From Zychaea mexicana (taxonomy: Eukaryota; Mucoromycota; Mucoromycetes; Mucorales; Lichtheimiaceae): 64,000 nucleotides of DNA. Position 1 is the stretch's first letter; each line of letters begins with the position of its first letter. The notes beneath the pieces were generated by a model, which saw only the letters and a list, made by a program, of their open reading frames with translations, had not been told where the DNA came from and did not search any database. The position numbers and the translations under genes are program-made. The stretch spans positions 248,001 to 312,000 of the forward strand of contig NW_026516664.1 in NCBI RefSeq assembly GCF_025766255.1, written 5' to 3'. Positions 1 to 64,000 of this stretch are shown one piece after another.

Positions 1-720
1 GCTTCTGGAACTCGTCTGAAAGTATGGAGCGAAATTCCTACAAAGATGTGATTTGTCCCAGTAGACTTCGTTATAACCCCAAAATCTCGTAGATACATTA
101 TTTCTCTCTTCTTACATCGACAGCTTTGATTTTGCCATTAGTAAACTGGTTTTCGCTTGCTGCTCTTTCAACGAAACCTTGAGTGAAGATATCAGGATTT
201 CGTCCTTGTTCTACAAAGCTTATAACAAATACAATCACCGTAGATTTTCTTGTGAGCTTTTTTGATGTACTGTCATCCGTGCGTAATAAAGACGGAAATA
301 CACACAAAAAACAGACGTGTGTCTTGCCCTACTTGATGACTTCTTCGGGTATATGTGTATCAATATTATCTTTGAGTTCGTCGATTTTTGCATAGTGCTC
401 CAGAATAGTATTACTGGAATCACAACAGATCGATCCAACCTCTCATCAGTAAATGCAGCGTGCTATGTACAGCCAAAAAGACGAGAAGAGAAAACCAACA
501 TTTTGTTCCAAACAAGTTGATTGCCGTCTGCTTGGAAATCGTACACCATGACACTTAATTCGAATAAAACTTGTAATAGATCATTAAGTTGTTCTTCAAG
601 CGCCCGACGGGCTGCTTTTGATGCATTGCTGTTATTTTGGGATGATTCTGCTTGATTCGTAGGTGTAGGTGTTGGTGCGGAAGACGATCCCGATGAGGAG
701 CGAGAATCTGTTTGTTGCAT
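1..720 (-). CDS. MED10: Mediator complex subunit 10, C-terminus cut by window edge
   Basis: MED10 (Nut2) is a subunit of the Mediator middle module, which links transcription factors to RNA polymerase II in the nucleus. The start at 720 gives a Ser/Thr/Gln-rich leader of about 35 residues, then the helical MED10 core (LEEQLNDLLQVLFELSVMVY, then DFQ). I join four exons. Exon 1 ends at 500 after NK. A middle exon near 305-420 encodes an EHYAKIDEL segment. The third contains the diagnostic EQGRNPDIFTQ and ENQFTNGK blocks, equivalent to DQGRNPQLYT in animals. The fourth starts at 37 after a GTAAG...TAG intron, encodes EFRSILSDEFQK and runs off the window. The order and spacing match the whole family, so this is a normal gene truncated only by the window. 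Confidence 0.9.
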
Positions 721-2509
721 TTAGAAAAGGGGATAGATAGTGGGCTTTTTCAAGGACAAGGACCAAAAGATTAAATCATATTTCTGCTGAGCTTTTAGTC
801 TCACAAAGACAATGATTTATTGGCTTCAAACCTTTCCTCTCCCCTATGTTTCGTTCTCGTAACAACTTACCTCTCGTGATTTAATGGCACTTGAGTATAG
901 AAAGGGACGAAGCTCTGCGTTTTTGGGAGAATATCTTGCTTAACAAGAGCAATAATGACCTAGACACCGTTCTACAATAGGCAAATCGCGATTTTCAATT
1001 GTAGGCTATGATGACGTGACAAATGGACAAATAAGGTCGATGCTAGTGCCAGTTTTTTCTCGAATGGAAAATCATCTTCATATTCTATAAACTTGTATAA
1101 TTTGGTCAAGTTGTATATGCTTAGCAGAATCCAAAGTATTGGCAAGGCAAGAAAATGCATCAACCACGTGGCCATTATCGCTGCCATGACATGATGCTAA
1201 GTTTTATAGTCACAATCAGCGACATAACAATGTTCTGGGCAAAAAAAAAGTATGTATGATAACAACGCATACATTTGTACAGAAACAGGAGTGTTTCTAT
1301 TTTATTTCATGCCTGTATGTTGTACCTGCCGCGTTATACATGCTCTTTCCTTTCAGTTATAGACTTTTAGCGTGTGCGTGCGTGTACATTTCTATACCTT
1401 ACAGTAGATGTACTAAGATCGTGTCTATCTGCACGTATGAATTCACACATGGGCAACGGAAATATCACCGATGCAATAATCATTAAGTGCAGCTTGTATC
1501 AATGTAGATGTCGGCAATAATACTGACCACGGTTCCAATAATAGTACAAAGCAAAAAAAGGAAGGTCTATTGTAGATGAAAGCCCAAGCTATGAGTTAGA
1601 ATAAAAAAAAACATCAGAATGGCATAATGGGTCTAAAATTAACAAGTTTTCCCATTGTATTACCGCGTAAACTTTTATAAGATGCACGGTCGTCCACACC
1701 AGTCCCGTCATCATCATCATCATCATCATTTACATCTAGTAATCAGCAGATACATAAATATAAGCACTACATACAATAAGGATTATCTGCGGGTCAGCAA
1801 AAGCAACTTTTACTTTACTGTCAAGACAAAGACAGTTCTGGATATACTGATGCTCAGCAATAACCATGACGGATTGTGTAGTGTAGAAGTATCTTTAACA
1901 AAGTTATTGCTAACCATTTTCAGCGACAACATGCCGAAATCCGACCGATATAGCTGCCCCATCCTTCTTCCGGTATTTCGAGAAACAAACAAAGAACGAG
2001 CCCGATCAGCAAAACAAGTTTACTTCATACATTGTTACTAGAATTATGCTGTGTACCGTTGATTAAGGCTAATATGTACTGAAAGCAAAAAGTATTGTGG
2101 ACTAAAAGAGAGACGTATTGTACTAGAACAGCGGATGATAATGTGTACGCGTTATAAATCTTGCTACTAAACCTCTAACCATGTTGTGTATTTATTAGCT
2201 TTACCTGATACTCAATGTTTCATCGTTCAATTGGTAGATTTGTGGCTGTGACATTCAATGTGTACAAAACAAGTGACTACACGATAATCTTTTGCTCAGC
2301 ATATCCCTCATATAATAGCGGTGAGCTTTAACACAATTTAAACGACAACATAAGTTATGATTTCGTCAGAAACCACTCCAGGTATAACTTTATCTTCTTT
2401 CCTCAAATTTCTATTGAGCGAGCAACTACATAGCGCCACTTTTAGATCATAAAGATGCTCAGCATCCAATTCATCACAAACATACGTACTACTACAACTC
2501 TTGTGGTAC
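721..2509. other. Intergenic stretch, no recognised gene; CAT microsatellite
   Basis: No open reading frame here matches a family I recognise. A (CAT)7 microsatellite lies at 1709-1729. A 71-codon minus-strand frame at 972-1187 could encode a small protein with one membrane segment (LMHFLALPILWILLSIY), but it has no recognisable continuation or homologue, so I do not call it as a gene. Confidence 0.6.
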
Positions 2510-4551
2510 ATGTGTACAGCCTTTTGCTTAGCAGCGCTTTTACAAGCTCTTCTAGCAGTTGACGCCCAACAACAAGTCGAGTAAATCAAGTCATATCCCC
2601 AATTACCCAAGAAAGCAACATCGTTCTTGCTGTGATTGTGGACGATCATACTTATCCACTGGCCCAATCAACTGTATCGCCATTGATATATACGGGTACT
2701 GCCCCAGCTGCGTCTTCTGATGATGGCTATTATTATGCCAAAACCAAAGATGGTGCGATTGTCGAGCACGAGTATAAGGCACGCTCGACTATTTACGACG
2801 GCGCTACTCCATACCAATTTTACAATCGTTCACAAGATCACTGGAATGTCACTCCGTTGCCCGCAGTTGTAGATCCACTTTTACCGATTCATCGAATCGA
2901 CAGCAATTTACATATCTTTGGCGAAATTCCCACCATCCAAATCACCGGAAACCAGACAGACATAGACTATATGCACACCAACATCTTTGAGGATTATCAA
3001 CTGATGACAGACGTGGTTTATATCAGGTGTGTAAATGCTAAAAAAAGATTCACTTAAACTCATACCATGCTCAAGAAGCATTAATGGGTAAAGTCTCTTA
3101 TACCGTGTATCAAATATATTTCCTATGAAGAGAAAACGAAATACAGAGGTTTAACGGCGTTGAATTTGAGCTAGCCGGTAAAGCTGCACGCGTCAATCCC
3201 AAAGTTAGCTACAACATCAAGATCCCTAAGGGCGGTGATACGCTATACGGATATCGTCGAATCAAGTTACGTTCTCTTTCCAGCGATCCGTCATATATCC
3301 GTGAAGCCTTGGCGTATGCTGCAATTGAATCTACTGGATTGGCATCCAATCACTTTTCTTATGCTATGTAAATAAACGTCTTCGTGTACTACTCCGTGAG
3401 TCGATTCCAAGAAACAATTGCTTACCAACTTTTTCTTTTGTAGAGTGTTTGTTAACAATCAAACAGCTGGATTTCTTGGATACATCGAGAATTACAAGGA
3501 CCCATGGTTCCGTAACGAGTTTGGCAACGGGAACAAGGACGAATACAGTCAAGGAAAAGCGTATCAAGGAATTGGATCAGGCGATTCTGAAGGTCTGGCA
3601 CCCAACAATCATACATCTGATCTAAGCTACTACGGCGATAATGTCACGGCTTATGCAGATGGACAGTACAAAATCAAAGAAGATCCGTCTGAAGGAGATC
3701 CCGATTATCGTCCTTTAATGGAGCTCACCAAGTTTCTTTCAGAAGCACCTATTGAATCCGATGATGCAGTTAGCCAATGGGAAGAGCATTTTGGCATGGA
3801 CAGCGTACTGCGAAGGTAATATTTATTCGTCAAGCACCCAAACGGTAAAAAGTGATATATATTTCTTAATATAATAAGGATGCCAAATATTGAATCGACT
3901 TTTTTTTGCTGGTGTTTATTATTAGCATGGCGCTGGAAGTGCTTCTTGGCTATTCAGATGGATACATCGCAATGGTGAGCAACTATTATCTATACCAAGA
4001 AGCCGTCAACTCCAAGCGCTTTATTTACATACCAGCAGATCTCGATCTCACATTTGGAAGTACGCTTGTCAAACTATCCGATATGTTTAAGCGGTGACTA
4101 TCGCGATTTCCCAGCTATAGGCATTCGGCCACTGACAAGTCAATTCCTGCGTGTGCCTGAATTCAAAGAACCTTTCGAGATTTTGCTGAAGAACCTTGCC
4201 AGAACTCTTGTAAGCCTTGATGTCATGGAACCATTCATCGACGATACGGTTGCCATGGTGCGCGAGGACGTCGAATGGGATCATACGCTTGCACCCTTGA
4301 GTCTTTTCAATTTTAGCTCCCTTGCTGACGGTCAGCTCACAGACGATATCAATATTGGGATCAATGACTGGCCCTGGCCTGTAGACAACGAAACAGTGTA
4401 CGATATGTTCTACGTTAGACACATGCTTGATATAACGTTCGGCAAAGCAGTGACTGGTCCAATAGGGACGATCTCACTGTGTGGTGTTAAGGAGTTTGTG
4501 GCAAAACAAAGTCGTGCGACAACAAAGTTTTTCGAAACTCACGTTGATTAA
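2510..4551 (+). pseudogene. CotH-kinase-family cell surface protein with two frame breaks
   Basis: CotH-family proteins are secreted or surface proteins with an atypical kinase fold. They resemble Bacillus spore-coat CotH and are expanded in Mucorales, where some members act at the host-contact surface. Family blocks appear in order: LIYTGTAPA near 2690, IKLRS near 3260, FVNNQTAGFLGYIENY near 3450, IPADLDLTFGS near 4040, IRPLTSQFLRVPEF near 4125, and a C-terminal GPIGTISLCGVKEF near 4455. Introns at about 3027-3149, 3372-3443 and 3819-3926 join cleanly. Two places do not. A good signal peptide (ATG at 2510, MCTAFCLAALLQALLAVDA) is in a different frame from the body, switching near 2582. Near 4086-4092 the frame shifts by one base (an extra A in TTTAAGC would explain it), so the upstream frame stops at 4097. 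No serine-rich GPI tail follows. It is either a young pseudogene or the assembly has indels. Confidence 0.7.
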
Positions 4552-5550
4552 ATACATACTATAACATACGCTAGTATACATTAAAACATCCATGATTATC
4601 AAGGGTTACTATATCAAAATCACTACGTACATAAGAGCTCATATGCAGTACCTCTAAAAGAAGGATGATGGATGCATAAATAGTTTATACATTTACCTGG
4701 TATATGATTAAGCTGATGACATACATGCGCAAGATGAAGATTTTTAACTGAAATGATTTGACCGCAAATTTTACTTGTCACCCGTCTGGCACGCATATGA
4801 TACGCTCCATTTTAGTAATCTTTCAGCCCAACTAGAAACTAATATATGGACGTAGCAATTAACTTTTCACTCGGATGTTCAGGTTTTTCCGCCGGTTCAT
4901 ATCCAAACCTAATAGTTTACATACGTCGATTAGGTATCAAAAAGGGTCAGCAGCTCTTCTTCAGATACCAAATGTTTTATTGTCAAACGTACTTAGTCTC
5001 GTATAACATTCTTACCAGTCTAGACCACGATGGCTTTATACTAAATCGAATAAAACCTCATACAAAGAGGAAGGAAAGAACAGAGAGACCAGTACTTTAT
5101 ATATAGCTCAACTTTGTCTAGGTATCACTTCTCCTTGAATCGCTATGCGTACCATGTTTTTTTGGCCTTGCCATGACTAGACTATTACATCGGCAAAATC
5201 AATGGAAAAATTGTGTCCCCTGCCTTCTGCTTCCCGCCCCTGAAATTCATTCGTTTTTAACAATGACTCTACTACTCCTATTATATGAGTGAGTTGCCTC
5301 ATAATAGGAGTGAAGTTCTGACTCTTTTTAAACCGGGCGATAGGACATACGCTCCACACATATATAAAATGACTGTAGAACCCTATTTAATAATATCCCT
5401 TTGAAAAAGAGACGCAATTTATTTTCTTTCATTTTGATTTTTTTGAAGTCGCCACGACGACAAAAAGCATATTAGTCAATATCTAAACTATTACTATTAC
5501 AGCAGAAACAGCAAGAAAAAGAAGTTTTAGCAGCTGGTACATACAGGATT
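4552..5550. other. Intergenic region upstream of the permease
   Basis: No gene recognised. Sequence resembling a TATA box (TATATAAAAT) lies near 5361, about 190 bases before the permease start, followed by a purine- and T-rich leader. The small frame at 4846-5106 shows no family signature. Confidence 0.5.
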
Positions 5551-7173
5551 ATGGGTCATACCAAAACACAACGGGAGCAGCAACAGGAGCAAGGTTGTGA
5601 ACAAAACCTTACAGTTGGGTGGCATCTTGAAGACAACTCTTCCACAATTAGTACCGTTGTGGCTAATGATAATGGAATCGAAGACCGTGGAAGCAATAAG
5701 GTGGAAGTATCTGTCGACATCATCGACACTAGGAGCGACGTCGTTAGCGGCAGCAGTAGTAGCACGAAAATGAATAAGGAGGACGACTATGATCGAGTCA
5801 CTGTTTTATCATCGCCGGATGATGATAATGACAAAGCGAAGCAAAAACAAGAGCGACAACTAGTACGAGCACTGGATCTGCATATTATCCCATTATTTTG
5901 CATGTTCTATTTTGTCGACTATCTAGATAGAGCAAACATCGGAAACGCTACGTAAGATTCTGAATATTTACTTGCTGTTTTACTAGACATTTAGATCAAA
6001 CCAATGTATTTACTCGATCTATGTAACTATGGAAAATGCACTTTTAATATTGGCTTTTAACATTTTTACACAATTTACTTACTTTAGTATAGCAGGTCTT
6101 CAAAAGGATCTCGGGGTAAGTTGACCCTTGATCAAAGAGTGAATTGGAGGAGATGTCGGTGGTAGTTGTGCCACTTTTAAAAGTACTTTCCAAGTGCAGC
6201 AAACAGTAAGGTTAATACTTAATTACATTAAAGATGACGGGCCCTGAGCTCAGTACTGCTATTTCTGCATTTTTCATTACATATGTAAGCAATGGAATCT
6301 AAAAAGAACTACTGCGTTATAAATTTTCAAAAATCCATATTACTGACTCTCCTTAAATCAATTATAGATCATATTTCAAGTACCTTCAAACATAATTCTA
6401 AAGCGAATTGGTGCACGTTGGTGGCTTTCGTCCATTATGCTTGCTTGGGGTCTTATTACTGTGTCGATGGCTTTGGTCAACAGCTTCACAGGCCTGTTAA
6501 TCACTCGACTTCTTCTAGGGTAGGGCGGCGATAATTCACTTTTTACGTTGTATACGTTATGTGTATTCGATGTTAAACTTGAAAAATTGAACAGTGCCGC
6601 AGAAAGCGGATATGTCCCTGGGATTCTCTTTCAAATGTCACGGATCTACAAGCCCCAGGAAATGGGCTTCCGTGTCGCCATCCTGTTATGCATGAGTGCA
6701 TTATCAGGTATTGTCTCAGGGCCCGTCGCTTACGTCGCCACCAGCATGGAAGGCAAGTTGGGATTACATGGATGGCAATATTTGTTCATCATTGAAGGTA
6801 TCCCTACGGTCCTTTTGGCACTTTTATCCTATTGGGTGCTATTCGACGACGTTACGCAAGTCGGATGGCTCAGCGAGAAGCAAAAGCAACTTCAGGAGGT
6901 ACGGATGGCGGCACATACCAAGGATGGTGGTAGCCAGGAGCCGATTAGCCTGAACACTATACGGATTGTGCTCCTCGATAAAAAGACTTGGCTGTTTTCG
7001 GCAGTGTTCCTTCTTGCGTCCATTAACTTAACCAGTATTGTTGTCTTCATGCCTGTAATGATCAATGGTATGCATTACATGTCTATCGAAATTGATGCTT
7101 CTCGTGGTTACACAGAAACAAAGAAAATTGAACTAGCGTTTAATTTATGTAGGATTCGGATTTACAGCTCTTA
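5551..7173 (+). pseudogene. MFS anion:cation symporter (DAL5/allantoate-permease type), 5' half
   Basis: This is the N-terminal half of a 12-helix plasma-membrane permease of the fungal ACS family, which imports organic anions such as allantoate, nicotinate or pantothenate. The substrate cannot be told from sequence. A long acidic Ser-rich cytoplasmic leader precedes the first family block (LDLHIIPLFCMFYFVDYLDR, then ANIGNAT). Exons: 5551-5951, 6088-6115, 6234-6284, 6368-6519, 6595-7067 and 7153 onward, all with GT-AG introns and matching phases. Further blocks are PSNIILKRIGARWW, RLLLGAAESGYVPG and GWQYLFIIEGIPT. Exon 6 breaks off after GFGFTAL at the TTA of 7171-7173, where the transposon begins. 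The reading frame resumes at 23020. No stop codon or frameshift is seen before the break, so the only lesion is the insertion. Confidence 0.88.
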
Positions 7174-7210
7174 GAGCACTCGCAACGGACCCTGTAAAAT
7201 TTCCTGTAAA
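7174..7210 (+). repeat. Left terminal inverted repeat of the Harbinger element
   Basis: The 37-base end starts GAGCACTCGCAACGG and continues through two CCTGTAAA boxes. It pairs with the reverse complement of the right end with only a few mismatches and one indel. The start resembles plant and fungal PIF/Harbinger ends (GAGCA...CAACGG type). More CCTGTAAA or TCTGTAAA motifs, in both orientations, follow to about 7315 and are probable transposase/Myb binding sites. Confidence 0.85.
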
Positions 7211-7341
7211 CCCGATTTACAGGTCATTTTACACTTTTGTCTTCGCACCGGTCCCTGTAAAATTATCTGTAAAAATGAGAATCTGTAAATTTTTCTCCAA
7301 AACCTGTAAAGTCCTAGGAACAATGGTTCCGCAATGAAAAG

Positions 7342-7412
7342 AATACTGAACCAAAATTTGCGGCGTCCAGTGTTTTTGATACGGCCGCAAACCGCAAATC
7401 CGCGCCGCAAAT
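7342..7412 (+). repeat. Left inverted repeat of the KDZ element
   Basis: A GC-rich stretch dominated by GCGGC/GCCGC words (TTTGCGGCG, ACGGCCGCAAACCGCAAA, CGCCGCAAA), unlike the AT-rich surroundings. It matches the complement of 20141-20216 block by block, with several mismatches and small gaps. Confidence 0.65.
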
Positions 7413-7518
7413 TATGCCTGTACGGCTAATGACTTTTCCGCTCATGGAGAAAGTGGCTGAGTGTGCCTGAAAAAGCCTAACCCTTCGTTCCCATTTCCTA
7501 TTATCAGCGCAAATAAGC

Positions 7519-10468
7519 ATGTCTTTCAATATACGTCAAAAGCGTAAACAAACAACAAAAGCCTATCGATTCTCGGATAAAGGGAAGAAGCTTATCAGAT
7601 TGACAAGCACGGTCAATAAGTCGACTGCAAGTGATATAACCACGCCATTCGAAATTCGAGCATCATCACTCCCAGCCAATTCTTCTCCATCTGACGGATG
7701 GTCAACTGATGATGAGGCGGACGAAGTTGACGATCAGCCAAGACGTCAGACTGCAGCTGTTAAGCGTGCAGTACGCTGGTCTAGCCTTTTTCCTGCGTTG
7801 CTCAAAGCCTATAGAGAAGGGTATAAGCAAGCACCGGTCGCAGAGGCACTCGAGCCTGCCACCCATAAGATGTGTGGTTGCGCTGCTGATAAAAAAGCAC
7901 ACAAGGCTGTCACCTGTATCTTTAAGTGCGGTAAGTATTGTTTTTGGGATATTTTCGCAAAATTTAACACCCTTGTCTTATCTAGGTATTCGACAGTTTG
8001 ACATCGAATACTGCAAGTCGTGCCCTGACTATGCTTTGCCTTTGGTGCTAATGCGCAGTCATATGATTCCTCTGACGCCAAAGGCACCCGGCCATGCAGT
8101 GCATATCAAGTTGATGCAGACAATCCACAATTTGCATTACATTTGCCGCGTCTCCGTGCACAATATTGCAAAATGGCTACAAGCAGATTTTGAGCAAGAG
8201 GTATTACTTTTTCTAGGGCAATCTTTCATCTAGCAAGCTTTTAAATATACTTTTGTTTTTTAGGTTCCTGCCTCTCTCAAGTCTCGCTTGAACGAGGTGC
8301 TGCCTATATTTGGCAGAATACTTCTAAGCTTGAAAAAGCAGTTGAGGGAAGAGTTTGGCGTAGAGAACGATGTCTGCCCAGGTTGCAGATACGTGGTACT
8401 GTAGTGATTTAATTTTTTGATTTGAAGATATACAAAAGTATGCATACATATTTTAATGGTTGTCATGGTTAATATATGGTAGGAGCACGAAAAGACTGTA
8501 GCACTAGACGGAAACTTCCAGCTACGGCGCTTTCGCCATGTAAAGGATGTCCAGGGTATAAACTTTAAAGATGAAGAAGAAGTGAACATGCTCTGGGTTG
8601 ACGATGAAAAGCTCATTCCTTATAATGAATCGGTAAGATAATATTCTGAGAGTCATGTAACAGTATCTAATACAGTTATATTGATTACATGTATAAGGCC
8701 AGAGATGGCTGTGCCTCTTTTGGCGCGCTTGAAAAGCAAGGCGGATCGACCAAGGGTCTTGATCAAACCGGTGCTTTTGCGTGTACCTGTGGTCGCCACG
8801 GCTTTCCACTTGCTATAGTCGATATGCGTAGCAAAGGCGAACGGTATTTAGCTTGCTGTTCCTCATTTTTGTCATCATGTATAAAGTACTCACTCTATGT
8901 ACGTTTAGTTATACCTATGTTCTTAGTGTCTTGAAAAAAGTGACATACAACGAACTGTACGGAAACAACATTCGTATTATGTACGATGTTGGTTGTAAGC
9001 TACGAACTGCTTTAAAGGTACTACTTATAACTTACCTCATGTGCACGATGTCCACATCCTAACATAAGCTTCTAGAAAACACCAGAGTTGAAGGACATCG
9101 AAGATGTTCCCATTGCAGTCGGTATCTTCCATATTACCGGACACAATGCTGCTTGCCAAATTCAATTCCATCCTCGTTTGGTAAAAGGCTTTGGCATGAT
9201 CGATGGCGAGTGGCTCGAGCGAATGTGGTCATACCTCAACGGTTTTGTATCCATCACACGTACTATGTCGTCTCTCAACAGGCGACTCACCCTTACTATT
9301 GCGCTCGACTTTTTCGCAAAAGAAAAAATTGACAACATTGGTACACGAACTTTATATAATGCCTAAAGACTTAGTATAGGCCCCAACTAACATTAGTATT
9401 TTAGGTATCACAATTCAGCGTAAAGAGCAGCGTGCCAAACAATTGCTGGACGATGCTAGAAAGGCCCTCCAAGAAGCAGGGTATCTTGATAAACTAGAGA
9501 TCTTGCTAGCTAAATGGGAAGAGCATATAGCACTTGCAACTCAGGAACCTACGACCGAAACAGGGCGCATCAAAAAAAAGGTCGACAACGCGTACGAAAT
9601 ACTTCGTACAGCTGTTTCTATCTATGACATTATAGACCAAGCATTTAAGATACAAGGAAATGGTAATGTTATACATCTCATTCGTTCAAACTATAAGCAT
9701 AAATTACTTACCCGACAAACGATATATATGTATATATATTCAAGGCCATAATCGCACGCAAAACCTTTCCGACCAAAAGAAGTCTGCCTTGGCAAAGGTT
9801 CAAAAATGCTTGGATGCCTATAACATTGTGGCTAGAAACCATTCAGTTATAGGTAAAGTTAAAACAGTATAGGTTGCTATGTGCAATGCGTACACATCAC
9901 AAACTAAAAATTTCGTTTTACAGGTTTAAGCCCGTTTGATAACAGCGTTTCCAGCTTACTGGCGAAAAACAGCAAATTTAGAAAGCACGCCAATTTGTTA
10001 TCAACGATGGGCGATGACCTACCCTACGATGCTCTTCATGGTTACCTCAGAGCCCAAGAAGAGTTAAAAATGTTGAGGGTATGTAAAGCATGAAATGGTT
10101 TTCGGGGAAGGGGGCTCCTAGGTACTAATGCAAATGCTATGTTATAGGAGGAAGCCATGTCGGTTCTGAAATACGGAAAAGAGCTCGTTCATAAGCTCAC
10201 CGAGGCCACCAAAGGTCCAGAACTGTTTGATAATCTGTCGGACGAGGTTCTTGGAATGGCTGTCATCTGCAAGCAGAAGCTAGTAGAGGCTGAGCGTTGG
10301 AACGTGGATCAAAAACGCCGGCTTACTCGCATTGCTGCAGGTCTCCATTCTGTAGCAAGCAGTGGTAATGTCAGAGGTGAAGATGGCGAGGAAGTTGAGG
10401 AAGAAGCTGAAGATGAAGAATGTGCAGACCTTGCTCAATTCGAAAACTGGATTGAAAGCATCAATTAG
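7519..10468 (+). CDS. KDZ-family transposase with CxC zinc cluster
   Basis: KDZ transposases are large eukaryotic DDE (RNase H-fold) enzymes, common in fungi, that cut and paste their own element. The start at 7519 opens a basic leader, then a Cys-rich CxC module (HKMCGCAADK, CIFKCG, then YCKSCPDY across the first intron at about 7932-7985). The catalytic core has VALDGNFQLRRF near 8500 (first Asp), CTCGRHGFPLAIVDM near 8785, IMYDVGCKLR near 8975 (second acidic block), then HITGHNAACQIQFHP and GMIDGEWLERMW near 9140-9225 (final Glu with the family Cys/His insert). A coiled, charged region and an acidic Glu-rich tail follow, ending at 10468. Roughly a dozen exons join in frame by eye and no internal stop was found, so the gene may be functional. 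Which of the aspartates are catalytic is inferred by family position. Confidence 0.85.
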
Positions 10469-11036
10469 ATGAAAAGCAGCAAAACTCTATTACGTACACT
10501 TCTCTTTTTATACTACCTAGACCATACACACTGAAATATATTCACTGCCATATCTCATGCTTGCTTTTCTAATAGTTTATAGTGCACAGACAACGAGTAC
10601 AATCATGAGATTGACAAGGTCATTATTATATGGTGAACAAAACCTTAATGACAACTGTTCTATATATTTGTCCTAAGGTAAGTACACTTTTAATGGATAA
10701 ATAATAAAGCAGTAAACAGGCAAGAGAAGAGCTTGTCACATAACAAATTTGCGCTATATATCAAGGTACTGTATCATGAAATTGATCGTAAACTTGTATA
10801 TATTAGCACAATTGGATCAAATGGTGTATAGGGAGACACATTTACAATAATAATACCAAAGCATACAGGCCTACTATAATTCATTAGCTACCAACACTGA
10901 ATAAAAACCTACGGTCTATCAAAACTTATATAGCAACCTACCTGTTGCTGCTGTCACTTTGTACTTGAATCTCTTTTGTTATCAGACAGAAAGAGCTTCA
11001 TAGACTTACAGAGGAGAGCTACTGCGTTCTTTTTAG
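10469..11036. other. AT-rich 3' flank of the KDZ transposase gene
   Basis: No coding potential or repeat recognised. It would be the interior of the KDZ element on the left side of the inserted inverted-repeat element. Confidence 0.5.
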
Positions 11037-11440
11037 ACCTCCAGCACCTCAGCACAAAGTAATGGATTGAATTGAGTTTTTAATATGTTGTAAAGTAGCG
11101 TTTCAGCATTCGGATGGTGCCAACTGATGAGCTATACGATCATTTTCTGTGGAGAAAAATATATTAAAGCTGAAAGGTATAGGTGAAAGATGAGGCGATT
11201 GTTGAAAAAAAGCAAAGGGGTTGTTGTTAACCTGTAGTTTTTGCTTAAAAACGGGTCGTTTCGACAATATTTCCGGCAGATTTTCATGTTTCTAGCCAAG
11301 TGTGTAAAGAACGACGAGACGAACACGATGATACCAACCACAATGCTTTACTCGAGTCTTATCGTCTGCAAAAAGGCATTTTGTGGATAATTTTTTTTTT
11401 GTTTTTGTAAGCCGCTCTTTTCGTGAAACGCTCCTTCCCT
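11037..11440 (+). repeat. Left long inverted repeat arm
   Basis: Matches the reverse complement of 17349-17742 from the CCTCCAGCAC end through GTTTCAGCATTCG, ACAATATTTCCGGCAGATTT and AAGCCGCTCTTTTCGTGAAA to a common inner edge at CTCCTTCC. Differences are scattered substitutions and short A/T-run indels. The short open frames in both arms are by-products of the repeat. Confidence 0.85.
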
Positions 11441-11641
11441 AAACGGTTGACGATATGGAAGTTCGTTTTTGATAACGCTGAGGAGCTGAACTCTACATTG
11501 TCGATCATATAATTTTGCTGCGATATTGGGCTCGCGAGTAAAAAAAACTTGTACACGACATTTTTGCGTTTGAACAACTTTAAAACGTACAAAGCTCACT
11601 AGGAGGTCTTCAAATATGTGTGCCACTTAATGAGAAGCGCG

Positions 11642-11754
11642 TGTCATCGAATTGACGGCGCGGTACCATTTAGAACCCCGGGTGTTGTCATCGAATTGAC
11701 GGCGGACAGCGAGGCTTCATTTAAAACCCCGGAACTTGTCATCGAATTGACGGC
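11642..11754 (+). repeat. Three copies of TGTCATCGAATTGACGGC
   Basis: Exact 18-base copies begin at 11642, 11686 and 11737. Each contains the inverted motif GTCA-N6-TGAC. The spacers are also related (ATTTAGAACCCCGG and ATTTAAAACCCCGG). They lie about 90 bases upstream of the first possible exon of the zinc-finger-like gene and about 200 bases inside the left arm. They look like protein-binding sites or the remains of a short tandem array of about 44-51 bases. Confidence 0.8.
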
Positions 11755-11842
11755 TCACTGAAAGCTCTGATCCTGATACTTACACTCACCCCCCACTTAC
11801 CACTTACGTTAAGCAGTGGCATTTTCTTTATTCCTTATTCAA

Positions 11843-12989
11843 ATGGTTCAAACAACTTTTTATCAATTTATGGTATGAAAATTTGCTGTTCTATTTTTCT
11901 GGAATTATTCTGATCAATATAATTCTTTCCTGTTGAAGTCGATGAGAAGATCTTGTCCCCCTTATCAAACTGAGCCAATAATCAGCCAGTTGAGTAATGT
12001 CTCTATCATTGAGAAGTAAAGTTTCCAACCAAACCACGCATGTGATAAACGATGTATAATTGTATGCCTGAAATATGTATGACTAATTTATAGAGGCAAA
12101 CGCCGGGATACAACAGGGAACACGGATACTTTTCATGAAGCATACATATCTTTTCGTCTTCCAACAGACGCCCAAATTAATAGCTTTGAAAAACTGCTAT
12201 CAAAGCGCAGGGAAGATGCAGGAAAACTTGCAAGCGAAGCAGAAAATTATCTTTTAGGATCTTCAAAGGAAAGTGAATCATCCAATATGATTTACGACTT
12301 GATGTGTAGAGCAAAGCGCATCTGGCCTGACGTTCAGTTTAAAGAAGGTACTCATACCCTTCTTTATTGTTGCATTGGATACTGATATCACGTCGTAGCT
12401 TCTTCTAAACTTTATCCTCAAATTGATGCTGGTATGAGCTCGAAACTCATCCGTAAATGCATGTATATACTTTTATTAGTCTAATGGGAAGCCCGCTCTA
12501 TCTAGTATTATATCTAACTACTACAATATTCGTGTGAATGATACGAATGAGGATATGATATACCAGCAACGCTCGAGTAGATTTCACGATGAAGGTTATT
12601 GGGGCGGTACTTACTTCAACAACAGATTGGCGTTCGACAACATTTATATCGGATATATCGCAAGGATCATCACCGGCACACTGTTCAGTGGATTGTAGAT
12701 AAACCAAAAGCATGGACAAAGGTAAGAAATGGCGGGTGTTGGTCATTTAGAGCATGGTAAATTCCGGTGCCAATGGTTGATCTGTCCAAGACGCTACGCG
12801 TTCTGGTCACAATGTGAGAGAAAGTATACACGCAAAGCCGACCTCTATAACCATCTACGTGACCATCACAGCGTCGCAATTCCGAAATTTGAAGCGTGGA
12901 AGAAGTGTCGCTCATCATACGACAGACGCAAAAAGAGAAGCAGTGGGTCAAAATCAATGTTTAAAGATGAAATATCAATTTTGTATTAA
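11843..12989 (+). pseudogene. Zinc-finger-like gene remnant carried by the inverted-repeat element
   Basis: Several stretches look coding. A possible start is at 11843 (MVQTTFYQFM before a GTATG donor). An exon from about 12096 to 12346 begins GKRRDTTGNTDTFHEAY and ends VQFKE before GTACTC. There is further open frame at 12484-12698. The last frame (12729-12989) holds a C2H2-type signature, FRCQW...QCERKYTRKADLYNHLRDHH, followed by a basic Arg/Lys tail. I could not connect all exons in one frame: at least one junction near 12433-12484 gives a stop. The finger itself is separated by 11 extra residues. The origin may be a DNA-binding protein of the element or a captured host gene. I recognise no specific family, and the product is probably not made intact. 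Confidence 0.4.
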
Positions 12990-15900
12990 ATGCATATGCT
13001 GCTATGTACATAGAACAAGGTCTCTCAAAGAAAACGTAGAGCAAAGAACTGAAATTTTAAATTTTGGTACAATCATTAGAAGGTAAGAAAGAATACTTGT
13101 TGCATCACTAATGTAAAGTGAATAAATTTGCATTCCCGTTTGCTCTATTTCCTTATAATTTGTTTTTCTCATGGTTACGTGTATACTATGTACTTTGTTA
13201 TTTGATCGACTGCCTGCATTGTTAATGTGATCCATTACAAGGAAGAATGTCTACACATAAAAAGTTTCTAACATATTTATCTGAGCATATATCAGTCTAT
13301 GTACTGCTACTATGACGTTAAAAAATATGTCTCATCATCTACTTCTTTTGAAAACAAGAGTTTATTTTGTTTTGGAAACTGTAACAAAACGCTTGTCGCA
13401 TTCTTATCAGCTCGTTGTAAAAGGGGAGATGAAAGGGCAAACTACAAATACACTTTAAAGTTATGGCGGTGGATATATGCTATCTAAAAAAAGCCGTCAT
13501 GGCGATTACGAATGTACCATAGCCACAATAAGATAATATAACCTTTTTATTATAGTACTTTGTAAATGCTTTAAGATTCAGCAAGTACAACAAGTATGAC
13601 ATGTTCTCATTTCTAACCTCTCATGTCATCTGTTGCAGTATGATTCAATGCATATATATTACTGTTTATAAATGCTTTGTTACTATGTGATAGAAAATAT
13701 CACTTGATGTGAAACTAAGAAAACTGTTTGTCTTTTACTTTTACATAAGTTTGTACCAGAGGATAGAAACAAACAAATGAGGAATCTTTTATATAAATGC
13801 TTAATATCTAAATAGTAGTATAAAGTAGATCACTTAATTTCATTGTAAATGCTATTAACGAACAATTTTGATGTTGTTCTTTAACTTCTTATATATTATC
13901 TATACTTGTATCAGTAGCCTAATTTAAAAAAAGAAACTATAATAAGTTACCACTATGCATATATAAAGTTGAAGAAACATATATAAGTAGCTGAATGTAC
14001 ATACTGATCAATTCAGAAAGTTAGCAACAAACTTTTTAATCTCGATCGTCATATACAGCAAACTACAGTTATGTTGTTATAATGCAATATATTGTTGTTT
14101 TTTTTAGCGTCTACTGTATCATACATCGATAGAACAGGTTTCATTCTTATTTTTCTGACTGGTATTAATACAATCGTTAGTATATTTATCTATTTATTTA
14201 CTCTAATATGTGTGTATGATCTTGGTTAATCGTACATTCCATTCATATTTTGATTTCTATTTTCATTTGGAAAGCTCATTCAGTAAGTACACCAGCCTGT
14301 ATATCAACTTGTAAACCGCAAAACTTTTTTATGCAAATCGTTGTTACAAGATTTACTCTAATCAATCTATACCTCTATGTTCGTGTACCAAGTACTAAAG
14401 AAATCCGTAAAAGTCATTCTTATCTACCATGATACTCTAAGTCTTCTTCTCCCTCACATACATTAATACACGTGAACGAGCGACATTTCTCTATAATTAT
14501 TAGTAGACACTTTTCATGAATAAATAAGATGAAAGTTAAATATGTTTTGTAAAAGAGTATGTTTTAATGATGTCTATGTATGAAAGCTATACGCATTTAT
14601 TGTTCTCATTGTCTCACATTAAGTATGTAGCCAGTAAAACCGACTATTGAAGAATAACTAATGGTTTGAACATTTATCCCATAAAAGAGCTACCTACAAC
14701 ATTCCTTTTTCAAAGGATAACTGCAAAACGCACGTAGTTATGTGCTGTAGTTAACGGTAAAATCAGTACTTATTGTTTTTCTACTAAGGCTGCATCGTTA
14801 TAGTGCTTATTATTGGATCAGACATCGACTTAGCAATGTGCGTTCTCTCAGCTAATACATTAAAATCTTCCATTCTTTTTCTATATTCTTCAAAACCGTT
14901 ACTTTTCTAGTATTAGATATACTTGACGCTATTAGAGCAAATGGTAAATAGTTTTCTAGCATGAGATGGCAGTTTATGTAGTTCATGAAGCCTTAGAGAC
15001 CATAAGTATGCCGTCACTTCAAAACCCTAATCCCTGTATTTTGCTAATATCGGAAAAAACGCTTAACGCTTCGTGATATTTCCTCTATCTATTTTGTCAG
15101 CATTCCATCACCCTTGATTGATAATGCCACGTAGCGAGCAGCTAAAAACTGATTCTATTCAGTGAGTATAACACCGGTCCTAATCGACATTGACCTTTAT
15201 GAGCAATACGGTTGAAGCTTCCTCTTTCCATTTGTTTTTGCTATCTTTACACAAGGCAAATGATTCTCGTCGGCTAAAAGGAAAACCGCTGTTCCAATGT
15301 AATGATGTTTGGGGAAAAGGGTGTTGCGGGGATATTGTCCGAAGTAGAGATGGATGCTGGTTTAGGCTGAGAATCAATCTTGAATGTTGCACAGTGGGAA
15401 ATATGATGAGGCGGCGAAAGAGCGTGTTAGCTGTAATATTTGTTGTGGTCCTCAGGATAACTTTTCACTCCTTTGCTTTTCTTTGAGATAAATAAAAGCT
15501 ATAACGTCCTTTCCTAAATACATTTAATAAGGCTATGCATATGTTATGTAAGTTCCCTCTCTTGTATATAGAAAGAAAATAAAAGCGAAAGCAAGGCTAC
15601 TTTTCCTCGCAGTAATTTTTGTCGTACCAGCGGAGAAGAAGGGTTAAAAAAAATGTTCATAAACCGCGGTATCGGATGAATGTAGTACGTAATATGGCTC
15701 GGGTGCATCTTTGAGCATCAGCTGTAGGAGTTATGGCTTCAGTATAAAAAGGAGCATCCCGGGGCCTGATTTTGGAACGTGTTTTCCTCTCATTTTCTGT
15801 TTTCCTTTTTGTCAACTTCTATCGTTTGCGGTTATTATACTTTCACCATGATCGTCCCTCGTTTCCTGGCGTTATCTTTTTCGCTCTGATGTTAGCTACT

Positions 15901-16079
15901 GGCCTGTTGCAGATTTGAAACTGATGAAGGTAAGCATTCTTTGATCCTATTTCCTTTACTGCTGAAACTTTGCTGTATCATTATTTCTACTCCTCTTCTT
16001 ATATTCTCATTTCAGTCAATTGCGTGATGTAGTTCGTTGCAGTTGCTGTAGGCACACTCTTCATGGCTGTTCTGTTTAG
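12990..16079. other. AT-rich interior of the inverted-repeat element
   Basis: No gene recognised in this stretch. A TATAAAAAGG box near 15744, followed about 100 bases later by a short ATG frame and a GTAAGC donor near 15930, hints at a promoter and a spliced, possibly non-coding transcript. That is inference only. Confidence 0.45.
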
Positions 16080-16435
16080 GGTGTCTATGGGGAGCCGCTG
16101 CTGGTTCTCCTTTCGAAATGTCTTGGTGTGTGCTCGCTGCTGATGTTCTTGTCAGATGACATCCGAAGTGTGTGTTCCCTGCCGTTACTGCTGTCGTAAT
16201 GCTCAAGATGTATGTTCGCTGCTGGTGTTGCCTTCGTGATATCCCAGGCCTTTGCTCACCGCTGGTGTTCCTGTGGTATCCTAGGTGTTTGCGTGCTGCT
16301 GTTGTTGCTGTCAAACCCTAGCTGTGTTCCATGCCGTTACTGCTATCGAAATGCCCAAGGTGTATCTTTGCTGGTGATCCTGTGGTAATGTTCATGGTGT
16401 CTATATGTCACTGTTGCTGCTGTCGTGCTCTCCAT
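16080..16435 (+). repeat. Degenerate ~39 bp tandem repeat, about nine units
   Basis: Successive units begin GGTGT and contain a GCTGCTG-type core, then GTCG/GTGG and ATGCCCAA-like ends (consensus near GGTGTnTGTTCGCTGCTGGTGTTGCTGTCGnAATGCCCAA in pieces). Unit length drifts between about 37 and 45 bases. Open frames on both strands here follow from the repeat's lack of stops and do not resemble a known protein. Confidence 0.6.
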
Positions 16436-18152
16436 CAGATGTTGTACACGGGGTTGTTGTTCCATTCTATTATGCTGTTTACTATGTTTCGGTCTTTTGG
16501 TTGTTGTTGCCATGCTATCTAGTGTGGTTTTACCTGCTACTGCTATTGCCAGTACTGCCTTTGGATATCTTTGTTGTTGCATTTGATAACCCTGTCTCAC
16601 CGTTCTCATTGACTGACTGTCGTTATGTTTCATGCCTTTCGTGAAAGCTCTTGTTACTCAAGATGTAATAGCTTAGCGGAAGCTATTGTCTGTTTAGTTA
16701 GTGGTGTACAGATATTACCTTACTCCTAACTGTATTTGTGTCTTTCTCCAGCAATATCTTGGAATGCAAGTATCGATTTTGGTCATAAAGCAGTTTTCAG
16801 TGCTTATGAGCCTCAGTTTTGGTATGTATCACTGGTATGTATGTGTTAAAAGTAATTAGTGACTAGTAAAAAAACAAGAATATGTAGTTAGTTACCTTTG
16901 TATTATATTTAACGAAGTAAAAGGAACACGTTATTATGGTTTTTATTTGTTCTATTTGTTTGTTGGTTAAGTGTGTACTTGTGGAATGATATGTATATGT
17001 AAGCATAGTTATATGGATCAGTGTACAGATGGTTAAAAATCTTTCTGAGTGATGATATACTCGCATTGTTTTTGCTTCGTTTCGAAGATCTTGTCAAAGT
17101 ATAGCATAAGTGATGTCGTGCACTCTATTACAGACAGTGGATTAAAAAAGTAGCGTCCCTTTGACATAGGTGACTTCAGATGCTGACTTCAGGAGTGAGA
17201 CCTTTCGTACTATACAAGCTAGTGGACATCTTCGTGCGGGGAGAGGAAGTAGCTGTACCTTGCAGAATCGACTTGGCAAAAAAAAAAGAGAGGTGAGCTG
17301 ATGACGCAACATTACTAGGTCGAAGTGAATTCGCGTACCTTCACCCGCATAAGGAAGGAGCGTTTCACGAAAAGAGCGGCTTGCAAAAACAAAACAGAAA
17401 AAATCAAAAATATCCACAAAAGTGCCCTTTTGCAGACGATAAGACTCGGGTAAAGCATTGTGGTTGGTATCATCGTGTTCGTCTCGTCGTTTCTTTACAC
17501 ACTTGGCTAGAAACATGAAAATCTGCCGGAAATATTGTCGAAACGACCCATTTTTTAGCAAAAACTACAGGTTAACAACAACCCCTTTGCTTTTTTTCAA
17601 AAATCGCCTCATCTTTCACCTATACCTTTCAGCTTTTTCTCCACAGAAAATGATCGTATAGCTCATCAGTTGGCACCATTCGAATGCTGAAACGCTACTC
17701 TACAACATATTAAAAACACTTTTGTGCTGATGTGCTGGAGGTGGCAGAGCGGTGGTAGTGATTGATGATGAAAAAAGATAACCCCGCCTTAGCAGCAGTT
17801 GGATAATGTTAATAAGGAGTGAATTAATGGACAGAAAACTGCTTGTGTATTATTATATGACACCTTTGGTGTACTTCATAGATAGAAATAGCTTACGATA
17901 CATTGTTGTCTGCTGAACAATACAAATGTGATTTCAAGCTTATGTACAAACAGCTTGCCGTAGCTAATAAGAACAGAAGTTCACGGTCAAAACATAAAAC
18001 TTACCATCTACTGCGTGCAGCTTGAATCTAATACTATCCCATCAAGAAAAAGAAACTGTATATAGGTTAGAATTGAGTATTCGTTTGAAGTAGAAATATA
18101 TGTAGTATATAAAAAAGAAATAAGATAAGGGAGAGGATCGGATTTAAGGACT
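16436..18152. other. Non-coding remainder, right arm and KDZ spacer
   Basis: Apart from the inverted arm at 17349-17742, no gene or repeat is recognised. 17743-18152 belongs to the KDZ element downstream of its accessory gene. Confidence 0.5.
17349..17742 (-). repeat. Right long inverted repeat arm
   Basis: The inverted copy of 11037-11440. It begins at GGAAGGAGCGTTTCACGAAA and ends at TGCTGATGTGCTGGAGGT. Inward of this arm the similarity to the left side stops abruptly, which supports it as a discrete repeat. Confidence 0.85.
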
Positions 18153-18225
18153 TCATTGTTGCTGTTGATCTTGCAACTGCTGCAACCGTTGCAATTGCTG
18201 CTGTAGAAGCTCTATTTGTTGTTGT

Positions 18226-18257
<32 letters not shown>

Positions 18258-19954
18258 ACTCTGTTCTTGTTGGTGTTGTTGTTGCTGCTGCTGTGATACT
18301 GGCGTGTAGAGGAAAGTGATTCCGTCCAACACAGCCGTCACTCTACGCCTGTATTCAGCAGCGTCCTCTTTCCAGTGGCTGGGTGTTGCTAAAGGGACGT
18401 CATCAGGCCAGCCAACTAACGAAATGCTGTACTTTTTTCGATTGATGACACCATTTCCATCTTCAAACTTTTTCCACGGAAAATTCGTGATCTTTTTGAA
18501 GCCTTCAACTTTACCAAGCAGAGTCTCATCTAGTAAGGCATACATCGCAACTGAGTGGCTGAACCATTTGATATCAAGCCTTTTTAGTTACTTACTGTAC
18601 GAATTGATGATTTTGTTGACAATTGTACTTTCGACCTGCTGCTTGGAAGCACTCGAAAATGAGCTGCAGAGTCGGGGTCGCTTGACTCCACGGGAAGAAG
18701 AGGAACGATTGTCGGCTGCAATAGTTGTCGGAGAGGATGATGATGGAGATGGAGGGATTTCGGTGGCATTGTTGGTTTCAGGATCAATTGGGACGGTCTC
18801 AGTAGCGGCTAAATAGGAAAGTCAGAGCTACTTCTACATCTTTACTTAATACATTCATATACATACCCTTCCTGTTGAAGTCATAGCATTCACTTTTGAA
18901 TATTTCCTTCAATCTGAAGGAAACGTCTTCGACCTGGTCTGCTTCTACCTTCTCTAAGAAGGCGATTCCTGCGTCTAAATCGAGTTTTTAATTTGTTGAT
19001 CTTCACGACGAAAGGAAAATGAAACTCACCTGATCCAACTGCATCAACGGGAACCACCTTGCTCGTGAGCTTGTCCGGCGAGAAAAGACACAAGGTTTCA
19101 ACACCACATTCTCGTTTCAGCTGGACAAGGTTGCGGCCCATGCAGTCGATGAGCAACTTCAGCTTCAACTTTGCCGACTGAACGGTCTTTTGTTCAGTGG
19201 CGCCAATGCTTTCGTTGTGCTCGGTTGTTGCTCGGATCAGGTCCGCCTTCAGTTCCGGATCGTTCATCAAAGCTTTGTATTCGTCAGACTTTTGCTGAAC
19301 GATATATCCAGCGTGACGATTATCGTCCTTCAGCATTCCCCTATCTAAGCGTACAGAAAAATACTGATTAATACGAGTGTTGTATCGTGCCTGCATTCTT
19401 GTATTTGCTATTATTAAGATGATATAACCTTCTGCATCGTAATGAAGGGACAGGAAATGCTGCCAGGTGTTTCGTTTGCCGGCGTGCTTGCGAAGCAATG
19501 GCAATCTCACCGGCAGGAGCTCCTCGACGCGCTTTCCATACTTGGCGGCAATTTGGGCTTGACCTGCCTTCATGCGGTCAAGCAACTCTTTTTCAAGAGC
19601 TGCCAGATCAGCCTCCATTTCCTCGTCGGCTTCGGCCACAGCGGACGCAACTGCTTCGTCAGCTGCAGCATCTACTACGTTGCTGGAGGCAGACTCGAGT
19701 TCCATCTGCTCAATAGCAGTCGCCACGTCAGCGGTTGCATCAGTTGTCATTGGAGCTTGGTCGAATGAAGCTTTTGCAGCTTCAATTCTTTCCTTCATTA
19801 CTGCCGCTTCGTAATTGCATTCGGAAACGAAATCAATGAAATCATCATTATTAAATATTTCCGTCTCTTCTTCTGTTGTTCTATTCTCTTTGACAAAAAG
19901 TCGGTAGAGTTTAAAAGCGGTTTCAATATGGTCTTTTGTCAACAAGGGATTCAT
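18153..19954 (-). CDS. KDZ-element accessory protein, HMG-box-like segment and polyglutamine tail
   Basis: This minus-strand gene lies inside the KDZ inverted repeats. I chose the start at 19954 (MNPLLTKDHIETAF), after which coding-like composition begins. The order is: an acidic Ala/Glu-rich region; a conserved-looking block (HAGKRNTWQHFLSLHYDAEG, spliced to DRGMLKDDNRHAG) resembling the HMG-box-like 'KRNTWN-F' domains of fungal transposon partner proteins; a basic helix near QSAKLKLKLLIDCMGRN; a Ser/Pro-rich stretch with a KRPR signal; a WPDDVPLATPSHWKED block; and about 40 mostly Gln residues at the end. At least four introns join in phase (for example at about 19346-19430, with the frame open through it). 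Its function is unknown; a DNA-binding helper of the KDZ transposase is an inference from position and charge. Confidence 0.6.
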
Positions 19955-20140
19955 TTTAAAATTGCAGAAAAAGGGAGGTAAGAAGTAGTAAGGAAGAAGT
20001 TGGTGTCTCAACATCTGGCTTCTCTCTGTTCTATTATCAAGCGTTTCACAAACTTTCGCATCATTCACTACAGAGTCACATTTCACAAGGTTCTCGACAA
20101 TTACACTTTTTTGAGCAATTACGGCAGAGTTCTATTTGAG

Positions 20141-20216
20141 TTTGCGGCGTAATTTATTTTTGCGGCTTTTGCGGCCGTTATGAATATACTGGGGCCGCAA
20201 AAATTTGCCCAGTATA
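20141..20216 (-). repeat. Right inverted repeat of the KDZ element
   Basis: TTTGCGGCG, TTTTGCGGCCGT and GGGGCCGCAAAAATTTGC, then CAGTAT, form the mirror of the left repeat. The segment lies just outside the accessory gene and about 100 bases before the Harbinger Myb gene, so it marks the boundary between the two elements. Confidence 0.65.
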
Positions 20217-20312
20217 ACCATTACTGCGGCGGCGGTAATACTAGCTGAAAGTAACAGGTCCTGTCTGAGCTCCTGTAAAAACCCCCTTCTCTTTTGAAAC
20301 AAACTTTTTAAC

Positions 20313-21302
20313 ATGAACACCAACAACAGCATTCCCACTTCTACGACTACGGTCACTTCTGCCCCCGAAACCACCCTCCCCTCAAGCCGAAATGCTACCG
20401 CTGCCTCCTCTGTCGCAACTGCCGACCAAAAGAAGACGAAAGGTGCTTGGTGGCGCAATGACGAGGATCAGCTCTTGGTCCAAGCCTACCTTCTAATCAA
20501 CAAAGATGAAAAGGTTGGCATCAACCAAGATTCGAAAACGTTTTGGCAACGCGTTTTTGAAGAGTTTGAAAAAGGTGGTAACGACAAGAACCGCACTCCC
20601 GAAAGTTGTCAAGGTCGTTGGGAGATTATCAGCGCGCAAATCGCGAGATATGCAGCGGCTGTGGCCTTTATCGAGAGAGGGCCACCAAAAAGTGGCGAGG
20701 CCGATGATGACAAGGTAGTCTTTTGCACATTAAAATGCATATAACAGATTCGAGAAGTTCCTTTCTTTCTGATAAAGTTCATATAATAGAAGCAGCGCAT
20801 CGTCGAAAGGTATAACAGCAAAGCCGAAGCACGGTATAAGCCTTTCAAGATGGCTCATTGCTGGCCTCTGCTGAAGAATGAGCAGAAATTTAAGTTCGTC
20901 AGCGACAAGGCCAACGAGGTCAGCGTGGATGGTGAGAAGGATGTGCGGCCCCTTGGTAACAAGAAAGCCAAGGCTCTGAAGAGACGACACGCCGAAGACG
21001 ACGATCTCGCGAGCCTGGCTGATGAACAGGTGAAGCTCGCCCGTCTCGAGGTCGTCGAGGAAGAGAAGAGACGCAGACTCTTAGAAGAGATGCTCAAAGA
21101 AGCGCAAAAGGCGAACGAAGAGGCGCGACTGGCTAGAGAAGAAGCCATCATGAGCAAGGACTTGGACTCTCTTAGTCCTGCTCAGAGATGGTACTTCGAG
21201 AAGAAGCAACAGGAAATCGTAGATCGATTGAAAGAAGAGACGGAGAAGGATGTGGTCCAGGAAGGAGAGTCCGGAGACTGTTCGGAGGAAGAGTGTGAAT
21301 AA
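20313..21302 (+). CDS. Harbinger Myb/SANT-like DNA-binding protein
   Basis: PIF/Harbinger elements encode a second protein with a Myb/SANT-like trihelix domain that binds the element ends and recruits the transposase. After a Ser/Thr-rich leader the domain starts at KGAWWRNDEDQLLVQAYL and runs through KTFWQRVFEEFEK and RTPESCQGRWEIIS, the usual three-helix pattern with its Trp residues. One intron (20716-20789) interrupts it. The second exon has YKPFKMAHCWPLLKNEQKF, the family's typical 'H.W..L....KF' block, then a long charged coiled coil (about residues 200-300) and an acidic tail ending at 21302. The gene converges with the transposase, 72 bases apart. The frame looks intact. Confidence 0.85.
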
Positions 21303-21374
21303 AGCGCGAGAAACGATGACCGTTCTTCCGAACATATAAAAAAAAACAGCTGTACTGCATCGAAAGGTAAGTAT

Positions 21375-22797
21375 TTATTGTACGTGAGATCCATATTGGT
21401 GCCACATGTGCTCGATTAGATCATTGCGTAGTGAGTCATGGACAGTGCGGTCCATGATGGCATTGTTCACTCGTTGCATTATGTGAGCTTCGGCTGCACC
21501 ATCGCGAGAAAACGACGGCTCAACCTGGAAAGAAGCCTTCTCGTAATCGAAGGTTTCTTTCTTGTTGTAGTCGTACGTATCTCTCTCATCTTCAACAATG
21601 ATGTTATGCAAAATTATGCACGTCTTCATTATGTTTGACAGTTCGGAAATTGACCAAGAAAGTGCCGGGTGCCTGACAATTGCGAAACGCGCTTGCAGCA
21701 CGCCAAACACACGCTCAATATCCTTACGGACAGCTTCATGTCTCTCCTTGTAGTACTAAAAAGTTTGGTAAATAATATTGGACAAATGTTATCTGTTTCT
21801 AATTTTTTATCGTCAATAAATAGAACAGTACCTTTTGTTTGTTGTCCAAAGGATACTTAATACTTTTCACAAACGTTCCCCACCGGGGGTAGATGCCGTC
21901 AACCAAGTAAAATCCTTGATTGTACTCTTTGCCATTTACTTGAAACTTGACAGTTGGCGCACGTTGGCTGATGACATCGTCGAACAAAGGAGACCTATGC
22001 AGAACATTGATGTCGTTGTTCGATCCAGGTACGCCGAAATGACAGTGCCAGATCCAAAGGTCTTGCGAAGCAACGGCTTCAAGAATAACTGACGGGCCGC
22101 CTTCTTTGCCACTGGTATACTGGCCATGCCAACCTGTTGGGCAGTTCTTCCAGCGCCAATGCATGCAATCCAAAGATCCCAGCATGCCAGGGAATCCGCG
22201 CTGCTCGCCAAAAGCAAGAAGACGCTTCAGGTCTTCGTCAGTTGGACGCCGGAGGTATTCTTCGCCGAACGATTCGATGATACCTCGACAAAACTCCCTC
22301 AGAGTATGTCTGGCTGTGGATTCAGCCATTCTGAAGTAGTTGTCGACGGCATCTGCAGATCCGCCGTACGCCAACATGTTGATGGCCACACATACCTTCT
22401 GAATTGCCGAAAATCCAAGTCTATTAGCTGCGTCGCGTCTTTGCTGGAAGTAGGTGTACTTTGTCTCAAGCACGTTCACGATACGTAGAAAGAGTTCACG
22501 TCTCATACGGAAGCGGCGTCGAAAAGTGGCTGCATCGTTCATACAGTCTTCATTGAAGTAGTCTCTCATGAGCAACCACTCAAAAAGCGGACGCAAGCGA
22601 TCCTTGTATCGTCGTCCAGGAACAGAGCCACTGCTACCCTTGCGTTTGCCGACCGAGTATTTGCGAGCTTGGATCTTGTCGATCAACTCCAAAAGGCGTC
22701 TCGAGCCGCGTTTCTGTTGCTTGCGTTTTTGGTGATTCTCTTCCTCAAATATAAATGCGCTTTGCACGATTCGATGAACAATAGATTGCGGATTCAT
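21375..22797 (-). CDS. PIF/Harbinger DDE transposase
   Basis: This DDE superfamily endonuclease (plant-transposon/DDE_4 type) mobilises the outer element. From the start at 22797 it has a basic leader, a helix-turn-helix-like region (FSAIQKVCVAINMLAYGGSA), and the catalytic core: LGSLDCMHWRW (first Asp, near 22190), GQYTSGKEG, VPGSNNDINVL, YLVDGIYPRWG (second Asp, near 21890) and RKDIERVFGVLQARF (Glu, near 21710). A single intron (about 21755-21829) lies between DNKQK and YYKERHEA. The C-terminus (IMKTCIILHNIIVEDERD) is the classic Harbinger helper segment. All three catalytic positions and the frame are intact, so the protein should be competent. Confidence 0.9.
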
Positions 22798-22978
22798 TTT
22801 GAAAGAGAAGGTAGCGAAACCGAAATATATTTCACGCTGCCCCGGTCTATTTCTTTAACAATTTATGACGTCGCTATTTCGCGTTATTCGCGTTACACTC
22901 GCAATTAACGCTTATATTTTACAGGAACCGTTGTGAAATATAGACCTGTAAAATGATAAATTATTTACAGGACCCGAT
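22798..22978. promoter_or_regulatory. Right subterminal region of the Harbinger element
   Basis: The upstream region of the transposase gene. It contains several CCTGTAAA/TTTACAGG boxes (near 22918, 22944 and 22964) that match those at the left end. They are likely binding sites for the Myb-like protein or transposase, and may overlap the transposase promoter. Confidence 0.5.
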
Positions 22979-23016
22979 TTTACAGGAAATTTTTACAGGC
23001 ACCGCTGCGAATGCTC
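22979..23016 (-). repeat. Right terminal inverted repeat of the Harbinger element
   Basis: Read on the minus strand, it starts GAGCATTCGCAGCGG and then CCTGTAAAAATTTCCTGTAAAA, mirroring the left end. It abuts the TTA at 23017-23019. Further CCTGTAAA/TTTACAGG motifs occur back to about 22915. Confidence 0.85.
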
Positions 23017-23764
23017 TTACAACGCAGTTACTTTCGGCCCCGCCTGCTGCTGTAACTTTCCTCGTAATATTACTATGCGGATTTCTTGCAGATCGCGGAA
23101 ATAAACGAGCTGTTATGGTCAGCTCTGGAGCAGGCATTATGGTTCTTGGTTACACTATGTTAATGCTTCTTCGTGATCGTTGGGGTATGTTTATGAATAT
23201 ATATTTCTGTCAACCGCTTGTTACGCGTATTAATTTTATGTGATTAGCGTGCTATGCTGCTCTTTTCATCATTGCTGCAGGTATCGGTGTTGAAGCACCC
23301 GTTGGTGTTAGCTGGTCAGCTATCAATTACCCGGATTTGACAGTTCGTGCTGTAGCCGTTGCATTAGTTAACATGATGGGAAACTTCGGAAACGTGATTG
23401 CCTCTTTTATCTACACTGTTCCAGGAGACACAAATCACAGTAAGCATGCCTTCACGTCTTGATACTTTTCACTAATCTGACCTGTCTGTATAACTTGTAC
23501 ATCAACATTTCTTTGGTAGCTTTCGGTCACACCTTTAATTTGATCTCTGCTCTTGGTACTGCCTTTTTTGCAGTATTCATTGGCTTGTTGCTGCGCCGGC
23601 AAAATCGTCGACTTGAACAAGCATCGTCATTTTCATATGTAGAAAAGAGCGACATGGTATGTATTGTAATATACAACAATAGCATTGTCAATTTCCTGAA
23701 AAATGTTTTAACGACACCATGTATATAGCAACAGCGACAGCGGCAATTTCGGGTTTACTACTAG
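23017..23764 (+). pseudogene. MFS anion:cation symporter, 3' half
   Basis: This is the continuation of the permease begun at 5551. After the TTA repeat the frame resumes as TTQLLSAPPAAVTFLVILL then CGFLADRGNKRAV, which follows GFGFTAL of exon 6 as in intact family members. Exons: 23020-23184, 23248-23439, 23520-23656 and 23729-23764, with helices including GVEAPVGVSWSAINYP and ALVNMMGNFGNVIASFIY. The protein ends with a short basic tail. No stop or frameshift is present, which suggests the insertion is recent and that precise loss of the element would leave a usable gene. Confidence 0.87.
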
Positions 23765-23915
23765 TAGAGGACCTTCTAGGCTAGTTAATAAGAATTTATT
23801 GCGAAAGTATACAGAGAAGAGATGAGAGAAGGCGGGTTTGAGGAGACGTAAAGGGAGGTGTTGGACGAATGCATCGCACCAGTAGCGATTATATCATTTA
23901 CAAATGATGGTTTAT

Positions 23916-25699
23916 CTAAAAGTCGTCATCAGAGAAGAATTCATCAGAGTCATAATTGAGTTGTTCAAAGTTGACACGGTATCTAAGTATAAGTATTAAA
24001 TGTAAGTTAGTACGATTGACTATAACCGCATTTTCTTTGTAACTCTCCACAAGATATAGAGTCAACTCCCTCTTCAGACATTAGACATTTATGAATGATT
24101 ACTCTACCTGAGAATACCGCCAATACCACCAAAGCCTTTGACAAACTGAGCACCTTCCTGCGAACGGTTGGTAACAAATTCGAGGTTGGTACCGAAATCC
24201 TTGTAGCTTTCAGCGAACCATTCGAGAAGGGGCTTGACATCGACAACTTCCATTTCCGAATTTGGTGCTGCCTCTTCGCAGGTGTCCTTAATGAACAATC
24301 GATCCTTCTCCTCCTGCTTGGTAGGATGATAGATGATCTCCTGACCAGCTGCATTGCGAAGCACATATCTGTTCATTTCCAAGTTTTCCCAGACAATTAA
24401 GTTCTCCACAGCACCCAATTCCAAAGCCTTGAGCGTATCATCGACACCAAAGCAGTATTTGCCGCTATCTTGGGAAATTTCGTCAAAGTAGGACTGAATG
24501 AGTTTCTTTTCTTGCACAAACTTGACGTTGGAAAGCGACTCGGCGGATAATTCGATAGCCTGGTTAAAACCGTTCTCACCACCGTACGAAACGTCAACAA
24601 CCTTGACAATCTTTGCCTGCAAACGAGGATCAAACATATCGGATTGTGACAATTCGTTCTTGAAATCAGCAGAACCGGCCAGCACAAGGCCAGCAACGTT
24701 AACCTTGTCAGCAGTGATGAAGAATGAGACGGCCAATTCTGCGATCTTGCGAACGTAGTTGTGACGCTTTTCCTCACGCAAACGCGAGAAACGGAGAGCG
24801 GACTGACCACCACGACCGTGCTTCTTGGGCAAATCGACTTGCAGTTTGTGAATCACGTCACGAGTGTTACCGGACAAGGTACCAAACAGCGAACCGTTAC
24901 CATCCATAATGATGAAACCAAACTTGGCGTCGTCTTCAAGCAATTCGGACAGAGCTTCGGTGTGGAACTTGTTGTCGCAAAGATACAAACTGGTGTTGAT
25001 GGGCTTGTGTGGCTCAAAGTCAATGTTGACCTTCTTTTCCTTGCCTTCGTCAGTTACAATGGTACCGCAGTATACGACCAAACCATTTGGTGGCACTACA
25101 ATCAATGAAATCATCGAGAGAGGGAATTAAAGCGATGAGCTGTTCTGTTGGTTGTGTGGCGACTGGTACTCGTTTCACGGATAATAAAGGATGCAATCGT
25201 GTGTTCCTCTTCCTCTGGCTAACCTTTGTTGTACAACTTCAATCTTTGCTGGGTGGATGTAATGGCGGATAAGACAGAGAGACGGTTAACGCGAGATTTA
25301 ATGTTGGATGCTGTGCCGTATTCGTCTGCTAACATTTTGCCAACACGGGAAATCTGATCCTTTGGGGCTATCATAAACATATATGCATACGTGAGCCTAC
25401 ATACACAAACGCATATACAAACCAGTTGCGCAAGATATTGTTCCCTTTCTTGCCCCAGCTTCCCACTGTTTTGACTCAATTACGTACGAATAATAAGGGA
25501 AATCATTGAAGTGCCGTTGCTAATTGAGGTAAGAAAAAGTTAGTTTAGGCAAAAGCATAACGATACATATTTAGAGAAACTAAAGAAGGACAGGCGAGAA
25601 AGATACACACCCTCGTGCTGCTTCCAAGCTCTTGATGAGCTTCTTCATCTTCCACATTTCGACATTGTGGTCAGTTTGGCCTTCTGCACTTGCGGACAT
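23916..25699 (-). CDS. SUP45: Eukaryotic peptide chain release factor 1 (eRF1)
   Basis: eRF1 recognises all three stop codons in the ribosomal A site and triggers peptidyl-tRNA hydrolysis, working with eRF3. Exons (minus strand): 25611-25699, a micro-exon 25488-25519, 25224-25367, 24108-25095 and 23916-23982. The N domain has TASNIKS and YLCDNKF, the stop-codon decoding motifs. The M domain has [14 protein letters not shown], the catalytic GGQ loop. The C domain ends FGGIGGILR, then spliced to RYRVNFEQL and an acidic tail DEFFSDDDF, like other eRF1 proteins. Length is about 440 residues, as usual. Stopping at the TAG at 24103-24105 would leave out the acidic tail; a GTAGAG donor there explains the apparent early stop. 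Confidence 0.95.
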
Positions 25700-26245
25700 G
25701 ATGAGCGGATATGTGTGCAGATGTTTGGTTTAATTGATGGGCAAAGAACAAAAAAGTCGTTAGTGGACTTTCCAGGACTCCTGCTTTACAAAATTTCTGT
25801 GTGTAAAAAGCCACCTAAGGTACATCACCGCTAAGTCTAAAACCATATTTGGTAAAGCGAAACTGTGATACGAACTCCGCTGCTTTCCCCATCAGCAGAG
25901 GGAAGCAGGGGGGAGCTTTCCCGTCATAGTTAGAAGAGCCTAGTTCCTGAACGTATGGTTACTTTGCTATTGCATTATGTCTTTAATTTGTAGATACTAT
26001 GCTTCATCTAAGAAATTATATATATGCACTTACAACCATCGGTCATGTGCTGCTCCCAACTTAATGCTCAAGCATTATGTAATGGTGAAGAATATAGGAG
26101 GGTGGCTCATCATACCATTAATGGCAGTAACAAGAGAAAAACAAAACGCTCGTTTTTGATGAAATCTTGAGCTCATCCATAGGTGAGAAAATGTATTTAT
26201 ACACAGTGACGGGTATCAGTTCAATCGTTGAGCACCACCGTCATT

Positions 26246-27641
26246 CTATCCGAAATACTGCATTTCTATTCCGATAGTTCGGATAGGGCTTGACCGGTTT
26301 GACAGATCAGCTGTTAGTCCAACACTAAATAGAGTGTTTTTAAATCGTCCTTCCCACATTAATGCCAATCCCTAATCATAGATCAGTCAGTTTAGAGAAA
26401 GCTATCATTACAACCGAAAGTGACACATTATTGTTGTGTACCTCAGCAAAACCTATGCGCGCCTTGATTAGTCCTTGCAATTTTTCAGTGTCACTGTTTA
26501 CTTGAGTTAATCCATCATCTTGCTTGTTCTTGGTGCGGTATTCAAATCCAAAGCTAAGGTCGCTTTCGTATGAGTAAATGCTGAAATCATATCGTGAGCA
26601 CATTGCTAGCTCTTCGGAGATCTGCGCTACATAGGCCGTTGACATGTGTCCTACGACGGGATTGAGTGTATACGTAAAACAGATAGGTGGTGATCCAAAG
26701 GAGGGTAATGTCCGATACCGCAAACCAGTAGATACTATAGCATAAACAAGCCAAAGCTCTCTTTTTTAGACGTGTTACCGCTGTTTCTATCCGAAATGAG
26801 TTAAGACTTACAGCCTGCGCTTTTATCTAGCATTCCGTAATATATTTCTGTACCAAGCGCCCATTGACCAGTGGGAATTGCACTTTCAGGTTGATCGAAG
26901 TTGTATAGAGCACGTAGTCCAAGTAACCCATCGTCCGTTGTATAGGAACACTCCGAGCACCATTTGCCAACGTCATATTGTAGTTGCATAGCGACCTTTA
27001 ATTTCATGATCATACAATACATATCAATTCACTCTGGTCCCGATGAACAGCGCAGATGTCAAATATGTATTTACCTCTGGTAACCCGGGCATTCGAGGAT
27101 TATTGACGGCTGTTATTAAACATTGCATTTTATCGGATATCCTTCGGACGTACATGGATTCTAATCGTGCACCTGGAAAAAACATGCGTCCATACAGTAG
27201 ATAATGATTTACTGATTCTTCTAGAAAAGGGAAAAATATAAAATACTCGAGTAAATATGCAAGTCTATTCCATTCATCTTCTATTTAATATGGTTTAGTA
27301 CACACAAACGTACGTTTTCGTGAAGTCAAATCGTCCGGTTTTACGATCCGAAACCGATCGACCATGTCCTGAAAATCAACTGTGGCACTGGTGGCAATGT
27401 CCAGTGACCGGGAGGTGTATAGATAACCAATGCTGCCATTGAGTGAAGGTAGTGCATTCATTGTATAAGACGGTTTAAATTGTGGTGTCGGTAATTTGGA
27501 CAGGTACAGGGACAGTCCTTGTGGAGTATAGAAGTCGAGTAATGCTCGGGACCATGAGCAAAGATTAGAGTACTGATTTTCTTCGTTCCAGCCGCTTTGA
27601 CGATAGTAACAACGGAGGCAATGTTCCATAAAATCGTACAT
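26246..27641 (-). CDS. MDM10: Mitochondrial distribution and morphology protein 10 (ERMES subunit)
   Basis: Mdm10 is an outer-membrane beta-barrel of mitochondria that anchors the ER-mitochondria encounter structure and helps the SAM assembly machinery. I start at 27641 (MYDFMEHCLRCYYRQSGWNE), where family similarity begins; the same frame is open upstream to 27914 but lacks similarity. Exons: 27314-27641, 27075-27220, 26812-26995, 26442-26734 and 26246-26371, all in phase. Recognisable blocks are YSNLCSWSRALLDFYTPQGL, GSIGYLYTS, LLYGRMFFPGARLE, ALGTEIYYGMLDKSAG, STGLRYRTLPS and the C-terminal beta signal region NRSSPIRTIGIEMQYFG. Fungal-specific ERMES supports the taxonomic placement. Confidence 0.92.
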
Positions 27642-28444
27642 TGTGTTATATAAGTTATGTAGAAGTCTTAATGAGTTACCACAAAGGTTCTTTCTACAGA
27701 CAAACTCCGTTTCAAAGCTTGAACCTAGTAGGTTTATGCCACTTGTCAGTACTTCGACTAAGTCGTGAACACCCATTTGTCTTGCTGGTTCATCAACAAA
27801 CGCTGCGGCGTTTGGCGCCGAATCGCGTCTGCGCTGAACCTTAGACGTTGGCAAACAAGGTGATGAACATAGTGTATCGAAGTCATTGGTCATACTCTTG
27901 TGCTCGCGGTGCAATCAACGAAGACGTCACAAAATCGATGTCAATTTGTTCATGTTATAACAAAGCTAACTACCCAAGCAGCAAAAAAAGGCCAACCTTT
28001 TATACGTCGTGAAATATTTACAAGCTCATTAAGTAACTTAATATGTATGTGTATGTATCTACAAACTCACGGTAAAAAGCGCAGGAATTTGCCGCCACAA
28101 ATGCACAACAATACTAAAATAACTGAAACCTTCGAAGTATTTTGCAGATTCGACCAGGCCATAATGAAAATAATGATCTGATATGTATAGCATGTGTAGC
28201 ACTTTTTTATTTAAGCAATATTTAAGCAAGAAAGAAGAAAGAACAAGAAAGAAGATATGTATGTATAAAAAGCAATAGGCGAGAAGGGAGAAGGGAGAAA
28301 AGAGATATATATTACACGAAAAAGAATGGAAAAAATAATAAGGGAAAGCGGATCAAACATGTTAATCATGAGAGAGGGAATCTAGAATAATATATGTAAC
28401 AGAGAAGACTATTGTACGAGGAAGAATCAAAGGATGTACGATTG
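27642..28444. other. Spacer between MDM10 and the CLC gene
   Basis: No gene called. It contains an in-frame upstream extension of MDM10 to 27914 that could be a 5' extension, and a purine-rich AAGAAAG stretch near 28220-28330 downstream of the CLC gene. Confidence 0.5.
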
Positions 28445-31400
28445 TTACTCTCCTTCCTCTTCCTCCAAGGTCTTCAAATATGCAAGCAGGGTACGCTTGT
28501 GAATAATGCCAAGATATTGGCCGTTTGTCTTCGTCAAACACACATAACGAGCGCCAAGTTTGACAAACATTTCCATGAGCAACTCCATGGATGCATTGAG
28601 ATTAATAGTCAATGGTGCCTTTTTGAAAAAAGAAGAAAGAAAATAAGAGAAGATATTTAGCAACCCTATGAATGAATTACAATGAAATACAGATTTTTTA
28701 TGTTTACCTGATCAACATAAATTGAAAAGTCGTTGAGCGGCGGTCGTGTGCGTTGCTCAGTATCGGTAGTATCAACCGAAGCGTTTGAAGGCAATAGACA
28801 TAGCACTGGATTGTCTTCTGCTTCGACCATCAGACTGTTGTCTTGATCACTGCGGCGGAAATAAACTGGCACCTCTCTGCGTTCCTGTTCAGTCATGGGA
28901 TATGGGTTGTTGTCGAAATACCGACAAAGCTCATTGAGTGCATGTGACAGTTCAGAAGCTGCAATGTATCCTTCGAGATATTTGCGGTTGCTACTAAGGA
29001 TCGGGAAACCACCGTCCTCGCTGTATCCCATGGCAGCGATATCGTCTAATTTTTCGTAGAGCTTGCCAACGGTATTGAGCTTATCGATATCGATGGTTTC
29101 GTGGTTTCGCTCGGTCAGATCTTGAATCGTGTGGGTGTGAACGTAAGCTTTACGTGCATCGAGGTAAGGGTACATCTGGAGATCGATGAGTAGGTCATAT
29201 ATGCCTTCAACGAACATGGCATCAGCAACCCATTTAGCCACCATCACAGCAATCATAATCGGCACAGCGTATGTCAACGAGTATGTCAGCTCAAACATAA
29301 TGACGACCAAGGATACTATAGAGTATACAAAGTAGTGGTAGTGGTAGCACAGGGTCAGACATTTTTTCTATTTTTTTTTTCTCGCAAATGTTACACATGG
29401 CTCGTCATTGTACTCACCTGTTGTACGAGTGACACCAGTAAGACTTGCCGCTGCTCCGACCATAGCATATACTCCGGGAATGACACATTCACCCCGCGAG
29501 GCAAGGTCATCAGCGCATGCAGTGAATGGCCAAGCCGTAGGATAGGTCAAGGTAAGATATTGCATGATCAATCCAATAATACGGCCAGTGACGGCACCGA
29601 CAATGAGGCCCGGAAGGAAAATGCCGCCAGGTACCCTGCATCCAAATGTGACCATTGTCAAGCACATTTTGATAACCAAAGTGGTCAGCAACAGGTATAG
29701 AAGTCGCGGAATCTCGGATACGTCGTCACTATATTATTAAAGGGAGGCTGAGTGAGAGGAGAGCTTTAACAAGTACCGATAAATCGAAACTAGAGACGAA
29801 ACATACGCGCAAAGGCCTCCGTTATCATCTTCCTCAGAGCATTCGGAGAACAGATTGGCAACAAACTCGTTCAAGCCCATCCTGTGGTATGTACAATGGA
29901 AGAAGTTTTAGCGCAAATTTCCTCTCTTGTATACATCTCGCGGTGAAAAAAAGAATACTTGTTAAGGTTATTACCGTGCGAATGGGTTCCAGAAGCTAAC
30001 GACAGCCGTGATGAGCATGATGCAAAGGACTTCAGCAACTGGATATTTCTTGATAAACGTTGTCTTCCGTAGATGCTGATACTTGATGTTGAAGTAGCTG
30101 ACAAATGCACCGAAGCAACCCTAATATATAAAAAAGATTAAGTAAATGCCGTCCATAACAAATTGCACAAAGAAACTTACAGCAAAGGCGCCAGTGAGCA
30201 AAAATGGCAAGAGTTCAAATATGTGGTACTCCTTGTCATATCGAACCTGAAACAGCACGATTTTGCCTGTGCCAAAAGGATCCATGATCTTGAGCACCAT
30301 GGCGGCAACCATTGCACAGCAGTAACTGCGGATCATGGTTTTGATGGGAAAGTAGTAGCTAACTTCTTCCAAGCTAAAAAGAACACCACCAATTGGAGCG
30401 CCGAATGCGACAGCAACACCAGCTGCAGCTGACGCCGAAAGCACTTCGCGCCGTTTGCCTATATTTGATCGTCAGCACCGGTTTTTAAGTCTTCCTCCAC
30501 AAACAACAAATAAACAAGATTTCTGCCAGCCAACCAACTAACTTACTCTCGTTTTTGTTGTATTTATCAAACAATCGACAGAAAATGTTGGCGACTGAGC
30601 AAGCGAAATGCACAAACGGTCCTTCTTTGCCACAGTTCAGTCCTGATGATGTTGAGAAAATCTAAGAATAACAAGAATTAAGCTTCTTTCGTCTTCTTAC
30701 GTTGAAGCTGATGTTCTCGTGATGTATAAATGGTGCTGTACGTTACCATGCCAATACTTTTAACGAACAGGGTTTTAATGCCAAGGAAACCTTTGATTAC
30801 GAAACCGGCAAGGATGACTTTGACTTCTGGAATGCCAGAACCTGCGCTGTAATATGCGATCTTGGTCTGCTGTTTGGTAGGACCGTTGTCTTCCAGCTTT
30901 GATGAGGAGATGGCTGGCGTTGTGGGTTTTGACATGGACTGCGAAGGTGGTGCCCGGGCAACAACTTTTTCAGCCGACCATACGACCATCAGAGCCGCAG
31001 TTAATGACAAGAGTAGCTAGTACATAATCAATCATCAACAAAGAGGAGAAAAAAGGGGTGGGAGCGTTAGTCAACGCTATCCCTTGTTTGTTTGACACCA
31101 TAAGAGCGAAGGGGGTGGATTGGCGACAAGAACTACTTACACCAAGAGCAGTGTACATGAGCATAGCAACATGGTAGGAGCCACTTTCAGTCTTAGTGTG
31201 GAAGACTTCGGGCCATGTCCGCCATTCTGAGCAAGCTTCATATTTTACAGTATAATATTTATGTGTATGAAGATGCATGAGATCATGTTCAAACCTGGAG
31301 ATTTGGGAATCCGTGTGTGTGCCGCGTGATCATCATTATTACGCACCTTCTTTTCCCCAGCAACAGAATTTGCTATTGTACCTCCAGTTGGTCGTACAAT

Positions 31401-32016
31401 ATCCCTGTTTGAGATCGGACATCCATTCCTGGACAACGTCAATGAACCAAGCAATAAACGCCACTACTGCTCCCGTCAATATGACGAGGATCCACGCTTG
31501 CGAGGCGTCCTTGGCCTTGTCCCAACGCCCGCGCCAGCCAGGTGCTTCCCGCAGCTTACGCACACGGACGCCTTCTTTGATGATTTCGTGGATCCAATCT
31601 AATAGGAACAACAGAGCATTCGAAAGAAAAAGGTTTTGTGTTGTATGGGTTGGTAAGCATTAAATCGCCGACTCAAAAAAGGCTAATGATGATGATATGT
31701 GCCTGGAGCGAACGTTTTTACCGATTGTAGAATAAGATTCGTACCACACTCGAAGACCAGTGTTTTCTTTAAGCAGTCCTTGACGGTCCTCGTCATATGA
31801 GCCTAAGCGCTTGTTGAACAGCTTGAAGCGGTTCTGGTGGCGCTCATCTCGCAGACTGGGTGTGCTAGGGAACCCAGGGCTGATGAGTGTAGGTGGGGCA
31901 GAAATGTTGCTGATGGCACGGATGTCACCGGAAGATGATAGCGTAGGAAATTCTTGGACGCTGTTGTAGTTTGACTGTCGTCTACGCTCTAGCAACGAAG
32001 ACCGCTCGGTCGTCAT
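28445..32016 (-). CDS. CLC-type chloride/proton antiporter with two CBS domains
   Basis: A membrane chloride/proton exchanger of the CLC-3/4/5 (yeast Gef1) type, normally in Golgi, endosomes or vacuole, supporting acidification and metal homeostasis. The start at 32016 gives a Ser-rich cytosolic N-terminus with a likely sorting region, then WIHEIIKEG and about ten helices. Signature motifs are GSGIPEVK (30840s), GKEGPFVH (30620s, gating Glu present), [14 protein letters not shown] (30370s, proton Glu present) and [16 protein letters not shown] (29620s). Two CBS domains follow ([18 protein letters not shown] near 28990; [19 protein letters not shown] near 28520). About ten introns break the gene. 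Presence of both glutamates favours exchanger over channel. Confidence 0.92.
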
Positions 32017-35000
32017 TGGGGGCAAGGTGTATGTATCGGCGGTGGTGACGAGGAAGAAGAAGAAGAGAAAGAGTGAGAACGAAAGAAAGAAAGACAGAAG
32101 AAAAGTGCTTGTGAAGACGGAGAAAAAAGGGAAGACCGACTGTTGAAATAATGAAAGAAGCAATCATTTTTTATCTCTCCGGAAGAGATAGCTTTTATAT
32201 ACACGCTCACGCTCACGCACACCAACCTACTCACGCACATCTACTGACATGCTGATGCTAGCAATGGTCACGGGAGTAATTTTGCTCTTTTCCGCAACCC
32301 CCAAATGCATTTCGATGATGAAATAGCAAGAACTCTAATCGGATCTTTTGAAACACAGCGGTAGCATATATCCCATAACCTGTTTGTTTCTCTCGCAGAA
32401 AAGTACGACGCTTGTCGATCCATATACACCCTAATGATGGTCGGATAACATGCAACCACTTGCTGATGCGGATGTAAAGATGTCGACTTCCATCCATCCA
32501 TCCATCAGAATTAGATATCAGGTATGTCTCCATCGAATCTAGTGTGCTCATCCTTCCGTTTCCCCTGATAATGACACAAGGCCCACCGTGCTTGCTGTAT
32601 ATATTCCCCACATATAATATAAAGTCCTGTGAGCTCCATATAAAGCTAACATGTTGCTGAACTCGCATTTTGGGGGGATTGAATATGAAGAGCCCGCCTT
32701 TCATGTACCTGACCAAATACACAGTCTCGCCGGTGAGCAGCAGAAGCGAGCTCTTGCAGGGCCAGGGACCATGGCGCAGACCCCAATATACAGTCTTTAA
32801 AAGGTCCCCCACCTACTCTGTCTATGTAGGGGCTACTAATGCTACTAGCAGCAATAGTGCACCATTATCTTTGTTTATGTTTTTATTCGGGCGAGAAAAG
32901 CAACAAATACAATGCCAAAAGTAGTAGCACAACTACGTCGACTCCATCGGTTGATTCCCTTTCCCTCCTGATAACTCATCATTTTCGTAACTGTGCTGTG
33001 CATGCATGTTAGATGTTGTTTGTTATCTTTCTTTTGTCACTTCAACATAATCGTGATGTATCAGCACTCATAAATTAGTGGAGTTATGCAATCTGGCTAT
33101 AAGTATAGGCGGAACCGACTCCTTACATCTTGGCAAAAAAAAACGTCTTTACATATCCCTTTTTTTCCCCAGCAATCTCATGGCAACAAGTGCATGAAAG
33201 GAAGCATCTCCAGGGTCCCCGCAGTTTACCTTTTGTTCTTCTTGTAATAGTCCAAAGCTCGTTGCTTGTAACTTGCAATCGTGACAAGGCTGCATGCAAT
33301 CCAACCTTGTCTGTTGACTTTTTGTGATACAAAAGCCCATTTTGAATAGGACTGACAGCCAGCCATCCAAACTCGTGCACATATGATATCCGGCCACGCT
33401 TTCTTTCGCTTCAGATACTACTACAAGCTACAAAATGTATTATGTGGGGATATGTAATCGTATTGACAGTGGTCGTAACATCTTCTCCTATTTTCTTAAA
33501 AGAAACAAGTGATCCAACGTGGTCAAACCTTGCTGCTGCTTCATCGGCAGGTGGCAACTGACTCCTCTTTTCCTCGTCCACGTGACGAACAAGCTACACA
33601 CACTTTTGTATGTATTGTTTCGTAAAAATCGTTCAGAGATAGACGCACAGACCTGTTCGTTGTTATCACATATATTCTTGGTAAATGTCGATGATGTTGT
33701 TCCGCAGGATATGAAACAGGACGACTTCTGAAACCTGGTTCGTAGATTAAACAACAATGACTTGTGGCGGAGCACATAATATTGTAAGCATAAAGAAAAA
33801 ACTGTGGTAGATGACGATGGCAGCCTTCCTTCCACCTCATACATAAGAGATAATATGAAACACAGGAATCAGTGGTGAAAACGAATTTTCGCAGCATCTT
33901 TGGTTGTTTTCTGAATGTTACGTTCTTTTTGAGATGCTTTAATGAGTATTCTCGATTACAAGTATATAATATCACCAAGTACACAATAATAGAAGGAATA
34001 CATACACGCTACTACAGACCTATCCCCCTTTGACCACACAGAAGGGAAATAGGGTTTCAGGCTAGAATTCTGGGTTAGGGGATGTCTAGCACACACACTA
34101 CTTGCGGAATGCAGCAAATGATCCAAGTCCTCCATAATCTGTACTGCACTAATTTCTCTAATATTCTTTTGCTATCATGATGACGGCTAATATGAAACGA
34201 GAAAGGGGCTAACATTATCGCGCCCTCGTCGTCATGAAAAACTAATATTTTCTGCATACCTTATTCGTCAATCCGATATGTGCACCCCTGTGCTCATACT
34301 TTCGAAAACAGTTAAATGAATATCATAGATCATTTCGCCCAACTGCTCATGCAAAACTTGTGGCACGTTTTTTTGGCTCCGTATGTATCGATCGCTACCC
34401 TCCCCATACATCCACCCCACACACTACGCGCGTGGAACTTTTGCACCGACTCAGGTTATGGGAGGTACTCAAGTGCGCTTTTACTTCATACAAAGCAAGA
34501 TTTGTGAAAAACGTGTAATCGAACGAGAAACCGCGTATAGCTGTATGATGCTTTCTTCTGTATCACTGTGGAGGCAGAGCAGGATCAGCAAATAATGATT
34601 ATGACAACCAGGCCCCAATGCTTCGTGATCATCGGACATGCTTTCATTCCAATGATGACAATATAGCACTGATACATCTTAAGCCATGTCACTGATCATT
34701 ATTCTCTTTTAACCCACCCACTACCCGACTACACACAGGCATCGTCGGACCTTGTATTGCATATGTTTATTTGCTGCTGTAATTCTTTCCAGTGCAACAA
34801 CAATGATGCGCAATTGCTGTACTCGGTCCCAAGAGGAAGAGCTATTTTCATCAAGCACCTGTAGCCAACAGCATAAAATGAGACCCCATTAGTGTATATA
34901 TTCATTGTCTACGTAGATATGCCCCCATATAGTATAGTGTTCTCCGAAGCCTTCCTGAAAGCTCGTGCTCGGCTATAGAAGTACCTTTCCAAAGCCGTCC

Positions 35001-37597
35001 ATGAGTGCGACAGAGTATAAGCTAAATTCGATTCTTCAGAAAGTCACCCGTACCCGTCAAAAAAGAGTCGAGACCTTAGCAACTGGCATTTTTATCTGCT
35101 TTTGCTTGCACAATGTTCCTCATCGACCTCTTACGGATTAAACACTAAATAGATAAATGGTAGGATCACCTTTATAAACAGAACATCTTTCTCTTCTATT
35201 ATTATACGTTACGAAACACTGCATAATCACGCAATTATACGCGGCATATCATTTTCTGTATGCACATCTGAGTTGTACGTACAGTATTGTGTATTACCAC
35301 ACCACTCTCAGAAGAGCTAACATATATTTAGTAGGACTGAAATTTGTGAGATACAACAAGAAAATAAAGGGCCGGGTGTATTATGCTAATAATGGCACGG
35401 GCCTTTGCCGCTTTCGCAGCTTCGAAATTACCTCCGCTTCGCTTCGTGCCACAAGTCACGGATCTGCGGCTCGGCAGCTCGTCGAAAAGTAGATCGCACA
35501 CTAAGTACTGTAGCATATACGATATCAATACTGCAGCTTCTTTATTCAATCATGGTAGTGGTTGACTAAAATTTAGTATAAGTATCGGTGCTACATTTGT
35601 CTAATACGCAGATTAAATATGTATATACGAGCACAGCATCATGATCCTTGGCATTACTGCATTGTAAACTAGTAAGATTTCCATAATAAACTAACATCAT
35701 TGCTGCTCGTTGCTGTGTAGATGAATGAGTATCACATGTGGAAGTATATGATACACATATACACAGACAAACCGATATTCGAGACACTTGCAGAAGAAAC
35801 ATGGTTACGATAAGGTTCACCCTGTCTTAGCTGGAGTGCGGGTATATACTACATTTCTTTCATTAATAAAGGTAGAATTCACCATTGGGGATGAGTCTAA
35901 AATTTTAGAAAGAGTTTCATCCCTGTTTGGAGGGAAAATAAGCTTAATTTTAAGCTTCCGTGTGCATAAATAATTAAGCACACGTTTCTTTCCTTCCAAA
36001 AGAAGGCCACTTGTGTGGCATATTATGTAGTAGTAGTAAAGTCTCCTCCACGCGACAAGATCCGATCACCATTATTATTTTGTATGATGTGTGATATTTT
36101 ACTGCTATGCTGCTGATCCAATGACTGGTACAAATACGTACTGATGCTCGTTTCTATCATTAACGTATCAGAGTGAAGGTGCTACCCTATATTGGTGATA
36201 TGCGCCAACATTATTTCCTCAGGAAAACATAAAGAACGAATTACTGGTAACAAAGTCTATATTAGCTCTTGAGGTTAAGCTGCGATAAAAACGTGCCGAT
36301 CTTTTCCCAATGATTCAGTTGATACTTGCTGTTCTTGTGAATTATAATACTTACGTGGGTACATATGCCAGGACAGATAACAAGCAAACAATAACAGTAC
36401 ACTTAACGCCGCCTTCCATCATCTTCAGTCATTTATTTATAATTTGAGTTACAGGTGCTGTTTTCATTGCTTAGAAGCCCAACAAAATTACGGCGCAGGT
36501 AGTAAAAGGAACGTCGGGCTAAAAGGCAGTAGCAATAACATATAAATAAATAAGGTTTGCATTGCCTTCTTTTTTTATTTGCGCCATGATCGACAGAGTT
36601 AATCAAAAGCAAGGCGAAATAGAATCACACCCAAATACGTTGTCTTATGCTTTTAAGCAGTGCACTGCTGTTCATTGTAATAAGAAAGAGAAAGACGGGG
36701 TATATACTTTACTTCATTACTCTATACTTTTATTGAGGAAAAGACGATCTTCGAACAGAAAGTCGAATATAGAAATAAAATCTATATAACATTTGTAGGC
36801 TTGTTCACCAATTAATTGCCTTTTATGTGATAAATTAGGAAGAAAGCTGGGATAACCTTTACAAAAAAGTGTAAGAATTATAAATAGGGCGTATAATAGT
36901 GAGTACTAATAGCATCCATGAGCTCCTCAAATAAATCATTACCTCTTGATTCTGAATCTCGTGTCGTATGACATATTTCGTTTTCGAGATTTTTGCAACA
37001 ATAGCTAGGTATCTTCTGTGAGGGATATACCCAGCGTATACTGCTTTATCATAGCTCGAATGTTGTTGTGTGCTCTTTCAGGTTATTAATTAGATCTCTT
37101 GGTTGTAAATTTGTTTGAACTGAGTGAATTATAGGGAACGAGAAATTCCATCCTCAATATCTTCACAAAACGTCCCTGTACATAACATCTTCGTTCTATT
37201 GGTGGATGTATATCTGTATGTTTAATGGTTAATCTTATACATCCCATATTAAAAAAAAACTTTTAGCAGTTGATATCAGCTATACCTCTTGAGATTGAAA
37301 ACTGAGGTAGTCGTCCATAATTTGGTGGTAAGCACCTATTTTGTGCATCAAACTGCTACAGTCACTATGTGATAGAAGTCATTATCAAAAGAATCACAAT
37401 AGACGATTGTTGATGCTGAGATCCACATTTGAATTACTTTCAGCCTGCATCATGTTTGCAAGCATTCTTGTAAAACCGGTACTCTCTGTGAAGAACAAAG
37501 TATAATTTTTTTTTTCATGGACCACATTACATAGTTAGTATAAGATTAATGGTAAGCTTACCGTGAGCCACGAGAAAGATTGGTAAGCTCCACTAGG
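32017..37597. other. Gene-poor 5.6 kb region
   Basis: No recognisable gene. The largest frame (minus strand, 32258-32812, 184 codons) has no family match and odd composition. A short GC-rich patch (about 35400-35490) stands out from AT-rich surroundings but matches nothing I know. The first few hundred bases hold the CLC promoter; a pyrimidine-rich minus-strand leader lies just upstream of its start. Confidence 0.5.
35889..35986. repeat. Cluster of short palindromes
   Basis: Within about 100 bases are GGGATGA...TCATCCC, CTAAAATTTTAG, AAGCTTAATTTTAAGCTT, and CGTGTGC...GCACACG. The arrangement could form several hairpins and may be the remains of a small foldback or MITE element. No flanking duplication was found. 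Confidence 0.45.
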
Positions 37598-38640
37598 TTA
37601 ATAACTGTCGCATACATCCTGGTCGATCTTAGCGTTTCGGATTACAGGCTTATTGAAGCATTTGCGCCATTATCATGGGGCCCACTCTCGGATCCCAGGG
37701 CCGACGCTTACACAATGTCTTAACGATAGTTATAGCGGCCGGTGCTTGTATAGGTGTTGCTACTTCACAAACGGTCCATGCTCTTATTGCTTTTCGAATG
37801 ATGCAAGCTCTAGGCGGGAGTGCCTTTTTTTAATATTGGTAACAGTGATTACATGTTTGTCTCTATAATTGTCATCAAGCCATTGACATCACCGATCAAT
37901 GTTTTAATTTCAGGTAATGGCGTAATTATTGACATATCGGTACCTTCAACGTAAGAAGATCATAGTTCGCAGGCTAACAGGATATAGTTCCTATTATGGT
38001 ATGGTTGGTACATTGTTGGTAGCCTCTGGTCTTATACTTGGTGGAGGAGTGATTGCCCAGCACCTTTCATGGCGGTACCAGTCCATATACATATGTAGTT
38101 TTCCCGAAATTATGACATAAAAATTGGTTTTTATACTTACTAGCGCAGAGTTATATTGTTTATCGCAGATAAATATTTTGGATTATGCTCGGTGTCATTG
38201 GCGTTGTCTTTATCATCTTCGTTGTATTTCTGCTTGAGACGCTACCCACATATTCCAATACTGTAGATGTTCCGAAAATGCAGCGGCAACCAGGCAATCA
38301 ATACAACCACACGAGGGATCCCACCAGTACCTCGAGAACGAAACAAATGAATACTCCACTGATGCTGCTTCTCGGGGAAGCAGCACTAAAAAATTTTGAA
38401 CACCTTTTTTCCTATTAGCTTGAAGTATAAACGGTGCAAGTCGTTTTAGGAAGCTACCCCCGTTCAGGAAACCGTTTCGTTACTTTATTTATGCCCGACA
38501 TTTGCTTAGCTATGGTCATCTCTTGCATGTAGTTCGGAATCCATTCAAGCAATACATATTGTCAATGCTTCAGATATTTTCCAAGAATAATATCATATTG
38601 ATGTGCAACAAGTCAGCTTGTGTATGCTCTCACAAAGTAA
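37598..38640 (+). pseudogene. Decayed DHA1-type MFS drug:proton antiporter
   Basis: Scattered, frame-shifted blocks follow the order of a DHA1 multidrug exporter: SWGPLSD (37673), then ACIGVATSQTVHALIAFR and MMQALGGSA (about 37740-37830), an intron-like gap to 37913, GNGVIIDISVPST (37915), LGGGVIAQHLSWR (38040), IMLGVIGVVFIIFVVFLLET (38180) and a later ICLAMVIS-like stretch (38500). Several frame changes and stops (for example after PST and in the region that should encode helix 5) rule out a full protein. The limits are approximate. Confidence 0.7.
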
Positions 38641-39442
38641 TTTGAGTATTTTGGTCCGCTATTCTTGCTATAATTCACCTCAAACCCTTTTACATATCCC
38701 GGATACATATTGCATTTTAGACGTTTGCTGTCATCGAAACCATTTTTAGAAATTTTTACAGGCTGCGATGGATTCTGATGAACAGGAAAGCAGTAAAATG
38801 TTTGAGCAGCGTAGCACGCGTGAATTGAAACAACCCTGAAGTCTGTACGGCATAAATCTCTTGCGTTGTAGTGAAGTATTTTTCAGAAAGATTATGGTCG
38901 TCTTCTTCTTCACATATAAGTCCTAGGTATAATATCAAATTTATAGTAGCAGGCAGTGCTGATATACTACATATAAGCATCTTATGACTGAGCCTGGCTA
39001 CTTACTGCGTGTAAGCATTTTTGTATCCGTCAATCACGTATACAAAATTTGAGCAGTAGCAAAGATGCAGGGTGCTGCATAAATTTGAGCAATTCATCTC
39101 TACAATTTTCCAACCATCAATCTCATTTTAGATTGGTATAGCAACAAAGTTAACAATAGTTTGAGTATTAGGAGGGATCAACTTATTGCCTGGTGAAGAA
39201 CTGGGGCTGTCGGCGGTGAGTTACAGTAGCATATACACGTCAGAGAACAAGAGATTTGCAAAGTACATATGAGCACAGATTTGATGACATCGTATGTAAC
39301 TCGTGAAAGTTTGATTCAGTTGGATCAGTTCACAAATCTAAAATGGTAGATATGCTCCGTACTTTTACATCGCATATATAAGTAAGGCGTATTTAACCAA
39401 CATTATTGTTTCCATCAACTTACCAGCATTCGAGCATTGAGT

Positions 39443-40255
39443 ATGGCACCGCTTGAGGTTATTGGGGCTGGTGATGGTCGTACCGGGACTGATAGCTTAA
39501 GAGTAACCCTCGATATGCTGGAGTTAGTATCTTTTAGCAAAATCCTTTAGGCTCTTAATTCGAGTACTTTCATAACGTATTCAATTGCGCATGTACAAAA
39601 ATATATAAAACACAGCACCCGGATTTGACTGACATCACCGGAAGCTTTTAAAGAGGCATACAAGCACCCTGAGAACCCCGTGGATTAAAAATTCCTCTAT
39701 GAAGGTCACACTGCTGGCGTTGCTTGGTATACTTACATTTATCTTTTTTTCTTTTGCTTTCAATAATCTCACGACAAGCACCATTATCAGAGCTAATACT
39801 GAATAAATATTTAACAACGATGAAATAAACCTTTTACCTCTATTTAATTAGCCCTACAGCCCACCTTGTTCGCCAGCTGATCGAAATTCTATCCTGACGC
39901 CAAAGTTATATTGACCAAGCGAGATGCTGACAGCTGGCCCAAGTCAGTTGTCAACACTATTCAAAAGCTTGTGGCAGACATACCCAGGATCCAACAGAGC
40001 TGATTATGCGAGAAAGACAGATGCTTAAAACTATATGGCTCGATGGTGCGTTCCAAGATATGGAAAAGCTCTTAACGAATTAGAAACAATGATGGCTTGC
40101 TACGAGGCCTACAATGTTTGGGGTATAGAAAATGTTCCAGCAGGTCGATTGCTGGTGCTCAATCTTAGTGATGACATTACCTGGGAAAATATGTCCTTTC
40201 TCAATTAACCTCGTGTCAACACCGCTGAGGCTATTACTGAGGAGTTTCCTAATTG
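39443..40255 (+). pseudogene. Decayed P-loop sulfotransferase-like gene
   Basis: The start region MAPLEVIGAGDGRTGTDSLR matches the P-loop start of a fungal sulfotransferase-like family (GAGxGRTGTxSL). Later pieces are HPDLTD, EAYKHPENPVD, VILTKRDAD-like and SVVNTIQKLV, IWLDGAFQDMEKL and LLVLNLSDDITWE (about 39620-40190). They lie in different frames, with in-frame stops, for example right after ENPVD. The order is conserved, so this is one decayed gene. Confidence 0.75.
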
Positions 40256-41049
40256 TTTAAAGACAAACTTGGAAAGGTAGCATCTTCCACACGTAGTAGG
40301 CACCTACTGTAATCAATAAATTCATCATATTTGTTTGTATGAAATGCACTTGATGTGATAACGCTGTTTAACAATGTTGACAATCTAGATGCTAATATGT
40401 TGTTGGTAATTCTTTGGTTGAACAGAAGAAATGGTCTACTACTATACTGTACGTACAAAACAGGCTGGGTTGATGATGACAGTTTTGTATATTCTTCTAA
40501 TATATGGCTGTAGAAACTTATGTGAAGTACTGCTGATTCCAGAAATGTCAAAAACAACGTCCCCGCGTTTTGTACACATCTACTGTAAACATTTAAGAAG
40601 TTTTTCCGACCTATCCGATATCATAAAAAAATCATGCAATCGTAATCCGGGACTTGAAAGTCTTTATACTTTCGCGATTCACACTGTAAATTACGACGTT
40701 GGTCTTTGACGACGAGCCCTTTAATTATGATCAGAAGTGAAGGGGATTTTTTTAGCTTTGTTGGATGCTGCACAAAGTAGAAAGGACCAAATCAATGCAT
40801 TTCTGTCAGCATTAATCTTCGCGTTTTTAGACTGTTTGTCACCGTAGTGAACCATAATGGATATGAAGGGTGCCTCAGCCCTCGGATGAAAGACTGCCGA
40901 CCGGGCGCATAATTTTGACTCTAATTGCCCAGCCAAACACATACACACATGTTGTCGGTTTGACGCGTAATGCTTTTCCCCATACTCTTCTTTAGCTGAA
41001 CTTGCGCTTACTCTTTCTTTTCTTCCTTCAAAAACTAAAAGTTAAGCTA
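40256..41049. other. Intergenic region upstream of nitronate monooxygenase
   Basis: No gene recognised. The last 60 bases are a pyrimidine-rich leader typical of a fungal promoter/5' untranslated region. Confidence 0.5.
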
Positions 41050-42192
41050 ATGAATTCTACTTTAGCAACTGCATTTACTCGCGCAATTAACATCAAGTAC
41101 CCCGTGGTTCAAGCACCTTGTGCTGGCCATACCAGTGCCGATCTCGTGGCAGCTGTCAGTAATGCCGGAGCGCTTGGTTCCCTTGGTGCTGCCATGATGC
41201 CGGTTGACGCAATGCGGTCGACAATTCGTGCCATCAAGGAGAAGACGACACAACCATTCTCGGTCAATCTATTCTGTCGTGCTGCACACACGCCCACTGC
41301 CGACGAACTTCACCAAGAATACCCAAACGCTGACGCTGTGCTCGACCAAATCCGCAACGACCTAAAGATTCCCACGCCAACCAAATATTTGCTACGTTCA
41401 CCGCCACTGGATGAGCAAATATCCGTGATTCTAGAGGAGAAAGTGCCTGTGGTATCTTTTACGTTTGGTGTTTTGCCCGATAATGAGCTTCAGCGACTGT
41501 GGAGCGCAGGTGTGTACTTAATTGGTACCGCCACGTCTGTTAAGGAAGCAATGGTGTTGGCCGGATTGGACGAAGCTGACCCGACACGCAAGGCCGATGC
41601 TATTGTTGCGCAAGGATTAGAAGCTGGCGGTCATCGAGGCACATTTTTGTTTGATGAGCAGCAGCTGTCAACGCGCGAGTTGACCAAAGGTGTCTATGAA
41701 GCGTTCCAAAGACAGCAATCATCGACCAAAATTAGTGTACCCATTCTGGCAGCTGGAGGACTCAGCAGTGGTGCGGATGTAGCAGAGCTCTTGTACAAGT
41801 TCCACGCAGATGGTGCTGTCCTTGGTAGCTTGTTTATGCTCTCCAAGGAATCATCGACACCACCTGTCCATCGCCAGATCATGATCGAGTCGGATGCACA
41901 GACACGCTTGACACGTGGCCTTTCGGGACGCTATGCACGGGGTTACCCGAATGCGTTTATGGACAAGATGGACAAATTGAGCGATGCGGATATTCCTTCA
42001 TATGATATACATTCTGCACGAACCAAGGATATTGTCGGATATGCAGCACCCAAGGGCATGTCGGATTACATGATGCTGTGGTCGGGTACAAATGCACGCT
42101 CTGCTGGCCAGTACACCGACCAAGGCACTTTGCCTGCAGCTACTCTTGTAGCCAAGCTTGCTGAAGATATATTCAAAGAGCAACAACAATAA
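41050..42192 (+). CDS. Nitronate monooxygenase (2-nitropropane dioxygenase family)
   Basis: An FMN-dependent TIM-barrel enzyme that oxidises alkyl nitronates such as propionate-3-nitronate, a detoxification role. I prefer the ATG at 41050 (MNSTLATAFTRAINIKYPVV) over the in-frame ATG at 41002 because family proteins start just before this block. Motifs: QAPCAGHTSADLVAAVSNAG (N-terminal phosphate/FMN region), QGLEAGGHRG near 41610 (with the conserved Gly-Gly-His, His the likely base), PILAAGGLSSGADVAELL and DGAVLGSLFML near 41740-41840 (FMN phosphate binding). Length of 380 residues is normal. The gene has no introns, unlike nearly all its neighbours. It ends 105 bases from the convergent glycerol kinase gene. 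Confidence 0.9.
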   Translation: MNSTLATAFTRAINIKYPVVQAPCAGHTSADLVAAVSNAGALGSLGAAMMPVDAMRSTIRAIKEKTTQPFSVNLFCRAAHTPTADELHQEYPNADAVLDQIRNDLKIPTPTKYLLRSPPLDEQISVILEEKVPVVSFTFGVLPDNELQRLWSAGVYLIGTATSVKEAMVLAGLDEADPTRKADAIVAQGLEAGGHRGTFLFDEQQLSTRELTKGVYEAFQRQQSSTKISVPILAAGGLSSGADVAELLYKFHADGAVLGSLFMLSKESSTPPVHRQIMIESDAQTRLTRGLSGRYARGYPNAFMDKMDKLSDADIPSYDIHSARTKDIVGYAAPKGMSDYMMLWSGTNARSAGQYTDQGTLPAATLVAKLAEDIFKEQQQ

Positions 42193-42297
42193 AGGAAAGC
42201 GATGGAATATGTCTTATGGAAGAGCGAAAGAAAGGACATATCTACATTGGCTGTTTTTATTTATCTACATGTATTGAGAGATGCTCGTTTTTTCCTT

Positions 42298-44078
42298 TTA
42301 CTTAGCCCACCCAAACGATCGTTGAACGGCTTCCTTCCAGCCAGCGTACATTTCCTGCCGCTTTTCATCCGTTATTCCTGAGGTAAACAATGTGCTATTT
42401 TCTGTATTGACTTTATCCATGTCATGCACATCTTTCCACATACCGACTGCAAGACCCGCTGCAATCGCCGAACCTAAAGCGGTCGTCTCGCGCATGGCTG
42501 GTCGATCCACATCAATGCCCAGTATATCCGATTGGATCTGCATTGCCAGGTCTGAATTTGACATGCCACCATCCACCTTGAGTGACTTGAGAGGCTTGCC
42601 AGATTCTTGGTTCATGGCATCTAGAATTGCCTTAGATTGGTAGCACGCAGCTTCGAGCGTGGCTCGGGCAATATGGTTGCGGTTGGTATATTGGGTGATA
42701 CCACAAATCGTGCCGCGCGCATCGTCACGCCAGTACGGTGCAAACAAGCCCGTGAATGCCGTGACAAAATAAACGCCTGACGTATCCTCAACTTGGCTTG
42801 CCAGGTCATTGATCTCTTTAGCTTCTGAAATGATGTTCATGTTGTCACGTAACCACTGAATCGACGAGCCAGCGACAGCCACTGAGCCTTCGAGAGCATA
42901 CACGGGTTTGTCGGATCCAAGTTGGTACGCGACGGTAGTCAATAGTCCATTTTTCGACAGTACAGGCTCTGAACCGATATTGAAAAGCATAAAGCAGCCG
43001 GTGCCATAGGTGTTTTTCGCTTCACCAACACTGAAGCACTTTTGGCCCACTAGGGCAGCTTGTTGGTCGCCCAAACAGCCGGCTATTGGAATACCTTCCA
43101 GCGCACCACTGGCAATGTTCCCATAAACTGAAGACGATGAGACGATTTTCGCAAGTTGAAGGCCCTGGAACCCAAAAAAGCTACACGCACAAGCAGGTGT
43201 CGCGAAAGTGTGTGAACATCAGCAAAACTTGAATTTTCCTTCTGGGATGTGTTGTGTCTCTCTTCTATTATCCAGCTTACTTTATAGCATCTTGGCTCCA
43301 CTGCAAGGTGTGGATGTCCATCAGCATGGTTCTGCTTGCGTTCGTAACATCCGTCACCAATATGCCGCCTTTGGAACCGCCCGTCAGATGCTATGTGAAG
43401 TAATCTGTTTAGTTTGGACGATATTGCATACACTATGCCATACTCTCTCCTTCCACCCTCCCATTTCAAAAGCGCCGTTGGTACTCACGTATATCAGCCA
43501 AGTATCGACGGTGCTAAAACGCAGCCGCCCCTGGTCTAAAGCTTGTTTGACTGCAGGCACATGATCGAGCATCCACCTGAGCTTGACAGCCGAAAAGTAG
43601 GTGGTCAGGGGCAACCCGCAAATATGCTGCAATGCGTTTACGCCCTCTTTGGACGTTTCAGCAAGCTGGTGCACCGTGGCGGCGGTACGTCCATCGCTCC
43701 AAACAATGGCAGGGTACAGCGGCTCGCCCGTCTCGGCGTCCCAGGCGATTGTGGTCTCGCGCTGGTTCGTGATACCAACACCGGCTATATCGCTCGCATG
43801 GTATTTTCCGGTTGCCTCGAGTTTGCGTACAGCTTGCTCGACACAGCTTTGCACTGTTGCTAGCAAGTCGTGAGGATCGTGCTCTACCCAGCTATCAGAT
43901 ATCCATCAGTGAGCTTTCCTTTCCTTGGTGTTAGGGTCTCTCTATGTCTTTACCCAGGATGAGGATAGTGCTGCTCAAATTCCATTTGATGATAGGTGAC
44001 GATGGAACCGAGATCGTCGAAGATAACAAAGCGCGTTGAGGTGGTGCCTTGATCAATAGCGCCCACGAGTTTTGTCAT
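42298..44078 (-). CDS. GUT1: Glycerol kinase
   Basis: FGGY-family kinase that converts glycerol and ATP to glycerol 3-phosphate, the first step in glycerol use. The start at 44078 gives [20 protein letters not shown] (phosphate-binding loop 1). Exons: 43954-44078, 43489-43891, 43281-43390 and 42298-43180, in phase. Key blocks: [62 protein letters not shown], the FGGY signature region [14 protein letters not shown] and [20 protein letters not shown] near the end. Length is about 507 residues, as in yeast and bacteria. All motifs look intact. Confidence 0.95.
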
Positions 44079-44623
44079 GATTGGTTGTTTATCGAGCTCC
44101 AAGAAAAGAGGTCTAGTCAGTAGAAAATGGAAAAAGAAGGGGAAGAAGATGGTGGAAAAAAAGGAACCCAAAATATATTCTAGGCAGGATCACTGATCAC
44201 ATGGACCAATCCTGCAGTAGGTGACACACTGCATTGCGCCAAACGCACCACTCCTGCTCTTGCCCACGCTTGCTTTGTGTGTCTGCCGCCCAAAAGCCGC
44301 GGGGAGATTCAACTCAAAATTCCCCTCATTTTGTCATTTTCACGGAGAAAAAATACCATGTCTGTACCGATGGTCCTTTATTATTTCTCCTATTGTTCGC
44401 TCCTCTCTCTCCTCTCCTTCCACCGAAACTGACGACCCAGAACTCGTCTTCCCCGCAAAAAAGCCAAGATTTGGAGTGGAATATTTTGTATATTTTGGGA
44501 TAATGCGAATGAAAAATAGAGAAGTGGAGAGAATGAGATGGTATCTAGTGTACACAAAAAAAAGAAGTCATATATGATATTTATAATATGCTGTCAACAG
44601 GAGGCGTGGGGTTATGTTTTCGT
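44079..44623. other. Spacer between glycerol kinase promoter and CDF gene 3' end
   Basis: Contains the upstream region of the glycerol kinase gene (minus strand). No gene is supported; short overlapping frames on both strands lack similarity. Confidence 0.5.
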
Positions 44624-46295
44624 CTAATACTCATGAACGGGTGTGCAAATCTCGGGTCGACAGTGGCTCGTAAAGTTGGCTTGTTCTGATTCGACTTGAA
44701 GCGTCGAGTGATGAACACCGTACCGATCGCAAACGATGCGTTGTCCACGCGCAAGGATCTCGTCGTAACTAAGCTCTGCATCGCGCGAAACGGTGATGTG
44801 AGCCGTCAATGAGCTTTTGCCCGGCGACAAGGTCCACACATGCAGATCATGCACGGCTACAACGCCGGGGATGTTCTCAAGGGATCGCTGGATGGCTTCA
44901 GGCTCAATATGGCCGGGTGTACCTTCCATCAGAACACCCAGCGAATCGCGAACAAGATGGTATGTGGTGTACAGGACGAGCAATGAAAAGACAAAGGTGC
45001 AGATTGGATCCACAATGGTCAAGTCTGGCTTGAAAAGCAAAACAATGGATGATATCAAAACGCCAATCGAGGCCAGTAAATCACCCACGACATGGAGTGC
45101 TGCAGCACGAAGATTGATGTTGGTCTCCTAAAATAAAACAAAAAAGATGTCTCATTAATATCTCGAGCGTCTAATCAACTGAGAAGAGCAAATGTAGAAT
45201 ACCTTGTGTGGAGTACTGTCGTTGTCGTGGTCATGGTCATGGTCATGGTCATGGCTGTGCGTTTCTTCCTCATCATCATGGCTATGGCTATGGCTGTGGC
45301 TGTGGCTGTCGTCACCGTGACTATGGCCATGATGATGGCCACCTAAAACATACGCCAAGCTACAAAATCCCATACAGAACGTATCTCAGGTCAGCAAATT
45401 CCAGTCCTACGAGTAAGCTGAAACGAGAAACAAAAAGCTTACATGATATTGACAACTACGCCAATGGAGGCTGTCAAACACATCTAACCGCCAATTTTTA
45501 TAAAAAAAGACTCCGTTAACACCGAGATCCAGAAAAGCATAGTTTATGCAGCAACAAAAAACAAACTTACCAAACGTGCATTGATCTCTTGAGGAGATTT
45601 GATCCGCTCGATTGCCTCACGCACCAAAAATGCAGTCAGCACCCAGATAGTGAATACGGAAACCATGGCCGCGATCACCTCGGCACGGTGAAAACCAAAA
45701 GTATGGCCTGCATAAACCCAGCCCCGCGCGCGCGTGCGTGAATACCACAATAAATATTTTTTCATTGTCCTCCAGAAGCGCTATATGTAATTTTCCTCAT
45801 TAGTCACTTACGTTTTGTAGGTGGCTTCTCTGCCAGGTAAATTGCAGCCAATGCAACAATGAAACTGGCTACATCCGACAGCAGATGGAAGGCATCGGAC
45901 ATTAACGCTGTAACGAGATAAAACCGACCCGAGATGTGTTTTTTTTTTGTCCAAAGAGTGTCTTAGTAATCTTATCCTCCACTCAGCCCTTCTTCTTTCT
46001 CAAATTAGAAAAAGAATAGTAATAAAATACCTAGCGAATTAGCAAAGTAACCGGCAATCAATTCGGTAGCAAAAAATAAAAGTGCCAATCCGGTAGCAAA
46101 TAAAAGTTTCCTCTTGGTCGATCGAGCTACACTGCCGTCTCGATTCGAGACGTTGGCACACTTTTGGTTGACCATGGTGTATGAAACTACAGATCCCGTA
46201 CGTCCTCGAGTGAACGAGACTGGATCTGTGGATAATACCAAAGGAGTAGTTTCATTGGCTTCGTCGGATCGCGTTGAATTATTACTCGGTGGCAT
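44624..46295 (-). CDS. Cation diffusion facilitator zinc transporter (Zrc1/Cot1/ZnT1 type)
   Basis: A six-helix proton-coupled transporter that moves zinc (and possibly cobalt) out of the cytosol, usually into the vacuole. The start at 46295 is the first true ATG of the frame. Exons encode helix 1 (LLFATGLALLFFATELIAGY), helix 2 with the metal site SDAFHLLSD, HTFGFHRAEVIAAM, helices 3-4, then a His-rich cytosolic loop (GGHHHGHSHG and many HSHSHD/HDHD units near 45210-45350), helix 5 with HVVGDLLASIGV (second metal site), and helix 6. The C-terminal cytoplasmic domain has HDLHVWTLSPGKSSLTAHI. About five introns. Divergent from the bL34m gene at 46583, sharing a 287-base promoter region. Confidence 0.92.
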
Positions 46296-46582
46296 TGTAC
46301 TACTTTGCACGTTATCCTTTCGAGTTATTTGGAAAGGGAAAATAAAAAGACGAGAAAGATTAAAAACCTCGGCGAAATACGCTTGTCTTTTTTGTATAAT
46401 TTATTGACGACGGGGTGCCAAAATGGTACGCCCGACCTGTAAACGATTCAGAAAGATGATAAGCGGATATAGATTCAACCGCATGCCGAGATTTGATTCG
46501 TGGAAAGGACTCGTCACATTCTGACAGAGCTTAAGATTTGTCCTTTTGTTTAGTGACAACAACAAAAACATAACCAGATATC

Positions 46583-46996
46583 ATGTCGTTACTGAATCGC
46601 TTATGTTCCTTGGTCCCGAGCCGCATGACTTCTGCCATGCCAGCTCGTTTATCTGCTATCTCGACTACAACTTTACGACCTAGCTTGCTCAACAGCTTGC
46701 CCTCAACAACGTGAGCTTTCAAAGATTGCTTTCTTTCCAATTGGAAGAATAATTTTGACTTGCTAAAAAAATGTTTGAATTGTATAACACACACTAGTAC
46801 CGGTGCTACACCAATGGGCGCTGTCAACCCCTTTGCCTCAACACAAATGCGTTTTGTCACGTACGGAAACACGTTCCAGCCTTCGAATCTGGTCCGTAAG
46901 AGACGCCATGGCTTCCTTTCTCGCATGGCAACAAAGAACGGACGTCGTGTTGTTGCCAGGCGACGTGCCAAGGGTAGAAAGAACCTGTCCCATTAA
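46583..46996 (+). CDS. MRPL34: Mitochondrial ribosomal protein bL34m
   Basis: A small, very basic protein of the mitochondrial large ribosomal subunit. Two exons: 46583-46710 and 46798-46996. The N-terminus ([19 protein letters not shown]...) is a typical mitochondrial targeting sequence rich in Arg, Ser and Leu. The C-terminus has the bacterial L34 core: [20 protein letters not shown], then [20 protein letters not shown] and NLSH. Length of 108 residues is normal for a fungal form. Confidence 0.93.
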
Positions 46997-47240
46997 GAAC
47001 GCAACAACAACAAAGAAATAATATAAACGCATATATACACCCCACATGCCTCTCCAGTCCTCCCGCCCCCTTTGAACACTGTAAATTGTCTTTTGTCATC
47101 CTATTTTTTTTTCTATCTTTATTCTATTCTATATATATACAAAAGGAATTACCATCTCTAGAAGAGGTTTGATTTTTGAAAAATACTATTAAAAGATATA
47201 GAATGGAACCATCATTACTACACAGTACTTTTTCTATCCA

Positions 47241-48786
47241 TCAAGCAATGTCAGCCCTGGCAAGCGCATTGGTAACTACTTGTCGAATGGTATTCGATGG
47301 ATCCCGCATTTCATCTGAGAGATAGCGACGGAATGAGCGTCCTTTCTGTCCGGCATACAGCATGGTCAATGGTTTGGTGAGGATGGTTAGAGGAGGTAGC
47401 CGTACACCGACCAATTGATAGACAGGTTTTGATGGTAAAGACTCGGCATAATCTAAATCCACATTAAAGTGTAAGTGATTGTTACGATGGTGCTTGAATC
47501 ATGCTTTGTTCTTACCGATGTATTCTGAGATGATGGAAGCTGTAGATTTGATTTCATGTTCAGGGATTTGATATATATCTAAAGGAAGGAGGTTTTAGAT
47601 GATGCAGTCCTTAATATTCACAACGCCATTATTCACTTACCACGATCCATATTCTGCAAGAACAGCGGATTATCCATGACTTTTTCAGACAACGCACCGT
47701 AAGAGAGAAATCAGCATCTTTTTAATATATACGCAATCGATAAACACTGCTATTCTAAGCAGCCCCTCCTTCTCGCTTCACAACAAAATTTTACCTTTTC
47801 TCCCAATCATGCATCCATCCACACGATCAAGAGCCATTGAAATTTTGTCAGTATTATCAAATCCACCATTGATAGTCATAGGTAACTCTGGAAACTTTTC
47901 TGAAAGCTCATACACACGATCGTACATCAAGGGAGGTATGGATCGGTTTTGTTTCGGTGACAATCCACGCAATAAGCATTTGCGAGCATGTACAATCAAA
48001 TGTGGTAAAGGCCGAGAAGTGCTATTGACTGTGTGTACCTACATGTATGTTTTAAATTTTTAATCCTCCTGAACACCCTGTGATATCATGGAAACATTAA
48101 CGAAGAGACACTTACAAAGTCATGTAGAAACTCAAACGAATCCAACTGATCCACACCAAGTCGGCACTTTACTGTAATGGGTATTGAGGCAGCAGCATTT
48201 TGCATGGCGCTCAAGACGTTAGCCACAACGTCGGGCGACTTCATCAAGATAGCTCCAAACTGGCCATGCTGTACAGCTTTACTTGGACATCCAACATTGA
48301 TATTCACTTCCGCATAACCTTGGTCTTGTAAAATTTTTGCTGCTTGCGCCATGGTTTCAGGGTTGGACCCGCCGAGTTGCACAATGACGTTGGGTCGAGG
48401 TGGGCCGATGAATGCCTCCAAATGCGACTGATGATTAATGATGGCTTGATCGAAATGCATCTCGGTATAGTAGGCATAGCGTTCTCCTCCGGATATAATA
48501 TGCAGTAATTCTAGAAAATGCTATCATTATTTTAAGTTAAAATGTGCCTTTTCCCCTTGCCAAGACGAAAGTAGATCTTTTTTTTGACAGCTCAGGCAAC
48601 CGAGCATATATTCTGATATATATTTACAGGAGTTGAAATGTCCACCATGGGTGCTACGCTAATGGGGTATTTCAATCGTTGTTTCTGTCGTTGTTGCGGC
48701 ATTGTCATTAAATATCGTCTGGTGAAAATTCGACCGGTGGTTAGAGAAAGGCCGTTGCGCAAAAACATTGCAAGATCGTCAACCAT
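47241..48786 (-). CDS. tRNA-dihydrouridine synthase, DusA-like
   Basis: A flavin-dependent TIM-barrel enzyme that reduces specific uridines in the tRNA D-loop. The start at 48786 gives a leader with Arg and hydroxylated residues, possibly mitochondrial. Blocks: LKYPISVAPMVDIST, YYTEMHFDQAI, VIVQLGGSNPETMAQAAKIL, the active-site region VNINVGCPSKAVQHGQFGAI (Cys proton donor), ITVKCRLGVDQLDSFEFL, IVHARKCLLRGLSPKQNR, PMTINGGFDN and DGCMIGRK. The pattern GLSPKxNR and QxGxFGA is that of the DusA subfamily, not the Dus1-4 types of yeast. Exons are separated by at least five short introns. The C-terminus has KGRSFRRYLSDEM, as in DusA. Confidence 0.88.
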
Positions 48787-48896
48787 GTCGGGCTGTTCTG
48801 TTTTTATTTCCTATTTGCCACAATTCGAGGACGCACAGACCAAGTCACACACACGTACTTTCATTGTTGCCGTGATGCCGTCCACGTTTAACATTT

Positions 48897-50756
48897 TTAT
48901 TTAGGAGTATTTGGTTTCAATGATTGCTGTAGTTCAATGCGTTGTTCTTGTGTTAACGGTGCATGTGAAAATGTGCACCGGTCTCCATTGGCGCAGTATC
49001 CGCGCAAATGATGGAACATACATGGCTTGATTTGTTGCACTTCCGAAGCACCAGGGGCCGCCTTGAGTTCCTCTAGCTGGTGCTTTGAAATCATTTCGTG
49101 CGAGAATAGGCATTCTTCACCGCTCGTACAGAAACCTTTTAGATGGTAATATTTACATGGTCCAGTAAGCGCATGCAGACGTCTCCGGAGCTCTGAGTTA
49201 AGTGGTTGATGAGAAAACGGACAGTTGGCTCCAGTGTCGCATTTTCCGGTTACGTGATAGAAGCGGCAAGGCTCCATGCTCAGATCCTACATCGCAATAA
49301 GCATGGTTTTCAAGTAGTTAGTCATATAATCATCCTTATACTTCCGTCGGTCATTGTTGGTGGCGTGTGTACATCTTACATCTCCCTGCTGGACTTACGT
49401 GAATAAAATTACATTCGTCGCCTTTGTTACATGATCCCACCTTGAAGTGACGACAAACCATCCTAAATGACTCGCCGTCATGTTGAAACCGGCACATTTT
49501 ACCCTCTTTACATTTCCCGGCCTTGAAGAATCTACACGGAACACGCTTGTCAAGAGGTGCTGTTCCTTCTTTGCGTTTTTCCCGTCCTGGATGTCTTTTT
49601 AATCTTTGACAAGGTTGTGTCGTTGATGCCGTCGTCGTTGTACCGTTCGCAGTCTTAAATGATGATGCTGGTCGAGACTTTTGTTGGTATATCTCCTGAA
49701 GCAATTTTTGTCGCTTGGGATCTCGACCGAGAACTACGTTTATAAAAAAATCGTTCCAAGTTCCATTACCACCGCTTCCTCATATTGTATAAAATAACTC
49801 AAACATTCAAGTTGATAAAGCACGATTCATACCTTCATTTGCAATCATTGAGATATCAGCGGGTGTTTCACTCGCCATATTACCTGCACGAAGCTGGCTG
49901 GGTTTTACAAGATTGGACGATTGATCGAATTTTCGTTTATTGTTGATGTGATTTTGACGTCGATGCTGTTGTTCTTGTTGCTGTCTGTGCTGATGCTTGC
50001 TTTTCTTTTCTTCAGCGCCTTCGTGCGCTTTCAAAAGTGAGTCAAAGTCCATATCGTCATCGGGGCTTTTGGCTGGTGGCCTCTCTCCACTTTTTCGTTT
50101 GTGCTTTCTTTTCTTCCCCGCCTTTGGCTTTGATGAAGACTATGTTGCCATATTAATTAAATGTCAGTATTTTTGACAAATACATACATACACTGCTCGT
50201 TCCTTTCTCTCTTTCTTACCGCATTCGAGCCTTCTATTGTTGAGAGTCGCTGTGGTGGAGGTGTTGCCGATGACCTTGCTTGTGGATTCGATGCCAAGTT
50301 GTTTAAAAGGTTTTCTAGAAAGTCGTGATTCTTATTTAGTGAACCATTTTTGCCGTTAGGTTGTGTTGACATTGGCGGTGATCGTGTTGGCGTCGAATGT
50401 GCTGTGCTGGTTGTTGCAGAGGTCAGTGTTGGCGATCTTTCGTAATCCAGCTTAGTCGTGTGATTCATGAAAACACTGTGCTGACTACTCATCGTGCCAG
50501 TAGTAGTGTGATCATTATTAGGATATTCTTGAGATTGATTTGATTGTTGAGTAGCTGGTTCAGATCTTGTTGCAGAAGCACGAGAAACGGCAGTAGCAGT
50601 GGTATTAGACGTGTTAGTAGTGGAATTGTTTGACATCCAGGACGCACCAATTACAGACGATGATATTGATCGCGGTGGATCGGATGGTGTGGAAGCAGAT
50701 CCATTCACTGTGCCGAAAAGACTAAGAAGGAAACTATTGTTCTCTGGTGACGGCAT
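48897..50756 (-). CDS. Zinc finger protein with five CCCH fingers
   Basis: Probable RNA-binding protein. The start at 50756 (MPSPENNSFLLSLFG) opens a long Ser/Thr/Asn-rich low-complexity region. A basic stretch follows (KRKHKRKSGERPPAK), then a DFDSLLKAHEGAE block and a Gln/His-rich helix. Five C-x(7-8)-C-x5-C-x3-H fingers come next: CRFFKAGKCKEGKMCRFQH, CRHFKVGSCNKGDECNFIH, CRFYHVTGKCDTGANCPFSH, CKYYHLKGFCTSGEECLFSH and CMFHHLRGYCANGDRCTFSH. This order (acidic/basic leader, five CCCH) resembles the ZC3H4/6/8 and Drosophila suppressor-of-sable group, linked to nuclear RNA surveillance. That assignment is an inference. The gene ends 110 bases upstream of the DUS start. Confidence 0.85.
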
Positions 50757-51078
50757 GGCCAAAACGTCAGAACAATGGCGTAAAGGAAAAAATATTGTTG
50801 GTTAATAAAGGTTCGAAAATTATTTGCTATTTCAAATATCGCAGTACTTCGTTTGAAGCCAGCATCACACTAAATAGACTCTTTATGCATCTGTGTATGC
50901 GCATATGCATCTAAGCTTATCTTCTGTGAATCAATGCAAACAAAGTTAGAGCACTTGATGGCATATAATTATTTTTTATGTAGAAAGGATGTGTGTATAC
51001 AATTTATATATAGTAAGGGTCGTATAAAGAAGAGAAACAGTTGTTGAGAGGGAAGAAGGGAATAAGGAAACTATTCTT

Positions 51079-52972
51079 TTATGAGAAGGTGGCAGTAACT
51101 TCCTCTCCCTTATTATGGGCAAAGCCAATCTGCTCATTCGTGTAATCATAGACCATATAATAAGGGTTCGTAAAAGCAGTGCCAAGGAGCCAGTTGTTGG
51201 TATCCACTGTGACATGCTTGACGAAGCTGCGACACGTTTCGCTTCCTTCAGAAATGGGGAAAATCCAATCAATAGGCTTGAGAGATGCTGTGTTTTGGGA
51301 GCCAAAGGTAAACTGCAAATCGGGCACATCTTGCATGCTAGCGCATGGCAGCTCGTAAAACCCACTGTCCGTGTTAAACGTTGCGCCAATTTGCTCGTGC
51401 AAAGCCTTGGAACTTTGTTTAGGTGCATGGATATATCGAGAACTCGAATAGAATTGGGCATAGCTTCCCTCGGAAATGTCAATGTGTGTGTTTCCAAAAG
51501 TTACTGAATCAAAGCTCAGTTTCCAGAATCTTTCTTCGCCGCATTCTTCTGCTGATGGCAGTGGGACATACACGGGATCACCCTCAATCAAGTTGGGATC
51601 GATACCACCGATGATACAATAGGCAGCGTACTCGTCATTGTCGCGTTTCTTTTTGGTATCAGGATGGTAGCGACCTTGGTTACCAGTACGAACACCCATT
51701 TGTCCGGCATTACCACCGACTTGACTAACAATACTGCGTTTGGCAACTAGTGGAAGAAGTATAGAACTTATTTAGTACATACCATTTCGGGCACACGTTG
51801 CTGAAACTATTACTATTAATCAATGTAATGAACTCACGTCCTCGTCTGAATAACTCTAAACACGGAGTCATTGCGAATTTGAAAAAAGGTGAATAAATTG
51901 TCTGCATGTAAACAACGATAGTTAACAATAGTAAATACGTACGATCCAAAGCACGCTTTCGCAAATAATTCGTGACATTGAGGCCACCAGGACCGCCAAA
52001 ACCGAGAGTGCCAACTACATCAAGATAGTTTTGTACAGTGCATCAGTATCACACGGACATGGAGATGAAGTAACTCGATAGAAAAGATACATACGATATC
52101 CATCGACATCATCGTAGCCTTCAATCTTATACCCAGCACCGAGGGAAAGGTCAGTGAAAGCGTCCATGTTATCGTTATATAAACCGATACTTTCCTATAA
52201 AAATAGTAGGAATGTATTTTCCGATCAACAGTTTAGGATACCATTTCTTATAAGAGATGAAAGCTAAATATTGAGAGGTTGGGACATAACGCACAGAGTA
52301 GAGATCAACGGTGGCACATTTTCCATCTTCATATTTGAGCTCAAGTGGTTTGTGATTGAGTGCTAGGGCAGTCTCCGATTCGCTTGGATCATACAGCTTT
52401 TGACCTTCACAATTTTGACTAGTGCACTATTATTGAATAAAAGAAGGTGCATTTCACTCCAATTAATAACGTCGTAGACTCTCCAAGGGAGACGATTAGT
52501 AAGAGCGTAGTGTAGACTATGCTATCATTACATACCTTGGTAGATGGAACCCAAGCTAAACCATTGCCGGTGTCCAAGGTGACCTCAAAGAGTTCAGGTG
52601 GCTCACCTATTATTCAAGGAAAAGATATGACGGTCAATAGGTGTAAATTATATCACCAAGAATGGGTCACCATAGTCAAGATCTCTTAAATATGCTAATA
52701 GCAATCACATACCAACTTCAATAAAGTTAGTGAGCTATGATAACGCAATTGATCGGATAATATATATTTAGTCCATAGCAAATATACGTTGCCATCATCG
52801 TTTTTGTATCTAACCGTACCAGACCATCGCGGTAGCCCATAGGGACCACGATCACCATTTTATCGTCATTGCCACGACGGAGAATTGGGTCTACCGTGAA
52901 TGCTTGCACTTGTGGTGCTAATGACAGCGCAGAGAGCGCAACAAGAGTTAGACTTATAATGGAGAGCTGCAT
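51079..52972 (-). CDS. Secreted pepsin-family protein, second catalytic aspartate apparently lost
   Basis: A1-family fold. The start at 52972 gives a clear signal peptide (MQLSIISLTLVALSALSLAP then QVQA). Short exons follow, including LTNFIEVG (about 52708-52735). The first catalytic motif is DTGN within VTLDTGNGLAWVP. A flap-like YEDG with its Tyr follows, then GTLGFGGPGG. In the C-lobe, where family members have a second DTG/DSG before the 'YxxxP' block, this protein reads AQFYSSSRYIHAP: the Asp position is a Tyr. The later ATFNTDSGFYELPC is the post-catalytic loop, not the active site. The C-terminus (WLLGTAFTNPYYMVYDY) is normal. If the alignment is right the protein is a pseudoprotease, perhaps a wall-associated or regulatory paralogue. 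Reading frames are otherwise intact over about eight exons. Confidence 0.8.
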
Positions 52973-54122
52973 GTGAAGGAAAAACGCTCTAGAATAGTGT
53001 AGAGTAGAAGAGGCAGCATGGAAGGATGGAAAAAAGGGCACCCTTTTATATATTTTTCCTTTTTTCCTTTCAAACTTTTACAAGCTCTTTTGCTTGTTGA
53101 TAGGTACGAGTCGCCCATTGTTTTACATTTGAAAAGTACCGGGAACAAGCTCCTACTGGTAGAAACAAGTGGTAGTGCATACATCAATCACTAAACTTCT
53201 AAGAGGTAATAGTGTAACAAAACAGCCCCAGCCCGATTTTCGGCTTAGCTACAGAAGATGTAGTATGTAGTAGCAACAAACTAGTCATTGGCGCAGCTTA
53301 TTTCCTATTACAGAGGTATGTTTAACAGAGATGCGGATCCTAAAGAAAAGCTTAAACAGAAGAAAACCGTGGAAAAGATTACTTGAAGAGCATGGTGTAA
53401 AAGAAGTAATATGAAGTTGGACTGTATTTTATATTAAAGCGCATTGAAGTGGATGTAAGACAATAAGCGTAGTAGTAGCCATACCATTTACATAATCGCT
53501 AAAGGGTGCTGTATATTTCATTTTTTGCAACTACATCCACAAAGTGTAATTAAAATAAATAAGCTCCATGATAATCGTTTGACGGACCCAGATTCTCGGG
53601 ACTGCGGCCTTCTTTGTATCGTCCTCGTGTCTTTTGAAGCAGAGCCACATCAGCGGCGCAATCCATATTCGTCATGGGCTTAAAAACCGCTGAATTTATA
53701 GTTTACGGATGCTCTTTGAAGGAAGCATATGACCCCATGTGTATATCCTTCTTCCATACAACTATATCCGAAAAGAAACAGTCTTATATTGCATAGAACC
53801 CGTGGACTTCTTATCTTTGATTTTACAGTATCGGCATAGCAAAAGATATTCTGAGCAAGCATTTTAGACTGTGCATAAAACTAGCTTTAAGTATTTTGCT
53901 GTTTATTATACGTTCTTTGAAAGCGATCAGTACTAGTGAAAGATCTTTTATAAATGTCAATGAGAGATATATGATATACGCGACGAAAATTAGTATTCTG
54001 TGAGAATAACCGGAGAATGAAAGAAAAACTGTGTGTAAAATAACGTTTACAGTACTCCACCGGCATCAAAGAAGGGAACGAATTCCCAGTTACGTACGAA
54101 AAGTGCGGCTTGGAATGCCGTC
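52973..54122. other. Spacer, no gene recognised
   Basis: Holds the upstream region of the pepsin-family gene and the 3' flank of the GPI-protein gene. Nothing else is supported. Confidence 0.5.
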
Positions 54123-55180
54123 CTAAAACAACGTGGCTAAAGTTCCCGACAGAATACAGGCGAAAGCCATTGTGAGGAGCTGGACCTTCGAATCCATCAT
54201 CCGTGATGCAATTGCAGTAGCGTCGCTTGTTTTAGTCGTTGTTGAAGAAGAAGAAGAAGAAGAAGAAGAGCTTGGGGCGGCAGAACTGATGCTAGCACTT
54301 GTTGACATGGTGGCTGTAGGTGCAGCACTTGAGGATCTAAACACACGTAGCACGACGAGTATAAAATATCCAAACAAATCGCATTAATATGTACAGTATT
54401 GGACAATCACACACAATTTAATGAAGAAAACGGAATGCGCCAAGTGTGCTTTTAGACGTTGTCGCGTTTGCATGGTGTCCAACAATAACAAAAAGAAGAT
54501 CCCGTGACACTTACGGCGCGTTGGCTCCAGCGATTGCACAATAGTTTGAGACGAGTCCAGCCTGCGTTGCACGAGCAGGGTCGTTCGGGCAGTTATCCCA
54601 GCATGACAGCTTAGCAGTGTTCCACTGTATGAAAAAGAAACGGATTCTGACTTAAGCACCGTAACCGTATTTAAACTCTGAGAACAAATGTACTTACTTT
54701 GCACAAGCATGCAAAATCTATAACAATATATTCGTACCAGAGCGGTTAACGTGTAAATAACTTGCTATATATATCCTTTTCTTTGCACATTGGAAAAGTA
54801 AAATGAATTTAACCATATTACCTTGATCTTTGCATGTTTTCAAGTAGTCCTGTTCGTTCTGTAAGCATTGAGTGAATCTATGTAAGGTAATACATGAGAT
54901 AAAGAACTTTTCATCATCTCATTTTCGTCATTTGACTAGTTTCTTCATATCATCGGATGATTTTTAAAAGTTGTATTTCTACTTCTGAAAAGTAAAAGTG
55001 AAACTGTCATATGTAGTAGTAAAGTGTAACGTACACATTTGCAGCGGTACAACCAGCCGGAGCTTGTTGCGCCGCGGCTTGATTCGACACGACGGCCATG
55101 GTCATAAATAAACAACCCAAAACCAAAGTTAAATGACTCGATGTTGACGAGGAAGTAGTAGTAGCAAAGGCGAGTCTCAT
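54123..55180 (-). CDS. Small GPI-anchored cysteine-rich cell wall protein
   Basis: The start at 55180 (MRLAFATTTSSSTSS) leads into a hydrophobic signal segment (LTLVLGCLFMTMAVVSNQAA). The mature part, assembled from four small exons, has eight cysteines in the order CTAAN, TQC, KTC, ACLC, SCWDNC and SNYC, a pattern like small fungal GPI-anchored Ser/Thr-rich wall proteins. It is CFEM-like in count but I do not claim that family. A Ser/Thr-rich stalk (about ten consecutive Ser at 54240-54270, encoded by a GAA/TTC-type repeat) is followed by a C-terminal hydrophobic tail (LLTMAFACILSGTLATLF), the usual GPI signal. Its function is likely structural. Confidence 0.8.
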
Positions 55181-56457
55181 ATTGATACGTTTGGTAAGAT
55201 AGATAGTATTATATAAAGTAAAAAACAAGGTGATACATCTTTTTCTCTTTTCCCGGCTTTTTATATGAGCGGATCGTATAGAAAAAAAGGGGTAGAGGAG
55301 TGGGGGTAGCTGTAGGAGAAGATGATGATTTTTCATATACACACTCGCGTATTGTATACATGCATGTACGTACAAATACGAAGCTCAGTCTTAGGGGTGA
55401 GTAAGAAGGGTGCTTGAGTTTGTTGAATGACTGATAAAGGAGTAGCAGTGTAAACAAAGCATTCAATCAAACAGTGATGTTCCAATACAGAGGACATGCT
55501 GCCCTTACAGATACTACATACTTTCGTTGTTGTGGTTGCTACTGATACGAAAACGTAATCTAATGTTGCTCATTTTGCACTACTTCTTGCTTGTTGCTAA
55601 TATCTTTGTTTGACAACACTAATTAGTACAACATATGATTCCTGTTAGCACCGCAGCAACTCCAGTAATGCTTTATGCTTTTAGGGAGAACTGACACATC
55701 AGGGAACATTATTACATACGTATGACCACATTATTATACAGGTAAGAATTAAGTAATGTCTTTACAGTGCCTTTGCTTCCAGTTAATCTATTTGAGATAT
55801 CACACTCTACAAGAACAACTTGTCCAAAAGCTCCCGGCGTGTCTGGTGTCTTTATGGTCATTAAACTGATGCAGAATTCCTTGGTTTCGACATATGATGA
55901 TGAATGCGCATATCAACAGCATACTGTTTTATTGCAGCACTAGCTACTACCCTACATGCTTTATCTGTTTGTATTATTTTTTAGGAAGTTCGAAATAGCC
56001 CGTACCAACCAAGTGCAAAGAAAATATGAAAGAAGTTACGTACTGTATTTTCATTTTTCTTGAGCCAGCATTGGAACTCACGGCGTCAACGTTCCTTGTA
56101 ATAATTGTGCAGTAGATGTCACCGTTGCCCTATTGGTACATATCGAGTGTGTGGATGGATTACTATTTCCCTAGTACCAGCACCAACAGCACGTTTGATG
56201 AATATATCATATTGATAGCGATCAGTCTACTTCATGTCACCAAAGAGTGACGCTGCTTGTTTGGTTCCCGAACAAGGGGCAAATCTCTTGTCTCAATGCG
56301 CTGCTTAATTTCTGGATGATTTGATGCTGGGATAGATGGAATCTGGGACAAACTCACAAGCAGGCCCGGAAAGTCACATCTTTTAGACCGGATCTGCAGC
56401 TCTCTGTATCACCACCCACTTTTTTTCTCTTCTCTCACCTTTTGACCACATACTATG
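55181..56457. other. Spacer, no gene recognised
   Basis: No family-like frame. Divergent promoters of the GPI protein (minus) and MMS19 (plus) must lie here. Confidence 0.5.
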
Positions 56458-59400
56458 GACTCTATAGAAAGAGAAGTTACGAATCACATGGTTTCCACAG
56501 GCGACTCCTCGGCCGAGGGTTCTCAAGCAGCTGGAAACATTGTCCAAGGTATAGACAGTCTCATGCGCGCTTACTGTTTTTTGTTGCCACGAGGTTCTGA
56601 CATGTTGCTTAGCCGTCAACAGTGCTTCAGTCCAAGCGAATTTGTTACAGCTGATCCAGTCTATGGAAGAGTATTTGACGAGTGACGATGACCATATCCG
56701 TGCAAAAGGTATTGAGCTTGATCGCGTCCTTTAACCGCAAACACGAAAAAGTAAAGTGATTAGATTTCAAGGAAAAAACTGATTGATCACGTATGTGTGG
56801 TGAAATTGCAACACGTACTTTTCTGTTTAAGCCACGGGTCTTCTTTCGCATACCTTACATAATTGCGACCAACATAGTATCAACGAAGCAGCAGGTAATA
56901 CAACAACTCGAGCAATAACTCCTTTGGAAAAGGGTGAAGAATGTTGGTTCAACTAACATAATCGATGGATTGCATCTCGTTACTACCGTACACAGTTTCC
57001 GTGTTGGTGGATTTTTACTGCGATAGATTGACTGACCGAACGTGTGTTCCGAATCTTTTGGAAGGTTTGGTTGCGTTGACTGAAGCCGAAAACTTTAGTG
57101 GCACAAATGCGGTAACTATTGCTACAAGGTATATATTCAGCAAGGACTGATATGTTCTTAGTAAGACGGGAGTTTATCAACTATCTATGCTTGCTGAACG
57201 TCTGTGTACATGTACATTCATTTAGAATTTTCGAACGTGTCGAAATTCAACGCTTCCCACAGGCCGCTCGCAGTACAGCATTCCATATCTTGGAGAATTT
57301 GATGGATAGACATCTATCAGGTATAATTAATAGTACTAATAATCTACATGGAGATTTGTTATTGACCGTGTTTTTTCGATATTTAGCATTGAAGGCAATC
57401 AACAATGAATTTGTTTATGGATTTACGCAAGCCATGGATGGTGAAAAGGATCCAAGAAATTTGATGAGTGCATTCAAGCTTGTGCGATCGATTGTTCAAC
57501 ATTTTGATATTGGTGCTCATGTGGAGGTACATATTTTTGCTTTCTCTAAATGAAAAGAGGTGAACGTGGTGGATAATGTTACTAAACATTCTATAGGATA
57601 TTTTTGAGGTGACGTTCTGCTACTTTCCTATTACATTCAAGCCTCCTCCGGATGACCCCTATGGAATCACGGCAGATGATTTGAAGCAGAGTCTTCGGTA
57701 AGAATATATCTATGAGATCTTACATGTAGAATTTACTAACAAAGTGTGTTGACATCTGCTATATTCAATTTAGTCAATGTATTTCCTCAACTGGTCTCTT
57801 TGCAAAGCTCGCAATTCCCTTAATTCTTGAAAAATTATCATCTACTTCTGGTAGTGCAAAGGTTCGTTGGTTTGGCCTTGCTAGGTCTATATGTACCTTT
57901 TGATCTACGTAAATTTGGTGCTGACAACTTGAAAAATAGAAAGATTCGATGGAAACACTTGCTGCCTGTGCACCTGTTTATGGAGCCAATGTATTACTTC
58001 CTGTCATCAATGAAATTGTTGACTCTTTGAAAGTAGAGGTAATTTTTTTTCTGAGATTGTGTGTGTACACGGGTGTTTGTCCATCTCTTTGGAAAACTTG
58101 CTCTTTCTTATAATGAATGTCATAATCATTATTTAGGTTTTCCACTCCACGGATCAAGCACTTGAGGATTCAGCTCTTGTAGCTATCGAAAGCGTGGTTT
58201 CTACATTGAGTGCAGGTTTTGCAAGTACTGCTGGTGAAACAATAGAAAAAACGTTGAAGCCTTTGGTTGTTGAATGTATCGCAAACTTGAAGGAACCGGA
58301 GCTGAAAAACGCCAAGCCAGCCGGACGTATTTTGCGAGCAGCTTCGTCAGCTTCTTGTATGTAATTATTCTGCTTTTTAACACCTGGGTTTTTGTTTGGA
58401 ATGGTTCTCAATAGTTTCTGAAAAAATGGTGTAGATGCTGCTTGCACTTCGATCGTCAACGCCATACTACCGTTATTGCTACGTCAATACCGTGAAACTG
58501 AAATAACAACACGACGCAAGGCTATAATGGATGTCATTTTGGAATTTTTGGAGGCTAGCAAGAGCCTCTATGGTGCTGCTGATGGCGATGTTGATAGTAA
58601 GTAGAGCTACAAAAGAAGGAGCTTCACCATATTTACCTGATCACCTTCTGTATAATTTTAGTGGATCGAGCTGAAGTCTCGCCCTTGGTCACATACAAAG
58701 ATCGCTTTTTCGGCATCTTCGAATCTGCCATCACTGCAACCAACGAGTATAACGGTCTTCGGCTTTCTGGTCTGAAAGGATTGGAGTTGATGGTTTTATC
58801 CAGGAACTATCTATCACAAAATGAAGTAATTTTTGTGGTGTTAAAGTTTGTGGCGATGCATAAATGAAACAGATTACTAATTAAACTTTTAGCGAGGAAT
58901 AGCCATTCAATCGTTCAACAAGATTCTGCTCGAGGAAACCGACGATGAATTAAGGTAGTGTAACTCTTTGTAATCATGCACTTTTTTAATTACTGAAACG
59001 ACTATTTTGTGAATAATCACAGAGCAGCAGCCTTGGCTTCATTAAAAGCTATTTCTCAGTTTGACACAAAGTACATCGTCGAAGAGACGGTACCGTCACT
59101 CATGAAATGCCTGCCTAATTTAGCTGAGGAGAAGACACAGATTGGATACAAACAAATCTTGGTCGCATTGAAAGCCTTATGCCCTGAACCATCCCTATTC
59201 AAAGCAGTCATCCCACCACTGTTACAAAAGTTTGATACTGTTTGCGCTACAGGTAAGTTTATACGAAAGAGATAAAGAACCACGAAAATATTTGTTAATT
59301 ATTTTTTTTTTTTAAAAGACAAAGATTCCGCATATCCTTGTGCAATTCTTCGAACTCTGTTGGCCATTTTGGAGGTCAAAGCTGCTGAGAAGCACGACGA

Positions 59401-61327
59401 CGTTGCACCGTGCGTTGATTCAATTGTTCTTCATTTAACTGGAGCAGCAATCAATGCATCTTTGGCCTCATCAAAGGAAGAAATGGTATTGTCAAAAGAT
59501 GTACTTGAAAACGTCGCCTTGGTGATCATGGTTGTCGTTGAGAGCCTCAAATCAAAGTAAGTAAACGAAATTTCACGTATACGACACATGTGAGATGTGA
59601 TCTGACATAATATCGTAGTGCACAGAAAGCTTTTATCGACCGCATGTTCCAGCTTTATCTTCATGTCGATCTTTCGCAAGTTAACATTCAGGCATCCGGT
59701 TTCGAACCATTAAAGGTAAACTGAGCCTTTCTTCTTAAGTCGAAGTACTTAGGAACTAATTATTACTACTTAATATATATGGGAAATAGGATGAATCGTC
59801 GAGTGCCCAAAAAGCAACGACACAGCTCTTTGCTGCAGCAATCGCTTCTTGCCGAAGAGATGTATGTATTCAACATGATAATCTTTATAATATGCCGTTA
59901 TTAAAATTACTAATTCATTCTTTCTAGGTGTCTTTCCCTGTTTCTAGCACAGAAGATTTTATAACACAATTGGTCGATATCACCCTGAAATCAACAGACC
60001 AAATTCAGCAGATTTCACTTGTGCGAATTATCGGCTCATTGATTAACAAATGGCGTGATGGTAATAGACATTCGCATAGTTGTTGTGGTAGGCAAGGTAA
60101 TAGGACTAAAGTTATAATTTAACTTAGCTGCTGCTGCTGCTAAGTTTGTTGAAGCTCTGGCCGCCAGATTGGAAGGAATCATTTCCCAGAATGACGGTAG
60201 CTATTCCAATGCTTTGGACATTTATCTATGGGTAAGTTGAAAACAACGTTACTGCAACGACCCTCGATTTCAGTTCCGTTTATATTTTACTTTCTTTCAC
60301 ACTTTTTGTGCTTATTGATATACATAGATCGCCAAAGCGCTGGTATTACGATCTCATGCCTTGGGCTACAAAATGACTGACACTGTTATTGGATGGTGTG
60401 CCAATGCAAAGTTGGGCAAACAAGCATCACAAGGCTTTGATATCATCATCGGTGATGATGAGCTAGCCCTTAACAAGGCAGCATTTGCAGTAATGACGGT
60501 ATGAAATTAAATGCCATGTAATCATTACTCAATACTAATGTGTTTTATGTTTAGATTCTATATAAGCAACGCTTCTTTACGGACTCTCTACCAAAACTTG
60601 TGGATGGCTTCCGTAACTCTTCTAGTGGTATGCTGTGGATCCATGATTGTATTGGCTTAATTTTAGTGACGACGATGATAATAATTGCTTATCTGTGTGT
60701 TCTTATATTTTCCATACAGATATTAAACACAACTACCTCATTGCCCTTTCTTATCTTCTCAAGAATGTTCCAAAGCAAATTCTCCTGAACGAATTACCAC
60801 CAGTGCGTTACATGATCTTTTTACGACGCATGATAATCGTTTTAGGCTTTACTAATCATTAAGAAAAAATGTTTAGCTTGTTCCATTGCTTATCCAATCA
60901 CTCTCGCTACCTGACACGACACTCAAGGTCTCAACATTGGATACGTTCCGACTCGCAATTGCTGAAGCCCCAGATGCTATCACACCTCATGTACGATCTA
61001 TTATCCCCGCACTATTAGAACTATTAGACACCAGCAATCGACAGAACCCAATGGAAGTGCGGATTGCTGTCCTCAAATGTCTTGCACAATTTCCTTCCAA
61101 TCTCACCAACGATGTACTGCAACCACACGCACGTTTTGTTACCAAACAACTCGTCAAACCACTGGACGATAAGAAACGACTTGTCCGGAAAGAAGCTGTC
61201 GAATGTAGAGCTAGATGGTAAATATTACAATCGTTATTACTGCATTACTCATAAAGAGTCGAGAATAGAATAACTCGCTAACGTTTTCCATTCTTATTTG
61301 ACCTTTAGGTATACTGTTCTTTCATAG
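56458..61327 (+). CDS. MMS19: MMS19, cytosolic iron-sulfur assembly targeting factor
   Basis: MMS19 is a HEAT-repeat scaffold that delivers Fe-S clusters to DNA polymerases, helicases (XPD) and other nuclear enzymes. The start at 56458 is followed by short exons encoding LIQSMEEYLTSDDDHIRAK and FYCDRLTDRTCVPNLLEGL (N-terminal MMS19 domain), then ILENLMDRHLSALKAINNEF and AFKLVRSIVQHFDI. The central part is HEAT helices (for example LFAKLAIPLILEKLSS, IVNAILPLLLRQYRE). The C-terminal domain has LNKAAFAVMTILYKQRFF, NYLIALSYLLKNVPK and KKRLVRKEAVECRARW. About 18-20 introns, all with GT-AG joins by eye. The last exon is only about 19 bases (YTVLS then stop at 61325). Length near 1,000 residues is typical. 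Confidence 0.92.
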
Positions 61328-62342
61328 AAAAATAGTAGTAGCTAGGACTCTAGGACATTACAATTCCATTGTGAAACGTTGCATATACTCTTCTCTTTTT
61401 ATTTGATTGAACCTGTATTTTTATTGTAAGTTACTGGGCAATGTTCCTAGAAAAGCATGTGTGTTCAATATGATAGCTCATTTTCATCAATTCAATTTTC
61501 TCAAATCAAAGAATCAAAAATTACTATCTTCACTGAAAGACACGGTGCATTGTAATTATATATTGTCGCATATGTACACTGTATTATACGTTTGAATATA
61601 TGTTGCTCCTTACAAAAACCGACTAAGTGCATATTAATGCTAGTGGGATGCACGAAAGAATGGCTCAAAGGATACAACCATATTACTGATGAAGTACAGC
61701 TGCGGCCACAGGAATTATAGAGTATGTTGCCGTAAAAATATGGCGCATCATTATCATTGATAAGCTGATTACATACGAGCTTATATCATGAAAGCCCACA
61801 TGCATCGTGCATGGCTGTTGCGCCGCTGTGAGGAGCGCAAGGCCGACCAGTGTACACCAGTGTAAATCTGATTAGAACGAATGTACGGATCAATTGTGAT
61901 AGAATAACTCTATTCAGATTGGATTCCTCTCATATCAAGTTATCCACGATATATGCTATGGCAAACACGCTATGTTGTATGCGATATTCTTGAGCGCTTT
62001 TGAATTTCATTCGTGCAATACCGGCATTATCTTTAAAGGAACCCTAGTTAGCATCCGTCTAGGAGCTAATATGAATGTTCCTAGTTGTTCATACGCCAAA
62101 AGGTTATGCGTGCACTGTTTACATACAAAAAAGAACAAGCTTATTCTTGTATAAACGATATGGCAAGTTTAATGTGCAGAAATTTCTATTTACAAAGGAT
62201 GATGTACTCTTTTATACAAAAAAAGTCAAGGGATTGATGATGTGTAGGTAGCAGATTAGAGGGAGGAGGTAAGAAAAATAAAATATGGGATATGACAAGT
62301 GTGCGTGTGTTTGTGAGAGAGATGACAGATGGAAAGTTTTTT
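61328..62342. other. Spacer between convergent MMS19 and PAPS reductase genes
   Basis: Two gene 3' flanks. No additional gene, RNA or repeat recognised. Confidence 0.5.
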
Positions 62343-63303
62343 TTAGGACGAAGATGCAACGGCGATAGGTGCTGCTGGACTGCGTGTCGATGCAGCTGCG
62401 ACAGTAGCTTGTCGTTGTTGTTCTTTCTTCTTCTTTGCTGCCACGAAAGCTGCGCGCATCTTGAAATAGTCCTGGTGCATACCGCACTCGGTCTTTTCTT
62501 TGCCGCTCCATCGGCCTGATCGTTCGTCTTCTTCACTAGCAGGCTTCTTAGTCGAGTGCCAGTCGCCGATGGATCGGTAACCCTGGTCGACGAGGCTGTT
62601 GTAAGGCACCTCATTGGCGCGGATATAAGTCCAGACTTGTTTAAAGTCCCAGAAAGCGAGTGGGTTGAGTTTGATAAGACCAGTCGAATCAACTTCGAGT
62701 ACAGGGATCTCGCCACGGTCACCCTTTTGACTGCGGCGGCGGCCAGTGATGACGGATTTGACTTGATGCTGCTCGTATGCGCGTTGTGCTGGCTCGACCT
62801 TGACGAGAAAGTCGTATGTTGCTTCGTCGGTCTCCCACAGACGTTCACCGTGCTCTGCTTCGAACTCTTTAGCGGTTTCAGCGTTGGTAGGTCTGTAAAT
62901 ATTGAACTTCACGTCGTATGTTTCTTCGCAGCGGTGAACGAGCTCAATGGTTTCATCAAAATGGTAAAGTGTGTCCAAGAAGATAAGTGGAATCAAATGC
63001 TGTTGGTCGCGGTCGATGCTGATTTTGTTGATGATATCGAGCGAAACTAGACCTAGAAAGAGTTGATAATCCATGTGTTGTATTTAATAACAAGTTCTAA
63101 CGTTTACTTTATTGTAATATATATGTATATATACCTGTCAGGCCCAAGGCGGTTGTCTGATGTAAGTTGGGCAAGTGATCAATAGCCCATTCGATTATTT
63201 CGCGAGGGTCCAAAGTGCCCAAATACTCGTTCAATTTCTTAAGAACTTCAGGTGTGAGGTCGGCTGAAGACTCGATACGTGCAATGTTGGTGCTGACAGG
63301 CAT
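62343..63303 (-). CDS. MET16: Phosphoadenosine phosphosulfate (PAPS) reductase
   Basis: Reduces PAPS to sulfite using thioredoxin, in the assimilatory sulfate pathway in the cytosol. Two exons: the first from 63303 (MPVSTNIARIESSADLTPEV), ending in NLHQTTALGLTG, the PP-loop start; the second from about 63058. The second has IPLIFLDTLYHFDETIELV, VKSVITGRRRSQKGDRGEIP, LIKLNPLAFWDFKQVWTYI, VPYNSLVDQGYRSIGDWHST and the catalytic KTECGMHQDYF with its single cysteine. The C-terminus has an Ala/Ser/Gln-rich extension past the usual end. There are no disruptions. Confidence 0.94.
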
Positions 63304-64000
63304 ATTTTCGACGATGAAATATTTTATTCACTTGTAATAAAAAGTGAGGAGTAGAGGATGATTGTGTATTAAACCTGCGGGGGAAAGTTGTGTCCGTTGT
63401 TTATATATGGCTCCAGTCGGGATGGCGTGCTTTGGCCTCTTTTCTTGTTCCCAAAATGGAAGTCGCGATCTGACATCGGCCAATCGTATCCTCTTGCAAT
63501 GGTGTTATTGCGCTCACCACGCACGCCAGGACGTTTTCTTCATCTTGTTGGCCAACTGAGAATTAAATCAAGGGCGATCGCGTTCCACGCAATGAGGTAT
63601 ATATTACAAATCCTTTCTTTTGCTTTAACAGCAACTAGGTTTTCGGGAAGAAAACAGAGTAGGTGGATCACTAAGCGCAGCCAAGATCAACAACACCATC
63701 CATTCCTATCGCTACCCATACTTTAGACTTATTGCATAATTTGAACGGTAGCTCACGCCTTACAGCTCATGAGGTCGGCATCCATTAGAAATCGACCCGA
63801 TTTTATCTTATCGCCTGCACATCAAATCTTCTATATTAATAAAAAATTAAGCGCATAGGTGTGTATAATAACTGTACGCGGAAATTATTTTTCCTCGCGC
63901 TTCCCACTGAATAGGATTAATAATATCTGTACCCCACCGATGATTAGTAACTGACCACTGCTGTCACTGGATACTATGCCAATGCTCTTGACTACTGTTG
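63304..64000. other. Upstream region of PAPS reductase; no further gene
   Basis: Promoter-side sequence of the minus-strand PAPS reductase gene. An open frame on the plus strand (63388-63726) has no family signature and is not called. Confidence 0.5.

Follow-up and report, generated by a model that had tools for sequence, protein, structure and literature searches.

How many separate elements are present when one transposable element seems to lie inside another is a question raised by an interrupted exon of an MFS transporter gene in Zychaea mexicana (Mucorales). The window, that is, the whole stretch of 64,000 nucleotides analysed here, corresponds to positions 248001-312000 of contig C1 in an assembly of 50.3 Mb and 305 contigs, and no paper on the transposable elements of this species was found in the open-licence literature. 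A sequence-only reading of the window had described a three-level nest, in which the host exon contains a Harbinger element, the Harbinger element contains a KDZ element and the KDZ element contains a third transposon of 6.7 kb with long inverted arms. The levels of host exon, Harbinger and KDZ stand, and the third is unsupported, since the arms recur in diverged KDZ copies. Two transposition events are evident at this locus; the supposed third layer makes better sense as an inner component of the KDZ element itself, one that may go back to an ancient insertion. At the level of the host the nest is an ordinary one, its order of arrival being cleanly recorded by empty sites. A single element whose inverted repeats lie inside it can look like a transposon within a transposon, and this is a trap for repeat annotation.

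The interrupted transporter gene and the Harbinger element

The 5′ side of the host gene lies at 6524-7173 on the forward strand (MFS_1, E = 7.7e-15), and its exon is broken after 7173. When the exon flanks are rejoined over the Harbinger insert they stay in frame as GFGFTALTTQLLSAPPAAVTFL, with the host frame resuming at 23020, and this continuation together with the MFS_1 match on the 5′ side bears out the placing of the insertion inside a host exon. A genome search for an empty allele with the host stretch 23000-23640 returned that stretch alone. The neighbour of the transporter gene is a peptide chain release factor eRF1 gene (24104-25126, reverse strand).

The Harbinger element is flanked by TTA at 7171-7173 and 23017-23019, as had been read earlier, and its tips at 7174 and 23016 are the imperfectly inverted GAGCACTCGCAACGG and GAGCATTCGCAGCGG. 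Its left end (7174-7310, forward strand), as far as the KDZ insertion, and its right part (20248-23016) are 97.8-99.3% and 98.3-98.7% identical, respectively, to three full-length sisters on contigs C123, C119 and C277, which carry the duplications TAA, TAA and TTA, respectively. The flanks of the C123 and C119 copies are almost identical, so these two may represent one duplicated or allelic site. The transposase gene (21375-22797, reverse strand) has one intron and is open for 448 amino acids; its two exons score 232.5 and 84.4 bits against PF04827 (cut-off 22), and against PF13359 exon 2 scores 25.7 bits and exon 1 15.6 bits (cut-off 24.8). Its Myb/SANT-type partner (20313-21302, forward strand) matches the NAM-associated domain (E = 1.1e-13, 52.8 bits, cut-off 27.7) and, slightly below the cut-off of 22.9, Myb_DNA-bind_6 (E = 2.7e-4, 21.5 bits). 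Both genes had been called intact, which holds for the transposase; the Myb-like, NAM-associated gene consists of two open stretches. Judged by its 3-bp TWA-type duplication and its DDE transposase, the outer element belongs to the Harbinger superfamily.

The KDZ element and the order of arrival

The KDZ element occupies about 7311-20247, a length of 12.9 kb. Its transposase gene (7519-10468, forward strand) could be set by hand as 11 exons giving 749 codons without a stop, and it contains the KDZ domain PF18758 (E = 1.8e-40, 139.4 bits, cut-off 26.6), by which the element appears to be a member of the KDZ superfamily. Upstream, the CxC zinc-chelating domains fall slightly short of their cut-offs (CxC1, 25.7 bits against 26.9; CxC2, 24.0 bits against 27). 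At least 12 database proteins among 7994 candidates, in Circinella (Circinella minor and Circinella umbellata), Fennellomyces and Zychaea, match the transposase; the best of those listed reach 46% identity across 94% of the query, or 50% across a 40% portion of it. Convergent to it is an accessory gene (18156-19957, reverse strand) with a glutamine-rich end, which is known from genome copies and from four database matches among 8000 candidates scored, the window's own included, all of them from Zychaea mexicana; a predicted structure of its protein was discarded because of a mean pLDDT of 37.6. Repeats of the TTTGCGGC type lie close to both tips of the element, and a search of the tips for terminal inverted repeats found none. 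The right tip ends in TG, and the left one is GTCCTAGG or TCCTAGG, and so not CA.

The borders and the order of arrival can be read from other copies in the genome. A query of 227 bases spanning the left Harbinger-KDZ junction gave 17 matches including the window; the 16 others consist of seven with Harbinger only and nine with KDZ only, so that the junction itself recurs in none of them. The KDZ element is absent from all seven other Harbinger left-end regions, and in five of these the exact empty site is visible: the copies on C123, C119, C277 and, twice, C190 (97-99%) run uninterrupted and without KDZ through CCTGTAAAGTAACAGG, one of the two on C190 without the first 26 bases of the query. 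In C250 and C253 (94 and 89%) the left and right Harbinger pieces are adjacent. Uninterrupted Harbinger copies, which had been named as a check on the nest, thus exist, and they show the order host exon, Harbinger, KDZ, an order that, as had been said, can still be read; the KDZ copies also resemble one another more closely than the Harbinger copies do, in agreement with a later arrival of KDZ.

Empty Harbinger copies join 7310-7312 directly to 20245-20248, the KDZ copies that keep a left end mostly begin at 7310-7312 and the best right ends finish at 20247, so the narrower borders given before (7342-11036 plus 17743-20216) have to be replaced by about 7311-20247. The left-hand KDZ copies on C267 and C77 and the right-hand one on C91 have other flanks, and where compared they match that of the window at 99.4-99.9% identity. 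Of 18 pairs of left and right flanks compared, one alone shares more than 3 bp: the 7-bp sequence TAGTGCT stands at the outer borders of both the C77 left flank and the C91 right flank, and because of this the two are probably one KDZ copy split by the assembly. In the window, the insertion of KDZ left a duplication of just AAA or AAAGT, 3-5 bp according to the position given to the left tip, where 7-8 bp are the mark of the KDZ superfamily.

The whole 15.8 kb unit had also been proposed as a cargo carrier. Its anatomy permits this: neither of the Harbinger genes and neither of the Harbinger tips is interrupted by KDZ, so transposition of the unit would be possible in principle, but movement as one unit is not seen among the 16 other matches to the junction query.

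The internal arms and the core they enclose

The inverted arms themselves are real. The left arm (11037-11464, forward strand) and the right arm (17327-17742, reverse strand) are about 400 bp long as described and 96.7% identical over 360 ungapped columns; segment by segment, the identity is 98% over 146 bp and 98% over 84 bp, and further in 87% over 94 bp and 79% over 87 bp. The 6.7 kb block ends in ACCTCCAGCAC. An RNA role of the arm has no support, since a consensus fold of six arms has 29 pairs and none with changes on both sides, and a coding role was set aside, since gaps in the arm alignment are not multiples of three. A search of Rfam over 7000-23100 gave one match, at chance level.

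The core (11465-17326) was found once in the assembly, in which a search gave no second copy of 11552-16803. Just inside the left arm it carries three near-palindromic copies of TGTCATCGAATTGACGGC (11642-11754, forward strand), a number reached by none of 100 shuffles. Three short open stretches at 12083-12986 (forward strand), of which the last contains a C2H2 finger scoring weakly, below the Pfam cut-off, are a possible small gene of the core; its relatives were sought in the genome, which returned the stretch itself alone, and in the protein database, which returned none at E ≤ 0.001. The region 16000-17000 shows strong AT skew (-0.354) and diverged repeats of about 40 bp, and two open reading frames scanned there gave no Pfam match.

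Outside the window, ten loci carry the arm (C267, C91, C32, C61, C69, C45, C135, C284, C13 and C242). It stands 3′ of the KDZ gene in C267, C61, C69 and C45 and adjoins the accessory gene in C91, C32 and C13. The outer end CCTCCAGCAC is common to the arms of C267, C61, C69, C91, C32 and C13 and is worn in C45. Arms with the same outer end thus hold the same place in KDZ copies that are 66-85% alike, and because of this the 6.7 kb block seems to be a feature of the KDZ family. In their matched KDZ parts, C61 and C45 have diverged from the window by 18-34%, and therefore the arrangement of gene and arm is older than that split. Among the KDZ copies read across the arm site, none is without an arm, most KDZ copies being truncated or unread there.

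When window positions 10100-12100 were compared with C61 and C45 per 100 bp, the end of the gene showed 56-77% identity, 10600-10999 21-51%, the arm (11100-11499) 60-79% and the DNA inside the arm 31-46%, except for one block of 57% in C45; the control, one shuffled sequence for each of the two copies, gave 28-54%. In these two copies, therefore, the arm is as conserved as the exons, and the 400 bp outside it and the inner DNA are at the level of the shuffled control. The exceptional block in C45 holds the motif TGTCATCGAATTGACGG, which has four exact matches in the genome, three in the window and a fourth immediately inward of the C45 arm. If as many as two mismatches are allowed, it occurs at 26 places against five for the reversed control, some of them in or by the KDZ elements of C45, C61, C235, C146 and C207. 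One mismatch is present at three loci, of which those in C61 and C235 adjoin a KDZ gene and that in C28 has no KDZ among the matches listed; copies with two mismatches adjoin the accessory gene in C146 and C207. The motif block is inverted in C61; flipping of the core was kept as a lead at most, since the C61 arrangement is unlike a simple flip. A swapped core in C32 was considered and dropped, since that contig yielded no transposase half and its copy may be truncated.

The wide spacing of the two genes is found elsewhere as well. The accessory protein has 13 loci in the genome including the window, and among the matches listed four of them (the window, C207, C146 and C143) lie no more than 12 kb from a KDZ match, with the two genes convergent in all four. 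From about residue 472 of the KDZ protein to about residue 170 of the accessory protein, the gap is 10.1 kb in the window, 8.4 kb in C207, 8.5 kb in C146 and 11.0 kb in C143, and about 3.4 kb would be expected in the window minus the 6.7 kb block. C207 and C146 resemble copies of one repeat, and the accessory matches in C207, C146 and C143 are distant ones (about 40% identity, E about 1e-9), known by their spacing, with the arms unread.

In a tree of 11 arms, those of the window, C267, C91 and C32 are grouped with 100/100 support apart from those of C61, C69, C45, C13, C135 and C284, and within the window group the left and right arm types are sister groups (98/93 and 87/85). The C13 arm, of the right type, is closest to the left-type arms of C61 and C69 (86% over 122 columns) and takes a tentative place in the tree. 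Left and right arms thus seem to coalesce within lineages, which would fit exchange by recombination between the two arms of one element and also separate insertions at one site; the latter are less likely, since outer end and flank coincide.

Competing explanations and known systems

The account that we hold to be quite probable is a nest of two steps, in which the 6.7 kb block forms the core of the KDZ element itself. A Harbinger element entered at TTA in the transporter exon, and the 12.9 kb KDZ element later entered it about 137 bp from its left tip, upstream of the Myb/SANT-type gene. The anatomy strongly suggested for the KDZ element is transposase, arm, core, inverted arm and convergent accessory gene, and the block would be its own core whatever the remote origin. 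The earlier model makes the block a DNA transposon in its own right, with long terminal repeats, that forms the third layer of the nest. Its sharp inverted ends, the greater likeness of arms within than between lineages and the arm pieces of C242, C135 and C284, which have no KDZ or accessory neighbour among the matches listed (the best 60 of 176 in the KDZ protein search), agree with that model. However, site and outer end are the same in KDZ copies 66-85% alike, no flanking duplication was seen on reading the junctions at 11037 and 17742, the nine of 27 core open reading frames scanned with Pfam gave no transposase match, and the wide gene spacing is kept at the other two-gene loci. By the marks of an own transposase and a flanking duplication, the block does not look like an independent third transposon. 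The stray arm pieces moreover are without the outer end and are read as remnants; that of C242 starts 38 bp inside the arm and was taken as a truncated piece, for which reason independent mobility of the arm was rejected. We therefore regard a separate third transposon as very improbable. As a side observation, C135:8382-11584 and C284:394544-397746 are copies of a dispersed repeat, 94-98% alike, that includes the inner part of the arm and whose pieces recur in C37, C13, C90 and C235.

A variant of the preferred account, and not exclusive of it, is that a single insertion entered an ancestor of the KDZ element long ago and became fixed and integral, the arms being former terminal repeats that acquired a role or were kept alike by gene conversion. 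It would account jointly for the transposon-like arms, their orthologous position and the lineage-wise tree; however, nothing related to the ancestral element was seen, the scanned core reading frames show no transposase, and with the present assembly the variant is inseparable from an original core. It is considered possible and rather doubtful. A misjoin in the assembly, which would have created the inverted arms or the nest, is slightly less probable even than a separate transposon. The core occurs once only, and contigs end within the same element (C267 at 271331, C77 at 81457 and C91 at 68073), which marks it as difficult for the assembler; because these contigs run off their ends, the sister cores are unassembled and there is no second intact copy with two arms. 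However, the Harbinger-KDZ junctions match independent copies on both sides, C267 independently has the left gene-arm junction and C91 the right arm-gene junction, and the host reading frame carries on across the insert.

In the preferred two-step account the arms would probably be constrained DNA, perhaps a docking site; the leading guesses for their role are a shared 3′ control region of the two convergent genes and a partner in recombination. Recombining with each other may keep the two arms similar in each lineage. A more far-reaching and unlikely idea is that, in a KDZ lineage of the Mucorales, selected and homogenised arms frame a fast-changing core that can be flipped or replaced by arm recombination, that is, an exchangeable compartment. 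Galileo and Foldback elements reportedly have long inverted repeats and are said to be linked to inversions. Those repeats are terminal, whereas the arms of the window element are internal to its two genes. If exon-like conservation of the arms is general in this KDZ group, they would be a functional DNA part absent from the excerpts of KDZ literature consulted, and no KDZ element with inverted arms in its interior was met in the portions of the open-licence literature available.

The outer element resembles the PIF/Harbinger elements of the Nuwa-like type, which in the excerpts available have a two-gene layout (PMC12730594), in its 3-bp TTA/TAA duplication and in its DDE transposase with a probable Myb/SANT-type partner; nothing unlike a typical member was noticed except the 12.9 kb insert, and the lineage is a tentative placement. 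The inner element is like KDZ (Kyakuja/Dileera/Zisupton) elements in being large and many-exoned, with a KDZ domain far over the cut-off, and it differs in that its second gene is the accessory gene, whose listed matches are in Zychaea only. Filing it under Kyakuja was rejected because its left tip does not fit CA..TG termini. That no terminal inverted repeats were found does fit, and so would the 7-bp duplication of the inferred C77/C91 pair, Kyakuja being described, in the part of the source available, with a 7-bp duplication and no such repeats (PMC12730594). The KDZ1-3 elements of C. neoformans, according to the available part of their description, are about 9.2-11 kb long with 4-8 bp duplications and terminal inverted repeats of 139-241 bp (PMC12810828), whereas in the KDZ element of the window no terminal inverted repeats were found, and internal arms of about 400 bp stand on either side of a core some 6 kb long.
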